From: Bacillota bacterium
Lineage (GTDB): Bacteria; Bacillota; Sulfobacillia; Sulfobacillales; JAIMBI01
DNA length: 47,758 bases
Reading direction: 5' to 3'
Assembly (NCBI GenBank): GCA_021846565.1
Contig: JAJZWS010000021.1
Span: forward strand, 1-47,758
Position 1 is the stretch's first letter, and every line of letters begins with the position of its first letter. This document shows positions 1 through 47,758 of the stretch, piece by piece. The notes beneath the pieces were generated by a model, which saw nothing but the letters and a program-made list of their open reading frames with translations, did not search any database and had not been told where the DNA came from. A program made the translations under genes and the position numbers.

Positions 1-151
1 ACGTTCGCGGTTGCGGTGCCGACCTTGCGGAGGGATGAGCCGGAAACGGCTGGGAGCCACACGGCGGCCTGCGAAAGAGCGAACAATTCCAACGAAATCG
101 GTTCATCCCCTCATGGGCAAGTTTGAGAAGGTTTCGTATAGCGGAAAAGAC

Positions 152-554
152 ATGGTGGACAGCGAAACCGCGGCGCACCCGCAGGCTGGGGAGTCCGGTC
201 GGTCACACCAGGCCGGCCACGCCGTACCCCCGGACCCGGCGAGCCGCCGCGCGCCAGGGGTGGGTCCGAGTGGGCGGGCCGCGCCGCAGCCGCATCCCCA
301 GCCGCCGCTGGACGACGCCCGGGTGAACTCGCTCAACGATGCCGTGCGGCGTGAGCTTTGGTACCTGGACTCAATGGTGGCAGCGCCGTTTCGGCTGGCA
401 CGGCGGTACACCACGCCCCTCCCCGCTCCGCGCCGGCGCCGATGAACCCCTGTGGGCTGCTGAGGGGATGGCCCGCCTGCCGCTCAAGGTTTTGCAGGCC
501 GCCGTGGGTGAACCCCTCACGCCAACCGGGAGCAAGGAGTCGGGGCCTGCCTGA
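152..554 (+). pseudogene. small protein of unknown function, apparently frameshifted
   Basis: I do not recognise a family. The ATG at 152 follows a purine-rich stretch (ggaaaaga) and opens a frame that stops at 443-445. Its last part, LWYLDSMVAAPFRLARRY, looks like real protein rather than a GC-rich shadow. The neighbouring frame, from about 415 to the TGA ending at 554, continues in the same style (ADEPLWAAEGMARLPLKV). The two halves read as one protein of about 134 residues joined by a one-base shift near 415-430. The first 50 residues are rich in Pro, Ala and Arg and probably disordered. It could be a decayed gene, a sequencing error in a C- and G-rich run, or two unrelated open frames. 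Confidence that any of it is expressed is low. Confidence 0.3.
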
Positions 555-631
555 TCCCGAGCCCCAAGACCCAGGGTTGAGCCGACGGCGCTTGGCGTAT
601 GGTTCGCCATGGCGACAGGTGAAGCCTTCGG

Positions 632-1777
632 ATGGCGGTAAGGTGGTGGGGGTTAAGCCCGAACGTGGTGCGGCTGGCCGCCGCGATGGGGTTGTGGGGC
701 TTGGGATTTGGCCTTTATGGCACCCTCTGGCCGCTTTATATCGAGAAGCTGGGAGGCTCGCCGCTGGCCATTGGCGGGCTGGCCACGCTGGCGGGCGTCG
801 TGACCGCCGCCAGCGCGCTGCCTGGGGGATACTGCGCCGACCGGTTGGACCGTCGCGCGCTCATTCGCTGGGGATGGGCGTTGGCGGTGCCTGCGCCGTT
901 TCTTTTTGCCTGGGCGCCGCATTGGCAGTGGCTGGCGTTGGGCGTCCTCCTGTACTTCGGCACCTCGTTTTCAACACCGGCGGCTCAGGCGTACCTCCAG
1001 GTGGAGGCGGGGAACCGCCTGGCGCTGGCGTACAACGTGGTGATGGGCGCGTTCGCCATCGGGGCCGTGCTGGGGCCGTCCGCCGGCGGATTTATCGTGG
1101 CCCGCGTCGGATTCCATCCGGTGTTTTACCTGTCAGGCTTGATCTTTTTGGGGTCCACGGCCATTGTGTGGCCCATCGACCGGGCCCCGGCCACGGGTCC
1201 GCCGCGCCGATTCATCTGGCGGGGCCGTCCGCGGCTCTACCGCTGGATTGCGCTCACCGCCGTACTGGCGCTGGCGGGCGGCTTGGCCGGACCCTATGTG
1301 GTGCCGTTTTGGCGTACCGTCGGCGGACTTTCGGTCGAGACCATCGGGCTCGTATCCGGTCTCACCCTCTTGGTGGGTGCCGCGACGGGCCCCCTCTGGG
1401 GTCGGCTGGCGGAGCGGGTGGGGTTGCCCTTTGCCCTAGGGCTGGGCGTGAGTGTGGGCATCGTGGGGATCGTCGGCCTGTTTGGGTGGCCGCGGATTTT
1501 GTGGGTCCAGGTGGGAGCGGCCGGGGTGCGGGGGGTGGGCGGCGGCAGTCACCTCCTTACGGGGGTGGCGGTAGGACGGGTGGTCCGGGCGCCCGAGGCG
1601 GGGACGGCTTATGGCGTACTGAATCTGGCGGCGGAGACGGCCGGCGCACTGGCTCCATTCCCGGGCGCCCTGCTGTATCGCTTTCGGCCCGAGGCCCCGT
1701 TGGTGTTCCAGGCAGCCATCCTGGCGCTGGTGGCCGTGTGGGCCCTGACCGCCCGCCGCGGCGGCGTGCCTCCTTAA
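632..1777 (+). CDS. MFS transporter
   Basis: A 381-residue integral membrane protein with the spacing of hydrophobic segments typical of the 12-helix major facilitator superfamily. Between helices 2 and 3 lies the family loop in the form GGYCADRLDRRALIRWGW, a variant of GxxxDRxGRR. A basic central loop (about residues 185-205, with PPRRFIWRGRPRLYRW) separates the two halves. The substrate cannot be read from sequence; drug or small-metabolite efflux is the usual guess for this size class. The ATG at 632 has only a poor ribosome site, so a start at a nearby GTG is possible. No neighbour on the same strand points to a pathway. Confidence 0.8.
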   Translation: MAVRWWGLSPNVVRLAAAMGLWGLGFGLYGTLWPLYIEKLGGSPLAIGGLATLAGVVTAASALPGGYCADRLDRRALIRWGWALAVPAPFLFAWAPHWQWLALGVLLYFGTSFSTPAAQAYLQVEAGNRLALAYNVVMGAFAIGAVLGPSAGGFIVARVGFHPVFYLSGLIFLGSTAIVWPIDRAPATGPPRRFIWRGRPRLYRWIALTAVLALAGGLAGPYVVPFWRTVGGLSVETIGLVSGLTLLVGAATGPLWGRLAERVGLPFALGLGVSVGIVGIVGLFGWPRILWVQVGAAGVRGVGGGSHLLTGVAVGRVVRAPEAGTAYGVLNLAAETAGALAPFPGALLYRFRPEAPLVFQAAILALVAVWALTARRGGVPP

Positions 1778-2145
1778 ATCCCACCGACGGCGCCCGCACG
1801 AGTGGAGGCGGGGTGGTCGGGCTCACGGGCGGACCGGGCGGTCGCCAGGCCGCGCCGATAACCGAGCGAGCGAGTCGACGGCATCTGTGGGGCGCGGACT
1901 GGCTAGTCAAGGAGCAGGCTGCGGGTGTGCACGAAGGCCAGCGCGCCCCGTCGGCGTACCCGTGATTGGGGAGAGCCATCTCGGGCTGGCATCGGAGAAA
2001 TCTGCTAGACTCAGCCCCACGACAAGAGCGGGAGCCGTCCGCCGGTGCTTTGGGTCGTGGGAATTCGCAAGGAGACGTGCAAATCGTCTTAGATTCGATA
2101 CGATGGGTCACCAATGGACGAAGATGGGGGCGGGGGCGCTCTGGC
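1778..2145 (+). other. gap without a recognised gene, holds a possible promoter
   Basis: I see no credible gene on either strand in this 368-base stretch. Long open frames across it are antisense or out-of-frame products of the high GC content. Near its right end lies an extended -10 element (listed separately) that could drive the FxsA-like gene. Confidence 0.5.
2003..2011 (+). promoter_or_regulatory. possible extended -10 promoter for the FxsA-like gene
   Basis: The sequence TGCTAGACT carries a TGn extension directly before a TATAAT-like hexamer. There is no good -35 box at the usual distance, which extended -10 promoters can do without. Transcription would start near 2018, which argues against an ATG start at 1966 for the next gene and favours a GTG at 2077 or 2146. 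Confidence 0.3.
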
Positions 2146-2523
2146 GTGGTAGGCAAGGTGTTGGGCATTCTGGCCCTGATTCCGGCAGCCGAGATTGCGC
2201 TGTTTTTCCTGCTGGCCCACTGGTGGGGCTACGGGTCGGCGTTTACCATCAGTTGGCTGTCTTGGCTGGTTGGCATCGGTATTGCGTTCGTCGGTATTCG
2301 CCGCTGGTGGCTCGGGCGTCGAGCCCGCTGGCGGCAGGGGACGGTGGATCTCGTGGATGCCCCGGACTTGTTGGGCGTCATGGTGGCGGCCATGTTGCTG
2401 ATCATGCCTGGGCCCGCCACAGGACTGGTCGGGGCCCTGCTGATGGTTGATTCGGTGCGCGCCTGGCTGTGGCGGGTGACCGCTCGGCATGCGGCCCGCC
2501 GCCTCACCCGCCGCTATCGCTGA
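2146..2523 (+). CDS. fxsA: FxsA family membrane protein
   Basis: FxsA-type proteins are small cytoplasmic membrane proteins; the E. coli member was found as a suppressor of phage T7 exclusion by the F plasmid. The 125-residue core shows the family plan: a first hydrophobic segment ending in PAAEIALFFLL (family form P-x-x-E), a second segment followed by a basic loop (IRRWWLGRRARW), and a third segment with LLIMPGPATGLVGALL, matching the family L-x-x-PGxxTDxxG pattern. The C-terminus is basic. I chose the GTG at 2146 because it sits just before the first hydrophobic segment. A GTG at 2077 with aaggag two bases upstream, or an ATG at 1966, would add 23 or 60 residues that do not resemble the family. 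Confidence 0.75.
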   Translation: MVGKVLGILALIPAAEIALFFLLAHWWGYGSAFTISWLSWLVGIGIAFVGIRRWWLGRRARWRQGTVDLVDAPDLLGVMVAAMLLIMPGPATGLVGALLMVDSVRAWLWRVTARHAARRLTRRYR

Positions 2524-3703
2524 GGCGCGCGGGTGGCCCGGCCGGCGGGTGCCGCGTCCGCTCTGGGCGGGCCTGGCGGCGCTGGTGGCGGCCATAGGCA
2601 TCGGCCGTTTTCTCTACACGCCCCTGTTGCCGGCTATGGAAGCGGGGGCCATTCATCTGTCCAGCGCTGCGGCGGGTGCCATCGCCTCCACGAACTATCT
2701 GGGTTATTTGGTGGGCGCTCTGACCGCCGGGGTGATTCCTCTGCGCTCCGGGCGCGATCGGGTTCGGTGGGTGGGGGTGGCGCTGTGGCTGGGCGTCGCC
2801 GCCACCCTGGCCATGGGCGTGGCCTCGTCACTGCCCGCGTGGTTCGTGCTCCGCGGCGTGGCGGGACTGGCCAGCGGTTGGGCGTTTGTGTGGGTCGCCG
2901 CGCTGCTCATGGACTGGATGGTGCAGGCCGGGCATGCCAACGGCCACGGATGGATGTTTGCCGGGGTGGGGGTGGGCATTGCCCTGACGGGCCTCGTGAC
3001 GCCCGCGCTGGTGGCCGTGGGGGGTTGGCGGGCCGGGTGGTGGGGCATGGGGCTCCTTGCCGTCCCCATCGTGTGGTGGGCGACGCAGGGCCTGCCGCTG
3101 GTGGACCGGATGCCGGCAGCCGCCCCGGCGACGACGGGCCCGGGGCGCCCAGCTCCCTTTGCGCTGTGGGGCCTGGTGGTGGCCTATGCCCTCGAAGGCT
3201 TGGGCTACGTGGTCATGGCGACGTTTATCACCGCGTTTTTCACCCAGACGGCGTCGCCGGCGGTTGCCGACGGCAGCTGGGTGCTGGTGGGTGTGGCGGC
3301 CGCCCCCTCGGTGGCGTGGTGGAGCCATGTGGCGCGACGATGGGGGGAGCGGCGGGCCGCGTACGCGCTTTATTTGGTCGAGGCGGCCGGCGTGTTGCTG
3401 CCGGTGTTCGTGGGGGGCTTCGAGGCCGCTGGCGTGGCCTCGGTCCTGTTTGGCGGCACGTTTCTGGGCGTGATGGGCCTGGTCCTGATCTTGGGGCGGG
3501 AAGCGTCGCCGCAGAACGCTACGCGCACTGTGGCGCAACTCACCGTGGCGTTTGGGCTAGGGCAGATGGTGGGGCCGGCGGCGGCGGGCTGGCTCACGGA
3601 CCTCACGCACGCGTTTCAGCCGGCGCTGCTCCTGAGTGCCCTGGTGTTGCTGGCCGCCCCCGCGGTGCTGTGGATGGCCCGACGGCACCCGGCACTCAGG
3701 TGA
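2489..3703 (+). CDS. YbfB/YjiJ-type MFS transporter
   Basis: A 404-residue major facilitator superfamily protein of the YbfB/YjiJ kind. The signature is near the start: GIGRFLYTPLLPAM (about residues 37-50), followed by NYLGYLVGA, both hallmarks of that subgroup. The remainder forms about twelve hydrophobic segments. The substrate of this family is unknown. The start used overlaps the end of the FxsA-like gene by 35 bases; a GTG near 2547, closer to the first helix, is an equally plausible start. The 3' end overlaps the convergent kynureninase gene by 8 bases (3696-3703). Confidence 0.8.
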   Translation: MRPAASPAAIAEARGWPGRRVPRPLWAGLAALVAAIGIGRFLYTPLLPAMEAGAIHLSSAAAGAIASTNYLGYLVGALTAGVIPLRSGRDRVRWVGVALWLGVAATLAMGVASSLPAWFVLRGVAGLASGWAFVWVAALLMDWMVQAGHANGHGWMFAGVGVGIALTGLVTPALVAVGGWRAGWWGMGLLAVPIVWWATQGLPLVDRMPAAAPATTGPGRPAPFALWGLVVAYALEGLGYVVMATFITAFFTQTASPAVADGSWVLVGVAAAPSVAWWSHVARRWGERRAAYALYLVEAAGVLLPVFVGGFEAAGVASVLFGGTFLGVMGLVLILGREASPQNATRTVAQLTVAFGLGQMVGPAAAGWLTDLTHAFQPALLLSALVLLAAPAVLWMARRHPALR

Positions 3704-4991
3704 CGGCCGCGCGCGCGGCCCGGTCGATGTACAGGGCCTGCTCCTCCCGGGCCAGAATGTCCGCCAGGCGCTCGACGGCGTTCAGCACGGTGGCCGCGTC
3801 GATGTAGAGCGGCGCTGGCGCCAGCCGCAGGAGGTTCGGAGGACGGTAGTCCACGATGACCCGCCGGGCTCGCAGCGCGAGCGTCAGGGCTGCCGCATCG
3901 GGGTGTGCCAGCGCGATGTGGCCGCCGCGCGCGGCCCGGTCCCGCGGCGTGGCCACGGTGACTCCCCACGGTGCCAGCAGCGCATCGGCCGCGGTGGCGA
4001 GAAAGTCGGTCAGCTGCCCCGCCCGGTCCAGCACGTCCTCCATGCGAATCCCGTCGAAAAGCTCGAGGCTGCCGGCCAGCGCCGCCAGCGCCAGGATGCC
4101 CGGGGTGCCGAGCTGCAGCGCGCCCGCGTCAGGTGCGCCCGTCCACCGGCCGTCCATGGCAAACTGCAAGGTTTTGTCTGATCCCCACCAGCCGCGGTAG
4201 GCGGGCCTGACCGGCAGCAGTGTCTGGTGCACGAAGGCGGCCGCGGGCGACCCCGGTCCGCCGTTCAGGTATTTGTATGTGCAGAACACCGCCAGCTCCG
4301 CCTCGTCGTGGAGCCGGTGGGGCACGAGCCCGGCACTGTGGGACAAATCCCACACCACCCGCACGCCCGCTCGGCGGGCTGCCGCAGTCAGGTCCGCGAG
4401 GGGCAGCCGCTGGCCAGTGGTGTACACGACCCCTGGCAGCACGGCCAGTGCGACGTCGCTGGCAAAAGCGGCGGCCACGGCATCGGGGCTGAGCCCCCCG
4501 CGGGCGTCCACCGGCAACTCCATCACCGTCTCCGTCGGGTCGAGCCCATGCTGCGCCACCTGGCTGTCAACGGCGTGACGGTCAGTGGGGAAAGCCCCCT
4601 GCTCGATCAGGAGGCGAAACCGGCTGGCCGTGGGCCGATAAAACGTGCCCAGCAGCTGATGAAGCTGCTGGGTGGTGGTGCCGCCCACCACCAGCTCGCC
4701 GGGATGCGCCCCGACCAGCGGCGCTAGGCGGGCCGCCACGCGCTCCGCGAGATCAAACCAGGGGGCATCGCCGTCGGACCAGCCCAGAACCCCGACCTGG
4801 GCCCATTGGTCCATCGCGGCCCGGACGGCGTCTTGGGCGGGGACAGAGCAAGGCCCGAGAGAATTGCCGTTCAGGTACAGGGTGCCTGGGGGGATCTGCC
4901 ACCGGTCGGGAGGCACCAGCCGAGGAAGGGCGGCGTCGAGACGGGCCGCCTCGGCGCGGAGGGCGCAGTGTTCAGAGGTTTGGCTGCTCAT
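3696..4991 (-). CDS. kynU: kynureninase
   Basis: This PLP enzyme splits L-kynurenine (or 3-hydroxykynurenine) into anthranilate (or 3-hydroxyanthranilate) and alanine in tryptophan breakdown. The 431-residue length is normal. LYLNGNSLGPCS (38-49) is the substrate-side N-terminal motif. WDLSHSAG (214-221) carries the Asp and His that hold the cofactor, and CTYKYLNGGPG (237-247) carries the Schiff-base lysine, K240. Near the C-terminus, VDYRPPNLLRLAPAPLY is the usual end of the fold. No tryptophan dioxygenase, formamidase or NAD-synthesis gene is in the window, so its use (salvage to anthranilate, or catabolism) is open. The ATG at 4991 has six C residues before it and no ribosome site, but a TATACT -10 box just upstream, so the mRNA is probably leaderless. 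Confidence 0.9.
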   Translation of the reverse strand: MSSQTSEHCALRAEAARLDAALPRLVPPDRWQIPPGTLYLNGNSLGPCSVPAQDAVRAAMDQWAQVGVLGWSDGDAPWFDLAERVAARLAPLVGAHPGELVVGGTTTQQLHQLLGTFYRPTASRFRLLIEQGAFPTDRHAVDSQVAQHGLDPTETVMELPVDARGGLSPDAVAAAFASDVALAVLPGVVYTTGQRLPLADLTAAARRAGVRVVWDLSHSAGLVPHRLHDEAELAVFCTYKYLNGGPGSPAAAFVHQTLLPVRPAYRGWWGSDKTLQFAMDGRWTGAPDAGALQLGTPGILALAALAGSLELFDGIRMEDVLDRAGQLTDFLATAADALLAPWGVTVATPRDRAARGGHIALAHPDAAALTLALRARRVIVDYRPPNLLRLAPAPLYIDAATVLNAVERLADILAREEQALYIDRAARAAVT

Positions 4992-4997
4992 GGGGGG

Positions 4998-5003
4998 AGT
5001 ATA
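4998..5003 (-). promoter_or_regulatory. -10 box placed for a leaderless kynU mRNA
   Basis: On the minus strand TATACT is followed by exactly six C residues and then the kynU ATG. A transcript starting about seven bases after the -10 box would begin at the A of the start codon. A weak -35 (CCAATC, 5021-5026) lies 17 bases upstream. Confidence 0.45.
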
Positions 5004-5073
5004 GCCGAAAGAGCGCAAGAGATTGGCAGCGGGGCGACCCGCCAGTAGTCTTGGAGGCGAGAGGGGGGAGGGG

Positions 5074-6297
5074 GTGGCGTCCGAACGACTCCCGCTCGCG
5101 GCCGCCATGATCGTCCGCGACGAAGAAGCCACGCTGGCGTGCGCCATCCAGTCGGTGGCCCCCGTGGTGTCCCAGCTGGTGGTGGTGGATACGGGCTCTC
5201 GCGATGGGACGGTGGAGCTGGCGCGCTCGCTCGGGGCGGAGGTGCACGCTATTCGGTGGACCGACAACTTCGCGGCCGCCCGCAATGAGGCGCTGGCCCG
5301 TGTGGGACAGCCCTGGGTGCTGGTGTTGGACGCTGACGAGGAGCTGGTGGCCGACGATGTGCCCACTCTGGCCAGAGCGGTGGCGTCACCCTTCGCGTCC
5401 GGCTACAACCTCCGGGTCGTGTCGCTGGTGGGCAGTGGGCGCGAGTTCACCGATGCGCGGGTCACTCGCCTGTTCCGCGTGGGACCCACCATTCGCTATC
5501 GCGGGCGCGTCCACGAGCAGGTGGCTGACAGCCTGATCGCGGCAGGCGGGTCCCTGGCGTCCTTGGACGTGCGCCTGCTGCACACCGGGTATCTGCCCGC
5601 CGTCATGACTGCCAAACACAAGCAGGAACGCAATCTCGCGCTCCTCAGCCGCGCGGCGGGGGAGGAACCCGACCAGCCCTACTGGCAGTTTCAGCTGGGC
5701 CAGACGCTCTTGGCACTGGGGCGGGTGGACGAGGCACGGACCGCCTATGCGGCCAGCGCATCCCGCCTCGCGCCCACGGCGCCGCTGGCGCCGGTCGTGG
5801 TGGCGAGCGCCATTCGAGCGGCCGTGGCGGCCGAGGACTGGGCGGCGGCGGAGGGCCTGGCCCGTGCGGGGGTGGCCACGCATCCGAGCTACACCGACCT
5901 CTATTGGCTGTGGGGGTTGGTGCTGCTGCAGCGGGACCGCCTGGACGCGGCCCGGACGTGCTTTGAACGCTGTCTCGCGCTGGGACCCCCGCGCGGGTAT
6001 CTGCAGTCGGAGCTGGGGGTGGGCACGTATCTTCCCAAAGTCGCCCTGGCCGAAGTAGCCCAGAAGGCTGGACACGGAGACCAGGCGCTGGCCTGGCTGC
6101 TGTCGGCGCTGCGAGATCAGCCGGGCCGGCTCGCCACCTGGATGATGGTGGACGCTCTGACCGCCGGCACCCCGCCTGAGGTGCTGGCGCAGCACTTAGG
6201 GTTGGTTCTGTCCGCCACCCTTCGACAGCAAATCGTGTCGGATCTGGAGGATCTGCCGCCCCGCTGCCGTGCTGCGCTTACGACATCGGCGGTCTGA
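5074..6297 (+). CDS. glycosyltransferase family 2 with C-terminal TPR-like repeats
   Basis: The N-terminal half is a GT-A fold glycosyltransferase of family 2. AAAMIVRDEEATL starts the nucleotide-binding fold, VVVDTGSRDGT and NFAAARNEAL follow, and VLVLDADEEL carries the metal-binding DxD. From about residue 190 the chain becomes helical repeats rich in Ala and Leu (YWQFQLGQTLLALGRVDEA; LYWLWGLVLLQRDRLDAA), which look like TPRs. This architecture is common in Firmicutes enzymes that glycosylate peptides or proteins. The GTG at 5074 is chosen because gaggggggaggg precedes it; it is divergent from kynU (82-base gap). It lies just upstream of the motility genes, so flagellin or another surface protein is a possible acceptor, but nothing in the sequence proves this. 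Confidence 0.8.
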   Translation: MASERLPLAAAMIVRDEEATLACAIQSVAPVVSQLVVVDTGSRDGTVELARSLGAEVHAIRWTDNFAAARNEALARVGQPWVLVLDADEELVADDVPTLARAVASPFASGYNLRVVSLVGSGREFTDARVTRLFRVGPTIRYRGRVHEQVADSLIAAGGSLASLDVRLLHTGYLPAVMTAKHKQERNLALLSRAAGEEPDQPYWQFQLGQTLLALGRVDEARTAYAASASRLAPTAPLAPVVVASAIRAAVAAEDWAAAEGLARAGVATHPSYTDLYWLWGLVLLQRDRLDAARTCFERCLALGPPRGYLQSELGVGTYLPKVALAEVAQKAGHGDQALAWLLSALRDQPGRLATWMMVDALTAGTPPEVLAQHLGLVLSATLRQQIVSDLEDLPPRCRAALTTSAV

Positions 6298-6349
6298 TGT
6301 AAATTCGTGTCGGACCGAAGCAGGAATTAACTCCGAGTCCAAGAATTCC

Positions 6350-6357
6350 CCCGATAT
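6350..6357 (+). promoter_or_regulatory. possible flagellar sigma (SigD-type) -10 element
   Basis: CCCGATAT matches the SigD -10 form (GCCGATAT) at seven of eight bases and lies 21 bases before the ATG of the next gene. The expected TAAA -35 is not at the right spacing; the nearest AT-rich match (TTAA, 6327-6330) is about four bases too far away. The call is weak. Confidence 0.25.
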
Positions 6358-6378
6358 CACGTTGGGGGGTGCTCGCGC

Positions 6379-6954
6379 ATGGCCACCAAGACACTGGCAT
6401 TTTTCGATGATTGTACTGTGGAACTGCCGAACCCGATTTTTGTCGGCCCCAAGGTTGGGCGTCGGGGACGGCGGCCCGATCGCGAACTGTATTTTCCCAA
6501 TGGCGTGCGGCGGCCGGGGCGCGACGAGCTGATCCAGTTCATCGTGGACCACGTCCTGTATCAGATCGACCCAGGTTCCGATGGGCCCCTCTTTTGCAAG
6601 CACGTCATCGAACACGGCAATCGGGAGCGGAACAAGCAAAGCATGTACCACGTGGTGCTGGGTCCGCCCGCGCTGTCGGGGGTGTGGGAGATTGTCGGCA
6701 ATCGGCGGATGTTTGACGTGCGCGCGGTGTTTCTGCCGCGCGAAAGTACCTGGATTCCGCAGATTGTGCTGTCGCCGGGCAACTATATCGGGGTGGGGAA
6801 CTTAAACGGTGTCGAACTGTCGCCAACCGCACTCGCCCGCGAGATGCTGCGCCGCAGCTTCGTGAGCCCCGAGGAGTTGGACCAGTTTTACGGGGCGCCC
6901 CGCGCCAAGCGAGAGGGGGCCATCCGCTTCGCCAGCCGCGGCATCTGGATGTAG
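6379..6954 (+). CDS. protein of unknown function upstream of motA
   Basis: I do not recognise this 191-residue protein. It has no signal peptide or membrane segment and no repeat. It is a soluble protein with a basic early region (about residues 25-40, VGRRGRRPDRELYFPNG), a middle part containing LFCKHVIEHGNRERNKQ, and a C-terminal part with FLPRESTWIPQIVLSPGNY. The ATG at 6379 follows ttggggggtg at a suitable distance. It is 42 bases ahead of motA in the same direction, so co-transcription with motAB is likely, and a CCGATAT element lies upstream. A role in motility is inferred from position only. Confidence 0.7.
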   Translation: MATKTLAFFDDCTVELPNPIFVGPKVGRRGRRPDRELYFPNGVRRPGRDELIQFIVDHVLYQIDPGSDGPLFCKHVIEHGNRERNKQSMYHVVLGPPALSGVWEIVGNRRMFDVRAVFLPRESTWIPQIVLSPGNYIGVGNLNGVELSPTALAREMLRRSFVSPEELDQFYGAPRAKREGAIRFASRGIWM

Positions 6955-6996
6955 CACGTGTGCAGGCAAACATCCTGAGTGGGCAGAAGGTTGGTG

Positions 6997-7824
6997 ATGG
7001 GGTTGCGGATCGATATGCCGGCGCTGGGCGGGATCCTCTTTGGGGTGATGGCGCTGGTCGGAGGCTTTGTACTGGAGGGCGGCAAAGCCGGCGCCCTGTT
7101 GCAGGGGACGGCGGCCCTGATTGTGTTTGGCGGCACCATCGGGGCCACCGTGGTCTCCTATTCGATGGAGGAAATTCGCCAGGTGCCCCGGCTCGTGCGC
7201 ATGGCGCTGACCCGCCGGTCGTTTGACCCCGTCGTGCTGATTCGGGATTTGGCTCGCTACGCCGACATCGCGCGGCGCCAGCAGCCGCTGGCGCTGGAAC
7301 CCGAGATTGACCGGACGGATGACCCCTTTCTCAAAAAGGGGCTCCAGATGATCGTCGACAACACGGAGCTGAATTTGATGAGGCAAATTCTGGAGGCCGA
7401 CATGTACGCCTTGCTGACCCAGCAGAAAACCGGCGCCAGCATCTTTGAACAGGCCGGGGGCTACGCGCCCACGATGGGCATCATTGGGACGGTCATGGGA
7501 CTGGTGCACGTGCTGGGCGATCTGTCGGGCAACGCCACCGCCTTGGCCCAGGCGATTGGACTTGCGTTCATTGCGACGCTGTACGGGGTGTTCTCGGCCA
7601 ACTTGCTCTGGCTGCCGATGGCAAGCAACCTCAAAAACAAGGCCAAGGCAGACCTGTTGGAGCGGGAAATCGCGCTGGAAGGGTTTCTGTCGATTCAGCA
7701 GGGGATGGCCCCGTCTATGCTCACCGACAAGCTGATGAGTTTCATCCGGCCGGCCGGCAGTCCTGAACCGCCGCCCAGCCCGCCGCCCGCCGAGGCGCCT
7801 GGGATGAAGGAGGCGGTGTCATGA
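6997..7824 (+). CDS. motA: flagellar stator protein MotA
   Basis: MotA forms the ring of the stator unit that turns ion flow through MotB into torque. The protein has 275 residues and four hydrophobic segments, two at the start and two late. Between the latter the conserved YAPTMGIIGTVMGLVHVL (about residues 149-166) carries the family proline. The large cytoplasmic loop carries charged residues of the type that contact FliG (LVRMALTRRSFDP). A Pro-rich C-terminal tail (SPEPPPSPPP) is unusual but harmless. The ATG at 6997 has aagg seven bases upstream; a GTG at 6979 would be an alternative. The stop overlaps the motB start by four bases (ATGA), indicating translational coupling. Confidence 0.93.
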   Translation: MGLRIDMPALGGILFGVMALVGGFVLEGGKAGALLQGTAALIVFGGTIGATVVSYSMEEIRQVPRLVRMALTRRSFDPVVLIRDLARYADIARRQQPLALEPEIDRTDDPFLKKGLQMIVDNTELNLMRQILEADMYALLTQQKTGASIFEQAGGYAPTMGIIGTVMGLVHVLGDLSGNATALAQAIGLAFIATLYGVFSANLLWLPMASNLKNKAKADLLEREIALEGFLSIQQGMAPSMLTDKLMSFIRPAGSPEPPPSPPPAEAPGMKEAVS

Positions 7825-8627
7825 GCTTTGGTCGACTGCCCACCGCCCGCCGCGACGAGGGCGACGACCGAGGGGGCGAGGGGGGAGGCATGATGCGGTG
7901 GCTTATCACCTACGCCGACCTCATCACACTGCTCCTGGCGTTCTTCATCGTCCTGTACGCCATTTCTCGGACGCAGCAGTATCGCTTCAGCCTGATTGCA
8001 AAGGCGCTGGCCCAGGAGTTCAGCACCCAGGGCTCCATCGTGGGATCGTCACCCGGGCCCAGCTTCGTGTCGGGGCAAAGCGGAGCCAACACCGCGTCGC
8101 GGGGTGTGGGCAACCTGGGGCCCAGCGCCGCCGAGGTGCGGCAGCTGAACCAGGTGGAGCAGGCGGTGCAGCAGGCCGTCAGTCAGGCGGGGCTCGCGAG
8201 CCAGGTGAGCGTGACCGAAAACTCGGTGGGCGTGGTGATGAGCTTTTCCGACGCGCTGCTGTTCCCCAACGCCTCGGCCCAGCTGTCACCCCAGGCGCTC
8301 GCCCTGCTGCAGCGGGTGGGTCTGGCGCTGGAGCGCGTGCCCAACCAGGTGATGGTGTCGGGCTACACCGACAACAAGCCCATTCGCACGGCCCAGTATC
8401 CGTCCAACTGGCAGTTGTCGGCGATGCGGGCAGCCAACGTGGTCCAAGTTCTGGCCACGGTGCCCGGCGCACACGCGAGCCACTTTCTCCTGGCGGGCTT
8501 TGGCCGGTACCGGCCCGTGGCCACCAACAGCACGGCCGCCGGCCGTGCGCAGAACCGCCGGGTCAACATCGTGGTGCTGCGCAGCGTGGTGTCCCAGGTG
8601 GTGCTGCCGGCGACGGGGGCCCCGTGA
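7821..8627 (+). CDS. motB: flagellar stator protein MotB
   Basis: MotB anchors the stator to peptidoglycan and supplies the proton-carrying aspartate. In this 268-residue protein a charged N-terminus is followed by one membrane helix starting MMRWLITYADLITLLLAFF; D33 in YADL is the ion-binding residue. The C-terminal part is an OmpA-like peptidoglycan-binding domain (MVSGYTDNKPI, YPSNWQLSAMRA, GRAQNRRVNIVV). The plug/linker region between them is Gln- and Ser-rich. The start overlaps the motA stop. A tyrosine rather than a serine next to the Asp does not settle whether protons or sodium are used. Confidence 0.93.
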   Translation: MSFGRLPTARRDEGDDRGGEGGGMMRWLITYADLITLLLAFFIVLYAISRTQQYRFSLIAKALAQEFSTQGSIVGSSPGPSFVSGQSGANTASRGVGNLGPSAAEVRQLNQVEQAVQQAVSQAGLASQVSVTENSVGVVMSFSDALLFPNASAQLSPQALALLQRVGLALERVPNQVMVSGYTDNKPIRTAQYPSNWQLSAMRAANVVQVLATVPGAHASHFLLAGFGRYRPVATNSTAAGRAQNRRVNIVVLRSVVSQVVLPATGAP

Positions 8628-8707
8628 TGGGCCGTCCGCCCCCGGCAGCGCCGGCGGTCTCAGGCCCTCGAGGAGGTCGTGTGTTTCGATGAGAAGGGAG
8701 GAGTCTG

Positions 8708-9058
8708 GTGTCTAATTCGATTTTTGGTCTCTTGGCGGCGTCGCTCAACCTGTCGCAGCGCGCTGAGTCCTTGACCACCAACAACCTGGCCAATGTCGAG
8801 ACGCCTGGCTATCAGGCGCAGCACCTGTCGTTTCGCCGGGCGCTGGCGCAGGCCTGGCAGGCGGGCACGCCGCTTTCAGCCGTGACGGGCACGGTGTCCA
8901 CCGTATCCGGGGCAGTGTCGGCCAGCGGCAACGGCGTGTCGATGACCAGCCAGATGACCCAGCTGATGCAAGACCAACTGCTGTACAGCACGGCCGCTCA
9001 GGCGTGGACCGACGAAATGACGCAGATCAACACGGTTGCAGGAGGGCAGGTGCCATAA
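8708..9058 (+). CDS. flgB: flagellar rod protein FlgB
   Basis: Proximal rod component, exported through the flagellar apparatus. At 116 residues it is near the shorter end of the family. The axial-protein motif NNLANVETPGYQ (about residues 25-36) is complete, and the C-terminal helix (MTSQMTQLMQDQLLYSTAAQ) is typical. The GTG start has gaagggaggag upstream at 8692-8702. It is the first gene of the long flgB-flgE operon, 80 bases after motB. The stop shares one base with the flgC start. Confidence 0.92.
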   Translation: MSNSIFGLLAASLNLSQRAESLTTNNLANVETPGYQAQHLSFRRALAQAWQAGTPLSAVTGTVSTVSGAVSASGNGVSMTSQMTQLMQDQLLYSTAAQAWTDEMTQINTVAGGQVP

Positions 9059-9471
9059 TGTTCGACGCGCTGAAGATTGCCGCGACCGGGCTCACCGCCT
9101 CATCGGTGCAGCTGGGCGTGGTGGCCAGCAACCTGGCCAACATCGACACCACCGTGACCCCGGGCGGGGGGCCCTACCGTCGAGAGATGGTGTTGCTCCA
9201 GAGCCTGCCCGCCTACGCCTCGGGCTTGGACCGGGGCGTGGGCCAGGGGGTGGCGGTGGCGGCCATTGTGGGCGATCCCTCGCCGTTCCCGCTGGTTTAT
9301 GACCCCACGAACCCCGCGGCCAACGCCAAAGGCTACGTGGCGTATCCCAACGTGCATCTGGCCACCGAGATGGTCGACATGATTGCCGCCAGCCGGTCGT
9401 ATCAAGCGGACGCCACAGCGTTTCAAGCGGCGCAGAGCCTGGATGTCAAGGCTCTGACGCTGTCGGCTTAG
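9058..9471 (+). CDS. flgC: flagellar rod protein FlgC
   Basis: Rod component next to FlgB. The protein has 137 residues. N-terminal motif VVASNLANIDTT carries the axial-protein consensus, and the C-terminal MVDMIAASRSYQADATAFQ is the rod/hook family end. The segment GYVAYPNVHLATEM matches the FlgC hallmark GYVxYPNVN. The start ATG overlaps the flgB TAA (taatg), with ggagggcag upstream. Confidence 0.93.
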   Translation: MFDALKIAATGLTASSVQLGVVASNLANIDTTVTPGGGPYRREMVLLQSLPAYASGLDRGVGQGVAVAAIVGDPSPFPLVYDPTNPAANAKGYVAYPNVHLATEMVDMIAASRSYQADATAFQAAQSLDVKALTLSA

Positions 9472-9474
9472 GCG

Positions 9475-9783
9475 GTGAGCGCCGTGAACATCGTGGCCGG
9501 GGTGCGCCCGGTCAGCGTCAACCCCGTTCAGCTGGGGGGGTCCACCCGCGCGTCTGCCGCCGGCGGGGGCTTTGGGACCCTACTGGCCAACGCGGTGCAG
9601 CAGCTCAGCCAAAGCCAGGCGGCGGCCAACCAGGCCATCGCCCAAGCCATGACCGGCCAGGGATCGGTCACCCAGGTGATGGTGGCGCTGTCGCAGGCGG
9701 AGATGACCTTGAACGTGGGCGTCGGCATCCGCAACGGCGTGGTGCAGGCGTACCAGAGCATCATGAACATGCCGCTCAGCTGA
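9475..9783 (+). CDS. fliE: flagellar MS ring-rod adaptor FliE
   Basis: FliE joins the FliF ring to the rod. The 102-residue protein ends with the family pattern: QVMVALSQAEMTLNVGVGI then RNGVVQAYQSIMNMPL, close to the consensus VRNKxxxAYxEIMxMxV. The N-terminal third is low complexity. The GTG at 9475 or the one at 9484 could be the start; neither has a strong ribosome site, so coupling to flgC (three-base gap) is likely. Confidence 0.92.
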   Translation: MSAVNIVAGVRPVSVNPVQLGGSTRASAAGGGFGTLLANAVQQLSQSQAAANQAIAQAMTGQGSVTQVMVALSQAEMTLNVGVGIRNGVVQAYQSIMNMPLS

Positions 9784-9841
9784 GGGGGCAGCGGCGCGAC
9801 CGCAACGGCGATGAACCGAGTTTAACCGAGGATGGGTGAAC

Positions 9842-11413
9842 ATGGGCAATCAGGCGGGCCTGCCGTTTCAGGCGTGGTGGGACAAGATTCTCCAATGGTG
9901 GCGCGCCACCAACCCGACCCAGCGGCTCCGGCTCGGCGCTGGGGCGGCGGTGGCGCTGGTGGTGGTGGTGGTGCTGGCCAACCTGGCGTTTTCGCCCAAC
10001 TGGCAGCCGCTGTTCACGAACCTGTCCGCCGCTCAGGCGGGCCAGATCACCAACCAGCTGGCCCAAATGAAGGTGCCTTACCAGCTGTCGCAGGGCGGGC
10101 GTACGGTCCTGGTACCGAGTGCGCAGGTGGACCAGACGCGCGTCGCCCTGGCGGATCAAAATATTCCGAGTTCTGGTACAGTGGGGTTTGGCAACCTGAC
10201 GCAGTTTTCGCTGGGGGAGACCGACCAGGAATTGCTGCTGACGGAGCAGGTGGCGCTCCAGGACGAACTGGGGAGCACCATCGGGAGCATCGGGGCGCTG
10301 TCGGGTGCCAAGGTGTTTCTGAACGAGCCTTCGCCCAGCTTGTTTGGTGAGAGCCAAAATCCCACCACCGCCTCGGTCTATGTCACGGTGAAGCCGTATC
10401 ACACTGTGTCCACCGGCCAGGTGCGGGGCATCATGCAGCTGGTGGCGCACGCCGTGCCGGGCCTGTCCATGCAGCATGTGAGCGTCGTGGACCAGAACGG
10501 CACGCTATTGTCCGCCGGCGTGCTGACGGCGGCCAGCCCGCTGTCGGGACAGGCCACCACCGAGCTTCAGGCCCAGCAGGCGGTGGACTCGACGGTGCAG
10601 CAGGCCGTTCAAACCATGCTGGCCCAGGTTCTGGGACCGGGCCAGGCGGTGGTGCGCGTGTCCAGCACTCTCGACTTTGCCAAGCAGCAGGTGAAGCAAC
10701 AGACGACGGGCAAGGCCGTGCTGTCCCAGGTCGAGACCCAGACGTCGTCGTCTACGGGAGGGACGGCGGCGCCCGGCGCCGGCACCACGGCGAACACCCC
10801 CGGCTACGTGGCTGGGGCCACCACCGGGGGCACCGGGAAAAGCTCGACCGTCATCAACCGATACACCGTACCCGTCACGACGACCCAGACAACCGTCCCA
10901 CCCGGCGCGATCGAGCGCCTCACGGTGGCGGTGGCGGTGTCCAAGCACCTGACGCCCGCGCTGCAAGCCAGCCTGTCGAAGCTGGTGGAACAGGCTGCCG
11001 GCATGAACCTGGCCCGCGGAGACACCCTGTCGCTGGTGGGTATCCCCTTTAACACCAGTGCCGCCGCGGCCAACGCCAAGGCACTGGCGTCCGCCCAACG
11101 CACCGCCCAGTACGAGCACTGGGCCGAAGAGCTGCTGCTGGTGGTTTTCGGGGCGCTGATCCTGCGTGCCCTCTGGCAGGCCGTAAAGCGCTGGCAGGCG
11201 GCGCCCCGCCCGCAGCTGGCGGCGGCGGGACCGGCCCCGGCACTCGGGGAGGACGTCACGCAATCGGTCGCAGGGTTGCTGCGGCAGCTGAATGCCAAGC
11301 CCCAAGCGACGCCCGGCGACGCCGCGCTGCGCCAGCTGACTGGCATGATCAAGGACGACCCCGACGGGGTGGCCCGGCTGATCCGCACCTGGATGGCGGA
11401 GGAGGACGGATAG
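9842..11413 (+). CDS. fliF: flagellar MS-ring protein FliF
   Basis: FliF builds the membrane-embedded MS ring on which the rod and export gate assemble. The 523-residue chain has an N-terminal membrane helix (about residues 32-52), the ring-building domains (PLFTNLSAAQAGQITNQL; ALQDELGSTIGSIGALSGA; FLNEPSPSLFGESQNPTASV-like), a low-complexity Thr/Gly-rich linker around 285-335, a second membrane helix (about 425-445) and a C-terminal tail that binds FliG. The ATG at 9842 was chosen; a GTG six bases earlier is equally good. The stop touches the fliG start. Confidence 0.94.
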   Translation: MGNQAGLPFQAWWDKILQWWRATNPTQRLRLGAGAAVALVVVVVLANLAFSPNWQPLFTNLSAAQAGQITNQLAQMKVPYQLSQGGRTVLVPSAQVDQTRVALADQNIPSSGTVGFGNLTQFSLGETDQELLLTEQVALQDELGSTIGSIGALSGAKVFLNEPSPSLFGESQNPTTASVYVTVKPYHTVSTGQVRGIMQLVAHAVPGLSMQHVSVVDQNGTLLSAGVLTAASPLSGQATTELQAQQAVDSTVQQAVQTMLAQVLGPGQAVVRVSSTLDFAKQQVKQQTTGKAVLSQVETQTSSSTGGTAAPGAGTTANTPGYVAGATTGGTGKSSTVINRYTVPVTTTQTTVPPGAIERLTVAVAVSKHLTPALQASLSKLVEQAAGMNLARGDTLSLVGIPFNTSAAAANAKALASAQRTAQYEHWAEELLLVVFGALILRALWQAVKRWQAAPRPQLAAAGPAPALGEDVTQSVAGLLRQLNAKPQATPGDAALRQLTGMIKDDPDGVARLIRTWMAEEDG

Positions 11414-12415
11414 ATGCCTGACGTCAACGGCACGAAAAAGGCAGCCATCCTGCTCCTGTCGATGGGGCCGGGCGAGGCGGCGGAGGTGTTGCGTCATCTT
11501 CGCCGCGACGAAGTGGACGCGCTTACGCTGGAGGTGGCCAACTTAAGGCGCGTGGAGCGTGACCTGCGCGACGAGGTGGTGGGCGAATTTGTCAAGATGG
11601 TGGAAACCGAAAGTTTTCTGCAGGAAGGTGGCCTCGACTATGCCCGCACGATGCTGGAGACCGCGTTTGATCCCGGCCGAGCCTCGGAGATCATCCATCG
11701 GCTGACGAACTTCCTGCACCGGCGCCCCTTTGAAATCCTGCGGCGCGCCGACGCCAGCCAGGTCTTGAGTTTTCTCGTGAACGAGCACCCGCAGACCATC
11801 GCGGTGGCCCTGGCCCACATGGACCCGGCCCAGGCCTCGGCCGTGATGGCTGGATTGGACCCGGCGGTGCAGGGCCAGGTGGCGCGGCGCATTGCCACGC
11901 TGGGCAAGATTGCCCCCGACGTGGTGCGGGAGGTGGAGCAGATTTTGGAGCGCCGGTTCTCGACGCTGGCGGCCGACGAGGTGAGCACGCTGGGGGGCAT
12001 CAACGCCATCGTGCCCATCTTGAACAACTCCGACCGCACCACCGAGCGCAAGATTTTGGACGAGCTCGAGGCGCTGGACCCCGAGCTGGCGGACGAGATC
12101 AGAAATCGCATGTTTGTGTTCGAGAACCTGGTGCAGCTGGACGACCGAGCGGTCCAAAAAGTGTTGCGGCACGTGGACAGCCGCACGTTGGCGCTGGCCC
12201 TGAAGGGGACGTCGGGGGACGTCAGCCAGAAAGTGTTTGCGAACTTGTCTCAAAAGGCGGCGGAACTGTTGAAAGACGACATCGCGGTGCTGGGCCCGGT
12301 GCGCATCCGCGACGTGGAACAGGCTCAACGCGAAATCGTCAACGTCATTCGCCAGCTGGAGGACCAGGGGGACATTGTGGTGTCCCGAGGGGAGCGTGAC
12401 GAGTTTGTCGTCTAG
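11414..12415 (+). CDS. fliG: flagellar motor switch protein FliG
   Basis: FliG links the MS ring to FliM and receives torque from MotA. At 333 residues it is of normal length. The armadillo middle domain carries EHPQTIA (124-130), the signature of the FliM-binding surface. The C-terminal domain ends with DDIAVLGPVRIRDVEQAQ, containing the alternating charged residues that meet the MotA loop. It directly follows fliF (no gap) and its end overlaps the fliH start by 20 bases. Confidence 0.95.
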   Translation: MPDVNGTKKAAILLLSMGPGEAAEVLRHLRRDEVDALTLEVANLRRVERDLRDEVVGEFVKMVETESFLQEGGLDYARTMLETAFDPGRASEIIHRLTNFLHRRPFEILRRADASQVLSFLVNEHPQTIAVALAHMDPAQASAVMAGLDPAVQGQVARRIATLGKIAPDVVREVEQILERRFSTLAADEVSTLGGINAIVPILNNSDRTTERKILDELEALDPELADEIRNRMFVFENLVQLDDRAVQKVLRHVDSRTLALALKGTSGDVSQKVFANLSQKAAELLKDDIAVLGPVRIRDVEQAQREIVNVIRQLEDQGDIVVSRGERDEFVV

Positions 12416-13118
12416 GGTGCTAAAGCCTCCGCTGGCCATCGAGGCACGCCCCATCCGAGTGGGGGGCGCCCCGATGGGCGCGCCGGGGGCCGCCGCCCCT
12501 CTCGACGTCGCGCAAGGCGCGCCCTGGCTCGCGGCGGAACTGGACCAGGTGCTGGACCGCGCTCGGGACGAAGCCCGCGCCATCTTGGAGCAGGCCGATA
12601 CGGAGGCGGCCGCGGTGCGGTCGCTGGCTGAGCGGCAGGGGTATTTGGCGGGGGTCGAGGCGGGGCGAGCCGAATGGCAGCGGGCCATCGGCCGGCTCCA
12701 AGAGGAGTTCGAGGCGCCGCGGTCCCGGCTTGCCGCGCTGTCAGATACCACCCGTCTCTTGGAAGACCAGGTGGTGTTGGCCACTGCGGCGGCCCTGGCG
12801 GAGCAAGTCGTGGGGGAGGCGCTCCGGGACGCTCCCCGGCTCTGGGCTCGCGCGCGGGCGCTGGCGGCGGCCGTGGCGGGCGAGCGGGTCGCCATGTACT
12901 GCGCCCCCGAGGTGTTTGATCAGTTGGCAGACAGCCTCGCGAAGCTGGACGACGGGTCTCGGGTGCTCACGCTGGCGCGGGATGCCACGCTGGGCCCGGC
13001 GGACCTTTGGGTGGAGGCGGAAAGCGGCGGCGGCGTGGACGGCCGGGTGCTTGCGAGCCTCCGCCACATCTTGGAGGAGGTGCATGAGGGTCATGGCGAC
13101 CACCCCAATCCCGCCTAG
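12396..13118 (+). CDS. fliH: flagellar export ATPase regulator FliH
   Basis: FliH dimers tie the FliI ATPase to the switch complex and restrain it. The 240-residue protein has a disordered N-terminus, a long Ala/Glu/Arg-rich coiled coil (about 50-120, LDRARDEARAILEQADTEA) and a C-terminal globular part (ALAEQVVGEALRD; ADLWVEAESGGGVDGRV), which is the E/V-type stalk homology region. The GTG at 12396 has cgagggg upstream inside fliG; a GTG at 12417 is the alternative. It overlaps the fliI start by 35 bases. Confidence 0.85.
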   Translation: MTSLSSRVLKPPLAIEARPIRVGGAPMGAPGAAAPLDVAQGAPWLAAELDQVLDRARDEARAILEQADTEAAAVRSLAERQGYLAGVEAGRAEWQRAIGRLQEEFEAPRSRLAALSDTTRLLEDQVVLATAAALAEQVVGEALRDAPRLWARARALAAAVAGERVAMYCAPEVFDQLADSLAKLDDGSRVLTLARDATLGPADLWVEAESGGGVDGRVLASLRHILEEVHEGHGDHPNPA

Positions 13119-14430
13119 AGCCCGGGCGGCCAGCCCGTGGGCTGCCGCCATCGGCGCGAGCCACCCGTATGCCCGCACCGGGCGCGTCATCGAGGTGGTG
13201 GGCGCGACCGTGCGGTCCGACGGCCCCCACGCGCCCATTGGGGCCTTGTGCGACATTGAGACGGAGGATGGGGCGGTGTGGGCGGAGGTGGTGGGCTTCC
13301 ACCATCATCAGGCGTGGCTCATGGCGCTGGGCCCGCTCACGGGACTCGCACCCGGCGCCCGCGTGCGGGTGATGGGCCGGGGACAGACGGTACCGTTCGC
13401 ACCGGCCGCCCTGGGACGCTTGCTGGATGGGATCGGGCGACCGCGCGATGGCCGCCCGGCCCTGCCCCGCACCGGGCAGCTTTTGACCGGCCACCCGCGC
13501 TCCCCGTTGGACCGCCGCGCCATCGTGGAGCCGCTGTGGACCGGCGTGCGTCTGTTGGATGCCTGCCTGACGCTTGGGCACGGCCAACGCATCGGCATTT
13601 TCTCCGGCTCGGGCGTCGGTAAAAGCACGCTTCTGAGAATGCTCGCCGCCGGAGTGGCCGCCGATGCCGTGGTAGTGGCGCTGGTGGGCGAACGGGGTCG
13701 GGAGGTGGCCGAGTTTTGGGAAGCCCTGTCGCCAGCAGACCGGGGCCGCACCGTGCTGGTTGCGTCAACGTCGGACGAACCCGCGCTGTTGCGCGTGCGG
13801 GCGGCCGAAACCGCGACCGGGTTGGCGGAGGCGCTGGCGGCCGAGGGCCAGAGCGTCCTTTTGGTGGTGGATTCGCTGACGCGGGTGGCGATGGCGGCGC
13901 GGGAGGTGGGCATCGCGGCCGGCGAACCGCCCACGGCCCGAGGATACACCCCGTCGGTGTTTGCCCTCCTGCCCCGCCTGCTGGAGCGTGCCGGGCGCTT
14001 TGATCGCGGCGCCATCACCGGCTGCTACACGGTGCTCGTGGATGGGGACGACCTGGAATCGGATCCGGTGGCGGATGCGGTCCGGGGAGTGTTGGATGGC
14101 CACGTGGTGCTTGCCCGCGAGCGCGCCGAGGCGGGCTACTATCCCGCCGTGGACCTGCCGCGGAGCCTGTCCCGCACGATGGACCAGGTGGTCGGGGCGG
14201 AGCATCGGCGGAACGCCGCCCGGGCGCGCGACTGGACCGCCCGGGCAGCGCGCGCCCGCGACCTGGTGGAGCTGGGGGCGTACCAGCCAGGCAACGATGC
14301 GGCGACCGATGAGGCGCTGGCCATGGCGCCTCGGCTGTTGGCCTGGGCGGTCCAGGCTCCGGGCGAGCGCGCGGACCCGTCCGCGTCCGTCGCGGCCCTG
14401 GCGGGGCTCGTTGCGGAGGTGGGTGCGTGA
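13084..14430 (+). CDS. fliI: flagellar export ATPase FliI
   Basis: Cytoplasmic ATPase of the flagellar export machine, homologous to the F1 beta subunit. At 448 residues it has the normal length. Walker A is SGSGVGKS (174-181), VALVGERGREVAEFW follows, and Walker B is VLLVVDSLTR; the family motif PPTARGYTPSVFALLPRLLERAG is complete. The gene lies between fliH and fliJ as usual. The ATG at 13084 follows ttggaggagg; a second ATG at 13093 is possible. The stop overlaps the fliJ GTG by four bases. Confidence 0.95.
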   Translation: MRVMATTPIPPRARAASPWAAAIGASHPYARTGRVIEVVGATVRSDGPHAPIGALCDIETEDGAVWAEVVGFHHHQAWLMALGPLTGLAPGARVRVMGRGQTVPFAPAALGRLLDGIGRPRDGRPALPRTGQLLTGHPRSPLDRRAIVEPLWTGVRLLDACLTLGHGQRIGIFSGSGVGKSTLLRMLAAGVAADAVVVALVGERGREVAEFWEALSPADRGRTVLVASTSDEPALLRVRAAETATGLAEALAAEGQSVLLVVDSLTRVAMAAREVGIAAGEPPTARGYTPSVFALLPRLLERAGRFDRGAITGCYTVLVDGDDLESDPVADAVRGVLDGHVVLARERAEAGYYPAVDLPRSLSRTMDQVVGAEHRRNAARARDWTARAARARDLVELGAYQPGNDAATDEALAMAPRLLAWAVQAPGERADPSASVAALAGLVAEVGA

Positions 14431-14858
14431 GCGCGGTGCAGCGACTCTACCAGGCCTGGGTGGACGCGGCGGAAGCGGCGTTGAGGGAACGCGAGGCCAT
14501 GCTGGCTGCCGCCCGGGCCGAGCGCGATGGGATCGCGGCCGCCAGCGTACCCGGTCCCGGGGTGCTGGGCACCCTCGTCAGCATTGAGGACCTGTGGGGC
14601 CCGGCGCGCTTCGAGGAGGCCAACCAGCGCCGCCGCCTCATCGCGCGCGCACGGGTGGCGGAGCGGGAACAGGCTCTGGCCGAGGCACTCCAGCGGGTGC
14701 AGGGAGCCCGGCGTCGCTTGGCCATGGCCGAGCGTCTCGCGGCACGGGCCGCGGCGGCACAGGAGCGTCTCACCGCCCGGCGGGAGTCGCTCACCCTGGA
14801 AGATAACTGGCGCACGGCGCGCGCCGGGCGTCGTCGTCAAGGCGAGCGCGGGGGGTGA
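14427..14858 (+). CDS. fliJ: flagellar export chaperone FliJ
   Basis: FliJ is the coiled-coil stalk that joins FliI to FlhA. The protein has 143 residues and is almost wholly helical, rich in Ala, Arg, Glu and Gln with heptad spacing, broken by a Gly/Pro-containing turn around residues 40-50. Sequence in this family is poorly conserved; position directly after fliI with a GTGA overlap and the length support the call. The end overlaps the next gene by four bases. Confidence 0.8.
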   Translation: MSAVQRLYQAWVDAAEAALREREAMLAAARAERDGIAAASVPGPGVLGTLVSIEDLWGPARFEEANQRRRLIARARVAEREQALAEALQRVQGARRRLAMAERLAARAAAAQERLTARRESLTLEDNWRTARAGRRRQGERGG

Positions 14859-15496
14859 GCAACATGGGACTGGATCGATTGGAAGCCAACGCGCCCGTCA
14901 TTGTGCGGGTGGGACGCCGGTCGTTCCGAACGCGGGTCATCCGCCGTCTTGGGGCGGAGGTGTACCTGGACGCGCTGCGGGAAGGGGATGCCCCGTTTTC
15001 GCCCGAGCCGGGGCAGACCCTGGAACTGCGCTACGGCGACGAGGTGCGCTTTTGGACGCAGGCCGTCCGCGTCCGGGATGTGTTGGACCCGATTCCCATC
15101 ATGGTGGTCACGCTGGTCGCTGAGCCGCGCCGCCTGGAGCAACGCCACGCCATGCGCGCCAACCTGCTGGTGCCGCTCGAGTATGCGCTGGTGCGCAGTG
15201 ACGCCGACGTTTATGCAACCACGACGCTGGATCTGTCGACCATTGGGCTGCGCTTTCCGTGCGTGTTTCGCCCCTGGACGGGGCTGGACCTGCGCATGCG
15301 GCTCACGCTGAACCGCACGGCGGTGCCGATCATTGGGCGGGTGGCTCGCGTGGCGCGCGCGCCCGCGCAGATCCGCGGGCACCTGGCGTGGGAAACCTCG
15401 GTGCAGTTCCAAATTCCCACGCCGGCGGCGCGGCGTCGGATTGGGGAAGTCGTGGCGCGGGCGCTGGAACATCCCGCCGCGCACCAAAGGGGGTGA
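14855..15496 (+). CDS. PilZ domain protein, YcgR-type flagellar brake
   Basis: The 213-residue protein has two parts. Residues 10-90 form a beta-rich N-terminal domain like that of YcgR/PilZN. Residues 93-205 are a PilZ domain with both cyclic di-GMP motifs: the RxxxR loop in RHAMR (about residues 99-103) and DLSTIGLRF (about 129-137), matching (D/N)xSxxG. Such proteins slow or stop the motor when cyclic di-GMP is high by touching the switch or stator. It starts with a GTGA overlap on fliJ (GTG 14855, or ATG 14864), so it is made together with the export and hook proteins. The call is firm for PilZ; the brake role is inferred. Confidence 0.85.
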   Translation: MSNMGLDRLEANAPVIVRVGRRSFRTRVIRRLGAEVYLDALREGDAPFSPEPGQTLELRYGDEVRFWTQAVRVRDVLDPIPIMVVTLVAEPRRLEQRHAMRANLLVPLEYALVRSDADVYATTTLDLSTIGLRFPCVFRPWTGLDLRMRLTLNRTAVPIIGRVARVARAPAQIRGHLAWETSVQFQIPTPAARRRIGEVVARALEHPAAHQRG

Positions 15497-15552
15497 GGCC
15501 GCGCATCCACTGACGCGCAGACACGCACTAGTCCCAGAAGGGAGGTGAACAC

Positions 15553-16773
15553 ATGATCACGATGAATGCGGGTCCCGCCAAACCCGCGAGCGGATCCGAT
15601 GCGCCCACGGGACCGGGAGCACACCCGGCGCACCAGGGCGCGGCGAACCGGCCGGAGCTGGAGGCGGTTCGGCGACCCAGGGGCCGGCCCCCCTTGACGT
15701 TCGCCCTGCTGGCTCGCCAGGCGCGGGGGCGGAGTGGGACTGTGGCCAAACGGTCTGCCGCATCGGCGGCAGACAGCGCGGCTGTCCCAGCGGCCCTCAC
15801 GGTCGATGTCCGGCGCCTCGTCTCCGCGTCTAGGCGCGGGCCGGGCGGCACCAGCCACGATGCGCCGTCGGTCCACACCGGTCCGGTGGCTGTAAAGCGC
15901 CAGGCGCCGGGGGTGGCGACACTGCTGCCGGGGACCGGAGCTCCGAGAGCCGCCGGCGCGAACCTGGATACGGCACCCAATTCCGGGGCCGTCGGGGTCC
16001 CGGCAGGCACCGTGCAGAAGAACGCTAGCGGGGCGGTTCCCCAATCCCCCGTGGTCCTGCTTGGGCGCGCGGCGTCGGCCCCGACTGCGCCCCACGGGCG
16101 CACCGCCAAGGTGCCAACGCTTGTGGCGAAAGCCCCCACGCTGATGGTGGCCGTGCGCGGCGCCATCCCGAGGCGCCCCGGGTCGGCGCTGCTGGGAGGG
16201 TCCCTGTCGGGCCCGACCGAAGGGGGGGGCCCGCCAGCCACGACTGCGGCTGCGCAGGTGGACGGGGTGGTGAGCCCCGGCCCTTCGTCCGTCGGACGTC
16301 CGCTGGCACCGGCGCCTGCGCGTGCAGCGGCCTTGGTCGCCCGGGCGCCGGCCGTCGCGGACCTGCCGCCGCCGGCCCCGGGGGGGTGGCGGATCTCCGG
16401 GCTCACGCTGCGTCCGCCGGCGCTGGGCGTCGGGGTGCAGTTCCGCCTGAATCCGCCCAATGCGCGCCTAGGAGCCCTCCTGGTGAGGATGGCGGCCTCG
16501 GGCACGCGGGCGCACGTGGTGCTGTCGGTTCGCAACAGCGCCTGGCTGAAAGTGCTCGCGGCGGATCGGGCCAGCCTCGGCTCGCAACTGGAGCCGGCCC
16601 TGGGACGCACCGCGGTGGAGGTGACGGCGGGAGCTGGCTTTGGGTTTGGGTCGTCCGCCTCGGACCAGACGGATCTCCCTCCACCCCTCCAGGGTGTCTA
16701 CGGGGAGGGACCGGCGGAGGCGGCCGGCAAGTCGACGGGGGGAACGACTGCCGGCCTGGACCTGAGAGCCTGA
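15553..16773 (+). CDS. fliK: flagellar hook-length control protein FliK
   Basis: FliK is the secreted ruler that sets hook length and switches export to filament proteins. The 406 residues split into a long Pro/Ala/Gly/Val-rich disordered region (to about 290) and a compact C-terminal domain. The latter carries VQFRLNPPNARLGALLVRM, the FliK_C core (consensus LxLxPxxLGxVxVxL), followed by a helix (NSAWLKVLAADRASLGSQL). Position before flgD agrees. The ribosome site agggaggtgaacac is strong. The low-complexity part makes length comparisons of little use. Confidence 0.85.
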   Translation: MITMNAGPAKPASGSDAPTGPGAHPAHQGAANRPELEAVRRPRGRPPLTFALLARQARGRSGTVAKRSAASAADSAAVPAALTVDVRRLVSASRRGPGGTSHDAPSVHTGPVAVKRQAPGVATLLPGTGAPRAAGANLDTAPNSGAVGVPAGTVQKNASGAVPQSPVVLLGRAASAPTAPHGRTAKVPTLVAKAPTLMVAVRGAIPRRPGSALLGGSLSGPTEGGGPPATTAAAQVDGVVSPGPSSVGRPLAPAPARAAALVARAPAVADLPPPAPGGWRISGLTLRPPALGVGVQFRLNPPNARLGALLVRMAASGTRAHVVLSVRNSAWLKVLAADRASLGSQLEPALGRTAVEVTAGAGFGFGSSASDQTDLPPPLQGVYGEGPAEAAGKSTGGTTAGLDLRA

Positions 16774-16825
16774 ACGACGGTGACCTAAGGTGGACGGGCC
16801 TTGTGAATGCGAAGGGAGGTGAAGC

Positions 16826-17278
16826 ATGACGGCAGCGATTGGAGGAATCGGAGGCATTGGCCCGGCGGCCTTGAACGCGGGGTCGGCCAGCAGTGCCAGC
16901 GGCACGGCGACGCTGTCGGGTCAGGCCGTGACAGAACAGGACTTCCTGACCCTGTTGGCGGCGGAACTGAAGTACCAGAACCCGACACAGCCCGTGCAGG
17001 GCACGCAGTTCGTGGCGCAGTTGGCGCAGTTCGCGACGCTTGGGGGCATCACCAGCATGGAGCAAAGTCTCAGCACGCTCGCAAGTGGCCTGGGCGGAGG
17101 CAATCCCCTGCTGGCGGCCGCGCCGCTCATCGGCAAAACCGTGGGGGTGGCCAGTGCGTCGGGGGTGTCGTCGGGTTCGGTGACCGGCGTGAGCCTGGTG
17201 CAGGGCCAGCTGACGCTCGAGGTGTCGGGCCTGGGCGAGGTGCCGCTCTCGGAGGTGGTGAATGTCAGTGGCACCTGA
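16826..17278 (+). CDS. flgD: flagellar hook cap protein FlgD
   Basis: FlgD caps the growing hook and is lost at completion. At 150 residues it is of the short type seen in Firmicutes. The family motif is clear: FLTLLAAELKYQNPTQPV (about residues 37-54) followed by FVAQLAQFATLGGI. The C-terminal Ig/tudor part seen in longer FlgD proteins is reduced. The ribosome site aagggaggtgaagc precedes the ATG. The end overlaps the next gene by 17 bases. Confidence 0.93.
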   Translation: MTAAIGGIGGIGPAALNAGSASSASGTATLSGQAVTEQDFLTLLAAELKYQNPTQPVQGTQFVAQLAQFATLGGITSMEQSLSTLASGLGGGNPLLAAAPLIGKTVGVASASGVSSGSVTGVSLVQGQLTLEVSGLGEVPLSEVVNVSGT

Positions 17279-17621
17279 TGGCGTGGGACCGATCGGGCCC
17301 CCTCGGGCGCCGACACCGCCGGCGGCAAGCTCCGGGGCGTTTAAGGCGGCGCTGTCGGAGGCGTTGCAGTGGTCCAAGCATGCGGATCGGCGCGTCGCAG
17401 AGCGGGCGGTGGCGCTCGGGCCAGACGAGGTGCAGCGCGTGGCCGGGGCGGTCAGCGACGCGCGCCAACGCGGCGTGCGATCGCTGGTGGTGGTGTTGCC
17501 GGAATCGGTGATGTTGGTGGCCCCGGCCACCAACACGGTCGTCACAGCCATGCCGCGCGGCGACGCCGAACGACGACTGTTTACCAATGTGGACGCGGTG
17601 GTGCTGTTGGGGCGGTCTTAA
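17262..17621 (+). CDS. TIGR02530-type flagellar operon protein
   Basis: This 119-residue protein matches the small 'flagellar operon protein' that sits between flgD and flgE in many Firmicutes. Its recognisable block runs from about residue 38: KHADRRVAERAVALG, then VAGAVSDARQRGVRSLVVV and the end TVVTAMPRGDAERRLFTNVDAVVLL, which parallels the family pattern ending in TVITAM...FTNIDGAVII. The function is unknown; a hook-assembly accessory role is assumed from its constant position. The ATG at 17262 lies within flgD with ggaggtgg upstream. Confidence 0.85.
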   Translation: MSVAPDGVGPIGPPRAPTPPAASSGAFKAALSEALQWSKHADRRVAERAVALGPDEVQRVAGAVSDARQRGVRSLVVVLPESVMLVAPATNTVVTAMPRGDAERRLFTNVDAVVLLGRS

Positions 17622-17720
17622 CGGAACCCCACCCTTTCGGAACGACGGAGGAAAGGGGCTGCCGCGTTCGGGACGCGAACGCTATGACGAGACGCAAGTG
17701 CGCAACAAGGAGGAGTACAC

Positions 17721-18947
17721 GTGGCAGGGTTGTCCGCAGCCATCTCAGGGCTGTCGGCGGATCAGCAGTGGCTGAACGTCATTTCCCAGAACATCGCCAA
17801 CATCAATACGGTGGCGTACAAGTCGAGCCGGGTGACGTTTTCACAGGCTCTGTTGGCCACGCTGCGCGGAGCATCCACGCCTACGCCCACGCTGGGCGGC
17901 ATCAACCCCGAGCAGATGGGGTCGGGGGGCGCGGTCAATCTGGGCACCGTGGACGTGAACATGGGGCAGGGGAGCCTCCACAGCACGGGCATCAACACGG
18001 ACCTGGCGCTGCAGGGTCAGGGGTTTTTCATCGTCCAGGGGCCGTCGGGCGTGTCATACACGCGGGCCGGCAACTTCTATCTGGATGCCAACGGCAACCT
18101 GGTGAATGCCCAGGGGGACTTCGTGCAGGGCTGGGTGCCGAACAGCTCGGGGCAAATCACCACCGGGCCCACCAACCTGACGAACCTGCAGATTCTCCCG
18201 GGTGAGGCGCTGGCGCCCCAGGCCACCACGGCGATTGACTTTGCCGGGAACCTCAACGCGGCGGACCCGAGCGGCACCGTGCTCACGATTCCGGTGACCA
18301 CCTACAACTCGATCGGGGCGCCGGTGCCGGTGGACGTGCTCATGACGGATCAGGGCGGCAACACATGGTCGGTGTCCGCCGAGGCGTCGGGATCCACCTC
18401 GGCGACGACGCTCGGCACGCTGACGTTCAACAGCTCGGGACAGATGACGGCCGATACGGTGACGACCTACACGCCGCCGGCGACCGGCGGCGGCACGTCG
18501 CCGGCCATCACGCTGACGCTCACCGGGGTGACCCAGTATGCCTCCCAGGACAGCGTCCAGGCGCTCTCGCAGAACGGGTTTGGGTCCGGCACGCTGACCG
18601 GGTTCACCATCAATCCCGACGGGAGCATCACCGGGTCGTTCTCCAATGGCCAGACCAAGACCCTGGGTCAGGTGGCGGTGGCGGGCTTCACCAATCCGGG
18701 GGGGCTCTTGAACCTCGGCAACAACCTGTGGGGCGCGACCAACAACTCGGGGGTGGCCCAGGTGGGGCCGTCCGGGACGGGCGGGCGCGGCACCATCCAG
18801 GCCGGGTCGCTGGAACAATCCAACGTCAACCTGTCGCAGCAGCTGGTGGACATGATTGAAGCGCAGCAGGGCTATACGGCCAACGCCAAGGTCATCTCGG
18901 TGGCCCAGGTGCTGATGCAGACGGCCACCGGCATGGTCCAACCCTAA
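17721..18947 (+). CDS. flgE: flagellar hook protein FlgE
   Basis: Hook subunit, 408 residues. N-terminal axial motif NVISQNIANINTVAYKSSRV, then the FlgE/F/G block GQGFFIVQGPSGVSYTRAG, Thr/Gly/Ser-rich surface domains (about 190-300), and the C-terminal NVNLSQQLVDMIEAQQGY. The GTG at 17721 has aaggaggag eight bases upstream. It is the last gene before a strong terminator hairpin (18982-19013), so the first flagellar transcript probably ends here. In many Firmicutes flbD, fliL, fliM and fliY would follow; here an unrelated island does. Confidence 0.95.
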   Translation: MAGLSAAISGLSADQQWLNVISQNIANINTVAYKSSRVTFSQALLATLRGASTPTPTLGGINPEQMGSGGAVNLGTVDVNMGQGSLHSTGINTDLALQGQGFFIVQGPSGVSYTRAGNFYLDANGNLVNAQGDFVQGWVPNSSGQITTGPTNLTNLQILPGEALAPQATTAIDFAGNLNAADPSGTVLTIPVTTYNSIGAPVPVDVLMTDQGGNTWSVSAEASGSTSATTLGTLTFNSSGQMTADTVTTYTPPATGGGTSPAITLTLTGVTQYASQDSVQALSQNGFGSGTLTGFTINPDGSITGSFSNGQTKTLGQVAVAGFTNPGGLLNLGNNLWGATNNSGVAQVGPSGTGGRGTIQAGSLEQSNVNLSQQLVDMIEAQQGYTANAKVISVAQVLMQTATGMVQP

Positions 18948-18981
18948 CGCGCAGGGGGCTCTCACCGACCCGCTGCCCTCA

Positions 18982-19013
18982 AAGGCGCCCGACGCCCCGT
19001 CGTCGGGCGCCTT
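18982..19013 (+). terminator. hairpin terminator after flgE
   Basis: A perfect 13-bp stem (18982-18994 pairing with 19001-19013) closes a six-base loop. The outermost two pairs are A-T and the rest nearly all G-C. Only two T residues follow, so it is not a textbook Rho-independent site, but it is the strongest hairpin in this part of the window and starts 34 bases after the flgE stop. Confidence 0.7.
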
Positions 19014-19096
19014 GCGTCGGTACGCCACGTCTTTTGCGGACAGCCCGGCCGATGGCATCGCCGGCTGGAATGGCCACGGAACGGACCCCGTTCTGG

Positions 19097-19186
19097 ACGT
19101 CCCCCCGCTTGCGCCGGGAGAACACGTGTGGGAAAAACCCGCGTTTGGGTTTTGATCTCGCCCCCCTGCTTGCGCAGGGACAACGC
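19097..19186 (-). repeat. two diverged palindromic repeats at a 61-bp period (possible worn type I-E CRISPR)
   Basis: Two 29-base units, 19097-19125 and 19158-19186, align without gaps and agree at 23 positions by my count. They are separated by exactly 32 bases. On the minus strand each resembles the type I-E CRISPR repeat (GTGTTC...GCGCAAGCGGGG), with a central palindrome around GCGCAAGC. The period of 61 (29+32) is the type I-E spacing. No third unit and no cas gene are visible. The 32-base segment between them can itself fold (AAAACCC...GGGTTTT). A REP-like palindrome pair is the alternative reading. Confidence 0.35.
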
Positions 19187-19299
19187 GCCTCCGCGGCGGG
19201 GGCCGACCCCCTGGCGCCCGGTCCTCCCTCCGGGACTGGCTAGCGAGGGCGCTCCGCACGGGCCTCGCCTCACTCGACAGATGCGTGCGAGCATCTCAT

Positions 19300-19327
19300 T
19301 TGCAGACACGGAGACGTGTGCTACACT
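19300..19327 (+). promoter_or_regulatory. promoter of the toxin-antitoxin pair
   Basis: TTGCAG (19300-19305) and TACACT (19322-19327) are 16 bases apart, and TGC directly before the latter makes an extended -10. A start near 19334 would leave a short leader containing ggaggtgggaag before the antitoxin ATG at 19357. Confidence 0.5.
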
Positions 19328-19356
19328 TATACATGTGGAGGTGGGAAGCGCTGAAG

Positions 19357-19599
19357 ATGCGGAATGTGACGCTTCGGTTGCCCGACGATCTCTTGCGGCA
19401 GGCCAAGATCGTGGGCGTTAATCGAGAAAGCTCGCTGTCAGAGCTGATGCGCCAGGCGCTTGAAGACCTTATTCGACGGAGCGATGGTTACGAATTGGCC
19501 AGGCGGTTCGCGCTGGCGGCCATGGCGACCGGGTTCGACTCCGGGGTGGAGACCGCCCGGTATCCCTGGTCGCGCGGCGAAGTCCACGACCGTGACTGA
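19357..19599 (+). CDS. ribbon-helix-helix antitoxin (VapB-like)
   Basis: An 80-residue protein starting MRNVTLRLPDDLLRQAKIVG, the beta strand and first helix of a ribbon-helix-helix DNA-binding domain, then SLSELMRQALEDLIRR, the second helix. The C-terminal 35 residues, less ordered, would wrap the toxin. Such proteins neutralise the partner PIN nuclease and repress their own promoter. The last eight bases overlap the toxin start, as is usual for these pairs. An in-frame ATG at 19333 is close to the predicted transcription start and so less likely. Confidence 0.8.
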   Translation: MRNVTLRLPDDLLRQAKIVGVNRESSLSELMRQALEDLIRRSDGYELARRFALAAMATGFDSGVETARYPWSRGEVHDRD

Positions 19600-20026
19600 G
19601 CGCGTGTTTGTGGACACTAACATCCTCCTGTATGCGTACGACGCCAGCCCGGCGGCGTCCGCCAAGCACGCAACAGCCGAGCGCCTGCTGACGGACCTTT
19701 GGGCCCGTCGGACAGGGTGCGTGTCCATTCAAGTTCTGCAGGAATTTTTTTCTGTCTGCACTCGGAAGTGGGCCCATCCGATGGACACGGAGTCTGCTCG
19801 CGCTGTGGTGAACGCTTACGTGCCATGGCCTGTGCATTCACCGACCGCGGTCGACGTGCTGGCGGCCATCGACATCCACCGTGCGAACCGCGTCAGCATT
19901 TGGGATGCGCTGATTGTGCGGAGTGCTGCCGCCCTGGGGTGCGCCCGAATTTGGACCGAAGACTTGAGCGCTGGCCAGGTCATCGGGGGCGTGCAGATTG
20001 CCAACCCGTTCGCCGACCTGTCGTAG
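19592..20026 (+). CDS. PIN domain toxin (VapC-like ribonuclease)
   Basis: A 144-residue PIN-domain protein. Acidic metal-binding residues are in place: VFVDTNILLYAYD (first Asp, near residue 8), SIQVLQEFF (Glu), SIWDALIVRSA (Asp) and ARIWTEDLSAGQ (Asp). These proteins cut RNA, in characterised VapC toxins often tRNA, when the antitoxin is lost. The GTG start at 19592 overlaps the antitoxin end. The pair sits in the island inside the flagellar cluster, a typical location for such modules. Confidence 0.85.
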   Translation: MTERVFVDTNILLYAYDASPAASAKHATAERLLTDLWARRTGCVSIQVLQEFFSVCTRKWAHPMDTESARAVVNAYVPWPVHSPTAVDVLAAIDIHRANRVSIWDALIVRSAAALGCARIWTEDLSAGQVIGGVQIANPFADLS

Positions 20027-20566
20027 CCTGTGCCGCCGGGTGTACCTCACCTTTGTGAGAGAGAGGCCGGCAGACTGGAGTATCAAGCCGCCGCCGCATG
20101 CCCGCTTGAGCCACTTGATTTGAGCACGACCTTGTGGCGCATTCCACTGGGCCGGACCCGAGAGGCAGGTCGCAGGCCCGACAGATCGGGTCGGGGCCGG
20201 GTTTCGTGATACCGAACGTGGGCCGCGTCTCGGGTGACCAAAGCCGGGGCCGCGTCGCTAGGCGCGCCAGCGGGGCCGGGATCACCTGGAGAAGGACCAG
20301 CCGCGGGTGCGTCCACTAGGTCTGCATCCCAGTGGTGCCACCCCAAGTCGGGATCGAGATGGATCCTGAGGTATGACTGGGCCCCCCACCGCACTTACGT
20401 TGCATGGGCCCCCGTGGTGAAGAGCTGCTGGTGGCCGTGGCCCAGTGGGGCGCCCCGAAGCGGGTGTACGGCGACCCCGGCCCAATCGGTTTAACCCTCG
20501 GATAATGGACAGTCGCGCCGGTTTTCATCCCCTCCCGTAGTGTTTTTGGGGGCGTGGCGCCTGCGG
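20027..20566 (+). other. gap without a recognised gene
   Basis: I find no convincing gene. A plus-strand stretch from 20403 could encode a 33-residue fragment (MGPRGEELLVAVAQWGAPK...) ending near 20506, and the minus strand has short coherent-looking pieces, but none matches a family I know. The sequence around 20503-20515 (minus strand TGTCCATTATCCGAG) could be the terminal repeat of the neighbouring insertion sequence; the matching end is not visible. Confidence 0.4.
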
Positions 20567-20977
20567 TCACGCCCGGAGCGGTTTCAGTGGGAGGGTCCCG
20601 GCCAGCAGTCGGCGATAGGCCTCGGCCGGGGGCCAATCCTGGACACTGCCGCGGTAGCGCTCGGTGTGGTAGTGACGGATCCACGCCGTCACGCGCTGAT
20701 AAGCCGCCGGGAAGTCGGCGAACGGCTCGTGCGTCAGGCACTCTCGCTCCCACAGGCTGTGCCAGCTCTCCATGTGCGCGTTCTTGTGGGGCGTGGCGGG
20801 CGGAATCCGCTCGGGGGGCAGGTCCAGCGTGGCACACGCCGCCGCCCCGGTGTGGCTGAGGAACTGGGGCCCGTTGTCCGTCCGACTGACGGGGCGGCGG
20901 GCCCAGACCCGCCGGGCCCTGGGGACAGGCTGCACCAGCGGCCCGGGTTCCACCTGCCAGAGCCCCCGATGCTGCAT
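20567..20977 (-). pseudogene. truncated IS3-type transposase (integrase core, C-terminal half)
   Basis: About 136 residues of a DDE transposase. RTDNGPQFLSHTGAAACA holds the second catalytic Asp, and TPHKNAHMESWHSLWEREC holds the catalytic Glu in the KNAxxES context of IS3-family OrfB. WIRHYHTERYRGSVQDWPP is the usual end before the stop. The first catalytic Asp and all the N-terminal part are missing: upstream (above 20990) the sequence changes at once to a group II intron relic. It cannot be active. The pairing of two broken mobile elements suggests that one landed in, or recombined with, the other. Confidence 0.8.
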
Positions 20978-21289
20978 CCGGAGGTGTAACGGCGAGAACG
21001 CGGGAGCCGGATGCGTGCAAGGCGCACGTCCGGTTCAGAGAGGTACGGGCTCAAGGGGTCACGCCGGTTCAGCCAGGACACTGTCGCGAAGGCCGCACCC
21101 ACCCGGGAGCGCGGGGGGCGCCAAGAACACGGCGTCGATTGGATCCTTCACCCAGGGGGCCGGGCGGGACCGCCGGTGCACCACCCCGACCACGTGCCGG
21201 TGTACGGCGTCCTTCGCCGCGAGCGTCGGCCGCGGCCCCGGGCGCGCCCCGCTCGGGATGGCCCCCAGATGGCGCTTGCGGGTCGCGGA
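20978..21289 (+). other. gap without a gene: intron relic and non-coding DNA
   Basis: Apart from the domain V relic (21004-21036), I see no gene here. A minus-strand frame across 21069-21293 lacks any family features. The gap lies between the transposase fragment and the stop of copA. Confidence 0.5.
21004..21036 (+). mobile_element. group II intron domain V relic
   Basis: The 33 bases open with GAGCCGGATGCG and close with CGCACGTCCGGTTC, matching the bacterial group II intron domain V consensus. Outer pairing GAGCCGGA with TCCGGTTC is complete, the two-base CG bulge is present, and the inner stem TGCG/CGCA closes a loop containing GCAA. The inner hairpin is one base shorter than the usual 34. 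The preceding bases (taacggcgagaacgcgg) look like the end of domain IV after an intron ORF. No reverse transcriptase is encoded upstream; a transposase fragment lies there instead. So this is the 3' stub of a dead intron on the plus strand. Confidence 0.75.
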
Positions 21290-23716
21290 TCAACTGAGGC
21301 GGACGCGAGCCAATCGCAGGGAGTTGGACACTACCGAGACCGACGAGAGCGCCATGGCGAGCGCGGCCCAGACCGGGTTCAGGATGCCGAAGGCGGCCAG
21401 CGGCACCAGCACCACGTTGTACACGGCGGCCCAGCCAAGGTTCTGGCGAATGACGCGCATCGTGGCCCGCGACAGCGCAAGCGCCTCCGGCACCAGCGAC
21501 AGGTCGCTGCCCAACAGGGTGATGTCCGCGGCGGCCCGGGCCACTTCGGTGCCAGTGCCCATGGCGATGCCCACGTCGGCGCGCGCCAGGGCCGGTCCGT
21601 CATTAATGCCGTCGCCTACCATGGCCACGGGCCCCTCCTGCGCCAGCACCGCCACCTGCTCGGTCTTTCCCGCCGGCGTGAGACCCGCATACACCGAGTG
21701 AATGGGCAGGCCGGCGGCGACCGCGCGCGCTGTGGCTTCCCGGTCGCCCGTCATCATGTGCAGCGTGAGACCGCGCCGCGCCAGCCGCTCCAGCGCCGGG
21801 GCCGCGTCCGCCTTCAGCCGGTCCGTGAGCAATGCGGCGCCAATAAAGCGCCCGCCGCGGCCGGCATAAATGACGGTGCCGTCTCCGGTGGGCAGATCCG
21901 GGGCTATCTCGATGCCATGCTGCTGCAGCCACGCCACCGTGCCCACCACCACCACGCCGCCCTCGACCGTGCCGGATACGCCCAGGCCGACACCTGCGTG
22001 AAAATCCTCAGGCGTGGGTGAGAGGGCAATGTCATCGGCCGCCGCCGCGTCCACCAGGGCGCGGCCAAACGGATGCTCGCTGCCTTGCTCCAGCACGGCG
22101 ACCCAGCGGATCCAGGTATTGCGGTCCACGTCGTCCGGCTGCCCCACGATGCGATCGAGGGTGGGGTGGCCGTCCGTGAGCGTGCCGGTTTTGTCAAACA
22201 CCACTTGCCGCAGCGTGGCCACCCGCTCCAGGGTGCCCGCGCCCTTCAGCAGAATGCCATGGCGGGCGCCGCGACCCGTCCCCACCATGATGGCGGTGGG
22301 GGTGGCCAGGCCCAGCGCACAGGGGCAGGCCACCACCAGCACCGCCACCGCCGCCAGCATAGCGGCGAGCCACGAGTGGCCGGTGGCGCCCCACAGGAGG
22401 AACGTCACCGCAGCCACCCCCATGATCACCGGCACGAACACGCCGGCGACGCGGTCGGCCAGCGCCTGAATGGGCGCCTTTTCCGTCTGCGCCCGCTCCA
22501 CCAGCCGCACGATGCCCGCGAGCATCGTGTCGGCGCCGACGCGGGTGGCTTCCATCTCGACGTGGCCGCTCCCATTGATGGTGGCGCCCACCAGTGGGTC
22601 GCCCACGCCCTTGGCGACCGGGCGCGATTCACCGGTCATCATGGACTCGTCGACGTCGGTGGCGCCGCTCACCACCTGGCCGTCCGTGGGCACCCGCTCC
22701 CCCGGGCGCACGGACAAGCGGTCGCCCACCACCACCTGGCCGGTGGGCACGTCGCGCCAGGTGCCGGCCCTCAGCACGTGGGCCGTGGGCACCGCCAGCC
22801 GTGACAGTGCGCGCACCGCATCGGCGGCCTGGCCCCGCGTGCGCGCCTCCAAGTACTTGCCGATGGATATAAAAGTGAGAATCAGGGCGGCCGTGTCGAA
22901 ATACACCGGCCGCCCCGGCAGGAAAATCAGGGCCAGCACGCTGTAGCCGTACGCTACGGTGGCCCCCAGCGACACCAGCGTGTCCATGTTGGTGGTGCCG
23001 TGCCTGAGGCTGTTCCAGGCGCCCCGGTGAAACGTCCGCCCGGTGTAGAGAAAGACCGGCAGGGCGGCCAGCGCCAAAAGGAGGTCGTGCAGGCGCACCG
23101 TGGGCCACAGCGCCACCGCCGGAATCCACATGAGTGCCAGGACCACGGCGCTCCCGACAGCCCCCACCCCCAGCGCGCGCACGCGTTCGATCATTTCGTC
23201 GCGGTGGGGATCCGCTGCGTGCGCCTGGGTCGGATCTGGATCGGCATATACGTCCGCCTGGTACCCGGCCCGTTCCACGGCGTCCAGCAGTGCGGCGGGT
23301 TTGACCGCTTGGGGGTCAAACGTGACCGACGCGCGCTCCAGCGCCAGGTTGACCACGGCCGACTCCACCCCCGGCACCTTCTTTAGGTAGCGCTCGACGC
23401 GGCTCACACACGACGCGCAGGTCATGCCGCCCACCGCCAGCTGGAGCGATCGGGGTTCCGGTGCCGGCACCTGGGGGATGACGCGGGCCTGATAGCCGGC
23501 CCGCTCCACGGCGGCCGCCAGTGCGTCGGGCTCTACGCCGGACGACGCCGGGAACGACACGGTGGCCCGCTCCAGGGCCAAGTTGACCACCGCCGCGTCA
23601 ACCCCGGGCACCTTTTTCAGGTAGCGCTCTACGCGGTTCACGCACGACGCACAGGTCATGCCATCTACAGCCAGCTCGACGGTGGTTTGCTCCGGCTCAC
23701 GGGGTGACGGCATCAT
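21290..23716 (-). CDS. copA: copper-exporting P-type ATPase CopA
   Basis: P1B-type ATPase pumping Cu+ out of the cytoplasm, 808 residues. Two N-terminal metal-binding domains each carry GMTCASC or GGMTCASC (around residues 18-25 and 95-102) and are so similar that they look like a tandem duplication. Then follow TGES (actuator), [12 protein letters not shown] (transmembrane copper site), FDKTGTLT (phosphorylated Asp), SEHPFGRAL and [14 protein letters not shown]. The end has YNVVLVP and [15 protein letters not shown], the Cu+ selectivity motifs of helices 7 and 8. The ATG at 23716 has gggaggtg eight bases upstream; a GTG at 23725 is possible. It overlaps csoR by 20 bases. No separate CopZ chaperone is visible. 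Confidence 0.95.
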
Positions 23717-24038
23717 GGGGCACACCTCCCGGGGGGTTCTGGCAAATCGGGTCCGTTCCGCCCGTGGGCCAGACGCCCTGTGAATATTTGAGCGCGGTCA
23801 ACAGCTCTTCGATCAGGGGGGCGCCGTTGCCCGCGCGAATGGCGTCGCTCACGCAGGTGGACAGGTGGTTCTTGAGCATCACCTGCTGGACCTGCGTGAG
23901 GCTGGCCTGCACCGCCGCCAGCTGCTTCATCACGTCCACGCAGTAGCGTTCCTCATCCACCATGCGCTGAACCGACTTCAAGTGGCCGGCTGCCACCTTG
24001 AGACGCCGCGCGGCATCCTGCTGATACTGGGGAATCAT
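23697..24038 (-). CDS. csoR: copper-sensing repressor CsoR
   Basis: CsoR is an all-helical tetrameric repressor that leaves DNA when it binds Cu+. The copper site is intact: C33 (in ERYCVDVM), H58 (NHLS) and C62 (STCV), the C-H-C triad of true CsoR rather than formaldehyde (FrmR) or nickel relatives. At 113 residues it is slightly long because of a C-terminal tail of about 25 residues past the last helix, whose coding DNA overlaps the copA start. The ribosome site ggggaggag lies upstream of the ATG. It is first gene of a csoR-copA operon with its likely operator directly upstream. Confidence 0.93.
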
Positions 24039-24056
24039 TTGCCAGTCTCCTCCCCT

Positions 24057-24087
24057 CCCACCCGGGGTGGGTATAAGTCAGTATACC
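24057..24087 (-). promoter_or_regulatory. csoR-copA promoter with CsoR-type operator
   Basis: A perfect 15-base palindrome with one central base (24057-24071, minus strand CCCACCCCGGGTGGG) is flanked by TATA and follows a TATACT -10 box (24080-24085). G- and C-tract palindromes of this kind between promoter and gene are the known CsoR targets. No good -35 is seen. Binding here would block polymerase clearance and so copA expression without copper. Confidence 0.6.
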
Positions 24088-24563
24088 ACAGGACGAGGGT
24101 CCTGGAGACCGAACCGCCCAGTGGCCACCCACGGGCGCCCGACATGAAGCCTGGTCTGCCTGCCGGCGTGCCGTGCTCGGCGTACCCCCGCGGCGTCGCA
24201 CGGTTCGATGGCGGGGCAGTCGGTTTTTCTGCGATGCTGAATGTACGGGAAGGGGCGCGTGCGCGGGTACCGAGGGCCGTGCCGTCAGAGCGGCGGGCCC
24301 GGCAGGTCCAGCTGGCGAAGCGTCTCCGGGCCCGCCCAGGCGCACCATGGCGTCACGGACGGTGTCCCAGGACCAAGAGGCCAGCATTTCCGGCATGGGC
24401 GTCGCCTCGGCTTCGGTGAACACGTTGAGGCTGCGCAGCCCATGCACCCGATGGAGGCCCGGCGCGTAGTCAACGGCTCGCGGGCTTCACATCCCGTCCA
24501 GCGGGTGGTGGTCCGGCTCCCAGCCCGGATGCGGCGTGCCCAAGCGTGAGAACGAGGTGTCGA
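24088..24563 (-). other. gap with a decayed minus-strand coding fragment
   Basis: No intact gene. From about 24490 down to 24290 the minus strand reads coherently (AVDYAPGLHRVHGLRSLNVF then EATPMPEMLASWSWDTVRD and AMVRLGG), preceded by an in-frame stop and another piece (HPGWEPDHHPLDGM) up to about 24540. A change of frame near 24325 would add ETLRQLDLPGPPL. It looks like a broken gene of unknown family. Its codon third positions fit real coding, but I cannot name it. Confidence 0.3.
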
Positions 24564-25230
24564 TCACTCCGGGTTGGGATGAGGACTCCGCAATGCGGTC
24601 AGGCGGACGGCTTCATCCAGGAAGCGCTGCTGCATGGCGGGGAAGTTGATCGGGACGAGCAGATCCACGTCGGCGGGGTTGAGACGGGCCGCGTGCTGCA
24701 GAGCCCGAGCAAACCACCCGGAGTCAAAGCCAGGGTCTTTGGAGGCCGCCAACGCCAGTAGCTCGCCAAACTGGTAATGCCGTTGCAGCAGTACGTACAC
24801 GTCAACGAAATCGCGGATGGTGGCCCGGTCAAACAGAGCCAGGGTCTTGTCGGCAGCCAAATCGCGCAGCGACCGCAGTGGCATGGCGTCTATGGCCGTG
24901 GTCGAGGGGACCAGCCGAGATGGGGCATCCACCGCGAGATCAATCGTGATGCCCGAGGCGGTAAGGCGGCACATGGTCGGGGACAGGGATTGAATCGGGT
25001 CGACCGAATGCCCCGCCCGGCGGAGAGCCTCGGTGAACTGGCCGACAGCCTCGACGAAAGAGGGGCTGATCTGTGAAAAAATCCAAATCACGAGACCGGC
25101 GGTGGCCCAAATAGCCGGCTGCCAGCGCGGTGCCGCCAGCCAGCTCGAATCCCGACGGTGCCAACGTGACGGCGGCCACGCCCAAGACGGCGTGGTGCGC
25201 CGGCGTGATGACCTGGTCTCGTTGATCCAC
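24564..25230 (-). pseudogene. AbiEii-type nucleotidyltransferase, frameshifted
   Basis: This is a nucleotidyltransferase of the AbiEii/AbiGii toxin family, acting on RNA or nucleotides. The GTG at 25230 follows gaggagg. The first part has the family start LAGGTALAAGYLGHRRSRDL followed by DFF, holding the catalytic Asp pair. The reading frame is then lost near 25060-25080, beside a run of six T on the minus strand, and continues one frame over (SPSFVEAVGQFTEALRRAG) to the conserved LAADKTLALFDRATIRDFVD and LLQRHY blocks and a stop at 24564. All motifs are present but in two frames, so it is either a recent pseudogene or a base error in the sequence. Confidence 0.7.
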
Positions 25231-25494
25231 ACTGCTTGCCTCCTCGCACACTTGGCGCCAGAATGCCGCAGACCACCCCATGAGTGGCACCTCATCCAAA
25301 AGGGATGCCAGCGCCACGACGTTCAAGGGCGCCCAATCGTCGGGCGTGCCTTCACGCAGAACCGTGGCCAAGGCCGTCCGCGCGTCGTCGGGATCGTCCA
25401 GCTCGGGCGGTTCTGCCCGGAACCAAAACAGGCCGCGTTGACGGGGCGTGAGGCCGCCCGGGGGCCACACCGCACGCAGACGGGCCGATTGCAT
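25231..25494 (-). CDS. DUF6922-like small partner of the nucleotidyltransferase
   Basis: The 88 residues from the ATG at 25494 (ribosome site gagggagg) resemble the small DUF6922-type proteins found before AbiEii-like nucleotidyltransferases: LTPRQRGLFWFRAEPPELDD, then a helical part with WAPLNVVALASLLDEVPLMG and a terminal WSAAFWRQVC. These partners are assumed to act as antitoxins or regulators. No stop separates it from the nucleotidyltransferase: the frame runs straight on, so either the two are fused or a base change has removed the stop. The coordinates mark only the part before the likely GTG start of the enzyme. Confidence 0.55.
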
Positions 25495-26255
25495 GCCACC
25501 GCCTCCCTCGCCAGAATCCTCCCAAGGGCAACCAAATGCAAGCCCCTGAGGCGCAAGATAACCTGGACCGCACGGACGGGCGGCAGGTCGGGGTGGGCGA
25601 GTTTCCCGTGACGGGGATCCGGGGGCGGCCAAGGAGACGCGAGAGGGCCGCGCCAGCAACCCGTGGGGGCGATGTGTGCCTCCTCGCGCGGGCGGTCTTT
25701 ACGGCCTCATTCGAGCGCCCCGTTGGGACTCGCGCTTCGGGTAGGTGGACCGGCACCCGTCTATCGAGTCACTGCGGGGCACCAAGGTGGTCCCCGGGGC
25801 GAGCCGGCTTGTCCGCGCAGAAGCCTGCAGAAAATAGCGGGCTCCTCTCAAGCCCCGTAAACCGGGGCTCCATGTGCGCTTGGCGTAGGTTCGCGTAGGG
25901 TAGGTTCGCGGACGACGGATGCCCACACATGGTAACAATGGCGATTTGTCCGGACGGATCGCGCAGCGTTACGCGACGGCCGCGCCGACCCACTTGCCTC
26001 CATCCCCCGCGGTTCCGGGGGGCCACCGCGTCGCGGCCAGACACGCCGGGCCACCCGCGATGCGTGGACGATCCAAGCGTCGACCGGGCGATCACAGGCG
26101 CCGGCAAGGGACGTGACCAGAGCGTGTCTTCGAAGGGCCGTTCTACGCATTCGCGCAAATTGGCCACAGCCGCTTCGAGGGAGCGTCCCGGACTTTTTAC
26201 GCCACTTCCAGGCAACCCGCGACGTACCACTCGTCTCCGCGAACCACGGAGGCGC
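25495..26255 (+). other. 760-base gap without a recognised gene
   Basis: I see no credible gene on either strand. The stretch holds a seven-pair hairpin with a five-base loop (25851-25869, AGCCCCG/CGGGGCT) not followed by T residues, and an 11-base direct repeat GTAGGTTCGCG (25885-25895 and 25900-25910). Composition is somewhat more mixed than in the flanking genes, consistent with degraded or inserted DNA. Confidence 0.45.
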
Positions 26256-27200
26256 TCAGACCGACCGCGCGGGCAGAGGGCGGTGGGAGTGCAAAAAGGC
26301 TCGCACGCCACCCAAGACGCCGGCGGCGATGCGCACCTGGCTTTCCTGCGTAAGGCCGGCGATGTGGGGCGTGGACTGCACACGGGGGTGGCTCCGCAGG
26401 GCGTCGTCCGGGGGAGGCGGCTCCAGCTCCCGTACGTCCAGGGTGGCGCCGCTCACTTGGCCGCTTTGTAGGGCGGCCAGGAGCGCGCCCTCGTCAATCA
26501 GGCTGCCCCGCGCCGTGTTGATCACGTACGCTCCCCGGGGAAGCCGCGCCAGGCTGGCGGAGTCCAGCAGGGGCGGTTGGCCCGGCACCGCGGGGACATG
26601 CAGCGAGAGCCACTGGGCTTGGGCCAGCGCGTCCTCAAGGCGCGGGGTCCTCCGGGCGCCCGTGGCGTGCCAGGCCGGGTGGTCTTGGGCCAAGCGAGGG
26701 TCGTGGGCCACCACGACCAAGCCCAGCGCCGCCGCACGCACCGCCACCGCGCGTCCGACGTGACCGAGGCCGATCAGCACCAGGGTTTGGCCGGCCAGCT
26801 CCCGCGCGTGGGCATTCCGATCCCAGCGCGTCCGGGTGCTGGCGAAGGCGGGCACGAGGTCCCGGTTGGCCGCCAGGATGGCCGCCAGTACATACTCGGC
26901 GACCGCGACCGCGTTTTCCCCCGGGGCCGCGATGATGGCGATGCCGCGGCGCGTGAGCGCGTCTACGTCCAGGTTGTCAAGCCCAGTGCCCAAACGGCCG
27001 ACCACCTGAAGCGCCGGCGCTGTATCCAGCAGGGCGGCCGTGACCAGGGTGCGGTTCCGCACCACCAGCGCCCGGGCATCCGCCAGGACGGACGCGAGGC
27101 CGGCTGGGTCGTCAGCCCAGGCGGGATTGTACCGATACGCGATCGGGTCCAGGTGCTGCGCCAGTAAATGCGGAGGGCACCACTCCGCCACCACAACCAC
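26256..27200 (-). CDS. D-isomer-specific 2-hydroxyacid dehydrogenase
   Basis: NAD-dependent dehydrogenase of the phosphoglycerate dehydrogenase/D-lactate group, 314 residues. The nucleotide fold shows LIGLGHVGRAVAVRAAALG (GxGxxG) with an acidic residue at the end of the next strand (VVVAHDP). VINTARGSLIDEGAL carries the catalytic Arg region, DVRELEPPP the acidic partner, and TPHIAGLT the catalytic His. The substrate-binding N-terminal region has VGRLGTGLDNLDVDAL. There is no ACT domain, so it is not a full regulated serA product. The substrate cannot be told. It is divergent from fliO with 91 bases between. Confidence 0.88.
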   Translation of the reverse strand: MVVVAEWCPPHLLAQHLDPIAYRYNPAWADDPAGLASVLADARALVVRNRTLVTAALLDTAPALQVVGRLGTGLDNLDVDALTRRGIAIIAAPGENAVAVAEYVLAAILAANRDLVPAFASTRTRWDRNAHARELAGQTLVLIGLGHVGRAVAVRAAALGLVVVAHDPRLAQDHPAWHATGARRTPRLEDALAQAQWLSLHVPAVPGQPPLLDSASLARLPRGAYVINTARGSLIDEGALLAALQSGQVSGATLDVRELEPPPPDDALRSHPRVQSTPHIAGLTQESQVRIAAGVLGGVRAFLHSHRPLPARSV

Positions 27201-27238
27201 GCTCTTCAGCTCCGTTTCGGGAAAATGGCGGCACAGGT

Positions 27239-27286
27239 TTCAGGTCAGAGGCCGCCCCTCGCTATAATGGCCGCGGTTTGGAGGGG
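27239..27286 (+). promoter_or_regulatory. promoter of the fliO-flhG transcript and fliO ribosome site
   Basis: A perfect TATAAT (27263-27268) lies 24 bases before the fliO GTG; the -35 is weak (ttcagg, about 18 bases upstream). The ribosome site ggagggg (27280-27286) follows. A vegetative-type promoter here would let the second flagellar block be transcribed despite the island that separates it from the first. Confidence 0.55.
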
Positions 27287-27291
27287 CGTGC

Positions 27292-27630
27292 GTGTCTGCC
27301 ACAGCAATCTTGTTCAACTTCATCTGGGCCCTTTTGCTCGTTCTGGCGTTGGCGTACGTGGCCATTCGGGTCATGGGCCGCGTGGGCATTCTGCGGAAAA
27401 GCCCGGCCCGCTTTCTGGAACAGGTGGACTACCTGCCGCTCGGTCCCAAGCGTGGGATTGCGCTTATTCAGGTGGTGGACCGGACGTTGGCCGTGGGCAT
27501 TTCGGAGGCGGGCATCCACGTGTTGACCGAGGTGGACGCCGAAGCGCTGAAAGCCATGGCCCCGCCACCGGCGCCCTCCGGATTCGCGGAGGAACTCCTG
27601 AGCCGGCTTAGGCGGGACCGGAGCGAATGA
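27292..27630 (+). CDS. fliO: flagellar export protein FliO
   Basis: Small bitopic protein that helps assemble the FliP ring. The 112-residue chain has one N-terminal membrane helix (about residues 5-28), then the FliO domain: RFLEQVDYLPLGPKRGIALI and VVDRTLAVGISEAGIHVL, matching the family pattern of LGxxRxxxLVxVxDxxLVLGVT. The tail is short and charged. The GTG at 27292 has ggagggg upstream. The stop overlaps the fliP ATG by four bases. Confidence 0.88.
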   Translation: MSATAILFNFIWALLLVLALAYVAIRVMGRVGILRKSPARFLEQVDYLPLGPKRGIALIQVVDRTLAVGISEAGIHVLTEVDAEALKAMAPPPAPSGFAEELLSRLRRDRSE

Positions 27631-28403
27631 GGCGCGACCGACGGCGACTGCTGCGCAGCCCCTGGGCGCTGGGGGGCGGTCTGGGCGGGCTCTTGGTGCT
27701 GGCGACGTCCGCCCCGACCTGGGCCGCCGGCACGACGCTGCCGAAAATCACCATCAATCCCGGGACGGCCGCGAGCCCCAGCCAGAGCCTCGAGGTGCTG
27801 GCGCTCATCACGCTGCTGTCGTTTCTGCCGGCGATTCTCATCAGCATGACCGCCTTTACCCGCATCGTCACGGTGTTGTCGTTTCTGCGCAGTGCACTGG
27901 GGCTCCAGCAGACGCCGCCCAACCCCGTCCTGATTGGCTTGGCCCTGTTTTTGGCCCTGTATGTGATGCTGCCCACCTGGAATGCCATCGACACGACCGC
28001 GATCGTGCCGTATCTGAACGGCCACCTTTCGCTGGTGGCAGCAGGCAGCCGTGCCATGACGCCCCTGCGCGCGTTCATGTTTCTGCAGACGCGGTCCACC
28101 GACATCGCGCTGTTCATGCACCTGCAGCACCTGCCGCCGCCGAAGACGCACGCGGCGGTCCCGACCACCGTGCTTATTCCGGCCTTCATCATTTCGGAGC
28201 TCCGGACGGCGTTTGAAATCGGCGTCTTCATCTACATCCCGTTTGTCATCGTGGACCTCGTGGTGGCCACCGTGCTGATGTCCATGGGGATGATCATGGT
28301 GCCGCCGACTCTGGTGTCGCTGCCATTAAAGCTCCTGCTGTTTGTGCTGGCCAACGGCTGGACGCTGGTGGTGGAGTCGCTGGTGCTGAGCTTCCATCGC
28401 TAG
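27627..28403 (+). CDS. fliP: flagellar export gate protein FliP
   Basis: Core pore subunit of the export gate, 258 residues. An arginine-rich start (MRRDRRRLLRSPWALGG) and a hydrophobic stretch ending APTWAAG look like the cleaved signal peptide known for FliP. Conserved blocks follow: MTAFTRIVTVLSFLRSALG, QTPPNPVLIGLALFL, VLIPAFIISELRTAFEIGV and MSMGMIMVPP. It begins with an ATGA overlap on fliO. Confidence 0.96.
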   Translation: MRRDRRRLLRSPWALGGGLGGLLVLATSAPTWAAGTTLPKITINPGTAASPSQSLEVLALITLLSFLPAILISMTAFTRIVTVLSFLRSALGLQQTPPNPVLIGLALFLALYVMLPTWNAIDTTAIVPYLNGHLSLVAAGSRAMTPLRAFMFLQTRSTDIALFMHLQHLPPPKTHAAVPTTVLIPAFIISELRTAFEIGVFIYIPFVIVDLVVATVLMSMGMIMVPPTLVSLPLKLLLFVLANGWTLVVESLVLSFHR

Positions 28404-28447
28404 CGCGGATTGGTTAGCGGGGAGTGCTGCGGGTAAGGAGGTGCCCC

Positions 28448-28735
28448 GTGCCGACGTCCGACATTTTGGATCACGCGGTCACGCTATCCCAACAGGCGCT
28501 GGTGACCGCCTGGACGGTGCTGCTGCCCATGCTGGGGGCCACGCTCATCGTGGGCCTCTTGGTGGGCATCTTTCAGGCCACCACGCAGATTCAGGAGCAG
28601 ACTCTGTCGTTCGCGCCCAAACTCTTGGTGCTGACGGTCATTCTCTTTCTGGCGGGGCCCTGGTTTCTGCGGGTCCTGACCGACTTTGCAACCCAGGACC
28701 TCGGGGGATTTTGGCAATACATCGTGATTCACTGA
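28448..28735 (+). CDS. fliQ: flagellar export gate protein FliQ
   Basis: Two-helix subunit surrounding the FliP/FliR pore; 95 residues, normal. Motifs include MLGATLIVGLLVGIFQATT, QIQEQTLSFAPKLLVLTV and a C-terminal helix. The GTG at 28448 has aaggaggtg five or six bases upstream and gives the usual short N-terminus before the first helix; an upstream in-frame start at 28424 would add eight unrelated residues. Confidence 0.95.
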   Translation: MPTSDILDHAVTLSQQALVTAWTVLLPMLGATLIVGLLVGIFQATTQIQEQTLSFAPKLLVLTVILFLAGPWFLRVLTDFATQDLGGFWQYIVIH

Positions 28736-28824
28736 TTCGCACCGCATTGAGGCGGTATTTCACGCCATGGAGTTGGTGTGGTGGCGCCCGGCTTGGATAA
28801 TGACAGGTGAGGGAGGCGACGCCC

Positions 28825-29604
28825 GTGACCCTCACGCTGGCACTGTCGGCCGAATCGGAGACGTTTGTGCTGACGGCAGCCCGGGTGGCGGGGGTGGTGG
28901 TGACCGCGCCGATGTTCAGCGCTGCCACCATTCCCTCGTTGGTGCGGGTAGCCCTGGTGGCGGTCTTGGCGGTGGCGATCATGCCGGGGCTGCCGCTGGT
29001 GGGTGGGGGGCTGGTGGTCCTTCTGGGGGCGGGCCTCCTGCTTCAATTTCTCATTGGCCTGCTGCTGGGCAGCGTGGTTACCATCGTGATCAGCGCGTTT
29101 TCGGTGGCGGGGCAGGCCATCACGTATCAGCTGGGCGTGGGCTTGGCCGCCTTCGCGAACCCGGCGGTGGTGGGGGCCTCGTCGGTGCTGGCGGAGTGGT
29201 TCACTTTGCTGGCGCTTTTGGTGTACGTCATCCTGCGCGGGCCGGAACTGGTGGTGGTGGCACTGGCCGACAGCTTCAAAGCGATGCCGCTGTCTGTCAC
29301 AGCGCTGGCACCGGCGGCCCCCCTGTTTGTGGTGGGGCTGTTTCGGAGCGCCCTGGAGGTGGCGCTCCTGATCGCGGCTCCCATGATGGTAGCGGGCCTC
29401 GTCTCGGACCTTACCATCGGCATCGTGTCGCGGGCTTTTCCGCAGATCAATGCTTTCTTCATGTCCTTGCCCGTCAAATTTGGCCTGGTACTGCTGGTGC
29501 TGCTGGCGGCGACGCCTCTCTTCTATGCCATCGTGCCCAACGTGCTGACGCGGGCCTACACCGACCTGTCGCACCTGCTGGTGCTGCTGGAGAGACACCC
29601 ATGA
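28825..29604 (+). CDS. fliR: flagellar export gate protein FliR
   Basis: Gate subunit that completes the FliP5FliR1 pore; 259 residues with six or more hydrophobic segments. Family features include PMFSAATIPSLVRVALVAVL, GQAITYQLGVGLAAFANP and the late AFPQINAFFMSLPVKFGLVL. The GTG at 28825 has gagggaggcg eight bases upstream; a GTG at 28807 would also fit. The last codon region overlaps the flhB ATG by four bases. Confidence 0.94.
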   Translation: MTLTLALSAESETFVLTAARVAGVVVTAPMFSAATIPSLVRVALVAVLAVAIMPGLPLVGGGLVVLLGAGLLLQFLIGLLLGSVVTIVISAFSVAGQAITYQLGVGLAAFANPAVVGASSVLAEWFTLLALLVYVILRGPELVVVALADSFKAMPLSVTALAPAAPLFVVGLFRSALEVALLIAAPMMVAGLVSDLTIGIVSRAFPQINAFFMSLPVKFGLVLLVLLAATPLFYAIVPNVLTRAYTDLSHLLVLLERHP

Positions 29605-30695
29605 GGTGGGCGCCAGAGCCGGCGGGCGTGGGTGCCGTTTGGGCCCAGAGTCCGGGCGAACGTCGCCTGCCGCCCACGGCCCGCCACCGCCAGGAAGCGC
29701 GGCGGCGCGGCCAGGTGTGGAAAAGCCCCGACTTCACCGGTGCGCTGGCGGTGCTCTTGGGCATCGTTCTGTTGCGCCTGTATCTGCCGTGGGCATTTTC
29801 GCAGATGGGCAGCGTCATGCAGGGGGTGTACACCGCCTTTGCCGCTTCGGGTCGCCTGGTGAACCTCGGCGCCGTGGGCGCCGTGGCGGTGGAGCGGGCG
29901 GGCCTCGCGGTGGCACCGATGGTGGGTGCCCTGATGGTGGCTGGGCTCCTGGTGGGCTTTCTCTCGACGGGATTCCTGTTCAGCACCCAGGCGCTGGCTC
30001 CCCAGTGGGACCGCCTGAACCCGTTCATGGGCCTGCAGCGCCTGTTTACCATCAACACCGTCTGGGAGTTGGGCAAGGGTCTCTTGAAGCTTGCCGCCGT
30101 CGGCATGCTGGCGGGCTTCACCATTGCTAGCCAACTGCCGCAGTACGCGGGCCTCATCGCCATGCCGCTGGGGACGGCGCTGACGACGGCCGGCGGCATG
30201 CTGTTTGCCGTGCTGTGGCATGGCGCGGCCGGGTATCTCCTAGTGGGCCTCATCGACATTGCCTTTCAGATTGCCCGGTACCAGCAGACCCTCAAGATGA
30301 CGCACCAGGAGGTGCGGGACGAAACCCGCCAAACCGAGGGCGATCCGCAGGTGCGGCAGCGCCGCCGGCAGGCGTACCGGCGGCTGTTGCGGTCCGGACT
30401 GAACCGGGTGCGGTCGGCCACCGTGGTGGTGACCAATCCGACCCACCTCGCGGTGGCGCTCCAGTGGGATGAGCGGGCCATGGCGGCTCCCGAGGTGGTG
30501 GCCAAGGGGGAGGACGCCGTGGCGCTGGAGATTCGCAGCGTCGCCTTGCGCCACGGGGTGCCACTGGTGCAAAACGCGCCCTTGGCGCGCGATCTGTACC
30601 CGGTGCCTTTGGGCGAAGCGGTGCCCGCCGCCCTGTATCGCGCCGTGGCCGAAGTGCTGGCGTTCGTGATGCGGCACGGTCCGCCGCCAGCCTGA
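29601..30695 (+). CDS. flhB: flagellar export switch protein FlhB
   Basis: FlhB sets substrate order of export: hook proteins first, filament proteins after self-cleavage. The protein has 364 residues, an N-terminal basic lead (RQEARRRGQVWKSPDF), four membrane helices and a cytoplasmic domain. The autocleavage motif NPTH is intact at 279-282 in VVVTNPTHLAVAL. The usual signature KMTHQEVRDE precedes it, and VPLVQNAPLARDLY follows. FliK (15553-16773) would be its partner in the switch. Confidence 0.95.
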   Translation: MRWAPEPAGVGAVWAQSPGERRLPPTARHRQEARRRGQVWKSPDFTGALAVLLGIVLLRLYLPWAFSQMGSVMQGVYTAFAASGRLVNLGAVGAVAVERAGLAVAPMVGALMVAGLLVGFLSTGFLFSTQALAPQWDRLNPFMGLQRLFTINTVWELGKGLLKLAAVGMLAGFTIASQLPQYAGLIAMPLGTALTTAGGMLFAVLWHGAAGYLLVGLIDIAFQIARYQQTLKMTHQEVRDETRQTEGDPQVRQRRRQAYRRLLRSGLNRVRSATVVVTNPTHLAVALQWDERAMAAPEVVAKGEDAVALEIRSVALRHGVPLVQNAPLARDLYPVPLGEAVPAALYRAVAEVLAFVMRHGPPPA

Positions 30696-30756
30696 GGCAA
30701 GAGACAACCGGGCCCCTCAGACCGGTCAGACTCGTCAGAGGGAGGGAGGTGAATCG

Positions 30757-32808
30757 GTGACCAGTGCTCCGTCCCGGTCACGCCGGGTGTTTGTGCAGGA
30801 TGCCTTTGTGCCCGCCGGGGCCGTGGTAGCGGTGCTCATGCTGGTCATTCCGATTCCCGCCGCCCTGTTGGACATATTTCTTATCTTGAATATTGGGCTC
30901 GCGATCACGGTGCTGGTGTCCACCATGTTTGTGCGCCAGGTGCTGGAACTGTCCGTGTTTCCGAGCCTGCTGTTGCTCACCACACTGTTCCGGCTGGCGC
31001 TGGAGGTCACGGCCACCCGGCTCATCCTGTTGGACGGCAATGCCGGCCAGGTGATTCAGACGTTCGGCCAGTTTGTCGTGGGCAACAACCTGGTCGTGGG
31101 GATCATTATCTTCATCATCCTCGTGGTGATTCAGTTTGTCGTCATCACGCGCGGCGCCGAGCGCGTGTCGGAGGTGGCGGCGCGGTTCACGCTGGACGCC
31201 ATGCCGGGCAAACAGATGGCCATTGACGCGGAGATGAACGCGGGCCTCATCCGGGAAGACGAGGCCAAGCAGCGCCGGCGAGACATCGAGCGGGAGGCGG
31301 ACTTCTACGGCGCGATGGACGGCGCCTCGAAGTTTGTCCGCGGCGACGCCATCGCCGGCATCCTCATCGTCGTGGTCAATATCATTGGCGGGCTCATCGT
31401 GGGGCTGGTCCAGCGCGGGCTGCCCATCGCCACGGCGCTGTCGACCTACACGATTCTCACCGTGGGGGAAGCGCTGACCACCCAGATCCCCGCGCTCCTG
31501 TTGTCCACGGCCGCCGGCATGGTCGTGACGCGGGTGGTGGGTCAGAACGAGAGTTTGGGCGGGGAGATGTGGCAGCAGCTGACGGCCCTGCCGCGGGTGC
31601 TCTACATTACGGCCGTGGCCATGATGGCGCTGGCGCTGCTGGGGCTCCCCCCGCTGCCGCCCCTCATGCTGGGCGTGGCGGCGTGGGTGGGCGCCTGGCG
31701 GCTGGAGCGGCGGCAGCAGGCTGTGCGCCGGGAGTTGGCCCGTACTGCGGACGAGGAGCGAGCCGCGGCCCAACGGCGTCCCGAAAGCGCTTTGTCGTAT
31801 ATCGGGGTAGACACGGTCGAGTTGGAAGTGGGCATGGGGCTGGTGCCGCTCGTGGGTTCCGGGGAAGGGGTGGACATCAAGGAGCGGGTGCATGCCTTAA
31901 GGCGGCAGCTCGCGGCGGAGCTGGGCCTCATCCTGGCGCCCGTGCGCATTCGGGACAACCTAGAGCTGGAGATGAACCGCTACCGCATCCGGGTGCGCGG
32001 GGCGGAGGTGGCCGGAGGCGAGGTGCTGCCCCACTACTATCTCGCGATGAGCGCCGCCCCCCTGCCGGTGGAGGGCATCGAGACCGAGGACCCGGTGTTT
32101 GGCGTGCCGGCCACATGGATCCGGCCGGACCAGCGGGAGCGCGCCGAACTGGCGGGGGCGACCGTGATTGACGCCCCCTCGGTGGTGGTGACGCACCTGG
32201 CCGAGGCCCTGCGGCGGCACGCGGCCGAGGTGCTGAGCCGTCAGGATGTGCAAACCCTGCTGGACCATGTGCGCACCAGCCAGCCGGCGGTCGTGCAGGA
32301 GCTGGTCCCGGACCTGTTGTCGCTGGGGGAGGTGCAGCGGGTGCTGAGCAACCTGCTGCGTGAGCGGGTGTCGATTCGCGACTTGCCGACGATCTTGGAA
32401 GCGCTGGCGGACCGCGCACGGGCCAGCCGCGACCTGGACCTCCTGACGGAAGCGGCCCGGCAAGCGCTGGGCCGGGCCATCTGCCGCCCGCTGGTGCAGC
32501 AGGGAGTGTTGCAGGGGCTGGTGCTGGCGCCCGCCGCCGAGACCGCGATTCGCGATGCGGTGGAGCACGCCGACGGCGGCAGCTATCTGAATCTGGACCC
32601 CACCGTGGCCCAGCGGCTGTTGGCTTCGCTCCAAGAGGAACTGCGGCGGCTCGGGCCGGGGCAGCCTGCCGTGGTGCTGGCCTCGCCGCTGGTACGCTTG
32701 TATTTCAAGCGCCTGACGGAGCGGGTGGTGCGCGACCTGTCGGTGTTGAGTTACGCAGAACTGGCACCCGAGATCGCTGTCAAGACGGTGGGGGTGGTGA
32801 ACCTGTGA
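30757..32808 (+). CDS. flhA: flagellar export gate protein FlhA
   Basis: Largest gate subunit, a nine-copy ring driven by the proton gradient; 683 residues. Eight hydrophobic segments fill the first 330 residues; the FHIPEP region shows FPSLLLLTTLFRLALEV, then DAMPGKQMAIDAEMNAGLI and FYGAMDGASKFVRGDAIAG. The cytoplasmic half binds chaperone-substrate complexes (GMGLVPLV near its start). The GTG at 30757 has gggagggaggtg upstream. The stop overlaps the flhF start by four bases. Confidence 0.96.
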   Translation: MTSAPSRSRRVFVQDAFVPAGAVVAVLMLVIPIPAALLDIFLILNIGLAITVLVSTMFVRQVLELSVFPSLLLLTTLFRLALEVTATRLILLDGNAGQVIQTFGQFVVGNNLVVGIIIFIILVVIQFVVITRGAERVSEVAARFTLDAMPGKQMAIDAEMNAGLIREDEAKQRRRDIEREADFYGAMDGASKFVRGDAIAGILIVVVNIIGGLIVGLVQRGLPIATALSTYTILTVGEALTTQIPALLLSTAAGMVVTRVVGQNESLGGEMWQQLTALPRVLYITAVAMMALALLGLPPLPPLMLGVAAWVGAWRLERRQQAVRRELARTADEERAAAQRRPESALSYIGVDTVELEVGMGLVPLVGSGEGVDIKERVHALRRQLAAELGLILAPVRIRDNLELEMNRYRIRVRGAEVAGGEVLPHYYLAMSAAPLPVEGIETEDPVFGVPATWIRPDQRERAELAGATVIDAPSVVVTHLAEALRRHAAEVLSRQDVQTLLDHVRTSQPAVVQELVPDLLSLGEVQRVLSNLLRERVSIRDLPTILEALADRARASRDLDLLTEAARQALGRAICRPLVQQGVLQGLVLAPAAETAIRDAVEHADGGSYLNLDPTVAQRLLASLQEELRRLGPGQPAVVLASPLVRLYFKRLTERVVRDLSVLSYAELAPEIAVKTVGVVNL

Positions 32809-33929
32809 TCGTCAAACGCTTCGTGGGAGACAACGCCGAGGGGGCGCTGCGCCAAGCCAAAACCGAGTTGGGAGAGGAAGCCATCATCCTGTCGTCGGGG
32901 CCGACGCGGGACGTGTGGTGGCGCTTTTGGCAACGCCGCTACCAGGTGTTGGTGGCAGCGGACCTAAAAGAGCGCGCAGCGCCCCCAGCGCCGCGCCCAA
33001 GGACGGCGGCGCCCATCCCGATGGCGCGGCCTGAGGTGCGCCCAACGCCGCGGCCGGGCGACGCGCCCTGGAGCGAGATGGTGGGGCTGCTGCAAAGCCT
33101 GGATCGGCGGCTCAAGCGGCTGGAAGAGGTGGACGCGGAGGCAGCGGCGCCGCCGGGGCATGGCGCGGCCGAGGCGCTTTTGATGACCGCCGGAGTGTCC
33201 GAAGGGCTAGCGGTCCAGCTGGCCGAGGGGTTGCCGCGCGACGGCTGGCGCCAGACCCTGCAGGCGCGTTTGCTGGAGCGGCTGGGCCCACCCCAGCCGG
33301 TGTCCTTAAAGCAGCCGATTGTGCTGACGGCTGTGGGCCCCACGGGTTCGGGGAAAACCACGACGCTCGCGAAGCTGGCGGCGCACTTCGCGCTGGTGCA
33401 GCGCCGCCAGGTGCTGTTGGTAACCACGGACACCTACCGGGTGGCGGCGGCCGAGCAGCTCAGAACGTTCGCCGCCATCCTGTCCGTGCCGCTGGAGGTG
33501 GCGCTCCGGCCGCAGGAAGTGGAGGGGCTGGTGGCGCGCAGCACCCACGACGTCGTGCTCATCGACACGGCGGGGCGGAGCCCCTTTCACGAGCTGCACT
33601 TGGCCGAGATTCACTCGGTCATTCGGGCGGCGGCGAGCCGGGGGCCGAGCGAGGTCCTGGCTGTCCTGCCGGCCACCATGCGGGCCGACGAAATGCTCCT
33701 GGCCGCCCGGCGCTTTGCCCCCGAGGGCGCGAAAATCTGCTTTACGAAGCTTGATGAGGCGGAGCGGCCGGGGGCCATGCTGGAAGCGGCGCTGTCGCTG
33801 GGGTGGCCGCTCGCGTACATGACGGACGGCCAGAGCGTGCCGGAGGACATTGACGCGGGAGACCCCGCGCGGTTGGTGGACTGGCTCTTGAATCCGGACC
33901 CGGTGGCGGGAGGTGAGGTGCGTGGCTGA
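32805..33929 (+). CDS. flhF: flagellar placement GTPase FlhF
   Basis: SRP-type GTPase that sets flagellum number and position. The 374 residues have three parts: a basic-hydrophobic B domain (1-55, MIVKRFVGDNAEGALRQAK), a Pro/Arg-rich linker (58-90), and the NG domain. The P-loop is GPTGSGKTTTLAKLA (178-192), followed by LLVTTDTYRVAAAEQL, DVVLIDTAGRS and CFTKLDEAERPG (specificity motif). It is followed by its regulator FlhG, overlapping by eight bases. Confidence 0.95.
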   Translation: MIVKRFVGDNAEGALRQAKTELGEEAIILSSGPTRDVWWRFWQRRYQVLVAADLKERAAPPAPRPRTAAPIPMARPEVRPTPRPGDAPWSEMVGLLQSLDRRLKRLEEVDAEAAAPPGHGAAEALLMTAGVSEGLAVQLAEGLPRDGWRQTLQARLLERLGPPQPVSLKQPIVLTAVGPTGSGKTTTLAKLAAHFALVQRRQVLLVTTDTYRVAAAEQLRTFAAILSVPLEVALRPQEVEGLVARSTHDVVLIDTAGRSPFHELHLAEIHSVIRAAASRGPSEVLAVLPATMRADEMLLAARRFAPEGAKICFTKLDEAERPGAMLEAALSLGWPLAYMTDGQSVPEDIDAGDPARLVDWLLNPDPVAGGEVRG

Positions 33930-34998
33930 GCAGGCGGATTCGCTCCGGCGCTGGGTGCATGCCAAAGCGGACGATGTCACCAGCGAGGTGCTGGCCGGAC
34001 GCCTTAGGGGGCCGCACGTGCTGGCCATCACCTCCGGAAAAGGGGGGGTGGGCAAGTCCAACCTGGCTCTGAACCTGGCACTTGCCCTGCAGATCCGGGG
34101 GGTGGCGACGGCCGTGTTGGACGCGGACCTGGGTTTGGCGAACATCAACATCATTCTGGGCCAGGAGCCGGATTACACGGTGTTTGATGTCATGCAGGGC
34201 GACCGGCACTTGGCGGACGTGGTGGTGCCCGGGCCGCACGGTCTCACGATCATTCCGGGGGCATCTGGGCTGGCCGAGGCCGCCGCCGCCAACCTGGACC
34301 AGGTGGCCACGCTGCTGGCGGAATTTCAGTCGCTGGAATCGCAGGTTGAATGGCTGGTGGTGGACACCGGCGCGGGCATTGCCCCAGCGGTGCTGGCGTT
34401 CGTGGCGGCGGCCGACGAGGCATTGGTGGTCACCACGCCCGAGCCGACCGCCCTAGCCGACGCCTATGGTCTCATCCGTGCGGTTGACGAGACCGACAGC
34501 CCGGTGCGTCTGCACCTGGTCGTGAACCGGGCCGGTGATGCGCTCCGGGGCCAGCGCACTGGCGAGCGGCTGGCGGGGCTGGTGGCCAAAGCGTTGAGCC
34601 GGTCGGTCGCGGTGGCGGGGGTGGTGCTGGAAGACGCCGCCGTGGCGCGGGCCGTGGTGCGCCAGGAACCGTTTTACCTGGGGGCGCCCAAAAGCCTGGC
34701 GCGGCAGGACGTCGACCGCCTGGCCGACTACCTCCTGGACCGCGTGCCCGCCCCGCGCCGGGGCGGCATTGCGGGCTTTGTCCGCCGCGTGCTGGCGTCG
34801 GTGCCGATCGGCCGCGGCGACGCGGCGCCGCCAACGGGTTCGCTGAAAAACCAGGAACCGGGGCTCCCGATGGCGAATGCCTATCCCTCGACAGGGCCTG
34901 CTTACGCGGGCGAGCAGGGCGCGAGCATCCAGGGGACCGCCACCGGTGAGGACAGGGCGGCCTTGAGGCCCCGCGAAACGGAGGAGGGACCGCGGTGA
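33922..34998 (+). CDS. flhG: MinD-like ATPase FlhG
   Basis: FlhG limits flagellum number by stimulating FlhF GTPase. The 358-residue protein begins EQADSLRRW, a form of the DQAxxLR peptide that activates FlhF. The deviant Walker A is TSGKGGVGKSNLALNLA, then VLDADLGLANINIILG and WLVVDTGAGIAP. A region near residue 245-265 (LADYLLDRVP) is the end of the normal fold. An extra 75-residue tail rich in Pro, Gly, Gln and Ala follows, which is unusual. The GTG at 33922 has gggaggtgagg upstream. The end overlaps the flgF start by four bases. Confidence 0.92.
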   Translation: MAEQADSLRRWVHAKADDVTSEVLAGRLRGPHVLAITSGKGGVGKSNLALNLALALQIRGVATAVLDADLGLANINIILGQEPDYTVFDVMQGDRHLADVVVPGPHGLTIIPGASGLAEAAAANLDQVATLLAEFQSLESQVEWLVVDTGAGIAPAVLAFVAAADEALVVTTPEPTALADAYGLIRAVDETDSPVRLHLVVNRAGDALRGQRTGERLAGLVAKALSRSVAVAGVVLEDAAVARAVVRQEPFYLGAPKSLARQDVDRLADYLLDRVPAPRRGGIAGFVRRVLASVPIGRGDAAPPTGSLKNQEPGLPMANAYPSTGPAYAGEQGASIQGTATGEDRAALRPRETEEGPR

Positions 34999-35732
34999 AC
35001 GCGATTTACACAGCCGCCAGCGGATTGACCGCCGAGCGGCAGTGGCTGGCCACGATTGGGAGCAACCTCGCGGCAGCCAATTCTCCGGGCTACCTGGCGG
35101 CGACCGACCAGTTTGCCGCCTTTCCCCCGGTGATGGTGGGGCGCACCGCATCGCCGGGCGCGCCCGCCAACAGCCAGTTGGGCTCCACCAGCTGGGGGGT
35201 GGCCACGCTCCCGGCCATCGACAACCCGGCGAGTGGGCTGGGCCTGGTGAGCACCGGGCGCATGCTGGATGTGGGAGTGGCTGGACCGGGCTTTCTCACG
35301 GTGGCCACCCCCACCGGGACCGCCTACACCAAAGACGGCCGGCTGTTTTTGGATAGCCAGGGCACCTTGGTGACCGGCCAGGGCGACCGGGTCCTATCCA
35401 CCACCGGGGCGCCCATCCACCTCGGCACGGGTCCGGTGTCCATCGCTGCCAACGGCACGATCACGCAGAACGGGGCCGCGGTGGCCCAGCTGGCGGTGGT
35501 GACTTTGTCGGGCACCCTCACGAGCCAGCCCGGCAACCTCTACACCGGCACCGCAGCCCCCTCGCCCACCTCTCAGATTGTTCAGGGGGCGTTGAACCAG
35601 TCCGGGGTGTCGCTCACGCAAAGCGCCACCGCCATGATCCAGGCGGAAACGGCGTATCAGGGATTGTCGACGATGGTGACGGAAGAAGCCACGCGGCTCA
35701 GCGAGGCGGCCAAGCTAGGGGTCATGGCGTGA
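34995..35732 (+). CDS. flgF: flagellar rod protein FlgF-like
   Basis: Distal rod/hook-family protein of 245 residues, of the FlgF/FlhO kind. The N-terminal axial motif is TIGSNLAAANSPGYLA, the middle has GPGFLTVATPTGTAYTKDG (family FxVxTxxGxxYTRxG), and the C-terminus VSLTQSATAMIQAETAYQ. It pairs with the next gene, as FlhO and FlhP do in Bacillus. Being less canonical and shorter than the second, it is the better candidate for FlgF. Confidence 0.85.
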   Translation: MNAIYTAASGLTAERQWLATIGSNLAAANSPGYLAATDQFAAFPPVMVGRTASPGAPANSQLGSTSWGVATLPAIDNPASGLGLVSTGRMLDVGVAGPGFLTVATPTGTAYTKDGRLFLDSQGTLVTGQGDRVLSTTGAPIHLGTGPVSIAANGTITQNGAAVAQLAVVTLSGTLTSQPGNLYTGTAAPSPTSQIVQGALNQSGVSLTQSATAMIQAETAYQGLSTMVTEEATRLSEAAKLGVMA

Positions 35733-35769
35733 GGGGATCGCGAACGGCGGCATTCGGAGGTGAGATCGG

Positions 35770-36546
35770 ATGGATATGATGCTGGCGGCGGCCCAAAACG
35801 GGCTGGCCACCCAAAGCTTTCTCATCACTCAGGTGGCGGACAATCTCGCCAACGTGAACACGGCCGGCTATGGACGGCGCATCACGGCCGCCACCGGGGG
35901 CGGCGGCACGATGGTGCGGCCGCCTGGGGTCGTCATGATGGGAACGGGCCTTCTGCCGTCGGCGAGCGTGCCAGCGCCAGTGCAGTCCGGGGTGGATGTG
36001 CCCACGTTCAGTCAGGGGATGACCGGCGTGTCGAGCCCCACCGCGCTCGCGGTGGCCGGCAGCGGTTTCTTCCAGGTGCAACTCCCCAGCGGGCAGCTTG
36101 GGTACACCCGCGCGGGCAGCTTTCGGGTCGACGCCAATGGGCAGTTGGTGAACCCCCAGGGATACCGGCTGGTGCCCGCTATCAAGGTGCCGCCTGGGGC
36201 GACTGGCCTCGCGATTGCTGCGAACGGCACCGTCACCGCTCAGGTGGGCGGCACCACCACCACGCTGGGTCAAATCACCCTCGCGCTGTTTCCCAATGAC
36301 GCCGGGCTGGTGCAGCAGGCTGGGGGCGTGTACCAACCCAGCGCCAACAGCGGGGCGCCAACCGTCGTCGTGCCCGGGACCGGGGGATCCGGCCCCCTAG
36401 TGTCCGGCGCCCTGAATGCGAGCGGCGTGTCTGTCTCCAGTGAGATGGTGGCCCTGATTCAGGCGTCGTCGGCGTATAGTTTGTCGGCCAAGCTTATGAC
36501 CACCGCGGAGGTGCTGGACCAAGCCACAACTCAAATGAACGCGTGA
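35770..36546 (+). CDS. flgG: flagellar distal rod protein FlgG
   Basis: Distal rod protein of 258 residues. Motifs include QVADNLANVNTAGYGRRIT, AVAGSGFFQVQLPSGQLGY followed by TRAG, and the C-terminal VSVSSEMVALIQASSAYSLS. Second of the flgF-flgG pair; the ATG at 35770 has ggaggtgagatc upstream. It converges on the transglycosylase gene, 31 bases away, with no obvious terminator between them. Confidence 0.88.
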   Translation: MDMMLAAAQNGLATQSFLITQVADNLANVNTAGYGRRITAATGGGGTMVRPPGVVMMGTGLLPSASVPAPVQSGVDVPTFSQGMTGVSSPTALAVAGSGFFQVQLPSGQLGYTRAGSFRVDANGQLVNPQGYRLVPAIKVPPGATGLAIAANGTVTAQVGGTTTTLGQITLALFPNDAGLVQQAGGVYQPSANSGAPTVVVPGTGGSGPLVSGALNASGVSVSSEMVALIQASSAYSLSAKLMTTAEVLDQATTQMNA

Positions 36547-36577
36547 AGAACGCCGTAACAAGCGTTTGGCGGCGGCT

Positions 36578-37147
36578 TCAGGCGCGTGTGGCGGCGCCCG
36601 ATCTGGGGGAGAGGGACGCCAGGATGTCGTGGACGTAGTGCTGGGTCTGGGCATAAGGGGGCACCCCGCCATAGCGCTCCACCGCGCCGGGGCCCGCGTT
36701 GTAGGCCGCCAGGGCCAGAGGCAGGCTTTTGAACTGGACCAGCAGCTCGGCGAGATAGTGGGCCCCGCCACTAATGTTCTCGGCGGCGTTCGCCGGATTG
36801 ACCCCCAGCTCCCGGGCCGTGCCGGGCATGAGCTGCATCACACCGACGGCGCCGGCTGGACTCTGGGACGCGGGGTTGAAGCCCGACTCCTGCCGCGCCA
36901 CCGCTTCCAGCAACTGCGGGGAAAGGCCGGTGGCCGAGGCCGCGCGGGCGAAGTCCTGGGCCAGGGTGGGGGGGGGCCCCATCGGATTCGTGGCCCCCTG
37001 GGGGTGGGTGGGTGTCATGCCGCCCCACACCTGGTTCCAGGCACTGGCATTGCCGGGCGCGGTGGCGGACGCCAGTTCGGGCACCAGTTGGGTCAGCCAC
37101 AGGGACAGGAGGGCATCCGCCCAGGCACTGGTCACATTCATCGCCAT
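36578..37147 (-). CDS. lytic transglycosylase (SLT/goose-lysozyme type) in the flagellar cluster
   Basis: Cuts the glycan strands of peptidoglycan, probably to open a path for the rod. The 189-residue protein has an N-terminal helical lead (MAMNVTSAWADALLSLWLTQ) that lacks a basic start and is not a standard Sec signal. The SLT domain runs from about 85: AVARQESGFNPASQSPAGA (catalytic Glu), VGVMQLMPGTARELGV and PLALAAYNAGPGAVERYGG. In Gram-negative bacteria FlgJ has this job; no FlgJ is seen here, and this gene could replace it, perhaps leaving through the flagellar export system. It is alone on the minus strand between flgG and fliL. The ATG at 37147 has agggggcg upstream. Confidence 0.88.
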   Translation of the reverse strand: MAMNVTSAWADALLSLWLTQLVPELASATAPGNASAWNQVWGGMTPTHPQGATNPMGPPPTLAQDFARAASATGLSPQLLEAVARQESGFNPASQSPAGAVGVMQLMPGTARELGVNPANAAENISGGAHYLAELLVQFKSLPLALAAYNAGPGAVERYGGVPPYAQTQHYVHDILASLSPRSGAATRA

Positions 37148-37310
37148 CGCCCCCTGGGATGTACCGTAGCACCGTCGCGGACGGCTTCCAAACGCTTGGC
37201 CCGCAATTGCCCAATATCCCACAAGCGGTTGACCCAGTCCGAGCCCGGTGCCATGGTCAGGGAGGCGCCGCACGGCGCCCAAGTAGACGAAGGCAGGAGG
37301 CATATCAGCC

Positions 37311-37799
37311 ATGCGCGGACTGATCCGCACGGTGGCCACGCTGCTGGTGGGCGTGGCCGTGGGCGCGGCCGGGGTGTACTATGGCTTCCCGGGCTTGATT
37401 CATTCGCGCGCCGTGGCGGCCGCAGAAGTCAAGCTCACGCCCAAACCGTTCAATGCGGCCACCGCTGCGGTGGTCACCGAAGGGCCGATCGAATCCAACC
37501 TGGCGGGAGCCGGGCACTACGCGTCCGTCACGCTGTCATTTCAGGTGTCGGCCAGCGCGCTGGCCGCCGCGGGGGGCAGTGTTGCGGGCAGCTCGGGAAG
37601 CACCGGCACCGGCTCGCCGCTGTTGGACGGGCGCATCGACAACCTGGTGACCGACGTCCTGCGCCAGACAACCTACACTCAGCTTCAGCAGTCGGGCGGG
37701 GTGTCGGCACTCAAAGCCAGCATCTCGGAAGTGTTGCAGTCAGTGTTTGGCCCCGGCACGATTGGAGCCGTGTACTTCAGCAAGTTGGTGACCCAGTGA
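37311..37799 (+). CDS. fliL: flagellar basal body protein FliL
   Basis: FliL rings surround the stator and help torque. The 162-residue protein has one N-terminal helix (about 5-28) and an extracellular domain: GHYASVTLSFQVSASA, LDGRIDNLVTDVLRQTTYTQ and a final FGPGTIGAVYFSKLVTQ, the usual FliL end (VxxVxFTxFVxQ). A Ser/Gly-rich insertion around 85-100 is atypical. The gene is divergent from the transglycosylase (163-base gap). Confidence 0.85.
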   Translation: MRGLIRTVATLLVGVAVGAAGVYYGFPGLIHSRAVAAAEVKLTPKPFNAATAAVVTEGPIESNLAGAGHYASVTLSFQVSASALAAAGGSVAGSSGSTGTGSPLLDGRIDNLVTDVLRQTTYTQLQQSGGVSALKASISEVLQSVFGPGTIGAVYFSKLVTQ

Positions 37800-37860
37800 G
37801 GAGGAGCCGGTCCGCGAGAAAATCGCCAAGAAAATCGCCGGGAAATTCACCTTATATGTT

Positions 37861-37892
37861 TTGCCAGGCGGGGACGGCAGGCGGACAATAAT
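37861..37892 (+). promoter_or_regulatory. possible flagellin promoter
   Basis: TTGCCA (37861-37866) and ACAATA (37885-37890) are 18 bases apart, a weak vegetative-type promoter. I could not find the TAAA...GCCGATAA flagellar sigma pattern expected for flagellin genes at a useful position. The leader that would follow holds two hairpins. Confidence 0.3.
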
Positions 37893-37962
37893 CCTGCGAG
37901 TTGCAGGCGCCCAAGGAAGGGCGCCACACGCGCACCAAATATCTCGCAATCTCAAGGAGGAG
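37893..37962 (+). promoter_or_regulatory. flagellin leader with CsrA-type binding sites
   Basis: Hairpin 1 is CCTGC/GCAGG (37893-37907); hairpin 2 is GGCGCCC/GGGCGCC (37906-37925, perfect seven pairs) with loop AAGGAA showing GGA. A second GGA-bearing sequence, CAAGGAGGAG (37953-37962), is the ribosome binding site itself. One GGA in a hairpin loop plus one on the ribosome site is the layout by which CsrA blocks flagellin translation in Bacillus. csrA and fliW are encoded 4-5 kb downstream. The two hairpins share two bases, so only one can form fully at a time. Confidence 0.6.
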
Positions 37963-37969
37963 ATTTCGC

Positions 37970-39154
37970 GTGATCATCAACACCAACATTCCGGCGCTCT
38001 TAGCGATGAATGCGCTGGATGGCACCGAAACCGCGACCCAAAACGTGTTGCAGCAGTTGTCCACCGGGTACCGCATCACGTCGGCGGCCACCGACCCGGC
38101 GGGTCTGGCGATTGCGACGGGCATGAACGCCCAGGTGGGCGGGTTGAACCAAGCGTATTCGAACGCCCAATCGGCCAATTCGATGTTGCAGACCGCCGAA
38201 GGCGGAATCGGGCAGGATCAGCAGATCCTGCAGCAGATTCGATCGCTGGCTGTGGAGGCGTCCAACGGCACCATGACCACGACCGATCGGACGAACATCC
38301 AGTCGGAAATCAACCAGCTGATTCAGCAGGTGAACGACAACGCCAAAAACACGGTGTTCAACAACAAGCAGCTGCTGAACGGCACCTACTCGCAGCTCAC
38401 GGCCACCACGGCCAGCTCCAGCATCGCGGTGACGGTGGGGAGCGACACCAGCCAGGTGAGCACGGGCGCGGCCGGCACCTACACGGTCGCCTTCAGTTCG
38501 TCGTCCGGATCCAATGGCCAGGTGACCGATGTGGCCAAGCTGGAGTTTGGCGGCAACACGGTGGCCACCGCCACCTTGACCAACCTCACCAACTCGACGT
38601 CGAGCCTGGTGTTCCAGTTCGTCGGCGCTAACGTGAGCGGCAGTGCGCTGTCGTTCAACGTGTCCACGTCAGCGGCGGAAGCCACCACGTCGGGTGCCAC
38701 CGCCACCTTCACGGTGGCATCGGACGCGAGCATCTCCAACGTGTTGTCGTTCCAGGTGGGGTCCAACCAGGGCGGCTCCAACGAGCTGAACGTGACGCTG
38801 GGCAACATGAGCGCGCAGAACCTGGGACTGCAGGACGCGGCGGGCACCAATATGGATGTGTCGAGCTCGGCGGCGGCGGCGCAGAACGCCATTACCATCG
38901 TCACCAACGCGATCAACATGCAGAGCACGGCACGATCCAGCGTGGGGGCGTACGAGAATCAGCTGTCGTACACCATGTCGAACCTGCAGACCGAGTCCAC
39001 CAACCTGAACTCAGCGCAGAGCAACATCATGGACGTCAATATGGCGCAGGCCATGACGTCGTTCACGAAGGACCAGGTGCTGGCGCAGAGCGGGGCAGCG
39101 ATGCTGTCGCAGGCGCAGGCCTTGCCGGACCTGATTCTGAAGATCCTGGGTTAG
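37970..39154 (+). CDS. hag: flagellin
   Basis: Filament subunit of 394 residues. The N-terminal D0/D1 part starts MIINTNIPALLAMNALDG and has QQLSTGYRITSAATDPAGLA and AEGGIGQDQQILQQIRSLA; the C-terminal D0 part ends AQSGAAMLSQAQALPDLILK. The middle (about 140-280) is a Ser/Thr/Val-rich surface domain of about 140 residues that could accept O-linked sugars. The GTG at 37970 has aaggagg nine bases upstream and leads straight into the flagellin consensus. The gene is flanked by its own leader and by a terminator, so it is probably a single-gene transcript. Confidence 0.96.
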   Translation: MIINTNIPALLAMNALDGTETATQNVLQQLSTGYRITSAATDPAGLAIATGMNAQVGGLNQAYSNAQSANSMLQTAEGGIGQDQQILQQIRSLAVEASNGTMTTTDRTNIQSEINQLIQQVNDNAKNTVFNNKQLLNGTYSQLTATTASSSIAVTVGSDTSQVSTGAAGTYTVAFSSSSGSNGQVTDVAKLEFGGNTVATATLTNLTNSTSSLVFQFVGANVSGSALSFNVSTSAAEATTSGATATFTVASDASISNVLSFQVGSNQGGSNELNVTLGNMSAQNLGLQDAAGTNMDVSSSAAAAQNAITIVTNAINMQSTARSSVGAYENQLSYTMSNLQTESTNLNSAQSNIMDVNMAQAMTSFTKDQVLAQSGAAMLSQAQALPDLILKILG

Positions 39155-39160
39155 CGCGGA

Positions 39161-39186
39161 GCCGGAGGGGGTGCGCCCCCTCCGGC
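39161..39186 (+). terminator. hairpin terminator after flagellin
   Basis: A perfect 11-bp GC stem (39161-39171 with 39176-39186) closes the loop TGCG, starting six bases after the flagellin stop. A short pyrimidine run (gcccgtttcc) follows. It probably separates abundant flagellin mRNA from the fliD operon. Confidence 0.75.
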
Positions 39187-39217
39187 GCCCGTTTCCTGTG
39201 TAGGGGGGAGGAAGACG

Positions 39218-40591
39218 ATGTCCACCGTCTCCATCGGCAACCTGTACTCTGGCGGGGTGAACTTCAACGGCCTGATTCAAACACTGGTGGCCCAGCAGAG
39301 TGCGCCCATCACACAACTCAACCAGCAGATTCAGGGCTGGGCCCAGGATCAGAGCGTGTGGCAGGCCCTGGCAAGCCAGATGACCACCTTGGAATCGGCC
39401 GCCGCCACCTTGTCCAGCAGCGCGACCTTCCAACAGACGGGCGCGGTCAGCACCAACAGCGGCGTGGTGGTGGCGGCGGCTGACAGTTCGGCGCATCCCG
39501 GCACCTATTTGGTCAATGTGACCCAGCTCATGCAGACGGAACTGGATTTGGGTACAGTCAAAGAGTCGTCGTCGACCGGAAGCCTAGGGCTCTCGGGGCA
39601 GTTTACGATTGCGCTGGGCAGCGGCAACTGGACGGTATCGGTCACGTCGGGGGAGTCTCTGCTCCAGGTGGCCAGCAGCATCGACAACACACCCGGTATT
39701 GGCGTCGTTGCCTCGGTGGTGAACGACCAACTGGCCATCCAGGGCGACAATGGCAATGGCATCACGTATTCGGACCCCAGTGGGGTGCTCACCGCCTTGG
39801 GGATTCTCTCGTCGCGCACCGCCACGACCGCCAGCGATGTGGTGCAGGCCGCCCACTACTCGGCGTATTCCATTGACGGGGTGAGCCTCACGAACCCCAC
39901 CAACACCGACACCACGACAGTCCCGGGGATGAGCTTTCAATTCAACGGCGTGGGGAGCGGCGTGGTGACGGTCTCCACCAGTACGGCGGCCATTGCCGCC
40001 GACATCAAAAAATTTGTGGGCGCGTACAATGCGCTCCAGCAAACCATTAACAAGGACACCGCCAAGGGCGGAGTGCTCCAGGGCCAGGCGTCGCTGACGA
40101 CCTTGGAGGACCAATTGGCGCAGGTGGCCACCTCCATAGTGTCGGGTCTCACGGGATCGACCTATCAGGACCTGCCCAATATCGGCATCACGCTCACGAG
40201 CAGCGGTACCATGACTCTCAACACCACGACCTTGGACCAGGCGCTGTCGGCGAGCGCCAGCGGGGTGGCGGCCGTGTTTGACCAGGTAGGGGCCGGCATC
40301 GCGGTCCAACTCCACAATTTGGGTCAACAGTACACCCAGACGACGACGGGCATCATCCCGTCCATCGTGTCGGGCTACGCCGGGCAGATGCAGGTGGCCA
40401 ATGCCGAGGTAAGTCAGCTGCAGCAGCAGCTCACGCTGTACCAGCAGCAGCTTCAACAGGAATTTCTGGCGACCCAGGAAATGATCGCGCAGCTGGACGG
40501 CAACACCACGCTGTTGAACAGCCTCACCAGCGCGTCGACGGCTGCCGGAACCGGCGTGGCGACGGTGTCGAACACCAGCGGCGCGCTTTAG
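39218..40591 (+). CDS. fliD: flagellar filament cap protein FliD
   Basis: FliD caps the filament and folds incoming flagellin. The protein has 457 residues. The N-terminal part has the FliD opening pattern: YSGGVNFNGLIQTLVAQQSA and PITQLNQQIQGWAQDQSVWQ. The C-terminal half has FVGAYNALQQTINKD and a long Gln-rich coiled coil (VSQLQQQLTLYQQQLQQEF) near the end, which forms the leg helices. The ribosome site ggggggagg precedes the ATG. Confidence 0.93.
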   Translation: MSTVSIGNLYSGGVNFNGLIQTLVAQQSAPITQLNQQIQGWAQDQSVWQALASQMTTLESAAATLSSSATFQQTGAVSTNSGVVVAAADSSAHPGTYLVNVTQLMQTELDLGTVKESSSTGSLGLSGQFTIALGSGNWTVSVTSGESLLQVASSIDNTPGIGVVASVVNDQLAIQGDNGNGITYSDPSGVLTALGILSSRTATTASDVVQAAHYSAYSIDGVSLTNPTNTDTTTVPGMSFQFNGVGSGVVTVSTSTAAIAADIKKFVGAYNALQQTINKDTAKGGVLQGQASLTTLEDQLAQVATSIVSGLTGSTYQDLPNIGITLTSSGTMTLNTTTLDQALSASASGVAAVFDQVGAGIAVQLHNLGQQYTQTTTGIIPSIVSGYAGQMQVANAEVSQLQQQLTLYQQQLQQEFLATQEMIAQLDGNTTLLNSLTSASTAAGTGVATVSNTSGAL

Positions 40592-40637
40592 CTCTTCGGT
40601 GGGTCCCGGGTCAGGCGGCGCAGGGAGGAATTTGACG

Positions 40638-41081
40638 GTGGCGACAGTGACGACACGGACGAACGAGGCCGAGCTGGCGCGGTGGCGGGAAATGTCGGTG
40701 CGCACGCTCTCGCCGCAGGGCTTGGTGGTATTTGCGCTGGAGGGCGTGTTGCGCCGCGTGGGACTGGCGGAGGCGGCACTTGGGTCCGTGGCGCTTGAGG
40801 ATGCCCACGTGGCGCTCACCGAAAGCCAGGACGCGCTGGTTGCGGTCGCGGGCTCCTTGAATCCGGGCTGGCCCCCGACCGCCAATCTCCGGCGGCTGTT
40901 GGATTATTGCGTCCGTCGACTGCGCGACAGCAACTGGCAGAAGGACCCGGCACCACTAGCGGAGGTCACCGCCGTCCTGAGCGAGTTGGCCGACGCCTTT
41001 CGCCAGATGGGCCAAGGTGCCGCGGTTCCCGGGCCAGAGACGGAGGCGGCGCCACGGCGCACGGTGGACTTTGCCGGATAG
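40638..41081 (+). CDS. fliS: flagellin export chaperone FliS
   Basis: FliS holds flagellin unfolded for export and, with FliW, takes part in flagellin homeostasis. The 147-residue protein is divergent but helical with the family layout: MSVRTLSPQGLVVFALEGVL (family taSPxxLixxLYdgai), a central helix around ALTESQDALVAVAGSLNPGW, then LRRLLDYCVRRLRDSNWQKD and AEVTAVLSELADAFRQM. The position after fliD fits. The GTG at 40638 has gggagg nine bases upstream. Confidence 0.8.
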   Translation: MATVTTRTNEAELARWREMSVRTLSPQGLVVFALEGVLRRVGLAEAALGSVALEDAHVALTESQDALVAVAGSLNPGWPPTANLRRLLDYCVRRLRDSNWQKDPAPLAEVTAVLSELADAFRQMGQGAAVPGPETEAAPRRTVDFAG

Positions 41082-41379
41082 CGCTCAGGCGGGAGACCTG
41101 CCCACTTGGGCGGAGTTGCTGGCCATCACCCGCGATCAGGTGGCGGCGGCCAGGGCAGGGGACTGGGGGCGGGTGCGGTCGATGATGGCCATGCGGCGGG
41201 TTCCGCACGCGGTGTGCCCCCCGCCTTTGGCGGACGAGTACTGGGGAGCGCACCAGACGCTCCGCGAGCTGTTGGGCGCCCGCCTCATCGCTCTGGATGC
41301 CGAGCGGGCCCGCCTGGCGGGGGCGGCCCGGTGGTCCCGGCCGCCGGTGGCGCCGCTGCTGGTGGACCGGCGGGATTAA
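41071..41379 (+). CDS. FliT-like small protein
   Basis: The 102-residue protein in the fliT position after fliS. It reads PTWAELLAITRDQVAAARAG then DWGRVRSMMAMRRV, like the first helix pair of FliT-type chaperones (w..l..lt......a...gdw). The second half (YWGAHQTLRELLGARLIALD) could be the third helix. I chose the TTG at 41071, overlapping fliS by 11 bases, because the frame upstream is a shadow of fliS. The family is too variable to be sure; a FliD or FliS chaperone role is inferred. Confidence 0.5.
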   Translation: MPDSAQAGDLPTWAELLAITRDQVAAARAGDWGRVRSMMAMRRVPHAVCPPPLADEYWGAHQTLRELLGARLIALDAERARLAGAARWSRPPVAPLLVDRRD

Positions 41380-41404
41380 CCCGGGGCGGGAAGGGGGGGA
41401 CGGC

Positions 41405-42418
41405 ATGCCCGTGGTGAAGGGACCGACGGCGGCACTGAGACCCTATGACTTCCGGCGGCCGTACCAGCTCAACAAGCTGCAGGTCGAGGCCATTGGTTTG
41501 GTGTCGGACGGATTTTGTCGCGCGGTGTCCAATCTGCTGACGGCCTACCTGCACTCCGCGCAGGCGGAGGTGTCCTTTCGGGGGTTGGAGCAGGTGCCGT
41601 ACGAGGAGTTTTTGGAAGCGACGCCGGTGCCTTCGGTGTTGAACGTTTTCTCCCATCCACCGGAATCCGGCACGGCGCTCATGCGGTTTGACGTGGACAT
41701 GGCCCTGGTGGTGGTGGACAAGGCGCTAGGCGGTCCGGGGCTGGCCCAGGAGGCGTCGCGGCCGCTGACCGAGATCGAGCAGGCGGTGTTCGGACGCTTT
41801 GCCCAGCGCCTCCTGGCGCTGTATGCCCAGTCCTGGGCTTCAGCCCGCGCCTTCTCCATCCGGCTGGAGGGCACGGAGTTCAACCCGGTGTTTGCCCAGA
41901 TTGTGGGGCAGGGCGATTTGGTGGTGGTGAGCCGCTTTGAAATGGCGCTGGAAGAAGGCGTGACCGGAATCTTTGAACTGGTGTGGCCCTACGCCACGAT
42001 CCGGCCGCTGGCCCAGGCGGTGGCCACCCATGGGTGGAACCGTGAGGACGAGGAGAAGCCGAGCCAGCCGTCGTCGGCGATGCATGCCCAGGTGGTGGAG
42101 ACGCCGGTGCTGTTGCGCGTGCTGCTGGGGCGGGCCCAGCTGTCGCTGGAGGAATTCAGCCAAATCGCGGTGGGCCACGTCATTGTGCTGGACCGGCGGC
42201 ACGATGACGCCCTGGACGTGGAACTGGGTGGGTTGGTCAAATTTCAGGCAGTGGCCGGCCAGTGGCGGGGCCAGCGGGCGGTGCGCATGCTGGGCCGGCA
42301 GGGGGCCCACCGTGGGCCGCGAGGCAGCCAGGAGGACCATGCGGGCGAGCACGTGAGCGAGCAGGTGCAGGTGAAGGAGGACGGACGTGAGCAAACGGGC
42401 GAACAAGCTGACGGCTGA
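41405..42418 (+). CDS. fliM: flagellar motor switch protein FliM
   Basis: FliM forms the switch ring with FliG and FliN. The 337-residue protein opens directly with LRPYDFRRPYQLNKLQVEAI, normally preceded by the CheY-binding peptide (LSQxEIDALL), which is missing here. The middle domain has ESGTALMRFDVDMALVVVDK, SRPLTEIEQAVFGRFAQRLL and EFNPVFAQIVGQGDLVVVSR. The C-terminal SpoA domain follows (LLGRAQLSLEEFSQIAVGHV; LDRRHDDALDVELGG). The last 40 residues are a polar tail that overlaps the fliN start by 32 bases. The ATG at 41405 has aaggggggac upstream. Confidence 0.92.
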   Translation: MPVVKGPTAALRPYDFRRPYQLNKLQVEAIGLVSDGFCRAVSNLLTAYLHSAQAEVSFRGLEQVPYEEFLEATPVPSVLNVFSHPPESGTALMRFDVDMALVVVDKALGGPGLAQEASRPLTEIEQAVFGRFAQRLLALYAQSWASARAFSIRLEGTEFNPVFAQIVGQGDLVVVSRFEMALEEGVTGIFELVWPYATIRPLAQAVATHGWNREDEEKPSQPSSAMHAQVVETPVLLRVLLGRAQLSLEEFSQIAVGHVIVLDRRHDDALDVELGGLVKFQAVAGQWRGQRAVRMLGRQGAHRGPRGSQEDHAGEHVSEQVQVKEDGREQTGEQADG

Positions 42419-42779
42419 GGATCTGGCCGCGCTGGTGGAGGAAGAGGCGCCCGAGGCGGGGGTTCCCGTGCGGCCGGTGGAATTTGCTGAGCTGGACGCG
42501 GGCCCGCGGACCCCGGCCCGGGGAAGCGCGGCGGCGCTGGGGTTCATTCTGGACGTGCCGCTGGAGGTGCAGGTGGTGCTGGGCAGCACCCGCCTGCCCG
42601 TGCGGCAGGTGCTGGAGTTGGGACCGGGCGCCGTGGTGGAGCTGGACAAGGCCTACGCCGATCCGGTGGATGTGTATTTGAACGGGCGCTTGGTGGCGCA
42701 TGGGGAAGTGGTGGTGGCGGGCGAAAATTTCGGGGTAAAGATTACAGAGATTTTCTCGGAGGCGTTGGACGGGGAGTAG
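42387..42779 (+). CDS. fliN: flagellar motor switch protein FliN
   Basis: FliN completes the C-ring and docks FliH. The 130-residue protein has a charged, disordered N-terminus (to about 48) and one SpoA domain: [60 protein letters not shown] followed by ITEI. It is the single-domain type, not the phosphatase-bearing FliY. The GTG at 42387 has gaaggaggacgg upstream. The 3' end overlaps the convergent csrA by 38 bases. Confidence 0.95.
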
Positions 42780-43020
42780 GCGGATCGGCGGACGCATCGG
42801 ATCGGCGGCTCAAGTCCGGCAGTGCGTCCGGAGCCGGCGGCGCGGCCGCGTCCCGGTTGGCTTGCGTTGCGAGCCAGATTTCTTCGCGCAAGACGCCGAC
42901 CGATCGCGGGGCGTCAATGCCCAAGCGGACCTGGTCGCCGCTGACTTCGAGCACCCGCACCACGACCGCGTCGTCCCCGATCACCAAAGCCTCCCCGCGT
43001 TTACGTGTCAGCACCAGCAC
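42742..43020 (-). CDS. csrA: RNA-binding translational regulator CsrA
   Basis: CsrA binds GGA sites near ribosome sites and blocks translation; its main known Firmicutes target is flagellin. The first 55 residues are the complete CsrA fold: [15 protein letters not shown] (read from GTG), [33 protein letters not shown] tail of about 37 residues rich in Pro, Arg, Ala, Asp and Ser follows, making 92 in all, longer than usual. The start GTG at 43020 has aaggagaggggg upstream and overlaps fliW by 20 bases. Last gene of the minus-strand operon. Confidence 0.93.
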
Positions 43021-43471
43021 GGCCAGGCCCCCTCTCCTTGTTGTTGGCCTCGCCATGGGGCTCCGCGGTGGGCGGGGACAGCGGGTGGTGGAACGGATAC
43101 GGCAGCGACAGCACAATCTGCCCCCCCTGCCGGGTTCGCCGGTTGATGACCAATGGGCTTCTTAGGTTGGCGGACCGCTCGGTCGGGGTGATGGTGCACA
43201 GAACCAGCACCGCCCATTCGTCGGGAGGTCCCCAGAGAGCTCCCTCCTCGGGCGGCACCTCGTAGTCCGGCACCAGCACCAAGGGATCCAAGGCCGCAAA
43301 CGCCAGCGTCGGGATGTCCGCGGACTGCAGGTACAGAAAGGGGGAGCCGCCCCCCGCGGGCAACAGCACGAAGTGCCGTTGCTCGGGAAACCCCAGGATT
43401 GCCTCGGTCAGCGTGATGAGTCGGTCGTCGTCCACGGCAAGCGTACCCCAGTGCCGGGTCACCAGCTGCAA
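43001..43471 (-). CDS. fliW: flagellar assembly factor FliW
   Basis: FliW binds either flagellin or CsrA; free flagellin pulls it away, so CsrA represses flagellin when filament growth stops. The 156-residue protein has [20 protein letters not shown] (family form I.F..Gl.GFe...f.L.), then [20 protein letters not shown] and [20 protein letters not shown] (family nltAPlviN). The start is TTG at 43471 with aaggaggg upstream, a rare start that may keep FliW level low. The tail past 140 is polar. Confidence 0.94.
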
Positions 43472-43504
43472 CGCCGCACCCTCCTTTCAACGGTTCTCCG
43501 CCGC

Positions 43505-44374
43505 TCAGGGTTTTAAGAAACTCAGCAGCGACAACGGCAGGATCTGCGCGCCGCTCTGCAGGGCTGCCTGATACACCTGCTCTTCCTGGGCTAAAAGGGT
43601 GGTCACGTTGGCCATGTTGGCGCCCTCCGTGGTGCTGAGATTTTGCTTCAGCGTGCTGGAGAGCGTCGTCAGCTGGGATGCCTGCTGGTTCACCAAGTCG
43701 AGCCGCGACCCCACACTGGCGCGGACGTTGGATACCTGGGTGAGGTCGTTCTGGAGGATGGGAATCATGGACTGCACCTGGGTCGAGCCGCTGGAGAGCG
43801 CGGTCGACAGCGAGCGCAGGTCCGCCAGCAGGCGGGGAAACAGGGTGGCACCGTCGACATTGACGGCCACGGTCGTGTTGGACCCAATCTGGAACGTGAT
43901 GGCCGCGTTGTTGCCGCTCCAGGTGCCCGTCGCGGTGTTGAGCGGCGCGGTTTGGTTGTTGGTGCCGGCAAAGAGATACCCGCCATTGAACTGGGTGTTC
44001 GCGATCCCCTGGATTCCGGTGATGGCCGCGTTGACCGTCTTGATGAGGGCCGCCTCGTCGGTCGGCGTCTGGGTGGCATTGGCGCCTTGGACGGCTGTGG
44101 ACTGCATCTGGATCATGAGCTGCTGCACTTCGGCCAAGGCGGCATCGGCAGCGTTCAGCTGCGACGAGGCGCTCTGTCCCGCGGCCTGATACTGTTGCAC
44201 CAACGCCAGGCTGTTGGTGAGCGACAGACTCTGGGCCACGCGACCGGGGTGGTCGCTCGGCACCTGAAACGCTTGGCCCGTCGCGGCTTCCTCCTGCAGC
44301 GTGGCCAACCGCTGCTCCGTATTGTTGAGGGCGGTCAGGAGATTCTGCGACACGATTTCCGGTGTGATGCGCAT
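43505..44374 (-). CDS. flgL: hook-filament junction protein FlgL
   Basis: Second junction protein between hook and filament, flagellin-like at both ends; 289 residues. It begins MRITPEIVSQNLLTALNNTE, then QVPSDHPGRVAQSLSLTNSL (a variant of the flagellin sequence around the asp-pro motif). The C-terminus has LSTTEGANMANVTTLLAQEE and QVYQAALQSGAQIL. The ATG at 44374 has aaaggag eight bases upstream; a GTG nine bases earlier lies too close to this site. Confidence 0.93.
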   Translation of the reverse strand: MRITPEIVSQNLLTALNNTEQRLATLQEEAATGQAFQVPSDHPGRVAQSLSLTNSLALVQQYQAAGQSASSQLNAADAALAEVQQLMIQMQSTAVQGANATQTPTDEAALIKTVNAAITGIQGIANTQFNGGYLFAGTNNQTAPLNTATGTWSGNNAAITFQIGSNTTVAVNVDGATLFPRLLADLRSLSTALSSGSTQVQSMIPILQNDLTQVSNVRASVGSRLDLVNQQASQLTTLSSTLKQNLSTTEGANMANVTTLLAQEEQVYQAALQSGAQILPLSLLSFLKP

Positions 44375-44408
44375 CGACGGCACTCCTTTCGTTGTCCGGG
44401 CGCCAAAC

Positions 44409-45827
44409 TTAGCCGACGGCGGCTAATAGTGCACTCATCGTGGACTGCTCGGTGGTGATGACCTGCACCGCGGCCCGGTAGCTTTGTTCCTCCTGAATCA
44501 GGTTGACCGACGCCTGGTCGGGATTCACGCCCACCTGGCTCTGCAGGGCGGCATTCAGGTCCGAGAGGGTGTTGGACGCCGTGGTGCTGCGCGTGGACGC
44601 GCTTTGTCCATCGAGGCCCACCTGGTTGACCAGGCTGGTCCAGTAGCTCGCGAGCGTCGACGTCGTGCCCCCCAGCGCTAGGGATGCCTGAGCGACATCG
44701 GCGATGGCCAGCGCATTTTGGCCATTGCCCGGCGACGAGGGGGCCGAGGAAGCCGCCACTAGGTCCGGCTGGGCCACGAGCGCGGCATTGACTCCGAGAC
44801 CCCCGGCCCCCAGCCCGGCGTTGGTGAAAAAGGGTATGCCGGTGGGCGTCGTCCCGTTCAAACCGTAGCCGGTGGCTTGCAGGGCATTGACGGCATTGGC
44901 GAGGCCGGTGGCAAGCGTGTTGAGTCGCGCCAGATAGGTGGGAATGTCACCGACGAGGATGCCGCCCTGGCTCACGCCGCGCACTGCGAGCGTGCCGTAC
45001 AGCGTACCGGACGACAGCTGGGGCACCGCGCCATTTTGAAAAACCACGTCATGCACCCCCGTGGCCGGGTTGAACCGTGCGGTCAGTGCATAAGTGGTGT
45101 GGTTCAGCACCAGCGCCTGGTTGCCCAGATACACGTCCACTGAGTTGTTCGGGTTGACGGCGTAGCTGATGTTCGCAATCTTGGCCAACTGGTTTAAGAT
45201 TTCCCCACGCTGGTTCAATAAGTCGTTCGGAGTGGCGCCCGTGCCGGTCGCGGCCGCAATGGACTGGTTGAGCGTGGCCAGCTGGGACGCCAGCTGATTC
45301 ACCTGGGCCACCTGGGTGGTCACCGACTGGTCCAGGTTGCTCTCGGCGTTGACCAGCTGCTGCGCCAGCCCCTGAAAATTGCTGACCAGCTGCTGGGCCT
45401 GACCGACAAGCGCGGTGCGGGCCGGTAGGTTGGCGGGGTTTTGGGATACGGTCTGCCACGCGCCGAAAAAGCTATTCATGGCTTCGGCCAACCCCGTCGA
45501 CGACGGTTCGGCAAACAGCGGCTGCAGTTGCGCCAGCGCCGTGTTGATGGCCGACCATGCGCCGGCCTGACTCGTCTGGGCGCGCACGGACCGCGACAAA
45601 AAAGCATTGGACACGCGATTCACCTGGGAAACGGTGACGCCCTGACCCACATAGTTGGGCTGGCTGCCTGTTCCGGGCAGCAACACCGGCGGCGGGTCGG
45701 TCAGTACCACCTGCTGCCGCTGATAGCCGGGCGTGGTCACATTGGCCAGGTTCTGTCCGGTGATGTCCATGGCCAGCTGCTGGGCCGCCAGCGCCCGGGC
45801 CCCAATGTTTAGCATCACAAACGCCAT
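44409..45827 (-). CDS. flgK: hook-filament junction protein FlgK
   Basis: First junction protein, 472 residues. N-terminal: LNIGARALAAQQLAMDITGQ then NLANVTTPGYQRQQV, the axial motif. Long helical part (TALAQLQPLFAEPSSTGLAE; NSFFGAWQTVSQNPANLPAR) and the C-terminal SVNLIQEEQSYRAAVQVITT. Shorter than the enterobacterial type because the surface domain is small. The ATG at 45827 has gaggcaggcgg upstream and lies 34 bases after flgN. Confidence 0.95.
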   Translation of the reverse strand: MAFVMLNIGARALAAQQLAMDITGQNLANVTTPGYQRQQVVLTDPPPVLLPGTGSQPNYVGQGVTVSQVNRVSNAFLSRSVRAQTSQAGAWSAINTALAQLQPLFAEPSSTGLAEAMNSFFGAWQTVSQNPANLPARTALVGQAQQLVSNFQGLAQQLVNAESNLDQSVTTQVAQVNQLASQLATLNQSIAAATGTGATPNDLLNQRGEILNQLAKIANISYAVNPNNSVDVYLGNQALVLNHTTYALTARFNPATGVHDVVFQNGAVPQLSSGTLYGTLAVRGVSQGGILVGDIPTYLARLNTLATGLANAVNALQATGYGLNGTTPTGIPFFTNAGLGAGGLGVNAALVAQPDLVAASSAPSSPGNGQNALAIADVAQASLALGGTTSTLASYWTSLVNQVGLDGQSASTRSTTASNTLSDLNAALQSQVGVNPDQASVNLIQEEQSYRAAVQVITTEQSTMSALLAAVG

Positions 45828-45861
45828 GGTTCCGCCTGCCTCTCTAAACCCAGCGAAGCCC

Positions 45862-46203
45862 CTACACGGATTCGTCGATGCGCGACGCCACTTCGCGGAT
45901 CCCCAGCACGAAGCGTGCGAAGTCCACGTACCCCAACTGGGTTTCCAACAAATGCCGCAGATACTCGGTGCGCTCCTGCCACCGCGCCACATCCTGTGCC
46001 AGCTGGCCCCGCACAGCGTCCGGCAGCATGTGGGCGGAAGGGGCCAGCCGCCGCAGGGACAGGAGCGGTGCGGCCTCCGACACCAGGACCTGCTCGAGCC
46101 GAATCGTGTCGCGGGCTAGCGTCGCTTCGATCTTGTCCTCGGTCAGCGCGCGCAGGGTTGCAATCAGCGCCGGCAGCCCGTCGGGTCCCGCTAGTCCCGC
46201 CAT
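45862..46203 (-). CDS. flgN: flagellar export chaperone FlgN
   Basis: Chaperone for FlgK and FlgL. The 113-residue protein is all-helical: LPALIATLRALTEDKIEATL, DTIRLEQVLVSEAAPLLSLR, and a later helix RWQERTEYLRHLLETQLGYV. Family sequence is weakly conserved; position directly before flgK, length and coiled-coil content support the call. The ATG at 46203 has ggggaggcgg upstream. Confidence 0.82.
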   Translation of the reverse strand: MAGLAGPDGLPALIATLRALTEDKIEATLARDTIRLEQVLVSEAAPLLSLRRLAPSAHMLPDAVRGQLAQDVARWQERTEYLRHLLETQLGYVDFARFVLGIREVASRIDESV

Positions 46204-46238
46204 CCCGCCGCCTCCCCGCGTTGTCTCACTCCACCGCG

Positions 46239-46631
46239 CTAACAGAACAAGTCCACCAACAACCCGCGCAGGTGATCCAGCCGAGCGAGGAGGGCCACCC
46301 CCGACTGGCCCACCAGGGACTCGAGCGTCAACGACTGGGTGGCTTGCTCCACCGCCGCCACCTGCACCAGGAGTCGAAAGCTGCCGCGCGAGACGACCGG
46401 CTCGGCGGCGGGCCTGCGTCCGGCGAGCGCCGCCTCTACCAGGGCCCGCACTGACCGCTTCAGAGACGACAGGCGGTCCGCGGTGGGGCAAGCCACCAAG
46501 GCCCGTTCCTGCTCGGTGTAGCGGGTCCAGAGGATAGAGGGCACCGCGGTGGCAGGATTCGAGCGGACACCGACCGTCGTGCGGGGTCCGCTCACATCGC
46601 TCGGATTTGCCCGTCGGCCCGCGACTCGCAT
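46239..46631 (-). CDS. protein of unknown function in the flgM position
   Basis: I do not recognise this 130-residue protein. It heads the flgN-flgK-flgL-fliW-csrA operon and has a strong ribosome site (aaggaggacac) before the ATG. The first 40 residues are basic and probably disordered. Then follow two or three helices: DRLSSLKRSVRALVEAALAG and, after GSFRLLVQVAAVEQATQSLT, LLARLDHLRGLLVDLFC. In Bacillus the anti-sigma factor gene flgM occupies a similar place, but the FlgM motif (a short conserved C-terminal sigma-binding helix pair) is not evident. It might be a diverged regulator or another export chaperone. Confidence 0.7.
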   Translation of the reverse strand: MRVAGRRANPSDVSGPRTTVGVRSNPATAVPSILWTRYTEQERALVACPTADRLSSLKRSVRALVEAALAGRRPAAEPVVSRGSFRLLVQVAAVEQATQSLTLESLVGQSGVALLARLDHLRGLLVDLFC

Positions 46632-46736
46632 GTGTCCTCCTTACGGCGTGCTCGAGGCTCATTCGCCTGCCTTTCATGCTACCCCGGGCGGCCAAGCCCA
46701 CCAAGCCTATGCCGCGAATTCGGCGCGCACTGCACG

Positions 46737-46756
46737 ATGTACAGAATTTATGTACA
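46737..46756. repeat. paired ATGTACA elements, possible operator
   Basis: ATGTACA occurs at 46737-46743 and again at 46750-46756, 13 bases apart, in the divergent gap between the flgN operon and the Spo0E-like gene. TGTACA is itself a palindrome, so the pair is both direct and inverted. The intervening GAATTT is the most AT-rich part of the gap. It could be a regulator site controlling one or both directions; no known consensus matches. Confidence 0.35.
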
Positions 46757-46831
46757 CAGATTCGGATCCCAATGGATAAACCGTGTAGGGTGAAAAGGTC
46801 AGGACGCTGCGGAGCAGGGAGAAGGTGACAT

Positions 46832-47035
46832 GTGGACCCCGCAGAAGCCGAGCGCCTCCTGCAAGTCGAAATTCGCTACTGGAGACAAGAACTAAACCGC
46901 GCCTACGCGCGGCATCCCGACAGCACAGAGGAACTGCTGGCGGTCAGCCGTGTCCTCGACCGGGCGCTGCTGCGCTACCAGGACGCCTTTGCCGAGCATG
47001 GCGCGTCCTCGATGTCGGACAACCCATCCCAGTAG
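46832..47035 (+). CDS. Spo0E-like small protein
   Basis: The 67-residue protein has the helical-hairpin layout of Spo0E-type aspartyl-phosphate phosphatases: EIRYWRQELNRAYARHP, then LLAVSRVLDRALLRYQ, where SRVLD stands for the family SQELD motif and the Asp is the key residue. In Bacillus such proteins dephosphorylate Spo0A-P and delay sporulation. The first motif Gln is replaced by Arg, so activity is uncertain. The GTG at 46832 has gagaaggtgac upstream. The 3' end overlaps the convergent small gene by 61 bases. Confidence 0.6.
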   Translation: MDPAEAERLLQVEIRYWRQELNRAYARHPDSTEELLAVSRVLDRALLRYQDAFAEHGASSMSDNPSQ

Positions 47036-47235
47036 CGCTGAACCATCACCACGTAGCCATCGATTTCTTGGCTGAGGGCCAGCGCCCGGGCGGACCACCC
47101 CTCGGGCTCCAGCCTGGCCTGGCAAAGTTCCTGCTGCAAGCTGCGGATGCGCGCGAGCGTCGACTCGTATTCCGCCGCGTTCGTGATGCGCCGAGGCTTG
47201 TCCCCCTCGCTGTGCCGTGCGGTCGAGATCGCCAT
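46975..47235 (-). CDS. small helical protein of unknown function
   Basis: The 86-residue protein, from the ATG at 47235, reads ITNAAEYESTLARIRSLQQE then ALALSQEIDGYVVMVQRYWD. The SQEID segment resembles the Spo0E SQELD motif and the helical hairpin is similar in size, but the spacing between helices is longer and a Trp-rich end (RYWDGLSDIE) is different. It could be a distant relative or an unrelated helical antitoxin-like protein. It lies opposite, and overlaps, the Spo0E-like gene. The ribosome site is poor. Confidence 0.45.
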   Translation of the reverse strand: MAISTARHSEGDKPRRITNAAEYESTLARIRSLQQELCQARLEPEGWSARALALSQEIDGYVVMVQRYWDGLSDIEDAPCSAKASW

Positions 47236-47269
47236 CGGAGCTGGCCGCCAATCTTCAGTTGCGGTCCCT

Positions 47270-47497
47270 CTAGTCAATGGCGGTCGGAGGCGTCTTTCGG
47301 CCACTGGCCAAGTAGGCAAGAATTTCCGGTACGCTCACCCCGGCCCGGCGCGCCTCGGACACCACCTCGTCCACCCGGCGGAACACGTCTGCCCGCTGAG
47401 CCAGGTAGTCCGGGTCACCTTTCACGTGAAACGAAAAACCTGCGTCGTCGCGCCGAACCTGAAACTCCAAGCCTCCGATGCGTCGCCGTGCGTTCAC
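47270..47497 (-). CDS. small protein of unknown function
   Basis: A 75-residue protein starting at the GTG at 47497 after caggaggtg, a good ribosome site. It has a short beta-like start (RRIGGLEFQVRRDDAGFSFH then VKGD) and a helical end (RRVDEVVSEARRAGVSVPEI). No family recognised. A matching promoter (47518-47545) supports expression. It is 34 bases ahead of the preceding minus-strand gene and may be transcribed with it. Confidence 0.55.
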   Translation of the reverse strand: MNARRRIGGLEFQVRRDDAGFSFHVKGDPDYLAQRADVFRRVDEVVSEARRAGVSVPEILAYLASGRKTPPTAID

Positions 47498-47517
47498 GCG
47501 CAACACCTCCTGCCCGC

Positions 47518-47545
47518 ATGATAGCATGTTGGGTGCGGCCCACAA
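47518..47545 (-). promoter_or_regulatory. vegetative-type promoter
   Basis: On the minus strand TTGTGG (47545-47540) and TATCAT (47523-47518) are 16 bases apart, followed 12 bases later by the ribosome site of the 75-residue gene. Confidence 0.5.
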
Positions 47546-47638
47546 CGAGCCGCCGACAATTTTGTCGACCGGCGGTCCACAAAACCCGGTTGACGCGCCG
47601 CCAGGGTCCAGCTATCATAAACAAGCGGCAGCGCACAT

Positions 47639-47719
<81 letters not shown>

Positions 47720-47722
47720 TTC

Positions 47723-47758
47723 GGCGGCGTAGCTCAGTTGGTCAGAGCATACGGTTCA
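47723..47758 (+). tRNA. tRNA, partial at window end (probably elongator Met)
   Basis: The first 36 bases of a tRNA start seven bases after the initiator tRNA: acceptor strand GGCGGCG, D arm GCTC-AGTTGGTCA-GAGC, anticodon stem TACGG and loop start TTCA. Two anticodon bases (CA) are visible; CAT (Met) is likely from the overall sequence, but CAA, CAG or CAC cannot be excluded because the window ends. Confidence 0.8.

Follow-up and report, generated by a model that had tools for sequence, protein, structure and literature searches.

The 5' leader of the flagellin gene in the window (the whole 47,758-nt stretch analyzed here) is very probably controlled by a CsrA-FliW-flagellin partner switch. 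This reading is well supported by the anatomy of the leader hairpins, their rarity in the genome, the neighboring csrA and fliW genes, the split of hairpin-bearing leaders across the phylum, and covariation of the stem. The circuit itself is already known, and one of this kind stops bacteria making filament protein too early; the leader described here is a well-supported candidate for a new case of it. What is added to the known circuit is that the leader element is spread across the phylum, that it is lost jointly with csrA and fliW, and that it has no match in Rfam. In the literature outside subscription journals, no paper was found reporting a phylum-wide leader element or its joint loss for this phylum. 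A search of the window against Rfam matched only a tRNA gene (positions 47639 to 47712, forward strand), and 19 related leaders gave no match.

Hairpin anatomy of the flagellin leader

The flagellin gene (37970 to 39154, forward strand) starts with GTG and encodes 394 amino acids (Pfam Flagellin_N, 3.9e-34; Flagellin_C, 1.2e-19). It is followed on the same strand by the filament cap gene fliD (39218 to 40591; Pfam FliD_N and FliD_C). A sigma-70-like promoter (TTGCCA-17-GACAAT) was placed by consensus scan at 37861 to 37889 on the forward strand, and its GGACAAT was invariant in four congeners and one other family. Judged from the position of this promoter, the flagellin transcript probably starts near 37896, which would make the leader about 74 nt long.

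Two hairpins with ANGGAN loops, the CsrA/RsmE hexaloop, were found on the forward strand of this leader. Hairpin 1, the upstream candidate CsrA site (37906 to 37925), consists of seven Watson-Crick pairs (GGCGCCC with GGGCGCC) closing the hexaloop AAGGAA (37913 to 37918), as an earlier note on this DNA had described. The same note had correctly placed the ribosome site, CAAGGAGGAG (37953 to 37962), about 40 bases later, the distance from GGA to GGA being 41 nt; it had taken this site as plain sequence, but a second perfect hairpin in fact displays the site in its hexaloop. Hairpin 2 (37945 to 37970), the candidate CsrA site on the ribosome site, has a core of six perfect pairs (AATCTC-AAGGAG-GAGATT, 37948 to 37965; hexaloop, 37954 to 37959) and three further pairs (CGC with GCG) past a 2-nt bulge (TC). 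The Shine-Dalgarno sequence GGAGGAG (37956 to 37962) stands 7 nt ahead of the start codon. Both hairpins appeared in the minimum-free-energy fold of the leader (-34.9 kcal/mol; z = -2.7), and as stable a fold was reached by 3 of 200 dinucleotide shuffles. The GGA was predicted to be unpaired in both loops.

The rarity of such structures was assessed in the window together with 12 further stretches of this genome (206 kb; 411,202 strand-bases). This sample contained 1,032 ANGGAN words, and those closed by Watson-Crick pairs numbered 6 with at least four pairs, 3 with at least five, and 2 with at least six. The last two were hairpins 1 and 2; the paired hexaloops in the flagellin leader are not a product of chance. 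No further copy of the hairpin 2 sequence was found in the genome within three mismatches.

Hairpin 2 was unchanged in four genomes of the genus. In G002, hairpin 1 carried the genus's one compensatory pair (GGCGTCC/GGACGCC); in G003 it had one internal mismatch, and in G001 an outer pair was missing. The invariance of hairpin 2, and its pairing of part of the Shine-Dalgarno flank and of the first base of the start codon, would also fit a leader in which hairpin 2 regulates alone, as a heat-labile or other protein-free structure that limits ribosome access and in which the GGA loops are incidental. This explanation was considered quite improbable, given that the AAGGAG of the ribosome site was predicted to be unpaired in the loop (probability approximately 0.97 to 1.0 in three congeners and 0.65 to 1.0 in the fourth), that hairpin 1 has no contact with the ribosome site, and that the signature tracks csrA and fliW.

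The earlier note had further read two overlapping hairpins as a possible structural switch. The overlapping hairpin does exist (CCTGC-GAGTT-GCAGG, 37893 to 37907) and shares two bases with hairpin 1 in this genome; a further possible pairing is that of TGCGAG with CTCGCA, which precedes hairpin 2. A two-state switch would have hairpin 1 compete with 37893 to 37907, or hairpin 2 compete with the lower arm of hairpin 1. The switch was nevertheless rejected as unsupported because CCTGC/GCAGG was broken in all three other genomes of the genus, and the genus consensus fold held hairpins 1 and 2 at once, with a lower stem below hairpin 1; a two-state leader is therefore very improbable.

Neighboring csrA and fliW genes

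The earlier note had reported csrA and fliW nearby, and both were located 4 to 5 kb downstream of the flagellin gene, on the opposite strand of the same cluster. They lie downstream of flgK (44409 to 45857, reverse strand; Pfam FlgK_D1, 3.1e-57) and of a flgL-like hook-filament junction gene, named from gene order, that stands upstream of fliW (43505 to 44383, reverse strand; Pfam Flagellin_N, 2e-17). The csrA gene (42742 to 43020, reverse strand) is single-copy in the genome, starts with GTG, and encodes 92 amino acids (Pfam CsrA, 2.7e-20), with a tail past the core that may correspond to the C-terminal extension contacted by FliW; its best solved relative was 5dmb chain D, to which the alignment reaches residue 71. 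This match supports the CsrA identity independently of a comparison with other CsrA sequences, in which equivalents of L4, R6, and R44 were found to be retained. These three are RNA-binding residues of CsrA.

The fliW gene (43001 to 43471, reverse strand; Pfam FliW, 2.2e-22) encodes the CsrA antagonist, with solved relatives 2aj7 and then 5dmb, 5dmd, and 5jak; the matched chains of the latter three are named FliW. CsrA and FliW here are similar to their counterparts in the solved CsrA-FliW complex. The csrA start lies inside the last fliW codons (20-nt overlap, 43001 to 43020, reverse strand), an arrangement suggesting that translation of the repressor is coupled to that of its antagonist. One extra residue (IGDDAVVV, 42960 to 42990, reverse strand) was observed in CsrA here and in one congener (L058) and was lacking in another (L059).

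Distribution across the phylum and stem covariation

Flagellin leaders were gathered at the genus, family, order, class, and phylum levels, with csrA and fliW scored in the same genomes and start codons taken from reading frames. An upstream hairpin was defined as an ANGGAN or AGGAN loop on a perfect stem of at least three pairs, with its GGA at -75 to -26. Such hairpins were present in 83 of 95 leaders from genomes with csrA, leaving about one in eight of these leaders without one under this rule, and in 1 of 19 from genomes lacking csrA (Fisher's exact test, P = 3.6e-12); many of the genomes are metagenome assemblies in which a missing csrA may in some cases reflect a gap, although fliW, when searched, gave no match in the csrA-lacking genomes used either. 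With at least four pairs, the split was 74 of 95 versus 0 of 19, and the latter count was also 0 of 19 at thresholds of five and six pairs. Dinucleotide-shuffled leaders carried the hairpin at rates of 3.5% (at least three pairs) and 1.3% (at least four pairs). The three-pair rule was a single relaxation, chosen after seeing data from an earlier, stricter rule (at least five pairs; loop of 5 to 7 nt). The stricter rule gave a weaker split (30 of 41 versus 2 of 9 and, in another set, 24 of 57 versus 1 of 12) because many leaders have just three or four pairs and, in the first set, also because two genomes, 61% and 90% complete, probably miss csrA through assembly gaps. For that incompleteness, these two genomes, which have the hairpin and no csrA match, were left out as ambiguous.

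Leaders inside one family are not independent, and each family was therefore also given one vote: the hairpin was found in 42 of 52 families with csrA and 1 of 14 without (P = 6e-7, with families treated as independent). Five families (f1, f3, f37, f43, and f50) hold both states, and the contrast was repeated inside each of them, leader by leader; one of the two csrA-lacking leaders of f43 keeps a three-pair remnant. The ANGGAG ribosome site was directly preceded by C in 85 of 91 leaders with csrA versus 1 of the 11 csrA-lacking leaders that have ANGGAN there.

Stem conservation with compensating changes, a check proposed in the earlier note, was examined in one leader per family (44 families), with the GGA nearest -37 chosen blind to its flanks. 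Stem pairs 2 to 7 were Watson-Crick in 41, 38, 33, 25, 31, and 22 of the 44 families (permutation means, 20.8, 15.1, 12.5, 9.7, 10.8, and 10.6), each count exceeding all 2,000 permutations, and all four pair types were found at each position. Covariation was thus strong across families, in addition to the single compensatory pair within the genus. The stem drifts around an unchanging loop, the pattern expected of a loop read by a protein.

The constant loop also bears on the possibility that hairpin 1 is merely a stabilizer of the 5' end of the messenger or the terminator of the upstream fliL-like gene, roles that would suit its high stability (predicted, -15.2 kcal/mol) and its place near the putative 5' end. 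Under either role the stem would not be expected to change freely around a loop that stays ANGGAN or AGGAN, nor the hairpin to be absent in csrA-lacking genomes, as in the counts above. Moreover, no U tract follows hairpin 1, and the terminator reading was rejected on a scan that found no terminator on the forward strand. Both roles are hardly credible.

Proposed mechanism and related leaders

That CsrA binds this leader and represses translation, and that FliW acts in the CsrA-FliW-flagellin partner switch, is proposed by analogy with Bacillus subtilis (PMC7652899), Clostridioides difficile (PMC8523840), and Campylobacter jejuni (PMC4894983), where the same parts occur. One CsrA dimer would place one face on the GGA of hairpin 1 and the other on the GGA of hairpin 2, which belongs to the Shine-Dalgarno sequence, and the bridging of both loops would block ribosomes. 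While the hook is unfinished, unsecreted flagellin would occupy FliW, leaving CsrA available for repression; export of flagellin would then release FliW, which would take CsrA off the leader, and translation would start. A single CsrA dimer bridges sites 10 to 63 nt apart (PMC7652899), a range that includes both the 41-nt spacing here and the phylum median of 23 nt. Several findings count against the partner switch: the spacing (38 to 41 nt within the genus) exceeds the phylum median; most selected CsrA hairpins have no more than four pairs (PMC7652899), and hairpin 1 greatly surpasses them in stability; hairpin 1 is mismatched in G003; and about one in eight leaders from genomes with csrA lacks the upstream hairpin under the rule applied.

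The closest known design is the flaA leader of C. jejuni, in which two stem-loops display ANGGA, the downstream one at the ribosome site, and for which compensatory changes and footprints have been reported (PMC4894983). The paired stem-loops and their arrangement, the compensatory stem changes, and the presence of csrA and fliW are common to both systems. The spacing is 21 nt in flaA versus 41 nt here, csrA and fliW are not adjacent in C. jejuni and overlap here, and CsrA binding has been shown for flaA, whereas the present leader is known from sequence. The earlier note had likened the locus to the CsrA-FliW-Hag circuit of Bacillus; the hexaloops, the tracking of csrA and fliW, and the covariation favor a CsrA-FliW-flagellin circuit, but its layout is nearer to that of flaA. 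The B. subtilis hag leader likewise has two CsrA sites (predicted here), the second over the Shine-Dalgarno sequence, with fliW and csrA in the flagellar cluster (PMC7652899, PMC8523840). Its BS1 (51 to 55) and BS2 (75 to 82) (PMC8523840) are approximately 24 nt apart versus 41 nt here, and the hag ribosome site, unlike the one here, is not reported to have a six-pair hairpin of its own. The C. difficile fliC leader accompanies fliW and csrA and has a BS1 (TGACAAGGATGT) and a BS2 (CTAAGGAGGG) that are predicted only (PMC8523840), and T, not C, precedes the AAGGAG of its ribosome site.

These comparisons extend a mechanism from a few model bacteria to an uncultured lineage and, by comparison, across its phylum, where leader sequence alone would then predict whether a flagellin is CsrA-controlled. 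Loss of csrA and fliW along with the leader hairpin, seen in several families, supports the published view that CsrA's old job was to time flagellar assembly, not to control carbon storage. We tentatively propose, as plausible although short of probable, that a flagellin-leader element without an Rfam family (a C-ANGGAN-G hairpin and a C-ANGGAG ribosome site) is ancestral to the whole phylum and was lost together with csrA and fliW, with flagellin control as the founding job of CsrA there, and that in this genus the two-hexaloop leader might additionally serve as a sponge for CsrA, in the manner of Campylobacter flaA.

Several leader variants were observed in the comparison set. A flagellin type starting MYLNTNMSAL (G005 L018, G018 L048, and the second flagellin of G026, L041) had neither the hairpin nor C-ANGGAG; csrA and fliW were absent from two of these three genomes and divergent in the third, which carries a hairpin only before another flagellin. 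Three class-level leaders from genomes with csrA (L014, L021, and L027) had no upstream hairpin by the rule and held the ribosome site in its own ANGGAG hexaloop of 6 to 8 pairs, a pattern hinting that the two hairpins may stand in for each other. Leaders of family f3 (L034, L037, L042, L044, L047, and others) presented ACAGGATGT in a pentaloop hairpin approximately 35 to 40 nt before the flagellin start, a loop nearly identical to the SELEX consensus of Escherichia coli CsrA. Genus g7 of the same family had, instead of the pentaloop, a hexaloop closed by G-C (tttcg-ANGGAN-cgaaa).
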